From the IMG/VR virus record IMGVR_UViG_3300044612_002388, positions 1 to 33,525 of that record: 33,525 nt of DNA; one strand, 5' to 3'. Origin of the DNA: a virus. Of this stretch, positions 1 through 33,525 are shown piece by piece (the stretch's first letter is position 1; each line of letters starts with the position of its first letter). Both the position numbers and the translations under genes were made by a program. Below the pieces are notes generated by a model that did no database searches, was not told the DNA's origin, and saw only the letters and a program-made list of their open reading frames with translations.

Positions 1-127
1 TCTCCCATTGTCACCCCTCGCAGGTGTGGTGCGGCGGTCTGCCGCTTGTTGTGCGGCGTACCTACCGCTGAAAGCTCTGCAACGAAGAAATCCCACGGCG
101 TGCCCGTTTCATCCACCCATGGCTCAC
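1..127. repeat. 127-bp direct terminal repeat, left copy
   Basis: These bases are identical to the last 127 bases of the window. An exact overlap at both ends is what a de Bruijn assembler leaves when a circular or circularly permuted molecule is linearised. An odd length of 127 matches a common maximum k-mer, so this is more likely an assembly overlap than a biological terminal repeat. It lies inside the protease/scaffold gene, whose frame is uninterrupted when the two copies are merged. The unit genome is then 33,398 bp. Confidence 0.97.
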
Positions 128-512
128 CACCGATGATGCTGCCGCGCAGCTCGGGGCTGGTGAACGTCAACAGCCCAGAGTCATACTCTGCAGCCATCTC
201 AGGGTCACGCAAGTCTAGCCCGAAGTACAGTTCCTCAGGCGCCTTTTGTGGCACGCCCATCGCTGCAGCCTCAGCCTGCGTTAGGATGCGCCACGCTACC
301 ACCTGCCCGTGACTCATGCCACGTGGCTGGTGCTCCCTTAAAACCGAAGGGTGAAACACACCCTCAGTTATCTGCCGCGTCAGCTCCCTCTCGATAAGCC
401 CACGGTGTGACGCGAAGTCAAACACCATGCCGTCATAGTGCACGCCATTGGGCCATATAGGCAGGGCAGACACCCACCGCAGTGGGCTATCAGAGAAGAG
501 AACGCTACGCAT
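1..512 (-). CDS. Prohead protease with nested scaffold, N-terminal part (split by contig junction)
   Basis: This is the 5' part of a leftward gene that continues across the junction into 33398-32759. The joined protein is about 383 residues. The protease part (residues 1-165) resembles phage Mu gpI-type self-cleaving prohead proteases: an 'EHQPRGMSHGQVVAWRI' segment (His61), a 'YFGLDL' strand, 'LLTFTSPEL' with Ser119-Pro, and a closing 'VAELSAVGTPHN' segment. That closing segment matches the family's 'aAL(T/S)xxPH' pattern. It would mature the head by cutting the scaffold. The ATG at 512 is preferred because GGGGTG lies just upstream; an in-frame ATG at 524 lacks this. The gene starts 33 bp after the head morphogenesis gene and is followed by decoration and capsid genes, the Mu-like order. 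Catalytic assignment is inferred from motif position. Confidence 0.82.
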   Translation of the reverse strand, partial: MRSVLFSDSPLRWVSALPIWPNGVHYDGMVFDFASHRGLIERELTRQITEGVFHPSVLREHQPRGMSHGQVVAWRILTQAEAAAMGVPQKAPEELYFGLDLRDPEMAAEYDSGLLTFTSPELRGSIIGGEPWVDETGTPWDFFVAELSAVGTPHNKRQTAAPHLRGVTMG

Positions 513-545
513 AGAACACCCCATTACGCGCACCACAGAGCCGCG

Positions 546-1427
546 TCAAGTGCGCACCCAACGCAACAGCCACCCGCATCGACAGTACCGAGTGCCACCC
601 AGGCAGTCAGGGTCTGGCAAGGGCATAGCGTCAAACTCCCTTTGCTGCCGTGGCAGGTCAAATGAGGTGCCGCTTAGTTCCTCGCACACAGAGCACCGGC
701 GAGGGTCGTTGACCGACGTCCTGACCACCTGTGCCAAGCGCAGACCCAGCTGCTGCGTAGCCCCGCTCTGAATCAGATTCGCCGCCGCTGTCATGCGGCC
801 CTCACTCTCGATTATCTGACCCGTGGCCAGCACTGGCTTGGCCAGAGAGGCCGCGCTGATGGCCGATGCCCACCGCGCTGGCCGCTTGCCGTCACGAGCT
901 GCAGCAGCCACCTCCGCCTGCACACGCTGCGCAATCTCACGAGCCGCAATGCGTGAGCTGTTCTCGATTCGACCATCGAGCTTGCCCGCCTGCTGCTGTA
1001 TCTGCGAGACCACGCTCGCCTCGCTCACAGGGCCCGATGCGGGCGCATCGCTGGTCTCTCTCGACCTCGCCTGACGCCTCGCCTCATCCATCGCCCACCG
1101 CTGCGTTGCCGCCTGCAGACGCCCTGTGTACTCCCTAATCACCGCCTCATAGCGCGGTATCGCATCAGCCAGCACCCGGTCATATTCGCCCGTCTGCCAC
1201 CCGTCCTGCATCGCTCGCCATACATCGGCACGGTGAGCCCTTGCCACGCCCTCAATGGCGTCCTGCATCGCCGTGTCAATCGCCCTGCGCTCATTGCGGG
1301 TGTCTGCCCAGGCAACGAACAGCTCGACACCCACCAGAGGGTGCGGCACCGTCACCCACTGGCCTGTGCAGTCTCGCACCATCTGCCCGGCTGGCTTCTT
1401 CGATGGCGCTCGATTGGGCAGCATCAT
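546..1427 (-). CDS. Head morphogenesis protein (Mu gpF / SPP1 gp7-like)
   Basis: This is a protein of about 293 residues acting in procapsid assembly beside the portal. The C-terminus shows the hallmark of the SPP1 gp7/Mu gpF family: 'VNDPRRCSVCEELSG', then 'DPDCLGG', then 'RYCRCGW', a likely zinc-binding Cys cluster. The N-terminal two thirds are charged and helical, with a tract of Ala/Arg/Gln-rich helices. The chosen ATG (1427) overlaps the portal stop as ATGA; a GTG two codons earlier is possible. Its position between portal and protease is exactly that of gpF in Mu-like heads. The family is usually a minor capsid component ejected or bound near the portal; the exact role here is inferred. 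Confidence 0.88.
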   Translation of the reverse strand: MMLPNRAPSKKPAGQMVRDCTGQWVTVPHPLVGVELFVAWADTRNERRAIDTAMQDAIEGVARAHRADVWRAMQDGWQTGEYDRVLADAIPRYEAVIREYTGRLQAATQRWAMDEARRQARSRETSDAPASGPVSEASVVSQIQQQAGKLDGRIENSSRIAAREIAQRVQAEVAAAARDGKRPARWASAISAASLAKPVLATGQIIESEGRMTAAANLIQSGATQQLGLRLAQVVRTSVNDPRRCSVCEELSGTSFDLPRQQREFDAMPLPDPDCLGGTRYCRCGWLLRWVRT

Positions 1428-3502
1428 TGCCACAGGTCACCCACCGGTAAGCCTGCCAACGCAGGGTCTGGCGACTCTACAGGGGCCACGCCGTCCACGT
1501 CAGCCAGAGCCGAGCCCAGCCACGTGGCCATCGCCTGACCACCCAGACCATGCCATTCCTGATACGTCGGCCCATGCAAGGCATAGTCAGGCCGCGTCGT
1601 GGGGTCTCCGATGAAGCGCAGGGCGCTCTCGATATACCGCAGCTCACCCTGCGTCAGGCCCTGACCTGCTGCCAGTTTCTTCGCCAGCTGCAGGTCAGTC
1701 CGATTCTGCAGCCCTCGCATCTCGGCCATCGACCTGCCTCGTGCATACAGACCGTCAGCCGCCGACTGCTGCACCGCCACCGGTGGCGTCAGGCCCTGAC
1801 TCGATACGTCGGCCATCTTCGCCTCCTCGTCTGCTGCGTTCATCTGGCGCACCAGCTTATTGGCCCAAGCCTGCCCTGCATCGCCGCCCCACAGGTGCCA
1901 TGCCTGCCAGCCCTTGCCCTGCTGGTCCCATGTCTCGCCCTGCTTGTCTGCCTCGTGACGGTCGAAGTACGCCTTCATGCGCCGCGCTGTGTCAGAGCTG
2001 ATGCTCACCCCGTTCGACAGGTCGCGTGCTCTGGCCACGCCCACCTCAGTGCCGCCCTTCTCGCTGTCTGGCGCTGCCCTGCGAACCTCTAGCCCACGAG
2101 CCGCTGCCTCTCGAACGCCCTGCGGTGGAGTGAAGTCGATGTGCGAGTATCGCGCCTCATCGGCCATCGGGGCTGACACCGCCGTGTCCTCCGTCGTGAC
2201 CGGCACCACAGGCACCGTCAGCTCTGGCGTTGCCAGCATCGCATCGCCGTCCACGTCCTCGACTGTCTGCAGCTCTGGCATCCCAATCGTCTGACGTGCC
2301 CACGCCTCATCTGCCTGCGTCCACGTGATGGCCTCTGCTGCCTTCGCTGCGAGTGCTGCTGTCACCTTCTCTGCCGGCGCTGCCGACTGCTCCACAGGTC
2401 GCACACACAGCGTAGGACGCCTGCCCAAGTACGCCACGTGGCGAGACACCCAGCGGCTCAAGCGGTCACCCAGACGGCGCAGAAACGCACTCAGGTCCTC
2501 GCTCTCTGCCGTGGCGTCCTGCTGCGCTGCGACCTCGCCCAATGCCCGGTGACCGTTCGCTGAGGCAATCAGAGCCGCCACCTGCGCACCTAGCACCGTG
2601 TCACAGTACGAGTCGATGCGGTCGATGACATCGCCGTCGATGCTCGATGAGCTCGCCACGAAGTCGGCTGTGAAGCCCGGCGGCATCAGCAGGTAGCGTG
2701 CAAGGTCGTTCTGCCAGCCCTCAAGCGTGGCCCTCGCACGCTTCCACGCCTCGGTGCCATAGTTCGCCCCTTGGTCGGCCTGCACTACCAGGCACCCGCC
2801 CTGCATGTAAGCCTGCTGCTCACTCGACAGCCAGACCGACTTCCACCGGTCGAAGAGGAACACCAGCGGCCTCAAGATGCTCTCGCCGGCATACTGACCG
2901 ACCACGCCACCACGCTGCACCCACAGCAGACGGTCCACCGGTATCTCAGCGAAGCCGGTCGCTGCACTCTGGCGAATGCCCGTCAGGCGTCGATAGTTGT
3001 CGCTCTGCATGACCTGCTGCACCGTCGATGGGTGCACTGGGTATATCTCAAGCTGGCGACCCGTCAGATACGCGTACTGCCGCGCATGGGTAGGCTCCTC
3101 GACAAAGCGTATCTCTGCCCAGTACATGCCATGCGCCCAATGCTGCAGCCATGACTCGGCAATCTCTGACCAGCCCTGCACACCGTTCTCGTGGTCGAGG
3201 TAGGCGTGCTCGGTCAGGCTTTCGAGGTCCTCTCGAAACGCTGCCTCCTCGCTGGTCTCATCTTCCACCGGCTGCCACCAGTACGACGCCGCGCCCAAGG
3301 TCGTGCGGAAGTCGCCCATGTGCTTCGCCACCTTCGGATGCCCGACCAGAATCTGGTCATATACGCCCGGCTGGCCGCTGATGCCTGACACGATCTGTGG
3401 GAACAGTTCCGGCGTCGGCTCCCTATTCGGCAAAATCCACGGGCTGCCCACGTTCTGCTGCGCAAACCGGCCTCGACTGTCCCTAATGCGTGCCTTGCTC
3501 AT
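1424..3502 (-). CDS. Portal protein (Mu gp29/DUF935-like) with duplicated C-terminal domain
   Basis: This 692-residue protein is longer than usual DUF935 portals (about 500). Residues 20-420 look like the portal: 'GQPGVYDQILVGHPKVAKHM' start, a 'VDRLLWVQRGG' strand, 'GESILRPLVFLFDRWKSVWL' clip-stem region, and a 'GFTADFVASSSS' segment. Residues 451-556 form an added domain: 'FTPPQGVREAAARGLEVRR', 'GGTEVGVARARDLSNG', 'SISSDTARRMKAYFDRHE' and 'AWHLWGGDAGQAWANKL'. This resembles a small DUF seen alone or attached to phage proteins (DUF6321/DUF5872-like, from memory). Residues 570-668 are a second, degenerate copy ('LTPPVAVQQSAADGL', 'LTQGELRYIESALRFIG', 'WHGLGGQAMATWL'). It starts on ATGA overlap with the large terminase. 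The portal forms the DNA entry ring and terminase dock; the extra domains' role is unknown. Confidence 0.9.
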   Translation of the reverse strand: MSKARIRDSRGRFAQQNVGSPWILPNREPTPELFPQIVSGISGQPGVYDQILVGHPKVAKHMGDFRTTLGAASYWWQPVEDETSEEAAFREDLESLTEHAYLDHENGVQGWSEIAESWLQHWAHGMYWAEIRFVEEPTHARQYAYLTGRQLEIYPVHPSTVQQVMQSDNYRRLTGIRQSAATGFAEIPVDRLLWVQRGGVVGQYAGESILRPLVFLFDRWKSVWLSSEQQAYMQGGCLVVQADQGANYGTEAWKRARATLEGWQNDLARYLLMPPGFTADFVASSSSIDGDVIDRIDSYCDTVLGAQVAALIASANGHRALGEVAAQQDATAESEDLSAFLRRLGDRLSRWVSRHVAYLGRRPTLCVRPVEQSAAPAEKVTAALAAKAAEAITWTQADEAWARQTIGMPELQTVEDVDGDAMLATPELTVPVVPVTTEDTAVSAPMADEARYSHIDFTPPQGVREAAARGLEVRRAAPDSEKGGTEVGVARARDLSNGVSISSDTARRMKAYFDRHEADKQGETWDQQGKGWQAWHLWGGDAGQAWANKLVRQMNAADEEAKMADVSSQGLTPPVAVQQSAADGLYARGRSMAEMRGLQNRTDLQLAKKLAAGQGLTQGELRYIESALRFIGDPTTRPDYALHGPTYQEWHGLGGQAMATWLGSALADVDGVAPVESPDPALAGLPVGDLWQ

Positions 3503-4719
3503 ATTCTCACCTTGCGCTGTGCACCACCAGGGCCCGACACAATGCGGTCAGGGCTAGGGGCGTGCGGGTATATCTGCAGCTCTGTTATCGCCCACACTAG
3601 GGCGTCCATACGGTCGGGGCTCTCTGCGTCACTCGGCTCCCATGTGGTCATCTGGCGTTCGAGGTCGCGCAGCATGCCTACATGATGCACCCACCCGCTC
3701 GTGTAAAGCGTAGAGATCGGCGCCGCCCGCTCGTGTTTCGAGCTGCCCGCCCGCACACCTCGAAACGGCACAGCAGGGTCCACCATGCGCAGGTTGGTCT
3801 CCACGAGGTCGCCGCCGGCATTGGTCTCGCACACTGCCAGCGCACCGTACCGCTTGCACAGGTCACACACCACCTTCGCCCACTGGTGCGGCGCATAGAT
3901 GCCTGACAGGTCCTGCAGCACGTACGCGTGCCCATCGCTGCCCTGACCCACCAGCACGATGCCTGTCTTGTCGCTCCTGCGCTTCGCCGTTGTCGCAGGG
4001 TCCACGCCCACCACGTAACGCGTCAGCGAGCCTGCCGACTCCCTGCGGGTGCCGTTGATGGTCTCTTGGTCCCAGAGCACGCCGCCCGATTCGACCCACT
4101 CCGCGTCGATCTCTCGCCGCGCTTCCCGGTCGGTCATCGTGCTGCGCATCAGGTCGAGGTACTGCTGCGACAGGTACGGGTTGTCGCTGCTCTTCGCGTG
4201 GTGCCATGGGTACGCCTGACCCTGCACGAATATCTCATGAGCCGCCGACCCCTTCACTGGCGATGAGGTCCACCAGATGCGCTCGCACCCATACCGCACC
4301 CGAGCCATGATGGTCGTGAGCGCATACCTCGAATGGTAGCACGCCTCATCGAGCCACAGCCACCCCGCGTTGATTGACCGGAAGTCATCGGGGCGGGTCG
4401 AGCTGCGTAAGAGTATCTCGGCACCCGTCACCAGGCGGAGCCTCATCTCGCTGCGATTCACGTCCGCCAGCATGGGCCGGAAGTGCTCAAGCGCAGTGCC
4501 CAGCACACCGTCATGCAGCTGCCTGTACGTCGGTGCCACGATGACACCCAGACCATCGGACGGCTGCATCTGCACCGCTCGAACCCAGCCAGCCAGAGTC
4601 TTACCGCTGCCGAGACCACCCACAAAGCCCACGATGGGCCGCTGGTCCTCCACAAAGGCCGCCTGCGCCTCATGCGGCTCCCAGTCGATGATGTACTCAG
4701 GACCTGCCGCCGCATTCAT
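3499..4719 (-). CDS. terL: Terminase large subunit
   Basis: This 406-residue packaging motor has an N-terminal ATPase: Walker A 'GGLGSGKT' (34-41), Walker B 'WLWLDEA' (120-126) and a coupling 'WTSSPVKG' motif (150-156). The C-terminal RNase H-like nuclease starts at 'YVVGVDPATT' (Asp240). A later acidic pair is in 'ESPDRMDALVWA' near residue 374. It cuts concatemeric or circular DNA and drives it into the prohead through the portal encoded next. ATGA overlaps join it to both neighbours. The domain layout is that of Terminase_6/Terminase_6C families. No truncation was seen, though 406 residues is on the short side. Confidence 0.96.
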   Translation of the reverse strand: MNAAAGPEYIIDWEPHEAQAAFVEDQRPIVGFVGGLGSGKTLAGWVRAVQMQPSDGLGVIVAPTYRQLHDGVLGTALEHFRPMLADVNRSEMRLRLVTGAEILLRSSTRPDDFRSINAGWLWLDEACYHSRYALTTIMARVRYGCERIWWTSSPVKGSAAHEIFVQGQAYPWHHAKSSDNPYLSQQYLDLMRSTMTDREARREIDAEWVESGGVLWDQETINGTRRESAGSLTRYVVGVDPATTAKRRSDKTGIVLVGQGSDGHAYVLQDLSGIYAPHQWAKVVCDLCKRYGALAVCETNAGGDLVETNLRMVDPAVPFRGVRAGSSKHERAAPISTLYTSGWVHHVGMLRDLERQMTTWEPSDAESPDRMDALVWAITELQIYPHAPSPDRIVSGPGGAQRKVRI

Positions 4720-5195
4720 GCGCTCTGCTCTCTGCGCTTAGGCGCCGCGATGGTGACACGTACAGGACCGCTCTTGGTCTGCGCTGCTGTCTTGCGTATC
4801 TCGGCCATGACCTGACGATCCTTCGGAGTCCCGAACCGCTCAGGGTCCACGCGCTCTAGCACCCACGTGGCCGCCCTGACGTCACCCTGCTCCAAAGCAG
4901 AGCGCAGCACCTCAATGGCGTGGTCCACCAGTTCGCCTGACTCAGGCGCTGCGACCGGTCTGGGTGCCACGGTGTCGACCCGGTCAGGGTGCAGCGTGAT
5001 GATGTTCGACAGCTCTGGCCTCTCTGCGTCCACAATGGCCTTCGCTGCTGCCTTGTAAGTTGGCCAGTTGGCGTTCTTTGTCCACTTTCGGATGCACTCA
5101 TCAGACACCCTGAACAGCTCGCCCACCTCTCGGTAGCTTTTGCCACGAGCCAGTTCGAGTGCAGCACGCTGCATATTCTCAGGGTTTTGGACCAT
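4716..5195 (-). CDS. terS: Terminase small subunit
   Basis: This DNA-recognition subunit of the packaging enzyme is about 159 residues. An N-terminal helix-turn-helix is visible at roughly residues 10-40 ('AALELARGKSYREVGELFRVSDECIRKWTKN'), followed by a helical region and a basic tail. The tail has 'PVRVTIAAPKRRE'. It lies directly upstream of terL with ATGA overlap and is the first gene of the leftward block, reading away from the divergent region. An ATG at 5195 is chosen; a GTG at 5201 would add two residues. Neither has a strong Shine-Dalgarno sequence. Assignment rests on HTH plus position. Confidence 0.85.
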   Translation of the reverse strand: MVQNPENMQRAALELARGKSYREVGELFRVSDECIRKWTKNANWPTYKAAAKAIVDAERPELSNIITLHPDRVDTVAPRPVAAPESGELVDHAIEVLRSALEQGDVRAATWVLERVDPERFGTPKDRQVMAEIRKTAAQTKSGPVRVTIAAPKRREQSA

Positions 5196-5367
5196 CGCCA
5201 CAGGCGAATCCGAGTTGGTGCGAGTGTTGGTGATGTTGACAAAGTTGGACCCAGCCTAGCAATCGCCGTCCGTGGGCGCAATAGAAGCCCTCACCGCCCT
5301 TCTATCGCCCCTCACAGGGTGTGTGCCTGGTGCATTGCCTCTCCCTGCCCCTCTCCGTTGCTGCAAG

Positions 5368-5424
5368 CTCCACTCGATCGGGCATGAACTCCACTCGATC
5401 AAGCGCAAGCTCCCCTCGATCGGG
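5368..5424. repeat. Three tandem iterons, 21-bp period
   Basis: The core CTCC(A/C)CTCGATC begins at 5368, 5389 and 5410, exactly 21 bp apart (two helical turns). All three sites would lie on one DNA face. Two copies continue as GGG, one as AAG; the spacers between cores differ. Each core contains CGATC, with CGATCG palindromes in copies one and three. This geometry suits an operator or a replication-initiator binding array. No protein can be assigned to it from sequence. Confidence 0.8.
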
Positions 5425-5578
5425 TGCACTTACAGGGTGCTGCACAGGTCAAATGAGTCCTGCCGTCACAAGTGGGTGTCTGGTAAGCCTTAGGGATTGC
5501 ATCGGAATCGCGACTTGTCGTTGATTGAGCGCTCACGTTTTGCGGGTCTGGCACCTGAACAGAGCATCAGGCAAAGCT

Positions 5579-5588
5579 TGTAATTACA
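5579..5588. promoter_or_regulatory. Palindromic site TGTAATTACA and dispersed half-sites
   Basis: A perfect 10-bp palindrome. A near-identical copy (TGTAATTACT) is at 5821-5830, and the 11-mer CTTGTAATTAC occurs at both 5578 and 5819. Half-sites CTTACA/TGTAAG or ATTACA/TGTAAT also occur at 5429, 5600, 5640, 5648, 5770, 5808 and 5933. Dispersed two-orientation sites of this kind suggest binding by a dimeric DNA-binding protein, possibly a phage regulator. This is inferred from repetition only. Confidence 0.55.
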
Positions 5589-5865
5589 CCTTTGAGCCAC
5601 TTACAAGCTGAATCCTTTAACATCAGACACTTGCGAGCCTGTAAGCCTGTAAGTACTTTTCTTGAGGGGGTACAGTAGAGAGAGAAGAGACCCTTTTGTG
5701 ACCTCTCTCGATTCATTCAAGAAACGCTTTGAGCTTTCTTCCCAAAAGACACCCTGTAGTACACACAAAATTACAGTGACCAAAAGTGACCCTAAGTGAA
5801 TGAATATATTACACTATTCTTGTAATTACTTAAACTTACTCATACTTACTCTCTCTCTCTCTCTC

Positions 5866-5894
5866 TTGACTTCCCCCTGATTCTACCGCATTCT
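5866..5894 (+). promoter_or_regulatory. Candidate sigma70-type promoter for the rightward block
   Basis: TTGACT at 5866-5871 (5 of 6 to consensus -35) is followed after 17 bp by CATTCT at 5889-5894 (3 of 6 to -10). Transcription would begin about 50 bp before the helicase ATG at 5953. It lies immediately after the CT tract. The -10 match is weak, so this is tentative. Confidence 0.35.
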
Positions 5895-5952
5895 CCGGCC
5901 ATCGGCCTCGAAGTCGACCCGCAGCACCCGTACTTACACCCCCCATCAGACC

Positions 5953-7518
5953 ATGACCGCATCGAACCCGTGGCGACGTATCGCCATTCGCGCCGCTATT
6001 GACCGCGCTGGCCTCAAGCTGCGCCCATGGCAGCGTGACGCACTCATTAAAGCCACAGAGCCTGACTGCCCTGATGCCTCGCTCATCGTGGCCATCATGG
6101 GCGCAGGTAAGAGCATCGTGTTGGGCCTGCTGGCGTGTGCCTGGCGGGGTCCTGTCGTGGTCTCCACCAGTTCGATTGACCTAGTCGAGGCGCTGCGAGC
6201 GATCATAGCGCAGCTCGCAGACGAGCCGGTGGGAGCGTACTATACCGGGGCCAAGGTCATCGAGCGCATAACTGTCGTGTGTCTGCCCTCTCTGGCAGCC
6301 TATGCCGCAGCTACAGGGGCACAGAATGGCCTGCTGTGGATTGCCGACGAGGCACACAAGTGTGAGCGCAGCAGTGTCGAGGCGTTCCTCTCGGCCTGCC
6401 CGCCGGCGCATCGAATTGGCATGACCGCCACACCTTACCGTGCCGACACCGGCCTGACGCTGTGGCGCAGCGAGCTGCTGCGCTATGGCATCGAGGACGC
6501 CATCACGAGCGGTGCCCTGGTGCCATTCCGGGTCACGTTCCCGAAGGGCAAGGGCTTTGCCGATGTCGATGACCTCGTGATTGACTGGGTGCGCTCTGGC
6601 ACGGGTGCCTGCGTCATTAGCGCGGCTGACATTGCCGATTGCGACGCCTTTGCGCTGGCCTGCTGCGAGGCAGGTCTCAGGGTCGCAGCCCTTCACAGCC
6701 GCAACCGTCGCAGCCATGCGACGACCATGGCCGCGCTGCGCTCTGGCGAGTTGGATGCCATCGTACACTGCCACATGCTGAGTGAAGGCGTGGATATGCC
6801 CTTTCTGCGCCGTCTGGTGCTTCGCCATGCCCGTGGCTCTCGTGTCGAGTTTGCGCAGGAAATTGGGCGGGTTTTGCGATCCTGTGAGGGCAAAGCGCAC
6901 GCTGACGTATTCGACCCGTGGCAGGTGACGCTGACGCACGACCTGCAAAGCCCCGTGCAGGTCGAGGACGCCATTACTGCCGCCCCGAAGGCGAAGGCCA
7001 GCGAGCCGCCGCCGCCGATGATTGACCCGCTGACGGGCGAGCCTATCGTGTGGGCAGAGCTGCCGGCGAAGGAGAAGAAGCGCATCTGGCTGGCGACCGA
7101 TGCCGTGGCGTTTCTGGGCAGCGCAGCGTTGGCTTTGCGAGCGTCTGGCGTGGCTCGGCAGTACAGCGAGACCGGGCAGTGGCGTCGTGAGCCTGCGACG
7201 CCTGCCCAGCTGCAGGCACTCACCCGCCTTCGCTCTACGGTGCAGTGGGTGCGTGGTCAGGGCCACCTGCTGCGAGGCGTTGGGCCAGCGGGTGCTCCGA
7301 TGGTGCAGGCAATCTGTCGCGCCTTCTCTACGGTATCGGGCTCTCCGAAGCTGCGCAAGGGTCTGGCGAGCGACCTGCTGACGTGCGTGCTGACGGTGCT
7401 GTCAGGCCGGTCTGATGCGCCGTACTTTGGCGACCCTATGCAGCGCGAGCTGGTGACTCGCACCCGCGCCTTTCAAGCCTTTGCCACGTACCACGTAGAC
7501 CCATCGCCGATGCTTTGA
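5953..7518 (+). CDS. SF2 DEAH-box helicase
   Basis: This 521-residue helicase is the first gene of the rightward block. Motifs are in order: Walker A 'AIMGAGKS' (to 54), 'VVVSTSSIDLVEAL' (Ib region), DEAH box 'ADEAHKCE' (131-138), 'MTATPYR' (motif III, 157-163) and 'QEIGRVLRS' (motif VI, about 302-310). This is the UvrB/RecG-like or type-III-restriction-like helicase core common in phages. The C-terminal 150 residues (from about 370) are not recognised. It probably unwinds DNA for replication or recombination with the next gene product. The start has the GACC-ATG leader shared by several genes of this block. No frameshift was seen. Confidence 0.93.
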   Translation: MTASNPWRRIAIRAAIDRAGLKLRPWQRDALIKATEPDCPDASLIVAIMGAGKSIVLGLLACAWRGPVVVSTSSIDLVEALRAIIAQLADEPVGAYYTGAKVIERITVVCLPSLAAYAAATGAQNGLLWIADEAHKCERSSVEAFLSACPPAHRIGMTATPYRADTGLTLWRSELLRYGIEDAITSGALVPFRVTFPKGKGFADVDDLVIDWVRSGTGACVISAADIADCDAFALACCEAGLRVAALHSRNRRSHATTMAALRSGELDAIVHCHMLSEGVDMPFLRRLVLRHARGSRVEFAQEIGRVLRSCEGKAHADVFDPWQVTLTHDLQSPVQVEDAITAAPKAKASEPPPPMIDPLTGEPIVWAELPAKEKKRIWLATDAVAFLGSAALALRASGVARQYSETGQWRREPATPAQLQALTRLRSTVQWVRGQGHLLRGVGPAGAPMVQAICRAFSTVSGSPKLRKGLASDLLTCVLTVLSGRSDAPYFGDPMQRELVTRTRAFQAFATYHVDPSPML

Positions 7519-7526
7519 CTTTTGCT

Positions 7527-7586
7527 GTGCCGCTAGGGCACGATTGACGGCCCGGCCTGACCAGCCGGAACACAACACTCACACCC
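7527..7586 (+). promoter_or_regulatory. Leader with two hairpins and CACACCC motif
   Basis: The 82-bp gap before the primase gene contains two hairpins. GTGCC/GGCAC with a 5-nt loop is at 7527-7541. CCGGC/GCCGG enclosing the loop CTGACCA is at 7552-7568. CACACCC follows at 7580-7586, then GAGAGACCAGACC and the ATG at 7601. A hairpin with a TGAC-containing loop followed by CACACCC and GACC-ATG recurs before genes at 10568 and 11491. A regulatory function is inferred. Confidence 0.45.
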
Positions 7587-7600
7587 AGAGAGACCAGACC

Positions 7601-10360
7601 ATGGCACAAAGTTCTAGTGAGCGGCGCTATGAGGGCGCCAGACAAAAGGCCATCGCCATCCTGTACGAGACCAGCGATGGCGACCGGTCGCTGCGAATGT
7701 TTCGCGCTGGGGTGACCATTGGCAAGGTGCAGCACTTCAGCTGTGCTAACCCTTCGATCCTTGATGAGCTGGTGCACTACGCCGTGGCGAACGGGGCGAA
7801 GAAGAATGAGGCCAAGAAACACATCGGCAATGGCATTGAGGCAGGCAAGCGCACACCGAACAACGAGAAGCCAGACAAGGCCGAGAAGAGCGAGAGCCTA
7901 GACGAGTTCCTGCACCGCAAGCGCCTGGCACGCTCAATCCTGTCAGCGTACAGCATCGAAGAGGTGAGCGGGGTGCTGGTGTACCCGGTGCCACCGATGC
8001 CTGTGCCTAGACTGCGCAAGCTGACGCGCCCGTCACAGCAGCTGTGGCAGCGGTCTCTCGGTGGGCTGCCTGTGCAGCTGCCCTATGGCCTTGAGCAGCT
8101 GACGGGCACGGGCCCTGTGTACGTGGTGAATGGCGAGTCGAGTGTATGGGCGTGCTACACAGCAGGTGTGGACGCGGTGTGTTTCTGCCGTGGAGAGGGT
8201 GCCGCGCCATCGCCCACGCAGGCCGAAGCGTTGGCCGAGCTGCAGCGCCCGGTACGGGTCGTGTATGACCTCGACACAACGGGCGAGCAGGGCAGCGCCA
8301 AGGTAGTCGATGCGCTGCGTGCTGTGGGCTGCGATGCCATTGGCCTGCGATTGCCTGCCGAGCTGGGCAACGGTGGCGATGTGAACGACCTGTGGGTAAA
8401 GCACGCACCGAATGGCGAGGCGTTCGCTGCTGCTCTGGCTGGCCTGCCAGAGCGAGCGAGGAACGTGCAGCCAGCAGCCCCCGTGGTGCCCGATTCGCTG
8501 CCGATTGCCGAGATCGAGGCACCTGTGGAGAGCGCACCACCAGACCATGACCCGCTGACGTGGCTGCTGGTGGACGCCTGCCCGGGCATTCCTGCCCCTG
8601 CCAACGTGGCAGTGCCAGAAGGTTACGAGGTGACCAGTGCAGGCGTGTGGAAGCTGCCACCGATGGAGAGGCCAGACGATCCCAAGCGCATGGTGTGCCA
8701 TGGTCCTGTGGCAGTCGTTGGGTACAGTGCAGACGCCAAGGGCGTGATGCGCTGCGTGGTAGCCTATTGCCGGCCATTCTCGACAGAGTGGCAGCGCAGA
8801 GAGGTGGGGCGTGATGAGCTGATGGAAGCTCGCAAGGTGTCAGGGCTCTCAAAGTACGGGCTGCCGGTGACATCTGGCGAGTCTGCCGCGCTGGTGCGGT
8901 ATCTGGCAGCGAGTGAGGCAGAGCTTGGCAGGGCTCTGATAGAGGTTGAATCGACCGTGCAGACGCTTGGGTTTCACCCTGGCGGATTCCTGCGAGGGTT
9001 CTACCGGCACGGTACGGTGTCACGCTTACAGCTGCCCGAAGAGGCAGGGCCCCGCGCTGTGCTGGCTGAATCAATCTCGCAGTGTGGGACATTCCCTGAG
9101 TGGAAGCGCCTGGTGTTTGATGAGGCACGACGCTACCCTGTGATGCGTCTGGCCATGGGTGCGGCATTCCTGCCGCTGATGCTTGACGTGCTGGGGTGCC
9201 CGATGTTCGTGCTCGACCTGTGCGGCCAGTCATCGCAGGGCAAGACCACGACGCTGCGCATTGTCAGCTCAATGTGGGGCGATAAAGAGTACATGCAGAC
9301 GTGGGAGGGCACGCCCACGGGTTTCGAGCACCTGTTTGGCTTTGCCCGATACACCCCAGTGCTGCTTGATGACACGAAGGTGGGCAACCCTGCGATCTGT
9401 AGCAAGATCGTGTATGCCGTGGTGACCGGTAAAGGCAAAGCCCGTGGCACGGGCAACCATGGCATGAGAGAGACCCCGAAGTTCAAGACCATTGTGGTCT
9501 CGACTGGCGAAGGTCCACTGGCTGACGCCATGCCGCACGGTGGCCTAAAGGCTCGCTGCCTGTCTATCACAGCCCTGCCGATGGGCGAGCGCAGCCACGC
9601 AGCAGCAGCGAAGGCTGACCGCATGGTGTACGCAGCCGAGAGCAACCACGGGCATGTTGCGGCGGCGGGTGTCGAGTGGGTGCTCTCGCTGACCGATGAT
9701 GAGCGCCAGCACTGGCGTCAGGTCTGGCAGGATAAGGTGGCGCAGTTTGTGGAGCTGGGCAAAGGCGGCTCTGATATTGCGCCTCGATTGGCGTTGAATG
9801 CGGGTGCTATCGAGACCGCATGGGAAGCCATGCACGTGGCGCTCGGCATGGCGAGAGAGCTGGTGCCGTGTTGGGACCCTGCCCTGTGGGTGCAGGTCTG
9901 CGAGGGTGCGCAGTCGGTTGACCGTGGCTTTGCTGCGCTGCAGGATATCTTCGGCATGATTCTGTCGAGCCCTGAGAGGCTGTATCGCGCACCCAAGGCA
10001 ATGCCGAAGGGCACAGAGCCCATGGTGAAGATTCACCCGCAATCGGGCTACATTGCGCACCTGGGCAACAATGGCACGATGTCTGTGCCCTGCGTAACAG
10101 CTCGGCAGATGATCGAGCGCAATGGCTACGTGTGGAGCGAGGTGCTGCAACGGTGGAAGGAGAGCGGGTGGATTGTGAAGAGCGAAGGGACCCGCCAGCC
10201 GTATCACAAGACGGTGCGCTTCCCTGATGGCGTGGTGGCCTGCTACACGTTCTCTGACGCAGCCAAGGCTCTATTGGCAGACATGGAGTCTGGAGTGCCG
10301 ATAAAGGCCCCCCTGCTGCCTGTGCCGATAGAGGATGAGGACGACGATTGGCCAGTTTGA
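7601..10360 (+). CDS. TOPRIM-DUF927 primase-helicase
   Basis: This large replication protein has 919 residues. Residues about 165-268 form a TOPRIM primase-type domain: 'YVVNGESS' (Glu179), 'VVYDLDTTGEQGSAKVV' (Asp223/Asp225) and 'NGGDVNDLW'. From about 325 it matches the DUF927 helicase module, with Walker A 'CGQSSQGKTTTLRIVSSMWG' near 543-560. It also has Walker B-like 'PVLLDDTK' near 586 and a 'VVSTGEGPL' sensor-like strand. DUF927 proteins act as replicative helicase/primase in phages and mobile elements. The N-terminal 100 residues are basic and probably DNA-binding. The ATG at 7601 (MAQSS) is chosen over an in-frame upstream ATG because of the leader. No DNA polymerase was found, so host polymerase is presumably recruited. 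Confidence 0.9.
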   Translation: MAQSSSERRYEGARQKAIAILYETSDGDRSLRMFRAGVTIGKVQHFSCANPSILDELVHYAVANGAKKNEAKKHIGNGIEAGKRTPNNEKPDKAEKSESLDEFLHRKRLARSILSAYSIEEVSGVLVYPVPPMPVPRLRKLTRPSQQLWQRSLGGLPVQLPYGLEQLTGTGPVYVVNGESSVWACYTAGVDAVCFCRGEGAAPSPTQAEALAELQRPVRVVYDLDTTGEQGSAKVVDALRAVGCDAIGLRLPAELGNGGDVNDLWVKHAPNGEAFAAALAGLPERARNVQPAAPVVPDSLPIAEIEAPVESAPPDHDPLTWLLVDACPGIPAPANVAVPEGYEVTSAGVWKLPPMERPDDPKRMVCHGPVAVVGYSADAKGVMRCVVAYCRPFSTEWQRREVGRDELMEARKVSGLSKYGLPVTSGESAALVRYLAASEAELGRALIEVESTVQTLGFHPGGFLRGFYRHGTVSRLQLPEEAGPRAVLAESISQCGTFPEWKRLVFDEARRYPVMRLAMGAAFLPLMLDVLGCPMFVLDLCGQSSQGKTTTLRIVSSMWGDKEYMQTWEGTPTGFEHLFGFARYTPVLLDDTKVGNPAICSKIVYAVVTGKGKARGTGNHGMRETPKFKTIVVSTGEGPLADAMPHGGLKARCLSITALPMGERSHAAAAKADRMVYAAESNHGHVAAAGVEWVLSLTDDERQHWRQVWQDKVAQFVELGKGGSDIAPRLALNAGAIETAWEAMHVALGMARELVPCWDPALWVQVCEGAQSVDRGFAALQDIFGMILSSPERLYRAPKAMPKGTEPMVKIHPQSGYIAHLGNNGTMSVPCVTARQMIERNGYVWSEVLQRWKESGWIVKSEGTRQPYHKTVRFPDGVVACYTFSDAAKALLADMESGVPIKAPLLPVPIEDEDDDWPV

Positions 10361-10414
10361 GTTGACACCACTGGCGCTCGCATTAGAGTCTGGCGCGGGT
10401 GTGAAGTGAACGGA

Positions 10415-10461
10415 GAAGCCCCGGAAGTCTGTTTGGTCGCAGGTTTTCGGGGCTTCGACTT
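10415..10461 (+). terminator. Candidate intrinsic terminator after primase gene
   Basis: GAAGCCCCG (10415-10423) pairs perfectly with CGGGGCTTC (10448-10456), followed by GACTTTTTG. The loop is long (24 nt), so formation may be slower than usual. It lies about 55 bp after the primase stop, in a 207-bp gap. A second T-run (TTTTTG) occurs near 10481 after GAGGGCCTC. Confidence 0.6.
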
Positions 10462-10523
10462 TTTGCGTTTGAGGGCCTCTTTTTGTTTGCACTAGGTGGC
10501 AATCTGTGCAAGGGTGCTTTTCA

Positions 10524-10550
10524 CGGTGCTTGACCACCGGACACACACCC
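10524..10550 (+). promoter_or_regulatory. Leader hairpin with TGAC loop and CACACCC motif
   Basis: CGGTG/CACCG encloses loop CTTGAC (10524-10539), followed directly by ACACACACCC (CACACCC at 10544-10550). The ATG at 10568 is preceded by GAGAG and TTCGACC. This is the second instance of the shared leader arrangement. Confidence 0.42.
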
Positions 10551-10567
10551 CCGCCGAGAGTTCGACC

Positions 10568-10795
10568 ATGACCATGACCCATTCAGAGATTGTCGCTGCC
10601 TGCTTCGCTGCTGTGAACGACCGAGACCCGCGCATCGTGGCTGCGCTCGATATGATCGAGTCTGTTTCTGATGCCATCGACCGCGCAGCGAACGATGCCG
10701 AGCGCCTGCAGCTCGCCTTCGGTGCACTCGACAGCGTGCAGTTTATCCTGTCTCGCCCCTCACCGAGCACCGTGTCGCAACCGGCCCCCGTTTAA
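10568..10795 (+). CDS. Small acidic protein of unknown function
   Basis: This 75-residue protein is not recognised. The sequence is largely helical and acidic ('EIVAACFAAVNDRDPRIVAA', 'SDAIDRAANDAERLQLAFGAL') and ends in a Pro/Ser-rich tail. The start at 10568 (MTMTHSE) is preferred to upstream alternatives because GAGAG and the GACC-ATG leader precede it. It is a free-standing gene between a terminator-like hairpin and a structured non-coding stretch, so it may be transcribed separately. The stop codon lies inside a palindrome. Confidence 0.65.
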   Translation: MTMTHSEIVAACFAAVNDRDPRIVAALDMIESVSDAIDRAANDAERLQLAFGALDSVQFILSRPSPSTVSQPAPV

Positions 10796-10810
10796 GCTGG
10801 CCCAGCTTAA
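10792..10810. repeat. 19-bp palindrome at gene end
   Basis: TTAAGCTGG - C - CCAGCTTAA is a perfect inverted repeat with a one-base centre. It overlaps the stop of the small gene ending at 10795. As DNA it suits a dimer-binding operator; as RNA it can form an 8-bp hairpin with a 3-nt loop. There is no T-run after it, so it is not a classical terminator. Confidence 0.7.
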
Positions 10811-10952
10811 GCCAGTGCAGGGCGATAAGTGAGCCCTGACACCTGCGATACAACGCGTGATGGTCTTCGCCCGGGTTCGACTCCCGGGGCGCGCTTGCCC
10901 ATGAAGGGCACTACACCGACCCGCAAGGGCAACATTCACATGTGAGGCACTC
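10811..10952 (+). ncRNA. Structured non-coding stretch (three successive stem-loops)
   Basis: There is no coding ORF here. Stem-loops follow one another: CAGGGC/GCCCTG with a 9-nt loop (10818-10838), the tRNA-T-arm-like element at 10855-10894, and TGCCC/GGGCA with a 5-nt loop (10896-10910). Together with the palindrome at 10792-10810 this is the densest run of RNA structure in the genome. It precedes the gene at 10953. It could be a small RNA or a structured leader. No known Rfam family is recognised. Confidence 0.45.
10855..10894 (+). ncRNA. tRNA T-arm/acceptor-like RNA element, copy 1
   Basis: The architecture is an outer stem GCGTG/CGCGC (5 bp, one G-U), a 10-nt 5' bulge, an inner stem CCCGGG/CCCGGG (6 bp), a 7-nt loop TTCGACT, and one unpaired G on the 3' side. 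The loop has the TTCGA of a T-loop. The following bases lie where an acceptor 3' strand would be, but no D or anticodon arm is present. The element at 13724-13763 has exactly the same segment lengths and shares GGGT(T/G)CGACTCCC. Function unknown. Confidence 0.5.
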
Positions 10953-11417
10953 ATGCGCGAGATAGATTACCGCCGTAAGGTTGAGCAGGCATTCATAAAA
11001 GCGTTTTCGGATTTCAAGCGTGCTCATGCTCGTGGAGACATCTTTGATTTTGATGCCTGCGGAGCTTCAGCCTGTGTTCGCGTCGATTGCTGCCACGGTG
11101 AGATGCGCCTCACTCTGAATGATCCGCAGTTCAACGGGTTGTATGGCTGCAAGGCAACGACACAACCTCGTAAGACAGGGAGGATTGAACTCTCATTCAC
11201 GCCCGAAGAGTTCGATTTGATGTTGCCTTACTTCGTGGAGGTGACCCGCGCTGTGCTGATGCAGGATGCAAGCCTGCTGCCTGCGCCTCCTACTGCGATG
11301 AGTCATGTAGGCTATCGCGTACCTGTCACCACGCCCTCGTATTGGGCCACCCGTATTCATGACCACATTTATGAGCACACTGAGGCCGCTTGGGAGAATA
11401 ACATCGCACGGCCATGA
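10953..11417 (+). CDS. Conserved-looking hypothetical protein
   Basis: This 154-residue protein is not recognised. It begins with a basic helix ('MREIDYRRKVEQAFIKAFSDFKRAHARGD'), followed by a Cys-containing beta region ('CGASACVRVDCCHGEMRLTL') and an acidic segment ('FTPEEFDLMLPYFVEVTRAVL'). The clustered Cys residues may bind metal. It sits alone between two non-coding gaps in the replication block, upstream of the RecE/RecT pair. The ATG at 10953 has GTGAGG a few bases upstream. Confidence 0.7.
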   Translation: MREIDYRRKVEQAFIKAFSDFKRAHARGDIFDFDACGASACVRVDCCHGEMRLTLNDPQFNGLYGCKATTQPRKTGRIELSFTPEEFDLMLPYFVEVTRAVLMQDASLLPAPPTAMSHVGYRVPVTTPSYWATRIHDHIYEHTEAAWENNIARP

Positions 11418-11424
11418 CCCGCTG

Positions 11425-11472
11425 TGTTTTCGTTGACCAGCGAAAACAATACACGCCGCAAGGCACACACCC
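11425..11472 (+). promoter_or_regulatory. Leader hairpin with TTGACCAG loop and CACACCC motif
   Basis: TGTTTTCG (11425-11432) pairs perfectly with CGAAAACA (11441-11448) around loop TTGACCAG. CACACCC follows at 11466-11472 and the ATG at 11491 is preceded by ACGACC. This is the third and most stable example of the shared leader. It controls or marks the start of the recombination operon (11491-13717). Confidence 0.5.
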
Positions 11473-11490
11473 CCATGTGAGACCACGACC

Positions 11491-12351
11491 ATGACCCACG
11501 ACAATTATCACGACCGCCCCGAAGTCAGCGCGACTGACCTGCGCCGCGCTGCCGAGCGCGGTGGCTGGTACGCCATCTGGTGCCGCCACAACCCTCGCAA
11601 GTCTGCCGCAATGGACGTTGGCACCCGCATTCACGCCGCAATGCTCGAGCACCGAACCATTGACCCGTCACGCTATGTGCCGCGCCCCGATGGCATGAGC
11701 TTTGCGACCAAAGAGGGCAAGGCATGGAAAGCCGAGCAGGAAGCTGCAGGCCTGACCGTTGTGGACGCCAACGAGTTTGCGTTCTATTCGAGCGCCGCTG
11801 GCGTCCTGACCGACTGGCGCAACCTGCTGGCATCAGTGCCTGGTGTGTGGCGATTCGAGCAGCCTATCGCGTGGATCGACCCAGACACGGCCACGCCGTG
11901 CCGGTGTAAGCCTGACGCAGTGTGTTTCGACGGCACCACGGTTAGCCTGTGGAGCGTCAAGACGACTGCCAAGCCGGTGACCCCGGCGTCATGGCGTGCT
12001 CAAGTCGAGAGCCGTTTCAGCCGCGAGGCTGATGGTAGCATGACCGTGTTTCCGGGTTACGACCTCGGCGAACGCCACTATGCCGAAGGGCTGGCCGCAT
12101 CGTATTTAGGAGATGCAGCCCGATGGCGCGAGGTGCGCGTGTGCCACGTTATTGTGCCCACAGAGGGCCCTCTGGCGCTCTACGTGGCACCTGTGCCCCC
12201 TGCGCTGCTCGAGCGCATCGGAGAAGCCCGCAGCGAGCTGCTGCACGAAGTGCACGCTTCGCTGCACACGTACCCTGAGTGTGTGCCGTCTGGCGTGATG
12301 TCGCTGACGTACGAGCCCTCTGTTTGGGCACAGCGAGGAGGTGAGGCATGA
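11491..12351 (+). CDS. RecE-like exonuclease (DUF3799, PDDEXK fold)
   Basis: This 286-residue protein resembles the C-terminal nuclease of RecE (exonuclease VIII) and DUF3799 phage proteins. It has an early 'VSATDLRRA' helix, 'GTRIHAAMLE' (His48), 'FEQPIAWID', 'CRCKPDAVCFDG' (Asp142) and a 'SVKTTAKP' strand (Lys157). It has a distal 'YAEGLAAS' helix in place of the usual 'Yx6Y/Q'. It would resect dsDNA ends to 3' ssDNA for the annealase encoded next (ATGA overlap). Oddity: the acidic residue of the (D/E)xK motif, usually D-x-K, appears as Ser155, so activity may use another acid or be reduced. It is the first gene of a three-gene recombination operon. Confidence 0.85.
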   Translation: MTHDNYHDRPEVSATDLRRAAERGGWYAIWCRHNPRKSAAMDVGTRIHAAMLEHRTIDPSRYVPRPDGMSFATKEGKAWKAEQEAAGLTVVDANEFAFYSSAAGVLTDWRNLLASVPGVWRFEQPIAWIDPDTATPCRCKPDAVCFDGTTVSLWSVKTTAKPVTPASWRAQVESRFSREADGSMTVFPGYDLGERHYAEGLAASYLGDAARWREVRVCHVIVPTEGPLALYVAPVPPALLERIGEARSELLHEVHASLHTYPECVPSGVMSLTYEPSVWAQRGGEA

Positions 12352-13118
12352 CCACCGCACTGACACCCATTGCTGCGCTCATCGAAAAGCGCCGCGATAC
12401 CCTGACCGCCCTGCTGCCTGACCGCAGCCAGCAGGACCGATTCATGGCTGCCCTGATGACCTACGTGGGACCAGAGCGCAGCCTGCACGCCCCTGCCTTG
12501 CAAGAGTCGCTGGTCATCGCCCTGTATCAGGTCGCCAAGCTCGGCCTTGACCCGGGCGTTGACTGCTACCTGATTCCTCGCTCTGGCAAGGTGCGCTGTG
12601 AGCTGGGCTACAAGGGCGCTGTGAAGGTCATGCTGCGCACGCCCGGCGCCAGCCATGTCCACACCTACCTGATCCACGAGAACGAGCACTATGTGATGAG
12701 CAAGGGCAGGGTCGTGGAGCACAGGGCTATTCTGGGCCCTGCCCGTGGTGCCTTGGTCGCAGCGGTCGCAGAGCTGCACATGCGCGATGGCTCGGTTATC
12801 GAGCGCATCGTGGACCAGAGCGAGATCGAGGCAGCCGCAGCCAAGGGCCAAGCGGCATGGAAAACGAACGCCAGCGAAATGTGGCGCAAGACTGCTCTGC
12901 TGCGATTGGCCAAGATTGTGCCCCTCGACAGCCAGACCGCAGGGGCCCTCGACGACATTGAGCGTGGCACGTACGACGTGACCCCGATGGAGACCACCCA
13001 GACCCCAGCCCGGCGCTTTGCGCCATCGCAGCCAACACGCATGACCTTACCAGCGGCACCCGCCGCAATCGCAACCGCACCCGCCGAAACCGAAGAGGCA
13101 GACCCATGGCACGAGTGA
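12348..13118 (+). CDS. recT: RecT-family single-strand annealing protein
   Basis: This 256-residue annealase pairs complementary ssDNA during phage recombination and replication. Family signatures are clear: 'LHAPALQESLVIALYQVAKLGLDPG' (split over about residues 40-66), 'CYLIPRSGKVRCELGYKGAVKVMLRT' and 'HENEHYVMSKGRV'. It also has 'AAWKTNASEMWRKTALLRLAKIVPL'. The C-terminal 45 residues are Pro/Ala-rich and low in complexity. It overlaps both the exonuclease gene and the next gene, as in the RecE-RecT-SSB arrangement of many siphophages. Confidence 0.95.
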   Translation: MTTALTPIAALIEKRRDTLTALLPDRSQQDRFMAALMTYVGPERSLHAPALQESLVIALYQVAKLGLDPGVDCYLIPRSGKVRCELGYKGAVKVMLRTPGASHVHTYLIHENEHYVMSKGRVVEHRAILGPARGALVAAVAELHMRDGSVIERIVDQSEIEAAAAKGQAAWKTNASEMWRKTALLRLAKIVPLDSQTAGALDDIERGTYDVTPMETTQTPARRFAPSQPTRMTLPAAPAAIATAPAETEEADPWHE

Positions 13119-13717
13119 CCTACAACAGCCCCGCCAGCACTTTCGAGAACGACCGCCCCGCCCTGTGGCCTGCCGGTGACTACATCGTGTGTGTGGTCGA
13201 TGCCCGCATCGACAGCACCCGCAATGGGAAGATGTACCTTGAGCTCGATCTCATGAATGCCGAAGGCGACCGCATGACCGACCGCGTCTATGGGTGGGAG
13301 GACACCACGGGGCGCGGTGCCTGGGTGGAGCGTGTGGTGCGTCGTATCGCAGAGCAGTGTCACGACCAGTTCTCTCCCGTGCCAGACGCGCCTGTGCAGC
13401 CGCACCAGAACTATGACTGGGAGGTGCAGGCCGATGTGGCAGCGGTCTCGCTGGGCGGCATCATGCACGTGACGGTGCAGGTGGAGCAGGGCAGCGCAAA
13501 GCCTACCGGTGGCCATTACCCAGACCGCAACAAGGCGAACTGGAACTTTGCCGCCGGTGCCACGCCTGACGAGATTGCCACGTTCCGCAAGTCGAAGGGT
13601 TGGACCTCGGCTGCACCGCGTTTGAAGGCGAGCAAGGCAGCCGCTCTGCAGCTCTGGCAGCACGGTGTGATGGTGGCCTTAGGTCAGGCCCCCGAAGGCA
13701 GCGACATCGACTTTTGA
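13106..13717 (+). CDS. DUF669-like single-stranded DNA-binding protein
   Basis: This 203-residue protein begins 'YNSPASTFENDRPALWPAGDYIVCVVDA', typical of DUF669 phage ssDNA-binding proteins, and continues as an OB-fold-like beta-rich region ('MYLELDLMNAEGDRMTDRVYGWED'). A C-terminal Asp/Ile/Phe end ('GSDIDF') is the acidic tip typical of SSBs that recruit partner proteins. It overlaps recT by 13 bp and would coat the ssDNA made by the nuclease. Assignment is by motif and by operon position. Confidence 0.78.
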   Translation: MARVTYNSPASTFENDRPALWPAGDYIVCVVDARIDSTRNGKMYLELDLMNAEGDRMTDRVYGWEDTTGRGAWVERVVRRIAEQCHDQFSPVPDAPVQPHQNYDWEVQADVAAVSLGGIMHVTVQVEQGSAKPTGGHYPDRNKANWNFAAGATPDEIATFRKSKGWTSAAPRLKASKAAALQLWQHGVMVALGQAPEGSDIDF

Positions 13718-13723
13718 GCCCTA

Positions 13724-13763
13724 GCCTGTGACAGCGTAGCAGGGTGCGACTCCCTGCGCAGGC
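13724..13763 (+). ncRNA. tRNA T-arm/acceptor-like RNA element, copy 2
   Basis: The segment lengths are the same as in the 10855 element: 5-bp outer stem GCCTG/CAGGC, 10-nt 5' bulge, 6-bp inner stem GCAGGG/CCCTGC, 7-nt loop TGCGACT, one 3' G. It can also be drawn as a tRNA minihelix. GCCTGTG (13724-13730) then pairs with CGCAGGC (13757-13763) as a 7-bp acceptor, and CAGGG/CCCTG as a 5-bp T-stem. A 9-nt linker replaces the D and anticodon arms. It lies in the 70-bp gap before the MazG gene. Stem sequences differ from copy 1 while pairing is kept. Confidence 0.55.
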
Positions 13764-13787
13764 CTGACCATTCCACGAGAGAGAGCC

Positions 13788-14126
13788 ATGACACGAGTGA
13801 TAGAGTTAGATGAGTACCAGCAGGCTGCGCTGCGCACGGCAGGCAACCCAGCCGCGCAGGGCTGGCTTTTTGAGAAGCTGCTCGGCCTGCCCGAAGAGGT
13901 GGGCGAGGTGCTGGGGAGCATTAAGAAGGCTGAGTTCCACGGGCACACGACCAGTTCGGAGAGCATTAAGAAGGAGCTGGGTGACGTGCTCTGGTACGTG
14001 GCGTGTATCGCCCATTGGTATGGCTATACCCTCTCAGACGTGGCCACCGAGAACATCGAGAAGCTGCGCCGGCGGTATCCTGACGGGTTCAGCGTGCAGC
14101 GGTCTGTGAATCGGGGGGACGAATGA
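13788..14126 (+). CDS. MazG-like nucleotide pyrophosphohydrolase
   Basis: This 112-residue, single-domain all-alpha NTP pyrophosphatase has 'GLPEEVGEVLGSIKKAEFHG' with the acidic helix (Glu36/37/40) and 'KKELGDVLWYVACIA' (Glu63, Asp66), which bind magnesium and nucleotide. Then comes 'LSDVATENIEKLRRRYPDGF'. The family hydrolyses (d)NTPs or, in phages, is proposed to lower alarmone (ppGpp) or adjust nucleotide pools. It follows the tRNA-like RNA element and a GAGAGAG ribosome-binding stretch and overlaps the next gene by ATGA. The substrate cannot be told from sequence. Confidence 0.92.
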   Translation: MTRVIELDEYQQAALRTAGNPAAQGWLFEKLLGLPEEVGEVLGSIKKAEFHGHTTSSESIKKELGDVLWYVACIAHWYGYTLSDVATENIEKLRRRYPDGFSVQRSVNRGDE

Positions 14127-14443
14127 CCAGCCAGCTGCAACAATGGGTCATCCTCGAATGGATGCGAGCCCGTAGCCCTTCGGGCAAGGCCAACCGTAAG
14201 AGAGTCAAGATAGAGGACGCTACAGTGTACCTGTGCCGCACCCCTGATGCGACCGATACGATGGCGCTGCGTATCGAGGCCAACGGGGCGTGGGCGCTGC
14301 ACACCAGCCGCTGCGTCATATGGGACGACGGCACCCACCGCGCCATCGGTGACCGGCACATCGAGCGAGACCGGCTGTGCAGCGATGCCATTGAGGCATT
14401 GACCTGCTATTACGACGCCAGCGAAATGCAGGGGCTGCCATGA
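14123..14443 (+). CDS. Hypothetical protein
   Basis: This 106-residue protein is not recognised. It has a basic N-terminus ('RARSPSGKANRKRVKIEDATVYLC') followed by beta-like segments ('TMALRIEANGAWALHTSRCVIW') and an acidic helix ('RDRLCSDAIEALTCYYDASEM'). It is coupled by ATGA overlaps to the MazG gene before and the resolvase gene after, so it belongs to the nucleic-acid metabolism operon. Confidence 0.78.
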   Translation: MTSQLQQWVILEWMRARSPSGKANRKRVKIEDATVYLCRTPDATDTMALRIEANGAWALHTSRCVIWDDGTHRAIGDRHIERDRLCSDAIEALTCYYDASEMQGLP

Positions 14444-14922
14444 CCACCCTCGCCATCGACGCAGCAGCCAAGACGGGCATCGCCATGGTCAACGGTGCTG
14501 AGCTGCTCCACGCCTCGACCATCATGACCAGCTCCAATATGCTGCAGCGCATCGCTCTGCTGCAGACCCTGCCCACGCCTGACCGTATCGCCATCGAACG
14601 GCCCCAGCTGCGCACGGTAGGCGATGACAAAGCCAGCCAGGGCAAAGCGCAGGGCACGCTGTCACTGTCGCAGCAGGTGGGCATCTGGCGTGCCATATGC
14701 GAGTTCGTGTATCCGGGCGTGCCCATGCTGCAGGTGTACCCTGCCACGTGGCGAAGCGCCCTGCGTATGCCATCAGGCGACCGAAAACACCTCAAAGCCC
14801 TGTCCCTCGCTGCCGCCCGTGCCCGATGGCCGCACATCGAGTGGACCAGCGATGACCAGAGTGATGCCGCGCTGATGGCGCTGGCAGTCGATAACACCCC
14901 AGCCCTGTGGGAGCCCCGATGA
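14440..14922 (+). CDS. RuvC-like Holliday junction resolvase
   Basis: This 160-residue RNase H-fold nuclease has 'TLAIDAAAKTGIA' (Asp7), 'DRIAIERPQ' (Glu53) and 'WTSDDQSDAALMALAV' (Asp138/139 and Asp142), which match the catalytic acidic residues of the RuvC family. The RuvC-typical 'AxxxG' region corresponds to 'LSQQVGIWRAIC'. It would cleave branched DNA made by RecE/RecT recombination or before packaging. ATGA overlaps link it to both neighbours. Confidence 0.87.
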   Translation: MTTLAIDAAAKTGIAMVNGAELLHASTIMTSSNMLQRIALLQTLPTPDRIAIERPQLRTVGDDKASQGKAQGTLSLSQQVGIWRAICEFVYPGVPMLQVYPATWRSALRMPSGDRKHLKALSLAAARARWPHIEWTSDDQSDAALMALAVDNTPALWEPR

Positions 14923-15218
14923 CAACCCGCACGAAGTTAGCCCTTGCCCTGCTACGCGCCCACGGGTTTGCTGTGCAGCGCATGGCCGAGATACGTCCAC
15001 GAGGCGGTGCGTTTCTGTTTGTATTCATGACCGATGGCCAGCTGTGGACGCTGCCTGTGAGGCCAGCGCAGTACCTGGAACAGCTCGCCCCGTACTCTGG
15101 CGAGGCCATCGCCTATCTGGCGCATCGCAAGCCATACGAGCAGCCTGACGTGCCATCGAACACAGCTGAGTACCATCAGGCACGCCGTATCGCTCTAAAA
15201 GTTTGCACTGTGCCCTGA
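14919..15218 (+). CDS. Hypothetical protein
   Basis: This 99-residue protein is not recognised. The first half is basic and hydrophobic ('TKLALALLRAHGFAVQRMAEIRPRGGAFLFVF'), suggesting an alpha/beta fold. The second half is rich in Tyr and Pro. The ATG at 14919 overlaps the resolvase stop as ATGA. It is the last tightly coupled gene before the gap at 15219-15276. Confidence 0.72.
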   Translation: MTTRTKLALALLRAHGFAVQRMAEIRPRGGAFLFVFMTDGQLWTLPVRPAQYLEQLAPYSGEAIAYLAHRKPYEQPDVPSNTAEYHQARRIALKVCTVP

Positions 15219-15276
15219 CCTGTGCAATCCCTACGCATGGCCATGAGCCGTTACACACTCAAACACCCCCGCCGAT

Positions 15277-15753
15277 ATGCTGACCGCCTTCTTCCTGACG
15301 CTGCGCATTGCCTCGCTGCTGACCAGCACGGGCCACGATGCCACCGATAGCCACCTCTTCGCCATGGCCTGCACCCGTAACGCCACCGAGCTTGTGAGTG
15401 CCGAGCGCCTGTGCGCTGTGGCCTTTGTCGAGAGCAAGCACCGTGCCCGCGTGGTCAACGCTGGTGGCCACTGCGGTGCATGGCAGCAGCACCCGATGTG
15501 GAGCCAGATGTGGGGAGACGACTGCTACGACGACGCAGGGCGCCTGACCTGCCGTCAACCGGGCGGTCTGGGTGTGACCTGCGAGGAGCTTGTGGACGTG
15601 ACGGTTGCCGCGAGGGTGGCCTCTCGACACCTGACCTACCTGACCCAGCGTTACCAGAGCCGCGCTCTGTGCCGATACGCTGGCGCTCGTGGCGAACGCT
15701 GCACTCGATACGTCGCCGCCGTGCGTCGTGCCGAGCGTCACCTGACCCGCTAA
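15277..15753 (+). CDS. Exported lytic transglycosylase-like (SLT) protein, Cys-rich
   Basis: This 158-residue protein has a hydrophobic N-terminus ('MLTAFFLTLRIASLL') that could be a signal peptide or anchor. Next is 'LCAVAFVESKHRARVVNAGGHCGAWQQHP', which fits the SLT lysozyme-like core with catalytic Glu52 in 'VESKH' and the 'GAxGLMQ'-type 'CGAWQQ'. Eight Cys residues (32, 46, 66, 83, 92, 102, 132, 142) suggest disulfides, so an extracytoplasmic site. It is odd for a peptidoglycan enzyme to be in the replication block, far from the lysis cassette; it may act early, remodel the wall or be a second lysis factor. No strong Shine-Dalgarno sequence precedes it. Confidence 0.68.
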   Translation: MLTAFFLTLRIASLLTSTGHDATDSHLFAMACTRNATELVSAERLCAVAFVESKHRARVVNAGGHCGAWQQHPMWSQMWGDDCYDDAGRLTCRQPGGLGVTCEELVDVTVAARVASRHLTYLTQRYQSRALCRYAGARGERCTRYVAAVRRAERHLTR

Positions 15754-15754
15754 C

Positions 15755-15791
15755 TGTCACGCACCGCCCGGCTCGTGACACTCACACACCC
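15755..15791 (+). promoter_or_regulatory. Leader hairpin TGTCACG/CGTGACA with CACACCC
   Basis: A perfect 7-bp inverted repeat (15755-15761 with 15774-15780, 12-nt loop) is followed by CACACCC (15785-15791) and GAGGGAGACC before ATG 15803. It starts just after the transglycosylase gene stop. It could act as the operator or leader of the following small-gene cluster. Confidence 0.4.
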
Positions 15792-15802
15792 AGAGGGAGA
15801 CC

Positions 15803-16039
15803 ATGACCAGAACACTTCGACCAGGCGCACACTTCCGACACGGTGGGTTCTACCTGCCCAACACTCAGCCCGGCTGCTGGTCGGTGCGCATCGAGACGCG
15901 CGACGGTATCGTGCAGCGCGTGCTGGTGCGCCCGTTTCCTGACTACATGGGCACGCTAATCGAGGTCGAGAGCCTCGCAGCCGCCCATGCGTACCTGCTG
16001 ACGACGCCTGACGGCTCACCGTGGAGCGACCCATGTTGA
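15803..16039 (+). CDS. Small protein with HAYLL-SPW C-terminus (paralogue 1)
   Basis: This 78-residue protein of unknown function ends 'VESLAAAHAYLLTTPDGSPWSDPC'; the next gene ends in a clearly related sequence ('TIEEAHAYLLSVGSESPWEEA'). The middle is beta-rich ('CWSVRIETRDGIVQRVLVRPFPD'). It has a strong GGAG-type ribosome site and a GACC-ATG leader. It looks like the first of a tandem duplicated pair. Confidence 0.78.
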   Translation: MTRTLRPGAHFRHGGFYLPNTQPGCWSVRIETRDGIVQRVLVRPFPDYMGTLIEVESLAAAHAYLLTTPDGSPWSDPC

Positions 16040-16263
16040 AGCTACGCGACGGCTGGCAAACCTGCACGCCATGTGGAGACACTGTCTACCTTTACCCGCC
16101 CAATGAAACCACGACCAATTGGAATTACCATGTGGACATGGACGCCGACATGGTCGTTGCGTTTCCGCACGGTGGCTTACAGTGTAGGGTTTTCGACACC
16201 ATCGAAGAGGCGCACGCCTACCTTTTGAGCGTAGGCAGCGAATCGCCGTGGGAAGAAGCCTGA
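16033..16263 (+). CDS. Small protein with HAYLL-SPW C-terminus (paralogue 2)
   Basis: This 76-residue protein is related to the preceding gene by its C-terminal 'EEAHAYLLSVGSESPW' and by general layout. Its N-terminal half differs ('RDGWQTCTPCGDTVYLYPPNETTTNWNYHV', containing a CxxC). The ATG at 16033 overlaps the previous stop by 7 bp and has GGAG upstream; an ATG-less GTG start at 16021 is rejected. A binding domain of the HAYLL type is inferred only from the shared sequence. Confidence 0.75.
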   Translation: MLKLRDGWQTCTPCGDTVYLYPPNETTTNWNYHVDMDADMVVAFPHGGLQCRVFDTIEEAHAYLLSVGSESPWEEA

Positions 16264-16302
16264 CCACTCACTCACTCACTCGCATACAAGTCGAGAAAAC
16301 CC

Positions 16303-16482
16303 ATGAGTACCGCCCTGATAGCCTACTGCGCCGCCCTCACCATCGGCGGCCTGACCATCGGCACCCTGCTCGGCATTGTCCTCGGTGTGCACTGGGTGCG
16401 TCGGTTCGAGCTGCCTACGGTACGTCAGGAGGGCATTGTGGAGGGCCGGATTCAGGTGCTGCAGATGGAGCGGCGTAGGTGA
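16303..16482 (+). CDS. Small single-pass membrane protein
   Basis: This 59-residue protein starts MSTALIAYC. Residues about 3-27 are a hydrophobic span with glycines ('LTIGGLTIGTLLGIVLGVHWV'), followed by a basic and then charged tail ('RRFELPTVRQEGIVEGRIQVLQMERRR'). Topology is probably N-out/C-in. Size and helix resemble small holins or antiholins and other phage membrane peptides; with a transglycosylase-like gene 550 bp upstream, a second envelope-acting set is possible. It overlaps the next gene as GTGA. Confidence 0.65.
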   Translation: MSTALIAYCAALTIGGLTIGTLLGIVLGVHWVRRFELPTVRQEGIVEGRIQVLQMERRR

Positions 16483-16727
16483 CCACCGATACCCTAGCCG
16501 AAGAAGCCGACCGCCACGTCCTAGACGCCCTGCGCCGCATGGGTCTACCTGCCAGCTTTATCCCTGCCACGCTGGCCACGCCGCAGGTGTCAGCGCCTCG
16601 TGTATCGCAGGCCCTCGCTCGCCTGGTCAGGCGTCAAGTCATCATCGCTGAGTCTTACCGCTTTGGTCAGGTCACTCGGTGGACGGTCAGCAGTATCAAC
16701 CCACAGACCTATTGGAGGCGCAAATGA
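16479..16727 (+). CDS. Winged-helix DNA-binding protein
   Basis: This 82-residue protein has 'EEADRHVLDALRRMGLPASFIPATLATPQVSAPRVSQALARLVRRQVIIAESYRFGQVTRWTV', which fits a winged helix-turn-helix with a recognition helix near 'SAPRVSQALARLVRR' and a wing 'IAESYRFGQVTRWTV'. It starts on GTG within a GTGA overlap. As the only clear small regulator-sized HTH protein in the genome, it is the best candidate to bind the motifs in the divergent region. That link is inferred. Confidence 0.65.
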   Translation: MTTDTLAEEADRHVLDALRRMGLPASFIPATLATPQVSAPRVSQALARLVRRQVIIAESYRFGQVTRWTVSSINPQTYWRRK

Positions 16728-17692
16728 GCCACACCCCGCAGGAACGCTATGAGCTGGCTTTGAAAGCCGCTCGAATCGCCCCGAAGAACAAACTACTGCA
16801 GACCGCCGCACAGCTGCTGCAGGTAGAGAGCACCCACACCGTGCGTACCATTATTCGACGCCTTGAGGCCAAGGGCTATGACCTCTCGGCATGGTACGAG
16901 GCCTCAGGCAGGTCGCGAAGTGGCAAGCTGGCGAGCGATGACGTGCGATATAGCCAGTTCATCGAGGCTGCAACCACTGCCAAGCCCGGGCAGCTGATAC
17001 AGACAGCCATGCGTATCACCGGCATGTCAGAGGCAGGCATGCGGAAAGTGCGCAAGCGCCTTATCGCACAGGGCTATGACCTCAGCGATTGGGATGCCGC
17101 TGCCGAGCTGGGCCAGCTTACAGGGCAGCACAAAGGGGGAGATATCAGGAGGCAAATGAGCCTGCCGAAGGCATCGCCACAGCCATGGTCAAACATTCGA
17201 CCGGCTAAAATCAACATGCCAGAGCACGTAAAGGCCCGGCGCGACCAGTGGTACGCTGACATTCGAGAGGTCTCAGGCAAGGTGGGTGCCATTGGCCTGC
17301 TGTGTCAGAAATGGAACTGCGAGGCAGAGACCGCAAAGGGCCGGCTCCACAGCCTCAAGAGGACAGGCTATGACCTGTCATGGTGGGACGCAGGCCAGAC
17401 CAGAGCCATGCAGCCCGAAGAACAGCCGCTGAATGAGCTGATACAGGCATCGAAGGTCGAAGCCTTGCCCTTGCCTGTCATAGAGGCCCCGAAGCGTAAG
17501 AATCGGCAAATATGGGCCGCAGAGCTGCCGTACACCATGCTGGGCATCGCTGACATTGTCGGAATGCCCGTGATGGCCGTCCGATTCGCAGCCAGAGCCC
17601 ACGGTATCGGGTTTGATACCTGGTGCCTACCGCCTGACGTGGCCCTCGGTCTGCTTGCTGCCCTTGGCTTTACCCGCACCGCAGCCGCTTAG
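16724..17692 (+). CDS. Protein with four HTH-sized repeats (GYDLSxW)
   Basis: This 322-residue protein is not recognised as a family. Four repeats are seen: residues 32-57 ('LQVESTHTVRTIIRRLEAKG' then YDLSAW), 98-123 ('ITGMSEAGMRKVRKRLIAQG' then YDLSDW) and 197-221 ('WNCEAETAKGRLHSLKRTG' then YDLSWW). The degenerate fourth is at 277-300 ('DIVGMPVMAVRFAARAHGIG' then FDTW). Each repeat is two helices with a basic second helix and an invariant G(Y/F)D..W end, so a tandem helix-turn-helix DNA-binding fold is likely. The ATG at 16724 overlaps the previous stop (ATGA) and follows GGAGG. Confidence 0.75.
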   Translation: MSHTPQERYELALKAARIAPKNKLLQTAAQLLQVESTHTVRTIIRRLEAKGYDLSAWYEASGRSRSGKLASDDVRYSQFIEAATTAKPGQLIQTAMRITGMSEAGMRKVRKRLIAQGYDLSDWDAAAELGQLTGQHKGGDIRRQMSLPKASPQPWSNIRPAKINMPEHVKARRDQWYADIREVSGKVGAIGLLCQKWNCEAETAKGRLHSLKRTGYDLSWWDAGQTRAMQPEEQPLNELIQASKVEALPLPVIEAPKRKNRQIWAAELPYTMLGIADIVGMPVMAVRFAARAHGIGFDTWCLPPDVALGLLAALGFTRTAAA

Positions 17693-17700
17693 GAGGCCGC

Positions 17701-17973
17701 ATGTTTAAGGCTCAGATTGTCGACGCATTCCACCCGATTGACCCGTTGTGCGCCGAAGAAACGCACTACGATGGCGAACCTACGCTGGCCAAAATCCGCC
17801 TGATAGTCGAGTGGGCCCTGACAGAGGGTTGGGAAAATGGCCAATTCAACGCCTCGGAGATGCATCACATCTCGGTTGCCGTATGGCACCACGACGTGCT
17901 GATTGGCGTCTACACGATGGACGCCGAAGAGGTCTGCCCGAGGTGGCACAACCTGACAGAGCGCCCCTTCTAG
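17701..17973 (+). CDS. Hypothetical protein, last gene of rightward block
   Basis: This 90-residue acidic protein has many His and Trp ('MHHISVAVWHHD'), and beta-like C-terminal segments ('LIGVYTMDAEEVCPRW'). It is not recognised. A GGAGG precedes the ATG at ideal spacing. Its stop (TAG) is three bases from the stop of the opposed lysis gene. Confidence 0.7.
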   Translation: MFKAQIVDAFHPIDPLCAEETHYDGEPTLAKIRLIVEWALTEGWENGQFNASEMHHISVAVWHHDVLIGVYTMDAEEVCPRWHNLTERPF

Positions 17974-17976
17974 CCC

Positions 17977-17991
17977 TTAGGCCTTGCCTAG
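17977..17991. terminator. Small hairpin at convergent gene ends (weak)
   Basis: TTAGGC and GCCTAG (one G-T pair) flank a 3-nt loop at the collision point of the two blocks. There is no T-tract on either strand. It may slow readthrough but is a weak candidate, listed because no other terminator fits between the two stops. Confidence 0.25.
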
Positions 17992-18198
17992 CTGCTCAAT
18001 CAGCTGCGAGACCTGCGCCTGCAATGCCCTGACGTTGGCCTCACAGGCCTCGTGCAGCTGGCGCACTGCCTCAAGCTCGGCCTGCAGCTTCGGCAAGCCT
18101 GTCTTGAGCTCCACAATGCGCACGATGGCATAGGCCACAGCACCAGCGACACCACCGCCGCCCATCGGAGTCAGAAATTGCGCGAGTTCGGGGGGCAT
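17977..18198 (-). CDS. Membrane-anchored coiled-coil protein (i-spanin- or holin-like)
   Basis: This 73-residue protein has a short N-terminal 'MPPELAQFLTP', a Gly/Ala-rich transmembrane span (about 12-31, 'GGGGVAGAVAYAIVRIVEL') and a long coiled-coil (34-72, Leu/Gln/Glu heptads). This is the layout of an i-spanin, though a holin is possible. It starts two bases after the stop of the upstream small gene. It is the last gene of the leftward block. Confidence 0.6.
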   Translation of the reverse strand: MPPELAQFLTPMGGGGVAGAVAYAIVRIVELKTGLPKLQAELEAVRQLHEACEANVRALQAQVSQLIEQLGKA

Positions 18199-18200
18199 AG

Positions 18201-18368
18201 TCACCAGATGAGTGAGAGGATTGTGGTCACGATCCACACCACCGCAGCGACGATGGCAGGGGCTCGACTGGTCACAACACTGCGCTGCACGACGGCGACC
18301 GCCTGCCGTGTCTCGGTGCTGTTGGCATCGCTGCCGGCAAAGTACAGTCGCTCAGGTTGTGCGCTCAT
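18201..18368 (-). CDS. Small membrane protein, candidate holin
   Basis: This 55-residue protein has ATGA overlap with the preceding gene. A hydrophilic N-terminal half ('QPERLYFAGSDANSTETRQA') is followed by a basic stretch and a C-terminal membrane span ('APAIVAAVVWIVTTILSLIW', residues 36-55) ending at the stop. The shape (one C-terminal span, N-in) fits a tail-anchored holin/antiholin. It sits inside the lysis cassette right after the endolysin-side genes. Confidence 0.6.
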   Translation of the reverse strand: MSAQPERLYFAGSDANSTETRQAVAVVQRSVVTSRAPAIVAAVVWIVTTILSLIW

Positions 18369-18523
18369 CGGCCCCTCGTCTGCTGTACGTACCGCACCGC
18401 AGCAGCCACGGTGGCAATCAGGTCAACGATACCCTTGAGCGTTTCGACAGCCTTACGGCGCCGCTCCCTGCGTCGCTCACGCTTGTCAGGCTCGGCCTGT
18501 GGTGTCTCGGTCGTGTCGCTCAT
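18365..18523 (-). CDS. Small basic protein of lysis cassette
   Basis: This 52-residue protein begins 'MSDTTETPQAEPDKRERRRERRRK', followed by a helix 'VETLKGIVDLIATVAAAVRY'. The second half is moderately hydrophobic but not a clear membrane span. It overlaps the endolysin stop (ATGA) and the next gene start (ATGA). Position in the cassette suggests a lysis role such as a pinholin or regulator; this is inference. Confidence 0.6.
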   Translation of the reverse strand: MSDTTETPQAEPDKRERRRERRRKAVETLKGIVDLIATVAAAVRYVQQTRGR

Positions 18524-19182
18524 GCGGGCCTCTTTACGTTGACGAGCAGGAAGGGGTCAAGCCAGACTCGCACCACATCGGTGCGGCGCCGGTACCAGTC
18601 GTCTTGTCGCCAGAGCCTGACGTTGCGTGCCCCTGCCTGCGTCTGCAACGGTGGGCCCGAGAAGGGCGCGGGCTGGTAGGTATCGGGCAGGGCAACGGAC
18701 ACGTGCGAAGGCGTCAGGATGAGGCCGATGGTGTGCCGGTCGGTCAGCATGTCGCGCAGAGCTGCGTCAGTGTGCACACGGCTCCACCCGTACCGCTCGC
18801 CATGCTCTATCATCCACCCGTGCAGCCCACGGGCGCCGTGCTCGAGGACGGTCTTGCCATAGACGGGTGCCACGGTCTCGCCAAGCTCTAGCCGCCGATA
18901 TGCCGCCTCCGTCCACCAGACCCATGCGCTGATGAGCTGCTGCCCACAGGCCTGCTCAATCAGGTCGGCGGCATAGTGGTCGCAGTAGGTGGCCTGCGTA
19001 CCATCGGCACGCTTTCGAGGCTGCCAGCGCACAGACTTGTCGACAGCAAGCCAGTCGACGAGCTGTAGCAGGTCACCACCGGGCCAGCGCTCGGCCATGG
19101 GTTCCAGGTAATCGGCTCTGTCGGCACGGGTGCCGGAGTCAGGGCCGCCATCGTATACCGGAATGGGGATGCGAAAAGTCAT
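18520..19182 (-). CDS. Endolysin-like CHAP/NlpC-type hydrolase
   Basis: This protein has about 220 residues. The motif 'TQATYCDHYAADL' places a catalytic Cys, and 'TPSHVSVALPDTY' a catalytic His about 93 residues later, followed by 'TQAGARNV'. That trio is the pattern of CHAP-like cysteine peptidoglycan hydrolases and related phage amidases. There is no signal peptide, so it needs a holin, and small membrane genes follow directly. The ATG at 19182 (MTFRIP) overlaps the previous stop (ATGA); an ATG four codons earlier lies within the previous gene. It was recognised by motif, with no close family named. Confidence 0.72.
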   Translation of the reverse strand: MTFRIPIPVYDGGPDSGTRADRADYLEPMAERWPGGDLLQLVDWLAVDKSVRWQPRKRADGTQATYCDHYAADLIEQACGQQLISAWVWWTEAAYRRLELGETVAPVYGKTVLEHGARGLHGWMIEHGERYGWSRVHTDAALRDMLTDRHTIGLILTPSHVSVALPDTYQPAPFSGPPLQTQAGARNVRLWRQDDWYRRRTDVVRVWLDPFLLVNVKRPA

Positions 19183-19427
19183 GGCGTGGCCCATGCGAGC
19201 GTAGCCTCTACCTGCTCGATGGCCGTGGCAATGAGCGCAGCGATAGCCCTGCGATGCGTGTCAGCGAGCTGCCCGGGCCCCGTCAGGGTTGCGCCATCGG
19301 CATCGTAGGTCAGGCTGTGCAGGTCGCCATTGTGGTCGGTCACGCTGACCGCGCCGTCGAGATACTGCACGAGCATGGAGCGGGGCTCTTCGCGGTAGGT
19401 GTAGCGGTAGGTGCAGAGGTGTCTCAT
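19179..19427 (-). CDS. Small hypothetical protein between tail and lysis genes
   Basis: This 82-residue protein has a beta-rich N-terminal half ('VQYLDGAVSVTDHNGDLHSLTYDADGATL') and a helical C-terminal half ('RAIAALIATAIEQVEATLAWA'). It is not recognised. The ATG at 19427 is preceded by GACC and lies two bases after the previous stop. It could be a tail-associated or lysis accessory protein. Confidence 0.7.
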   Translation of the reverse strand: MRHLCTYRYTYREEPRSMLVQYLDGAVSVTDHNGDLHSLTYDADGATLTGPGQLADTHRRAIAALIATAIEQVEATLAWATP

Positions 19428-19429
19428 GG

Positions 19430-20644
19430 TCAATCCCAGACAAGGCGAAAGTAGTTCTTAACCTGCAGGCGGCCGGTGACACCAGCCGTGCCACCAACTG
19501 CCTGTATGCCTGCGGTGTAGTTATCGGCATCCACGGCGCTGTCGTTATTGCGGCGGAAGGTCGAGTAGACCGCCCCGTTGACGCGGGTCTGAATCAGGTC
19601 AGAAATAGCCGCGCCAGACTCGGCCATGAGCAGCCATGGGGTCGAGGCAATACCGGGCCATGCAGAGCCACCACCGCGAGTCGTGGCAGCATTGTTCGCG
19701 AGCGCCCATGCTCCCGGTGTGCCCTGCACCCATTGGAGCTGGAATACATTGGTAGAAATAGCTGCGCCTGCTGCTAGGGTCCACTGGGTGTTGTTTTGCG
19801 CCGATGACTGAAACAGGCCAGCGGCTCCCGCTGAGCTACTGACAACCCCTCGAATCTGGCACATGACGGCGAACTTCTTCGCCCCGGTAATGACCGGCGA
19901 AGTGAGCAAGGCCACGCTGTTGCCAGAGCCCACGGCAGGCGCGTTGAGGTCGGTATATCCGCTCGTGGTGCCGACCGTGCCCGTGTTCGTCTCGGTCACT
20001 GCCAAGCCCTGAGCCACAAGCTGTGCGTCGCTCTCAGTGCCAAGCGCGAAGCTGTCGAGCCTCAGATTCGTGCCGGCATAAGCTGCTGGCGGTATCCACA
20101 TGGCACGGGTGCCGGTCGTTGTTCCGGCTGCGATGGTCACCACCTTGTAGCGCACCACGATGGGGCCGCCCGATGCGGCGAAGATACCGTAGTCGCCTTC
20201 CTGCACCGCACCAATGCCCGATGGGTCTGTGCCTTCGAGTAACTGTGTCTCGGTCAGCGTCCACGCAAAGGGCACGGTGTCAGCCATGCGCTCCCACGCC
20301 AGACCCGTGTGATAATACACAGGGTCAGTCGCCACACCCGTGCCCACAATGGCAATCGCACCCGCCAGAATAGGCTGATTGAAAAGCTGCATGTTGGCCA
20401 CGGTATCAAATACCGCCTGACGCAGCGCCCATTGACCGCCGTTGTATTCCGCGATGCCGTATGACGTGCCAAAGCCTAAATCGCCCACTGGTGCGCGGTC
20501 ACCATTCCGAAGCGGCCCCGCAATGGTGCCGAGCGATGACCAATCGAGGACCGCAGGCCACACCGTGGCGTCACCGAGCACACCACCACCGCCACCGCCA
20601 GACAGCGATGCGCCAGTGCGATAAAAGGGGAGTAGTCGTGCCAT
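19430..20644 (-). CDS. Putative tail tip/receptor-binding protein
   Basis: This 404-residue protein is rich in Gly, Ala, Thr and Ser. The N-terminus 'GASLSGGGGGGVLGDATVWPAVLDW' may be a flexible link. The middle has short beta units ('ILAGAIAIVGTGV', 'GDYGIFAASGGPIVVRYKVVTI') and the C-terminus a beta-sandwich-like region. It is the most distal structural gene before the lysis genes, the usual place of the host-binding protein. No specific fold is recognised; the role is inferred from position and composition. ATG shares one base with the previous stop. Confidence 0.6.
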   Translation of the reverse strand: MARLLPFYRTGASLSGGGGGGVLGDATVWPAVLDWSSLGTIAGPLRNGDRAPVGDLGFGTSYGIAEYNGGQWALRQAVFDTVANMQLFNQPILAGAIAIVGTGVATDPVYYHTGLAWERMADTVPFAWTLTETQLLEGTDPSGIGAVQEGDYGIFAASGGPIVVRYKVVTIAAGTTTGTRAMWIPPAAYAGTNLRLDSFALGTESDAQLVAQGLAVTETNTGTVGTTSGYTDLNAPAVGSGNSVALLTSPVITGAKKFAVMCQIRGVVSSSAGAAGLFQSSAQNNTQWTLAAGAAISTNVFQLQWVQGTPGAWALANNAATTRGGGSAWPGIASTPWLLMAESGAAISDLIQTRVNGAVYSTFRRNNDSAVDADNYTAGIQAVGGTAGVTGRLQVKNYFRLVWD

Positions 20645-20955
20645 CAGTACCCCTCGCTGTAGACCAGGTCAAAGCTGTAGTTGACTGGTGACGCATCAGC
20701 GCCCACCAGCCACAGGTCAGTGTTCCGCAGGTACGGGCCAAAGGTCGCTGCGCCATTGGCTGCGATAGCCCTGCCGCTCTCGGTATCGAGGGCATCTGTC
20801 ACAAGGTACACAGCGTCTGTGGAGCTGGTGTTGTGCACCACGAGGTAGCCCGTCAGATAGCTCGCCGGCCAGTTCGTGTAGTCGATGGCCGTGGCAGTGG
20901 TAGGATCGGCGACAATGTCACCCGCTACGGGTGTGAGGGCTGCTGCAGTGCTCAT
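20644..20955 (-). CDS. Small tail-associated protein
   Basis: This 103-residue protein is beta-rich with strands 'SYLTGYLVVHNTSSTDAVYLV', 'TFGPYLRNTDLWLVGADAS' and 'NYSFDLVYSEGY'. That composition and size resemble small virion proteins attached to tail tips. It is coupled by ATGA to the tail-tip gene upstream and by a one-base overlap to the next. Function unknown. Confidence 0.72.
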   Translation of the reverse strand: MSTAAALTPVAGDIVADPTTATAIDYTNWPASYLTGYLVVHNTSSTDAVYLVTDALDTESGRAIAANGAATFGPYLRNTDLWLVGADASPVNYSFDLVYSEGY

Positions 20956-22817
20956 GGGTAAATCTCCTCGATTCGCATCAGGTAAATGCGACCATCTGCG
21001 GTGAGTGCTGATGATGTGCCGCCGATGGTCAGTGTGTACGATGTATTGCTGGTCACCGCAAGGTCGCCCGATAGCGTGGCCCTAGCAGCGAACACGAGAG
21101 TGACGGTGTTGACACCGTCTGTGAGGGCCACAGTCAGAGTGCCCACCCCCAGGCACTCGGCATCGACCGTAAAGCGCAGAATGCCCGCCCCGAAGGGCAT
21201 GTCAGGCGAGGTCGTATAGGCTATGCTGGCGAGGATTGCCGTCTGGCCATCGTCCACACGCGTCAGCAGGGTGTCGTTGCTCTCGCTGTAGACGCAGCGC
21301 AGGCGTGACTCATACAGATAGTCCATGCGCTGCCGCAGGCGATCCCATGACACGGTCTCGATAGGCTGCAGGGGAGCGATGGCAGGGTTGGTCATGTCAG
21401 CCAATGCGCTGTCATTCGCCAGCTCTCGCATACTGATGGCCGCGATATACACCCGGCCACCGCTGGTCGATGCGACCGTCACCCGCACCAGATCGCCCAC
21501 CGATGGGCTGATAACGTCCCATTCCTGCTGTATCGTGGCCATGCCAAAGCGTGCCGTGTCGCAGTCAAGCCCCTCTAGGTCAGTACCGTGCAGCCCAATG
21601 TCCTGCGAGCCGCACTGGTCACGCGTCAGGGGGCCGTGTCGCCATGACAGGGTGCCGTTGCTCTCTGCTGTATCGCGCCGCTGTGACCCGTTTGGTGCAG
21701 CAGGCAGGACAATCGAGGCCACAGCCACGGTGTCAAAGGTGATGTCAATCTGTACAGGTGACACGCTGGTGTAGAGGATCGAGAGCACAATGCCATCGAC
21801 GCCTGTACGAGCCCTGATGGCAGTGCTCAGGATATCGGTGGGCTGCCGTGGTACGAATGCACCCCAAAAGCGATAGGGACTGACTGCAGAGCCCGGTGAT
21901 ATGCCCGTTGTGCGGTCGTATCCACCCACACCACCGATCCACGCATACTGTGGAGAGGTCAGGTAGGCTGTGCGCAGGTATCGTGCGATGCGCTGCAGCC
22001 ACGAGGCCCGTACAGGCTGCCCTGCGTAGTTCTCTTGGGCATAGGGCAGGCCAGTAAGCGCCGCTGTTTCGAGCCTAGCCTGCAGCGAGTACAGGGTGAT
22101 GGTGCCAAGCTGGTACAGGTCGCAGGGTGTCGAATAATTAATTGAGTTCTGCAGGCTCTGGTCAGGGCTAGGCCACGTTTCAAAGTTATCATGACCGCCG
22201 CTTCGCTCGCCTCGCATGGCATGGTAGCGCGACTCTCCCTGCCAGCCTCGCACCGGTGGGTTTACGCCCGGATTAAGCTCAATCAGGTAGTGCTGCGCCT
22301 CCTCAGGGCCTGCCGGTATCTGATTGGTCGTGCTGCGCATCTCTCGATTGGTCGCGTAGGTAATGTGTCCGCTTTCGAGCAGAGCGCCCACTTGCGACTT
22401 GATGAGCAGAGCACACCTCAGGTCACCATTGGCAGGCCGCGGGGGCAGCGTCAGGGTAAGCGTATGCACGCCCGTCGTGATGCCGCTGCTGACTGCCGAT
22501 ACGCTACCCTCGCACCACAGCGCCACGTCTATGCCGCCCGATACCATAACCGCAATCTCAACCGTCAGCTCGGTCTGGTACTGAGGCGAGATAATCAGGA
22601 AGGGTATGCTGTACCAGTAGTCAGGGTGCGTCGAAATAGGCGACGGGGCTGAGACCTGCAGGCCTGTCAGGCCTGTGGCACTCTGCACGCTCCACACGTA
22701 CCCACCGCCAGCGCCGCGCTCGGCCAGTTCGATGACGTTCTGCCGCGTCACATCGCCAATCCACTGCGAAATAGGGCGACCGGTGACCGTAACCGATGGG
22801 TCAATGACCTCAAACAT
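20952..22817 (-). CDS. Tail tip/baseplate structural protein
   Basis: This protein has about 621 residues. The ATG at 22817 (MFEVIDPSVTVTGRPISQW) follows GAGAGGG and overlaps the previous stop by 8 bp; an upstream ATG inside the previous gene is rejected. The protein consists of many beta modules with Thr/Ser-rich strands ('DITFDTVAVASIVLPAAP', 'LRFTVDAECLGVGTLTVALTD'). These suit carbohydrate-binding-like or structural domains of tail fibres. No enzyme motif is seen. It is part of the host-interaction apparatus by position. Confidence 0.65.
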   Translation of the reverse strand: MFEVIDPSVTVTGRPISQWIGDVTRQNVIELAERGAGGGYVWSVQSATGLTGLQVSAPSPISTHPDYWYSIPFLIISPQYQTELTVEIAVMVSGGIDVALWCEGSVSAVSSGITTGVHTLTLTLPPRPANGDLRCALLIKSQVGALLESGHITYATNREMRSTTNQIPAGPEEAQHYLIELNPGVNPPVRGWQGESRYHAMRGERSGGHDNFETWPSPDQSLQNSINYSTPCDLYQLGTITLYSLQARLETAALTGLPYAQENYAGQPVRASWLQRIARYLRTAYLTSPQYAWIGGVGGYDRTTGISPGSAVSPYRFWGAFVPRQPTDILSTAIRARTGVDGIVLSILYTSVSPVQIDITFDTVAVASIVLPAAPNGSQRRDTAESNGTLSWRHGPLTRDQCGSQDIGLHGTDLEGLDCDTARFGMATIQQEWDVISPSVGDLVRVTVASTSGGRVYIAAISMRELANDSALADMTNPAIAPLQPIETVSWDRLRQRMDYLYESRLRCVYSESNDTLLTRVDDGQTAILASIAYTTSPDMPFGAGILRFTVDAECLGVGTLTVALTDGVNTVTLVFAARATLSGDLAVTSNTSYTLTIGGTSSALTADGRIYLMRIEEIYP

Positions 22818-24864
22818 AGTCGAAACCCTCTCCGAAGTACGCCGTGTCAGGGTATGGCAGCACGCTATAGGTCGCCGCCTCGATACGGTCACCGGGCGCA
22901 GGCGTCACACCCAGACCTGACACCGTAATGCTCGTGGCATTCGATGCGGTCACCGTAATGGTGCCGTCAAGCACCAGCCCTGCCGCGTCAGTCAGAGCCA
23001 CAGCATCGCCGTTCGTGAACCACTGGTCCACGTCGTCGCCGTTGTCCATGGTCATGGTGATGGTGCTGCCCACCACGCTCACCACGGTCGCAGATGGGCC
23101 CCACTTGCCCACGTTCGCCTGCACAGAATAGCCCGTCAGGGCCAACACCGCATCGACCGTGCCCGCCTCTGCACCCAAGCGCCTCGAAATGCCGATAACT
23201 ATGCCGTCCATGTCGATGACGCCACGCAGGCCCTGCCGATTCCACACCGTGCTGCACGTCAGGGCTAGAACCTGCCCAGGTTCGAGGCTAAGGCTTATCG
23301 CCTTGCCCAGCGTCATCGTAATGGTCACCGTGGGCACTGACAGCTGGTATATCTGCAGGGCTGCAGCCAGACGGTCATACATCCACCCCGCTGCGTTCTG
23401 TATCCACCCGGGTTTGACCGCGATCTCACGACCACCGCCGACCACCTGCGAGACCAGGTCGCTCTGAAAGTTGAGCACCTGCTCGCCGCCCAGCTCGCTC
23501 TGTTCCCATCGCACGATGCGCACCGGCTGCGTGTCTGCAACCGCACCCAGACCGCGCATCAGTTCGGCCTCCACGATGTTATCCACCGCACCCAGACAGC
23601 GCAGCCAGTCGATGACCATAATGCGCCCAAAGGCGTCAGCCGTCAGAGCGCAGAGCATCGGGGCCATCAGATTCTTGCTGATGGCATCAGCGAGCATGAC
23701 CGTGCCCTTACTGCCACCGGGCCACCAGAGAGCGTTGGGATCGTTGCTGTATGGCGGCACCATGTTGCCGACGCCGTAGGCTGCATCGAGCGCCATCAGG
23801 TTGCCCACGTCGCTGGGGTCCATGCCTGCGACCTGACCCGGTGGCCAGTCTGCTGTGAGCAGGTACTGCAGCACGTTTGAGGGCGTGTCCTGTGGACACG
23901 TCCACAGGCTCTCAACACGCGTGGGCACGGTCGTGGGATCGGCTGCAGCGTCCACCAGTTCCTTGGGTGGACTGTTCAGGGGATACGCTGTCTCACCCTT
24001 GCCCCACTGCACGATGGGCTGGTCCTCTCCCACGTCCCATGTGTATTGGTCGTTGGTAGGCAGCAGAAACGTGTTGGCCACAGGGCAGACAATCCACGCA
24101 TCGCCAAACCAGATACGCGCTCGCTGTGGAGCCCATGAATCGAGCACAGGGAACGTGTAGGTCACCCGCCTTTCATCAGTGTTCATCTGAATATGATTGA
24201 TGCCCAGCGCGTTGAATGGCTGCGGGTCCACGGGTGCCTGCCGCCGCTCTCGCAGCCAGCCCACCATCGACACGATATCGAGAGCACACCCGTGGTCTGT
24301 CCGGCTCACACTGCGCAGCACGCCTTGATAGACCAGACTCGTGGTCTGGTCCTCGACACTCACCCGCATTCCCACAGGGTTTGAGGGCCTCGCCAGCACG
24401 AGAGGCTGGGGCTGCGTCAGATACACCCACTGGTGCGTGCGAGCCACACCCAGAGAGCCAATCGCACGGGTCACCGCGTACACACCCGGGCTGGTCTCGC
24501 TGTCCAGGCGCATGGTCTCGCCACCGATAAACACGTATTGCGGCGTGGTCAGGCCTGCGGTGTCGAGTACGATGCTGGTGTCTGTATTGGTGCAGAACTC
24601 AATCAGTCGCACCGGAGCCGTGGCACCTGCAGGCAGATCGAGGTCACGCCGCGTCAGGGGCTGCAGCTCTGCAGGGGGCCCGATAAGCTCCCAGACCATG
24701 CCGCCAGACGACGCAATCGGTTCGAGGATGCCGAGCTGCGCACCCGCAATCATAGGCGACGAGCCCAGATTGCGACGGGTGCCTGTCGACGTTGTCCAGG
24801 CGTACTCGTTGCCTGACCCGTCGATGTAGTTGGCAATCCTGACCGTGTATTGCGTGATGCTCAT
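22810..24864 (-). CDS. Tail hub/baseplate protein (tail-tip organiser)
   Basis: This 684-residue protein follows the distal-tail-like gene. N-terminal segment 'PVRLIEFCTNTDTSIVLDTAGL' and a 'GMRVSVEDQTTSLVYQGVL' beta region suggest a tail hub (T4 gp27 / siphophage Tal-like) role. The C-terminal part has a repeated Thr/Val-rich Ig-like stretch ('TITVTASNATSITVSGLGVTP'). This is proposed from order after tape measure and distal tail gene, rather than from a family match. ATGA links it to both neighbours. Confidence 0.6.
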   Translation of the reverse strand: MSITQYTVRIANYIDGSGNEYAWTTSTGTRRNLGSSPMIAGAQLGILEPIASSGGMVWELIGPPAELQPLTRRDLDLPAGATAPVRLIEFCTNTDTSIVLDTAGLTTPQYVFIGGETMRLDSETSPGVYAVTRAIGSLGVARTHQWVYLTQPQPLVLARPSNPVGMRVSVEDQTTSLVYQGVLRSVSRTDHGCALDIVSMVGWLRERRQAPVDPQPFNALGINHIQMNTDERRVTYTFPVLDSWAPQRARIWFGDAWIVCPVANTFLLPTNDQYTWDVGEDQPIVQWGKGETAYPLNSPPKELVDAAADPTTVPTRVESLWTCPQDTPSNVLQYLLTADWPPGQVAGMDPSDVGNLMALDAAYGVGNMVPPYSNDPNALWWPGGSKGTVMLADAISKNLMAPMLCALTADAFGRIMVIDWLRCLGAVDNIVEAELMRGLGAVADTQPVRIVRWEQSELGGEQVLNFQSDLVSQVVGGGREIAVKPGWIQNAAGWMYDRLAAALQIYQLSVPTVTITMTLGKAISLSLEPGQVLALTCSTVWNRQGLRGVIDMDGIVIGISRRLGAEAGTVDAVLALTGYSVQANVGKWGPSATVVSVVGSTITMTMDNGDDVDQWFTNGDAVALTDAAGLVLDGTITVTASNATSITVSGLGVTPAPGDRIEAATYSVLPYPDTAYFGEGFDYV

Positions 24865-25775
24865 AGAGGCGTGCCCGGGTCCCAGTCCTGCGTCTCGACA
24901 AAGGCCATGGTCACGTTGTAGCGCCGCGCTGCGGTCGCGCTCTCGGTCGCATAGGAGCCGCGATCGAGCGACCCGCTAACGTCCATGACCGCGTCCCGGA
25001 AGTCCACCGCAGCGGTGCCGATAGGTGGCAGGGCCAGCTTTACGATGGCACCGTTGGCCAGCGCCCAGAGCAGGTCATCGAGCACGCCAGCGGTGTCACC
25101 TGCTGCGCGATTCGCTGCCGGCAGATAGTCAGCCACGGTGAGCAGCTGACGGCTGATGTCAGCCGCCTCGACATACTCCCAGACAACCGACCAGATGAGC
25201 CGCCCACCGAAGAGCAGGCGATCCTGCGTGGCTGCGCTGTACTCGCTCATGGCACCGCTGCCCACTGCGACCTGCACAGGTTCGAGCCGCGCTGGTGGGG
25301 CGAATTTTGGCCGCCAGACGCCTGCTGTGCGACGGTTGATGATCGTGTTAGAGAGAGGACTGGTTGACCCTGTCAGCGTATCGTTGACCGCGAGGCCAAA
25401 CAGCGCCAGCGCAGCAGGGTTGCTTGTGGCAGTAATCTGCCATGTGGTGCCCCCTGTTATAGTCATGCTGACTATGTACCCAGCACGACCTGATGCGGCC
25501 ACCAGAATGGGGCTTGATGGCGTTGCAAAGTCGCTGGTGTACGATGAGCCTGTGGTCACAATCCTGCTGTGCGTATCTAGCGCTGTACGCATGACAGCAG
25601 CCAGCGAGAGGGCACTTGCAGGATACCGTAATGCAATGACACTGCCCGTGGTCAGCCAGCCCCAATAGGTCCCGCCGGTGACCGTCAGAGTCTCGGTGAG
25701 ACCGCCTGCCAGCACGTCAATCGTGAACGTCGGGACCGTCACCTGCCACGTCACAAGGGGATAAATGCTGCTCAT
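24861..25775 (-). CDS. Distal tail/tail-tip protein
   Basis: This 304-residue protein lies directly after the tape measure. It has a beta-rich N-terminal half ('TFTIDVLAGGLTETLTVTGGTYWGWLT', 'AVMRTALDTHS') and a mixed C-terminal half ('WEYVEAADISRQLLTVADYL', 'RRYNVTMAFVETQDW'). Position and size fit a distal tail protein. Sequence motifs are not decisive. It overlaps both neighbours by ATGA. Confidence 0.6.
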   Translation of the reverse strand: MSSIYPLVTWQVTVPTFTIDVLAGGLTETLTVTGGTYWGWLTTGSVIALRYPASALSLAAVMRTALDTHSRIVTTGSSYTSDFATPSSPILVAASGRAGYIVSMTITGGTTWQITATSNPAALALFGLAVNDTLTGSTSPLSNTIINRRTAGVWRPKFAPPARLEPVQVAVGSGAMSEYSAATQDRLLFGGRLIWSVVWEYVEAADISRQLLTVADYLPAANRAAGDTAGVLDDLLWALANGAIVKLALPPIGTAAVDFRDAVMDVSGSLDRGSYATESATAARRYNVTMAFVETQDWDPGTPL

Positions 25776-27487
25776 AGGCCCTCCGCCTGCGCAAACCGCA
25801 GCGAATCCACCACGAGCCGCGCAGATTGCCGCTGGTCACCCACAATCCCAAAGGCGTTGTTGACCGTCACGTTGCTGTTGTTGTTGACGCTCGGGGTCGA
25901 TGGCGTTGGCACCACACCCGCGCCTGTCGCTGCCAAGCCCTGACCGCCACCGCCACCCTTACCACCGGTCATGAGCTTGCCTGCTGCGAGCATGATGCCG
26001 CCCTGCGCGATGTATGCCGCACCGCCTACCGGGTTGAACGATGGCATGAAAGGAATCATCGACAAAGCGCCCTGCATAATCGAGGCCGAACCCTGCGCAA
26101 CAAGCATCTCGCCCATCTGCCGCTTGAACGCTTTACCCACGTTCTCGCCACTCAGAGCCGCATCGACGAAGCTGGTGGCCACACCTTCGGCCATGCCCAT
26201 CGCCCCTTGCTTGAACACGTCAAGCGCCTGATTCATAGGGCTCAGCTGGTCGAGCATGGCCATCAGAGAGGCACTGGTCGCAGTCGCAGCATCGCCCGCT
26301 GCAGGGCCAATCAAGATGAGCTCTTCTCGCAGTAGCGCCAGCGCCTCGACCTCCTGCTTGATGAGCAGGTTAGATGCCGCCCTGCGCTCCATCTCTTTGT
26401 CTACGGTGATCTGCGCTTGCTCCCTCGCTGCTGCAAGGCCTGCCTGCAGCGTGGCCATAAAGGTGCTCTGCTGCACCATCGCCTCAGTCGCTGCCGCAGT
26501 CGCTGATGCTGCCTCTCGCTGGCGCCGCCCTGTCTCGGTGAGCTCAAAGTTAAAGCCCGCCTGGCTCGCACCGGTCGCCTGTAAAGCCTCGTCTAGGTCG
26601 TGATAAATCTGAATGATGTCTTCGCCGCGCTGCACGTTGCGCTCGCTCAAGCCCTCATTATTCGCCTCGACCAGATCGCGCTGGTACTGCGTGCTGTCTC
26701 GCAAGCCATCGCGCATCGCCTCAAGCTGCTCCACGCTGCCAGCCAGACCGTCGCGCATATCGCCCAGGCCGGTCGTGATAGCGCCAAGGTCAATGCCGGC
26801 GAAGCTCGCCACAGGGGCCAGACTCTCCACGAATGACTGCGCCATGCCGATGGCGTCGGCCATCGTGCCCGTCACGCCCTGCGCAATCGCCAGACCGAAG
26901 TCTAGCACCGCGTTGGCCACGATGCGCATACGACTGCCCAGATTGACCACCGTGGTGGCCATGGCGTCAATCGCTGCCTCACTCAATATGATGACCGTCT
27001 TGACGCCTGCCACAGCGCCATAGAACGCGTCCACCACCACGATGCCCGTGTTGATGGCCACCGTCAGCGAACCAGACACCACAGACGCAATCGAGTCAGC
27101 GTTCTCGGTCACAAAGGCCATGACCTGCGCAACCCTGCCGAGTACCTCTTGAAAGCCCTCGCTCTCAAAGATGGCACCGCCCACGGCCACCATCATGTCA
27201 TTCATGCGAGACGACAGACCCGCTAAGGTGTCTGCCGCTTCCTGATTGGTCTCGCTGTACGCCGACACAGCAGCAGCCACACCCGCAGCAGCAGCAGCCA
27301 GAGCAGCCGCGCCAGCTGCAGCCGCGCCCATCGCCTTGCCCATCATATCGCCGCCGCCGGCAGCGTCGTCTAGGGCCTTCTCTGTCTTGCGAGCCTCATC
27401 GGCAACGCCATCGAGCGCCTTTTCTGCGTCGCTGCCGTCACCCTTGATGCGAATCAACACGCTGCTGATGGTGCTGCCCAGACTCAT
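25772..27487 (-). CDS. Tape measure protein
   Basis: This 571-residue protein has a helical, coiled-coil start, an Ala/Gly-rich hydrophobic stretch (about 47-75, 'AAAAGAAALAAAAAGVAAAV'), a second hydrophobic region near 125-165 and a C-terminal membrane-like section ('MLVAQGSASIMQGALSMIPF'). It ends in an Asn-rich 'NNNSNVTVNNAFG' linker. Such layout directly after the G/GT chaperone genes is diagnostic. Tail length scales with this protein (about 0.15 nm per residue), suggesting a short tail near 85-90 nm. It overlaps the chaperone T frame (ATGA). Confidence 0.9.
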   Translation of the reverse strand: MSLGSTISSVLIRIKGDGSDAEKALDGVADEARKTEKALDDAAGGGDMMGKAMGAAAAGAAALAAAAAGVAAAVSAYSETNQEAADTLAGLSSRMNDMMVAVGGAIFESEGFQEVLGRVAQVMAFVTENADSIASVVSGSLTVAINTGIVVVDAFYGAVAGVKTVIILSEAAIDAMATTVVNLGSRMRIVANAVLDFGLAIAQGVTGTMADAIGMAQSFVESLAPVASFAGIDLGAITTGLGDMRDGLAGSVEQLEAMRDGLRDSTQYQRDLVEANNEGLSERNVQRGEDIIQIYHDLDEALQATGASQAGFNFELTETGRRQREAASATAAATEAMVQQSTFMATLQAGLAAAREQAQITVDKEMERRAASNLLIKQEVEALALLREELILIGPAAGDAATATSASLMAMLDQLSPMNQALDVFKQGAMGMAEGVATSFVDAALSGENVGKAFKRQMGEMLVAQGSASIMQGALSMIPFMPSFNPVGGAAYIAQGGIMLAAGKLMTGGKGGGGGQGLAATGAGVVPTPSTPSVNNNSNVTVNNAFGIVGDQRQSARLVVDSLRFAQAEGL

Positions 27488-27894
27488 AGACCACCCCTTG
27501 CATGACGGGCCGCAGCCTGTACCGCCTCTCTACGCTTGCGCTCTGTCTCTTCTGCCGCTGCCCTGCCGCTCTGCACTGCCGCATAGGTCGCCTGCCCCAA
27601 CGACCATGTGCGGGCGTCCACCTCACCCAGCCGCACCGTGCCTGCCTGTATCATGTGGCCTAGCTCTAGCATGTCCCATATCCACGGGTCGACAGTCAGC
27701 ACGTCACAACTCGGCACAGGGGCCACGACAAAGCGCCCGGGCTCTCGCATAGGCTTATGGCAGCCGCGCTGCGCCTTGGTCGCGTCTGGGCATTCGTAGC
27801 ACTGATTGCCCTTCCGCGTCAGGATTCGCGACGCACTTTGAATTTTTTTGCGGCCTCTGGCGGCACCTCCCGGGCACTCAGCACCTCCTCGCAT
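27484..27894 (-). CDS. Tail assembly chaperone T extension, made by -1 frameshift
   Basis: This open frame overlaps the preceding chaperone gene in the -1 phase. The likely product is the fusion GT of about 228 residues: the first 109 residues of G, then, after slipping on A-AAA-AAA (27843-27849), residues 'IQSASRILTRKG...'. The T part includes a possible metal site ('CYECPDATKAQRGC'). GT binds the tape measure and tail tube during assembly; the ratio G:GT is set by slippage. The formal start at 27894 is unlikely to be used. This is the classical lambda-like G/T arrangement. Confidence 0.85.
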   Translation of the reverse strand: MRGGAECPGGAARGRKKIQSASRILTRKGNQCYECPDATKAQRGCHKPMREPGRFVVAPVPSCDVLTVDPWIWDMLELGHMIQAGTVRLGEVDARTWSLGQATYAAVQSGRAAAEETERKRREAVQAAARHARGGL

Positions 27895-28169
27895 AGACCA
27901 GGCAGCAGATGCACAGGGTACTCAGAGACCAGCCACGCGTGACTATCCGCATCGAGCACGCCCTCAAGCCAGTCGAGGCAATCACGACCCATGCGCACCA
28001 TCGCGCTGGTCAGCGCTGCCGCCTGCTCTCGTGTCATGTTCGCAGGGTCGGCCTGCACCACAGGCCAGCACGCTTGCTTGGCACGCATCGAGAGGCAGTC
28101 AAGCTGCGAGATAGCGCGGCCCTTGAGGGTCTTAACGCCTTCGGGAGTGTCGAGTTCCAGGAATGTCAT
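27819..28169 (-). CDS. Tail assembly chaperone G
   Basis: This 116-residue acidic, helical protein follows the tail tube gene and precedes the tape measure. It begins 'MTFLELDTPEGVKTLKGRAISQLDCLSMRAKQACWPVV' and ends 'PPEAAKKFKVRRES'. Its end carries the slippery A7 run that feeds the -1 frame. It starts one base before the tube stop. Assignment is by position, size and frameshift. Confidence 0.87.
   Translation of the reverse strand: MTFLELDTPEGVKTLKGRAISQLDCLSMRAKQACWPVVQADPANMTREQAAALTSAMVRMGRDCLDWLEGVLDADSHAWLVSEYPVHLLPGLCEEVLSAREVPPEAAKKFKVRRES
27843..27849 (-). promoter_or_regulatory. -1 ribosomal frameshift site A-AAA-AAA
   Basis: On the minus strand, codons are GCA AAA AAA TTC in frame 0. 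After slipping back one base, reading is ATT CAA AGT, which is the T open frame that has no stop until 27484. The heptamer fits the X-XXY-YYZ rule as A AAA AAA. Frame-0 translation stops 21-24 bases later. Confidence 0.88.
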
Positions 28170-29242
28170 CAGGTGCCTGCCATGAAGTAGAACGTGAGGC
28201 CGCCGTCAATCGAGCCGTTGACGGGGTCCTTACCGGCTGCCACGAGGTCATACTGCCGGAACGCCAGCGCCGTCGATGATACCGGTGGGTCGTTGTACTG
28301 CACCTCATTCATGGTGACCACGACCTTCATGCCGGCGCTGCCCTCGTTGCTGATGAGCGTGAGGTCGCGCCCTTCGGCCTGCGCGATCCAGTTCGCCCAC
28401 ACGGCCAAGTCTGGCGCTGTGTTGCCCTCTGGGTGCAGGTCCACGGTAAAGGCCACCGTGTCGCTGCTGCCCGACCGAGTCAGGAACGCAGGCGCAAACC
28501 CTGCCACCGCATTCGAGAGCACCGATGGGCGAGGCACCAGCTGCATCGCAGGCGTCACACCGAAGTTCTGCAGGCCTGTGAAGGTCTGCTCTGCGCCCAC
28601 GTTGTTCTGAATGCCCGACACCAGCGAGGCACCAGAGAAGATCGTCGGGGTCTGCAGCGACTGCGTAGCGCCATAGTCTGCCGCCGCTGCCGTAAAGGTC
28701 GAGGCTACCGGAGTGCTCCACAGACCCGCAAGCTGCAGGTCCACCAGAATCTCTTTCTGGCCCTCGGCTGCGATGCCCGTAATGACCGCGAAACAGTCGG
28801 TCGCACGGTATCGGTTGCCGCCGATCTCATGCTTTTCGATGGTCAGCGGCACAGGGGCCGTGGGCGGGTTGTACGCCGCCGAGAAGCGCAGCTGAATCGC
28901 ATCAGCAGAGCCTGTGCCCGGGTCAAACGTCGTGGACACCAGAGCGCCCGTAGCCTTGAGCAACGCGCTGATGGGGCTGCTGTCTTGGTCTGTGTAGTCA
29001 GCGAAGCGCATCAGCTCCACCTGCATCGTGATGCCCCAATGCCGACCGCCCATGACTGCCAAGGCAGGCAGGCCTGTCGCGCTCTGGGTGCCGTCACGCG
29101 TGATGGTGCCCTCGACAACCGAGAAGTCACACGACCGCACTCGCAGGGCTAAATCGCCGCCCTGCGTAATGGTCGCACCCGTGCCAAGCGCCACTTGGCT
29201 CTTCACATATACGAGGCTCTGTAAGCTGCTCTGCAAGGTCAT
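28169..29242 (-). CDS. Major tail (tube) protein
   Basis: This 357-residue protein has beta-strand repeats with segments 'VSTTFDPGTGSADAIQLRFSAAYNPPTAPVPLTIEKHEIGG' (split between residues 110-150) and 'KEILVDLQLAGLW'. This is similar to siphovirus tail tube proteins with a Lambda gpV/Mu L-like core. It should be abundant in virions. It is directly followed by the G/GT chaperone, which is diagnostic of long tails. ATGA overlaps the terminator gene. Confidence 0.82.
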   Translation of the reverse strand: MTLQSSLQSLVYVKSQVALGTGATITQGGDLALRVRSCDFSVVEGTITRDGTQSATGLPALAVMGGRHWGITMQVELMRFADYTDQDSSPISALLKATGALVSTTFDPGTGSADAIQLRFSAAYNPPTAPVPLTIEKHEIGGNRYRATDCFAVITGIAAEGQKEILVDLQLAGLWSTPVASTFTAAAADYGATQSLQTPTIFSGASLVSGIQNNVGAEQTFTGLQNFGVTPAMQLVPRPSVLSNAVAGFAPAFLTRSGSSDTVAFTVDLHPEGNTAPDLAVWANWIAQAEGRDLTLISNEGSAGMKVVVTMNEVQYNDPPVSSTALAFRQYDLVAAGKDPVNGSIDGGLTFYFMAGT

Positions 29243-29799
29243 GGCGGCACCGTGTATGGTGTGCGGGCTCTCACCCGCTGGTAGACGATCATCTCGATTG
29301 CAAGGGCCAGCGTAAAATCGCTGCCCTCGCTCTGGTCCTCATATACTTGCCCGATGGCCTGCCCAATGTCCACACGGTACACGTAGCTGGTCGCCTGGTA
29401 CACAGGCGATGGCATGTAGGTCTCAAGCGTCTTGCCCACCGCGTCCATGTAGTCTCGCACGCCCTGCCGGTAGTAGTTCATGTCCTTCGGGGCGGTCTCT
29501 GACGTCTTGATGAGGTCAGGCAGCCGCATGATGCCCAGCACCTGCATGGTGTGCGCTAGGTCCTTTGAGCCCATGCCCTCGACTGCGATGACCGATGATG
29601 CCGAGATCGAGAAGCCTATGCCCGGGCTCTGCCATTCGCGCTCGATATCCTCGAACAGCCAGTAGGTCTTGGGAGCCTTGAACGTGTACCCGTGCGCTGT
29701 GCCGTATGCCGTCAGAGCCGCCGGCAGATGCGTCTGCAGCACCGTCTTGGCCGACGTAAAGACCTCGTATGGCCCGATGTAGATAGGCACGTTGGTCAT
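29239..29799 (-). CDS. Tail terminator / tail completion protein
   Basis: This 186-residue protein lies between the gpG-like protein and the tail tube. An N-terminal region 'VFTSAKTVLQTHLPAALTAYGTA', a middle 'GIGFSISASSVIAVEGMGSKDLAHTMQVLGIMRL', and a C-terminal 'DFTLALAIEMIVYQRVRA' strand give the alpha/beta shape of tail terminators that cap the tube. Position supports it; motif evidence is modest. There is ATGA coupling to the tube gene. Confidence 0.72.
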   Translation of the reverse strand: MTNVPIYIGPYEVFTSAKTVLQTHLPAALTAYGTAHGYTFKAPKTYWLFEDIEREWQSPGIGFSISASSVIAVEGMGSKDLAHTMQVLGIMRLPDLIKTSETAPKDMNYYRQGVRDYMDAVGKTLETYMPSPVYQATSYVYRVDIGQAIGQVYEDQSEGSDFTLALAIEMIVYQRVRARTPYTVPP

Positions 29800-29800
29800 G

Positions 29801-30418
29801 TCACCCCCTGCCCATCATGCGAGCCAGCACTTGGCTCGTGGTCAAACCGCTGCGCACCTTGCTGTCATCGCCCAGCGACTTGCTGATGATGCCCGCAAAA
29901 TCGCTCTGCTTCGCTGCCACCTCACGGGTGAATATGCGACCGAACGACAGTAGCGCACGGCGTGGAATGTCGTGCCCACCCATGCGACGTGGGGCCCTGC
30001 CCGTGCCGTCGTTGTTGTTCTTGGCACCCGGGGCTCTGGTGCCCATGGTCAGGGCGAGGTGCTGCTCTTGCCACACCGCAAACCGGCTGCGTGTGTTGGT
30101 CAGCGATGGGTACAACCGCTCGTTCTTGGTCCACCGCAGCAGCAGGTCGTTAAGGTCCTCTGGGCTCTCAATCACCTGGTCGGTGACCGCTGCCTTCCAC
30201 CAGACGTACCAGTCAGCCTCGTCGGTGTCCTCGTAGCCCAGCCACGGCGTGCCCGTTGACCTGCCCTGCGTCAGGTACATGTCCTTGCGGCTGTCCTCCC
30301 ATGGCTCTCGCAGCGATGCCCACAGCGGGGTGAAGTCGCTGCACTGCGTGATGGCGCTCTCAATGCGCTCAATCACGTTGCCCAGATTGTCGGTGACGGT
30401 CATGGTAAAGCCACTCAT
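29801..30418 (-). CDS. Virion morphogenesis protein (Mu gpG-like)
   Basis: This 205-residue protein is like phage virion morphogenesis proteins (Mu gpG, P2 gpS-like). It has a C-terminal signature close to 'DIPARPFLG' seen here as 'GHDIPRRALLSFGRIF'. A middle region is rich in Trp and charged residues ('TKNERLYPSLTNTRSRFAVW'). It acts at the head-tail interface. The start overlaps the previous stop by one base. It is only two bases from the next gene. Confidence 0.82.
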   Translation of the reverse strand: MSGFTMTVTDNLGNVIERIESAITQCSDFTPLWASLREPWEDSRKDMYLTQGRSTGTPWLGYEDTDEADWYVWWKAAVTDQVIESPEDLNDLLLRWTKNERLYPSLTNTRSRFAVWQEQHLALTMGTRAPGAKNNNDGTGRAPRRMGGHDIPRRALLSFGRIFTREVAAKQSDFAGIISKSLGDDSKVRSGLTTSQVLARMMGRG

Positions 30419-30903
30419 CAGAGCCGCCCTGCGCTCGCCAGACGTACACCCAGCGACTGATTGCGCACCACCTGACGCACCTTCTCAGCACCCGTCACGT
30501 GGCTGTCCCACAGGTACGGGGCGTCGTTGCTCTTGTCCTGACCATCGCCCAGGCTGCCGGGCTCTTCGACCAGTCGCGCCCATGCGGCATCGAGCTGCTC
30601 TTTATACTGCTCTACCTGCGTTGGCACCCCTCGCTCTCGGCCATACGAGAACTGCAGGCACAACGCTAAGGCGATGCACTCTTGCATGATGGCGTATATC
30701 TGCGAGGACGCATCGAGCGAGGCCGATGTGATATCCACACCCGCCTGATTCTCGGCCCTCGCACACCAGATCGCCGCCTTGCGAGACAGCATCGCAGAAA
30801 ACTGCGTGCTCGTGGGATACGTTGTCGTGTCGAGGGTCGCTGGCAGCCCGGGCATGTACTCCCGCACCACGGTTAGGCTCACGCCAAACGTGCTCACTGC
30901 CAT
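30418..30903 (-). CDS. Head-tail connector/adaptor (Mu gp36-like)
   Basis: This 161-residue helical protein ('QFSAMLSRKAAIWCARAENQAG', 'SSQIYAIMQECIALALCLQFSYGRERG', 'QYKEQLDAAWARL') resembles adaptor proteins that bind the portal (DUF1320/gp6-like). It starts on ATG after GAGAGGTG, a good ribosome site. It lies between the small connector-like protein and the gpG-like gene. Exact family not certain. Confidence 0.68.
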   Translation of the reverse strand: MAVSTFGVSLTVVREYMPGLPATLDTTTYPTSTQFSAMLSRKAAIWCARAENQAGVDITSASLDASSQIYAIMQECIALALCLQFSYGRERGVPTQVEQYKEQLDAAWARLVEEPGSLGDGQDKSNDAPYLWDSHVTGAEKVRQVVRNQSLGVRLASAGRL

Positions 30904-30913
30904 GCTACACCTC

Positions 30914-31276
30914 TCAGGTCAGCGCATCGTGGAACGAATCAATGACCGATGACTCTTTGACCTGCTTACGCTTCTGCTCAATCGGTCGGTCTGCACCAGG
31001 CAGGGCAGGCAGTGACTTGTCTGCCTTGCGCTCAACCCGCTCGGCAGACCCTACCACATAAGCCCCGCCCTTCGCCAGAGCCAGAGAGACCTTTTCACGA
31101 GCTGCAGCGAGCAGCTCGGCATTGCCACCGTAAATGCGCTCAAGCACAGAGTCGTCGAAACGACCCAGCACACCCCCGCCGCCGTAGTCCACGCCTTGTG
31201 GCTTGAACGCCATGTCGCACGGTCTCAGGTCGAAGCCCAACGGCAGGAAAATCGAAGAGGTCAGTTGAATCAGCAC
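30914..31276 (-). CDS. Small head-associated protein, unknown
   Basis: This protein has about 120 residues. A GTG start at 31276 is used because no ATG is near; an in-frame ATG at 31213 would shorten it to 99 residues. N-terminal 'SIFLPLGFDLRPCDMAFKPQG' is followed by Gly-rich and helical regions and a basic stretch ('EQKRKQVKE'). It lies between the major capsid gene and the adaptor gene. It is not recognised; a minor head or neck protein is likely. A CACCCACACCC run lies upstream. Confidence 0.65.
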   Translation of the reverse strand: MLIQLTSSIFLPLGFDLRPCDMAFKPQGVDYGGGGVLGRFDDSVLERIYGGNAELLAAAREKVSLALAKGGAYVVGSAERVERKADKSLPALPGADRPIEQKRKQVKESSVIDSFHDALT

Positions 31277-31309
31277 AGGGTCACCGGGTGTGGGTGGGAA
31301 CGGAACGGA

Positions 31310-32302
31310 TTAGATAACCGCCTCGAAACGGAAGCCCAGCTTGTCAGACGGCAGGGCAAGGCCCCATTCGCCGTTCATGTACATGCCGATGCCAACCGGG
31401 TCGTAGCTGGGGAACGTGACAGGCACGCCCGGGCCACCGAAGGCGTCAGCCTTGTTGCCGCGCTTGAGGAAGCTGCGACCCTGACCCGGCTCGCAGAACA
31501 GCAGGTACAGGTCATCTTCGAGGACCGATGCAACCGTGCCGTTCGAGCGAATCGTGCGGCCATAGACGATGTGCAGCTCGATCCCTTCCTTCGCGAAGAA
31601 GGCCACCAGGTCGCTGTAGTCAATCGAGCCAAAGCGGAGCTGCGTGCCACCGCTCGGCAATGCCGACAGGGCAGGCTGAGGCACGACCTGATTGAGCTGC
31701 AGCATGGCATCAGCGACAGTGTCGTTGATGAAGGCCTTAAGCTCGCCCGGACGCGGGTTGATACCCAGAGCACGGAAGGCACGGATTGCGCCGCGCAGCT
31801 CGGCCTGCAGGTCAGCAGACGGGGTCGTGACGTTGAGAGCCGTGCTGGTCAGCGAGGCATCGTAGTTGGCATTGTCTGCCAGCTCGGTGCCGATGATGCG
31901 GCCCACAATGTCCCAGCCCTGTGGGGTGTAGGTCTGCATCCACGCCTCTTCGGGGTCCACCTGCACTGCAGCGAACTCCGAACGGTCAGAGTCGCTGATG
32001 ATGACCTTGCCGAAGGCGTAACGGCTGGTGACCAGTTCAAAGGTCTCGAAACCCTGCGTGCCAAGCCGCGAGGGGGCATTGTAGCCCACCGGGTTGGTCG
32101 GCGCATCTGGGCCGCGCTCATCGACCAGCGAGGCATCGCGAATCTTAATCATCCGCGAGTGGCGAGAGGAAACGGTCAGCTCGGGGGCCAGAACGCGCAG
32201 CACGTCTGCGTCACTGTAGCCCTCATAAACTGCGAAGAGCCCGGGAAGGTCCGTACGGATACGGGCCCCCTGAACGGAAACGATACCATTAGGTGTAGCC
32301 AT
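31310..32302 (-). CDS. Major capsid protein
   Basis: This 330-residue protein forms the head shell. Recognition: it follows protease/scaffold and decoration genes; it has the length and composition of HK97-fold capsids without a cleaved delta domain; and it has regions 'ATPNGIVSVQGARIRTDLP', 'PEEAWMQTYTPQGWDIVGRIIGTELADNANYD', and a C-terminal 'GIGMYMNGEWGLALPSDKLGFRFEAVI'. ATG at 32302 (MATPNG) is preceded by AGGAGG at 8-nt spacing, the strongest ribosome site in this block. A TTG two codons earlier is rejected. The strong site fits high expression. Confidence 0.85.
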   Translation of the reverse strand: MATPNGIVSVQGARIRTDLPGLFAVYEGYSDADVLRVLAPELTVSSRHSRMIKIRDASLVDERGPDAPTNPVGYNAPSRLGTQGFETFELVTSRYAFGKVIISDSDRSEFAAVQVDPEEAWMQTYTPQGWDIVGRIIGTELADNANYDASLTSTALNVTTPSADLQAELRGAIRAFRALGINPRPGELKAFINDTVADAMLQLNQVVPQPALSALPSGGTQLRFGSIDYSDLVAFFAKEGIELHIVYGRTIRSNGTVASVLEDDLYLLFCEPGQGRSFLKRGNKADAFGGPGVPVTFPSYDPVGIGMYMNGEWGLALPSDKLGFRFEAVI

Positions 32303-32310
32303 GTCCAATA

Positions 32311-32316
32311 CCTCCT
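32311..32316 (-). promoter_or_regulatory. Strong ribosome-binding site of the capsid gene
   Basis: AGGAGG on the minus strand, eight bases before the ATG at 32302. Its strength is unusual for this genome, where most genes rely on overlap coupling. It decides the start of the major capsid gene. Confidence 0.85.
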
Positions 32317-32321
32317 AGCCC

Positions 32322-32762
32322 TTACAGCTGCACCCGACGGCGCCGCAGTTCAAGTAAAAACACGCCATCCTCGCTAGCACTGCTGAGAGCAGTGCCCCAC
32401 TCGAAATCGCCGTCTGTGTAGTCAGCGGTCGCACGAGTGATGAAGCGGCCACGGTCGCTACCAGAGGCAGCGTACTCAGGCGAAACGGTGTCACCTGCGC
32501 CCACGCCACCAGCGCCAGCGATGGCGTTCACAACGCCTGCCTGAATCACGCGGCACTCTGCGCCCGGCTCCACAGGGGCACCCTCAAGCAGCACGCCTTC
32601 GCCGTGGATCAGCTGCGTGGTCGCCTGATCGGTGTCCGAGAGCGGAAACAGCTCGCTCGAAACAAGCCAGACAGCATGGCCAACGAAGTTGGTCAGGTCT
32701 TCGCCAGGGACGAATTTGTTTGAGGGCTCAGAGCCCCATCCTGCGTATGCGTTCGTGCTCAT
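32322..32762 (-). CDS. Head decoration-like protein
   Basis: This 146-residue protein lies between protease/scaffold and capsid genes. It includes 'AECRVIQAGVVNAIAGAGGVGAGDTVSPEYAASG' (in parts), similar to the DUF2190/decoration-type segment 'v(k)a...G.gI.aGdfV', and ends 'EDGVFLLELRRRRVQL'. Such proteins bind the outer head surface as trimers or stabilise it. ATGA coupling with the scaffold end supports stoichiometric expression. Confidence 0.72.
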   Translation of the reverse strand: MSTNAYAGWGSEPSNKFVPGEDLTNFVGHAVWLVSSELFPLSDTDQATTQLIHGEGVLLEGAPVEPGAECRVIQAGVVNAIAGAGGVGAGDTVSPEYAASGSDRGRFITRATADYTDGDFEWGTALSSASEDGVFLLELRRRRVQL

Positions 32763-33406
32763 GCGGCACCTCCAGTCGGGCTAAGGGTCAGGCGACCGCG
32801 AATATCGCGCCATTCCTTGTGATACGATGCGGCATCGAACTTGCCAGCCACCGTGTGACGCTGGCGAAGCTGGGCCACGCCTTCGGCAGTGAAGAGGCGC
32901 TGCTCGTCGCTCATGGCAACGCCAGACGCTGCAGTGCGTGCCGAGCCACCCAAGCGACGGGGTGCAAGCTCCAGAAGGCCCTTGAACGTCACAGGGTCGT
33001 TCATGCGAATCTGCAACAGCTTTTCGCGAGTCATGCCGCGAAAGTCACGCTCACCGATAAGAGCGTCCACCTCTGCGATGACTGCACGCTGCTCAAGCTG
33101 CGCCAGACGGCGAGCCATGTCACCCATCTGCACAGGTGCCGATGGCACCACAGGCGCAGGCGCTGCGATGGGTGCAGCCAGGGAAGCATCTTCCATCTTG
33201 GTGTTGCCCATGGTCGCAGCGGGGGCCATGCCGTCCACGCGTGCCTTGAGGTCCATCAGCTGCGCCATCAGCGCAGCAGCCCATGCCGGGGCGTCCTCGG
33301 TCGCCACAGCATCTTCCATCAGGGTTGCCCCTTCCGGCAGTGATTCCTCGGTCTCGATCTCAATGACCGTACCGTCGGCCATTTTGGCCTTCTTTACGTC
33401 TCCCAT
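32759..33406 (-). CDS. Nested scaffold protein (internal start in protease gene)
   Basis: This ORF shares the stop and frame of the protease gene. An internal ATG at 33406 is preceded by GAGGGG with five-base spacing, a better ribosome site than that of the full gene. It would give a 215-residue scaffold: 'MGDVKKAKMADGTVIEIETEES', an acidic and Ala/Pro-rich linker, and helical or coiled-coil segments ('ARRLAQLEQRAVIAEVDALIGERDF'). In phage lambda (C/Nu3) and Mu (I/Z) the scaffold is made the same way, from inside the protease gene. The protease would then cut it on maturation. No protein evidence exists here. Confidence 0.72.
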   Translation of the reverse strand: MGDVKKAKMADGTVIEIETEESLPEGATLMEDAVATEDAPAWAAALMAQLMDLKARVDGMAPAATMGNTKMEDASLAAPIAAPAPVVPSAPVQMGDMARRLAQLEQRAVIAEVDALIGERDFRGMTREKLLQIRMNDPVTFKGLLELAPRRLGGSARTAASGVAMSDEQRLFTAEGVAQLRQRHTVAGKFDAASYHKEWRDIRGRLTLSPTGGAA

Positions 33407-33525
33407 TGTCACCCCTCGCAGGTGTGGTGCGGCGGTCTGCCGCTTGTTGTGCGGCGTACCTACCGCTGAAAGCTCTGCAACGAAGAAATCCCACGGCGTG
33501 CCCGTTTCATCCACCCATGGCTCAC
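32759..33525 (-). CDS. Prohead protease with nested scaffold, C-terminal part
   Basis: This is the rest of the gene begun at 512 in the left end of the window; bases 33399-33525 duplicate 1-127. It encodes the last third of the protease domain ('WDFFVAELSAVGTPHNKRQ') and the whole scaffold. The joined gene is 383 residues from ATG 512. The C-terminal region (from about residue 169) is acidic then Ala/Met/Pro-rich with helices. It overlaps the decoration gene by ATGA. Confidence 0.82.
   Translation of the reverse strand, partial: EPWVDETGTPWDFFVAELSAVGTPHNKRQTAAPHLRGVTMGDVKKAKMADGTVIEIETEESLPEGATLMEDAVATEDAPAWAAALMAQLMDLKARVDGMAPAATMGNTKMEDASLAAPIAAPAPVVPSAPVQMGDMARRLAQLEQRAVIAEVDALIGERDFRGMTREKLLQIRMNDPVTFKGLLELAPRRLGGSARTAASGVAMSDEQRLFTAEGVAQLRQRHTVAGKFDAASYHKEWRDIRGRLTLSPTGGAA
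33399..33525. repeat. 127-bp direct terminal repeat, right copy
   Basis: Identical to bases 1-127 (see left copy). Merging the copies gives a continuous coding sequence through the join. This supports a closed or permuted genome map rather than a truncated contig. Confidence 0.97.

Follow-up and report, generated by a model that had tools for sequence, protein, structure and literature searches.

In mitochondrial transcripts, tRNA structures lie between the genes of a polycistronic RNA and serve as punctuation. RNase P also has substrates other than tRNA among phage and bacterial RNAs, mRNAs included: phage M3 RNA, C4 RNA, T4 gene 32 mRNA, and his operon mRNA are examples, some of them of phage origin or polycistronic; minimal RNase P substrates and external guide sequences show that a T-stem/acceptor-like helix suffices for recognition (PMC11143913). 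The mascRNA, which resembles a tRNA, has likewise been connected with processing by RNase P (PMC12016569). Like the genome described here, those of haloviruses and cyanophages can contain truncated tRNA sequences, which there form attP sites: the attP of halovirus HF2 is tRNA-like (PMC8707807), and T7-like cyanophages have tRNA-Leu attP sites (PMC8776855). The primary transcripts of HF2 reach ~35 kb, whereas the species seen on Northern blots measure 0.5-9 kb; the authors suggest processing, and the gap was noted without a known signal (PMC8707807). Here we analyze two tRNA-like elements in a viral genome of 33,525 nucleotides (the window), which is circular and, as its 127-bp terminal repeat indicates, complete. 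We found no published description of such elements in the open-licence literature.

Anatomy and gene setting of the two elements

The first-pass annotation placed two RNA elements with the segment lengths 5-10-6-7-6-1-5 in gaps of the rightward gene block; their coordinates and segment lengths proved exact, and both do lie in such gaps (Table 1). Element 1 has an outer stem (GCGTG/CGCGC) and a T-arm (CCCGGG-TTCGACT-CCCGGG), and the GG at positions 3-4 of its insert ATGGTCTTCG is D-loop-like. Element 2 can be drawn, as had been suggested, in an alternative register with a perfect 7-bp acceptor (GCCTGTG/CGCAGGC, one G-U pair), the insert ACAGCGTAG, and a 5-bp T-stem (T-arm CAGGG-TGCGACT-CCCTG); only 0.025 complete minihelices of this type are expected per shuffled window. 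The acceptor of element 1 pairs at six of seven positions (an A6-G67 mismatch and two wobbles), and its T-stem likewise has 5 bp. No other hairpin in the window combines the T-arm consensus with a 6-bp Watson-Crick stem. Both elements have the TPsiCRANY-type T-arm loop and the acceptor stacking of canonical tRNAs, the element 2 loop TGCGACT being a variant that is also present in tRNA-like sequences of other viral contigs. Element 1 possesses every feature of the mini-tRNA class (outer stem, short insert with an early GG, T-arm, and location in a gap between co-directional genes); element 2 possesses all of them except the early GG, which is absent from its insert.

Table 1. Coordinates of the two elements and neighboring features in the window
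Feature	Position	Strand	Detail	Basis
Gene upstream of element 1, hypothetical	10568..10795	+	stop codon 10793-10795	
Hairpin upstream of element 1	10816..10841	+	GTGCAGGGC-loop-GCCCTGaCAC; pairing kept in L004	
Element 1, mini-tRNA	10855..10894	+	GCGTG-ATGGTCTTCG-CCCGGG-TTCGACT-CCCGGG-G-CGCGC	
Gene downstream of element 1, hypothetical	10953..11417	+		
Exonuclease VIII-like gene, between both elements	11491..12351	+	phrog_412	E 4e-20
RecT-like single-strand annealing protein gene	12348..13118	+	phrog_148	E 2e-34
Gene upstream of element 2, without family match	13106..13717	+	stop codon 13715-13717	
Element 2, mini-tRNA	13724..13763	+	GCCTG-TGACAGCGTA-GCAGGG-TGCGACT-CCCTGC-G-CAGGC	
MazG-like pyrophosphatase gene, downstream of element 2	13788..14126	+	phrog_229	E 1e-34

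The differences between the two stems had been taken for covariation between copies of one element. We do not follow this interpretation. The shared core is the general T-arm consensus of tRNAs, so the two elements are probably not duplicates of each other, and the apparent covariation is better read as reflecting two members of a wider class. A standard tRNA gene was also rejected: the cloverleaf with its D and anticodon arms is not present, inserts of 9-10 nt leaving no room for these arms, and ARAGORN reports no canonical tRNA gene in the window (its relaxed modes yield many conflicting chance folds). No Rfam 15 family reaches its gathering threshold in the window or in nine copy-bearing loci of other viruses. 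The nearest model, mascRNA-menRNA (RF01684), remains below its cut-off of 42.5 bits, scoring 20.7 and 19.6; its match to element 2 is full-length (20.7 bits, E 0.024). A fragment of the Tymovirus model matches the T-arm of element 2 with E 2.8.

Element 2 starts 7 nt, and element 1 60 nt, past a stop codon. The hairpin at 10816..10841 may belong to the same intergenic RNA as element 1. A search of the + strand of the operon from 10389 to 14200 gave no promoter-like site, nor was a terminator found at either element. In IMG/VR, a single near relative, L004, carries both elements; a further close relative there is a fragment that does not extend to the element region. Element 2 lies within a 53-nt run (13717-13769), and element 1 within a 33-nt run, of identity between the window and L004; the third codon positions of the neighboring genes are 47-78% identical. 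The upstream hairpin has a C-G to U-A change in L004 (CAGGGC/GCCCTG to CAGGGT/ACCCTG) that retains the pairing. Element 1 of L004 keeps the acceptor and T-arm strands, and its insert measures 26 instead of 10 nt and contains a hairpin of its own, CCCTG-CTGGTAA-CAGGG. The geometry is thus not fixed, as had been claimed, inserts ranging from 8 to at least 26 nt. Reading the hairpin as the anticodon arm of a tRNA-Thr(GGU)-like sequence was rejected: the short forms keep only the GG, which makes a D-loop-like role no less probable.

Folding energy does not set the bare elements apart (z-scores of -0.06 and -1.47), which, together with the palindromic arms, would suit chance hairpins or inverted repeats that act at the DNA level as binding sites or replication signals. 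However, the constant parts are a tRNA T-loop and a GG insert, for which a DNA palindrome has no need. Chance is also opposed by the covariance model R1, whose only matches with E < 0.01, in a scan covering 851 kb of mostly RecT-flanking viral and bacterial DNA, are those in the window and L004. We consider both explanations extremely improbable. The same search led us to reject a tie between the element and RecT operons. R1 scores element 1, one of its training members, at 41.9 bits; the covariance alignment was registered by hand, and longer inserts in it were trimmed or filled with N.

Recurrence in unrelated viruses

The first-pass annotation made its reading depend on homologous elements with compensatory changes. 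Scanning IMG/VR for one T-arm sequence, a selection in which outer pairing played no part, revealed many unrelated viral contigs with the same architecture: the outer stem usually measures 5-8 bp, the 5' insert is short and has a GG near its start, and the T-arm has 5-7 bp and a TTCGACT-type loop. Among the carriers are cyanophage Syn5 and the haloarchaeal viruses HRTV-27, HF2, HHTV-2, and SH1, the last a member of another viral realm. At 17 independent non-tRNA loci, picked by the T-arm only, outer pairing averages 5.3 bp compared to 3.3 +/- 0.27 bp after permutation, a value that none of 5000 permutations reaches; the outer stem is non-random. A GG occupies insert positions 2-4 in 11 of the 13 short inserts (3.4 expected; 0/20000). 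In HF2, HSTV-4, and Serpecor1 the element at the orthologous site differs by two compensatory double changes. Recurrence, non-random outer pairing, and these halovirus changes support the tRNA-minihelix reading and make the anatomy well supported; the original observation is confirmed, and its extent is larger than first supposed.

The copies listed have mostly 11-14 stacked pairs, in keeping with the T-stem/acceptor helix of ~12 bp by which RNase P substrates are recognized. All 16 annotated strong copies that were checked lie in gaps between co-directional genes, and three of the four full copies in HRTV-27 begin on the first nucleotide after a stop codon. The copies adjoin stop codons and ribosome-binding sites, which would also suit a minihelix that remains uncut and tunes the stability or translation of its neighbors, either by recruiting a tRNA-binding host protein (EF-Tu, a synthetase, the CCA-adding enzyme, or T-loop modification enzymes) or by shielding mRNA ends from exonucleases. 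This explanation is favored by the fact that the top half of tRNA is the part bound by EF-Tu, synthetases, and similar proteins. However, the copies have no acceptor sequence or discriminator in common, which argues against one synthetase, and their position right behind stop codons is what a cleavage site needs. We regard an uncut minihelix as rather unlikely.

The sole published 5' end that we found at any copy, T-4384 of HF2, falls 8 nt inside the element at 4376-4413, off the predicted RNase P site at 4375/4376, and was read in the publication as a promoter start. Given this primer-extension end and the IR-like motif CTAAAGACTTAGAA at 4343 upstream, the copies could be structures in the 5' leaders of downstream transcripts whose start sites coincide with or closely precede them. 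However, a transcript beginning at 4384 would omit the 5' outer strand, yet within the genus this strand and its pairing partner covary. In addition, the copies in the window, Syn5, and HRTV-27 are internal to gene runs, and the surroundings of those in the window yielded no promoter-like site. A 5'-leader role is, in our opinion, improbable.

The attP sites cited above, from HF2 and the T7-like cyanophages, and the extra arm-like hairpin in element 1 of L004 raise the further possibility that the copies are attP fragments or decaying tRNA genes without present function. Such attP sites, however, match a host tRNA gene and adjoin the integrase, those of cyanophages lying downstream of it, whereas the Syn5 copy is found in the scaffold-capsid gap. 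The complete window genome has no match to a tyrosine integrase or serine resolvase family, and an attP site of a temperate virus was rejected for this reason. Several differing copies per genome, compensatory changes, and strong conservation also argue against this possibility, which we consider very improbable.

Proposed punctuation of viral transcripts

We lean modestly towards tRNA-mimic punctuation as the best explanation, in which host RNase P, and perhaps RNase Z, would cut polycistronic viral mRNA at the elements; among the roles proposed initially, RNase P-type cleavage appears to fit the placement best. We infer that transcription passes through the element, which would thus be made within the polycistronic mRNA. 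Situated in an intergenic gap, the element corresponds to the upper half of a tRNA, its acceptor-like outer stem and its T-arm stacking into one helix (~11-14 bp in total). A short 5' insert takes the place of the D and anticodon arms, and the early GG of this insert probably docks into the T-loop in the manner of G18-G19 in tRNA. Host RNase P would recognize the stacked acceptor/T helix and cleave at the 5' foot of the helix, a position that frequently follows the upstream stop codon by a few nucleotides; where the host's tRNA genes lack an encoded CCA, RNase Z may cut the 3' foot. The operon would be punctuated and its expression affected, each segment obtaining its own ends and stability, as with tRNAs in mitochondrial transcripts.

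Punctuation is favored by the architecture, the T-loop consensus, the outer pairing, the GG, the compensatory changes, and the gap placement, and also by the window operon, with neither a promoter-like site in the region searched nor a terminator at the elements. The nearest Rfam model (mascRNA), the non-tRNA substrates of RNase P, and the HF2 transcript sizes point in the same direction. Bacterial RNase P prefers an encoded 3' CCA in many substrates, and the punctuation reading is weakened because no copy examined has one directly after the outer stem; the misplaced HF2 end, the missing early GG of element 2, and the ordinary folding energies weaken it as well. The broader proposal, that mini-tRNAs form a class common to bacterial and archaeal viruses of at least two realms, whose operons are punctuated for host RNase P/RNase Z into gene-sized messages, could in our judgment go either way. 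If true, it would explain in general terms how hosts with few known processing signals, including archaea and cyanobacteria, cut long polycistronic transcripts of viruses, and the tRNA elbow alone would be a regulatory part used repeatedly by unrelated viruses. Since a genetic system for Syn5 has already been published (PMC8776855), the idea is directly testable.

Comparison with known tRNA-like RNAs

The mascRNA-menRNA family resembles the window elements in having a tRNA-like acceptor and T-arm, without a proper D arm, inside a longer transcript. However, it is eukaryotic, keeps an anticodon-like arm, and sits 3'-terminally in a single long noncoding RNA, whereas the elements described here are viral, intergenic, and often present several times per operon. 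The known substrates of RNase P outside tRNA are single cases or engineered; here we find a recurring class with a conserved T-loop and GG insert. The tRNA-like structures at the 3' end of plant RNA viruses are likewise viral tRNA mimicry, but these end the genome and have a pseudoknotted acceptor, whereas the elements here are internal and form one stacked helix. Mitochondrial punctuation relies on working tRNAs with anticodons, and the short forms described here have no anticodon arm; if the proposed role is correct, they would represent its viral, tRNA-mimic counterpart.

Two elements in a replication and recombination block

Both elements described in the first-pass annotation are exactly present, with segment lengths 5-10-6-7-6-1-5 and the core GGGT(T/G)CGACTCCC, and both are intergenic in the rightward block, as it had stated. 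This block encodes a helicase, a DUF927 primase-helicase, two small genes, exonuclease VIII, RecT, an orphan gene, MazG and a RuvC-like resolvase. The exact terminal repeat indicates that the window represents a complete genome, circular and 33,398 bp long. It has no match to a tyrosine integrase or to a resolvase; no tRNA genes were found in the window, nor any Rfam match at threshold. A shuffled window is expected to contain 0.8 T-arm hairpins and 0.025 complete 7+5 minihelices; element 2 is one such minihelix, and element 1 forms six of the seven acceptor pairs. The folding free energies of the elements by themselves are ordinary, and the case for them therefore rests on comparison, not on folding.

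Positions of the elements and of neighboring or related features
Feature	Genome	Position	Observation
Terminal repeat	Window	1-127 and 33399-33525	127 bp, exact
Terminator-like hairpin	Window	10415-10456	3' of the primase gene, then a T-run; many compensatory changes, GAAGCCCCGGAAGTCTG/CAGGTTTTCGGGGCTTC vs GAAACCCCAAAACCCTG/CAGGGTTTTGGGGTTTC in L004
Near-perfect palindrome	Window	10791-10811	TTAAGCTGGcCCAGCTTAA, right at a stop codon; AGGCTGGcCCAGCCT in L004, i.e., paired changes
Hairpin upstream of element 1	Window	10816-10841	Also covaries between window and L004
Element 1	Window	10855-10894	+ strand
Element 2	Window	13724-13763	+ strand
Element	HF2 (NC_003345.2, in L213)	4376-4413	
T-arm	His2, Hardyhisp2 (loci L204, L210)	501-532 of each locus	Followed by CTACCTATTGC; outer stem only about 4 bp

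The near relative L004 (IMG/VR contig 3300011338_000801) carries both elements and is 83-88% identical to the window across aligned blocks. Element 2 lies inside an identical run of 53 nt and element 1 inside one of 33 nt; third positions of adjacent genes are 47-78% identical. The element 1 insert in L004 is 26 nt long and contains the hairpin CCCTG-CTGGTAA-CAGGG, so the insert changes at the position of a tRNA's D and anticodon arms, whereas the acceptor/T helix is conserved.

A wider class of mini-tRNA-like elements

The T-arm CCCGGGTTCGACTCCCGGG was used to scan IMG/VR, which gives a sample biased to one GC-rich T-arm sequence; of the 28 stretches returned, few are standard tRNAs. Most of the others have an outer stem that encloses the T-arm, with a short insert on the 5' side, as in L174 (TGCCCCG-CTGGTTTC-GCCCGGG-TTCGACT-CCCGGGC-CGGGGCA), L176 (GACGGCCG-AAGGTGTAC-CCCGGG-TTCGACT-CCCGGG-CGGCCGTC) and L158 (CTGCTAG-ATGGTCCTCGG-CCCGGG-TTCGACT-CCCGGG-CTAGCAG). 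Since the T-arm was the sole criterion for picking loci, outer pairing provides an independent test. The best outer stem averages 5.3 bp across 17 independent non-tRNA loci (two of them the copies of element 1 in the window and in L004), versus 3.3 +/- 0.27 with downstream flanks permuted (0/5000 reach 5.3). A GG starting at insert position 2-4, found in 11 of 13 short inserts versus 3.4 in shuffled inserts (0/20000), probably mimics the D-loop. In the alignment of copies (A6) pairing is 100% and both partners have changed in 8 of the 11 pairs, a descriptive tally only, as stems were registered by pairing, with inserts and linkers removed. The covariance model R1, run on 851 kb that came mostly from RecT-flanking loci in other viruses and bacteria, placed only the window and L004 copies below E 0.01. 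The class is widespread, yet uncommon and without a tie to RecT; its novelty was judged against Rfam 15 and open-licence literature only. Ten closely related AT-rich contigs of 28-32 kb (L005, L008, L016, L020, L026, L029, L031, L041, L046 and L060) have a common sequence with a TGCGACT T-arm, several with additional, degenerate tRNA-like hairpins close by.

In Halorubrum virus HRTV-27 a single gene run holds four full copies in its gaps; three of them start on the nucleotide directly after a stop codon. The stems in this virus are CCGCG/CGCGG, CCACG/CGTGG and GCGCG/CGCGT. The cyanophages Syn5 and S-TIP28 each have one copy that precedes the major capsid gene (in Syn5, in the scaffold/capsid gap), and an uncultured family (L159, L192 and others) has one immediately upstream of a capsid-like gene. 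Six T-arm copies occur in a contig (L184/L189) that weakly matches a Gordonia phage. BLAST with single elements as queries reached further copies in gaps of HF2, Serpecor1, HSTV-4, HHTV-2, SH1 and HCIV-1, and weaker cases in His2, Hardyhisp2 and Streptomyces phage JPandJE. Of the strong copies, the 16 with checked annotation are all in gaps that separate co-directional genes (HRTV-27, four; window, HF2 and Serpecor1, two each; HSTV-4, HHTV-2, SH1, HCIV-1, Syn5 and S-TIP28, one each). SH1 and HCIV-1 belong to Varidnaviria, the tailed viruses to Duplodnaviria and His2 to Monodnaviria; whether the His2 copy belongs to the class of elements is uncertain, since its T-arm has only about four outer pairs and no model match. 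The string after the T-arm in His2 and Hardyhisp2 is nearly the same as in the Syn5 element, though the archaeal virus is unrelated. In S-SRP01, S-CBP1 and S-CBP4 (L200, L202, L203), the gap that precedes the major capsid gene lacks the T-arm; short complementary arms there flank a different common sequence around CACCTCAGAGTCGGA, perhaps an alternative signal.

At the second HF2 site, with the register set by orthology and not by a pairing search, the outer stems GCTCCG/CGGAGC (HF2), GCCCCG/CGGGGC (HSTV-4) and GCTCTG/CAGAGC (Serpecor1) differ by two compensatory double changes; with three sequences, 76 of 500 shuffles do equally well, and this covariation is not statistically strong alone. 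Just 3' of the halovirus elements (L181, L213) is a second short hairpin (TGGTAGC-acga-GCTACCG in HF2), conserved with changes among relatives.

Possible cleavage by RNase P

Helix length, T-loop, missing anticodon and position after stop codons lead us to lean slightly towards the elements being sites at which the host's RNase P, perhaps together with RNase Z, would cut the viral transcript. Known substrates of RNase P extend beyond tRNAs and include phage RNAs and mRNAs (PMC11143913). RT-PCR detected HF2 transcripts of up to 35 kb, but Northern blots only species of 0.5-9 kb, a gap for which the authors proposed processing (PMC8707807). However, the sole published 5' end at a copy, the HF2 primer-extension end T-4384, counts against cleavage by RNase P because it falls within the element, 8 nt from its edge, and has been read as a promoter start; it may be either a true start or the product of processing. 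The Rfam model nearest to the elements is mascRNA, which has been linked to RNase P processing of its own transcript (PMC12016569).
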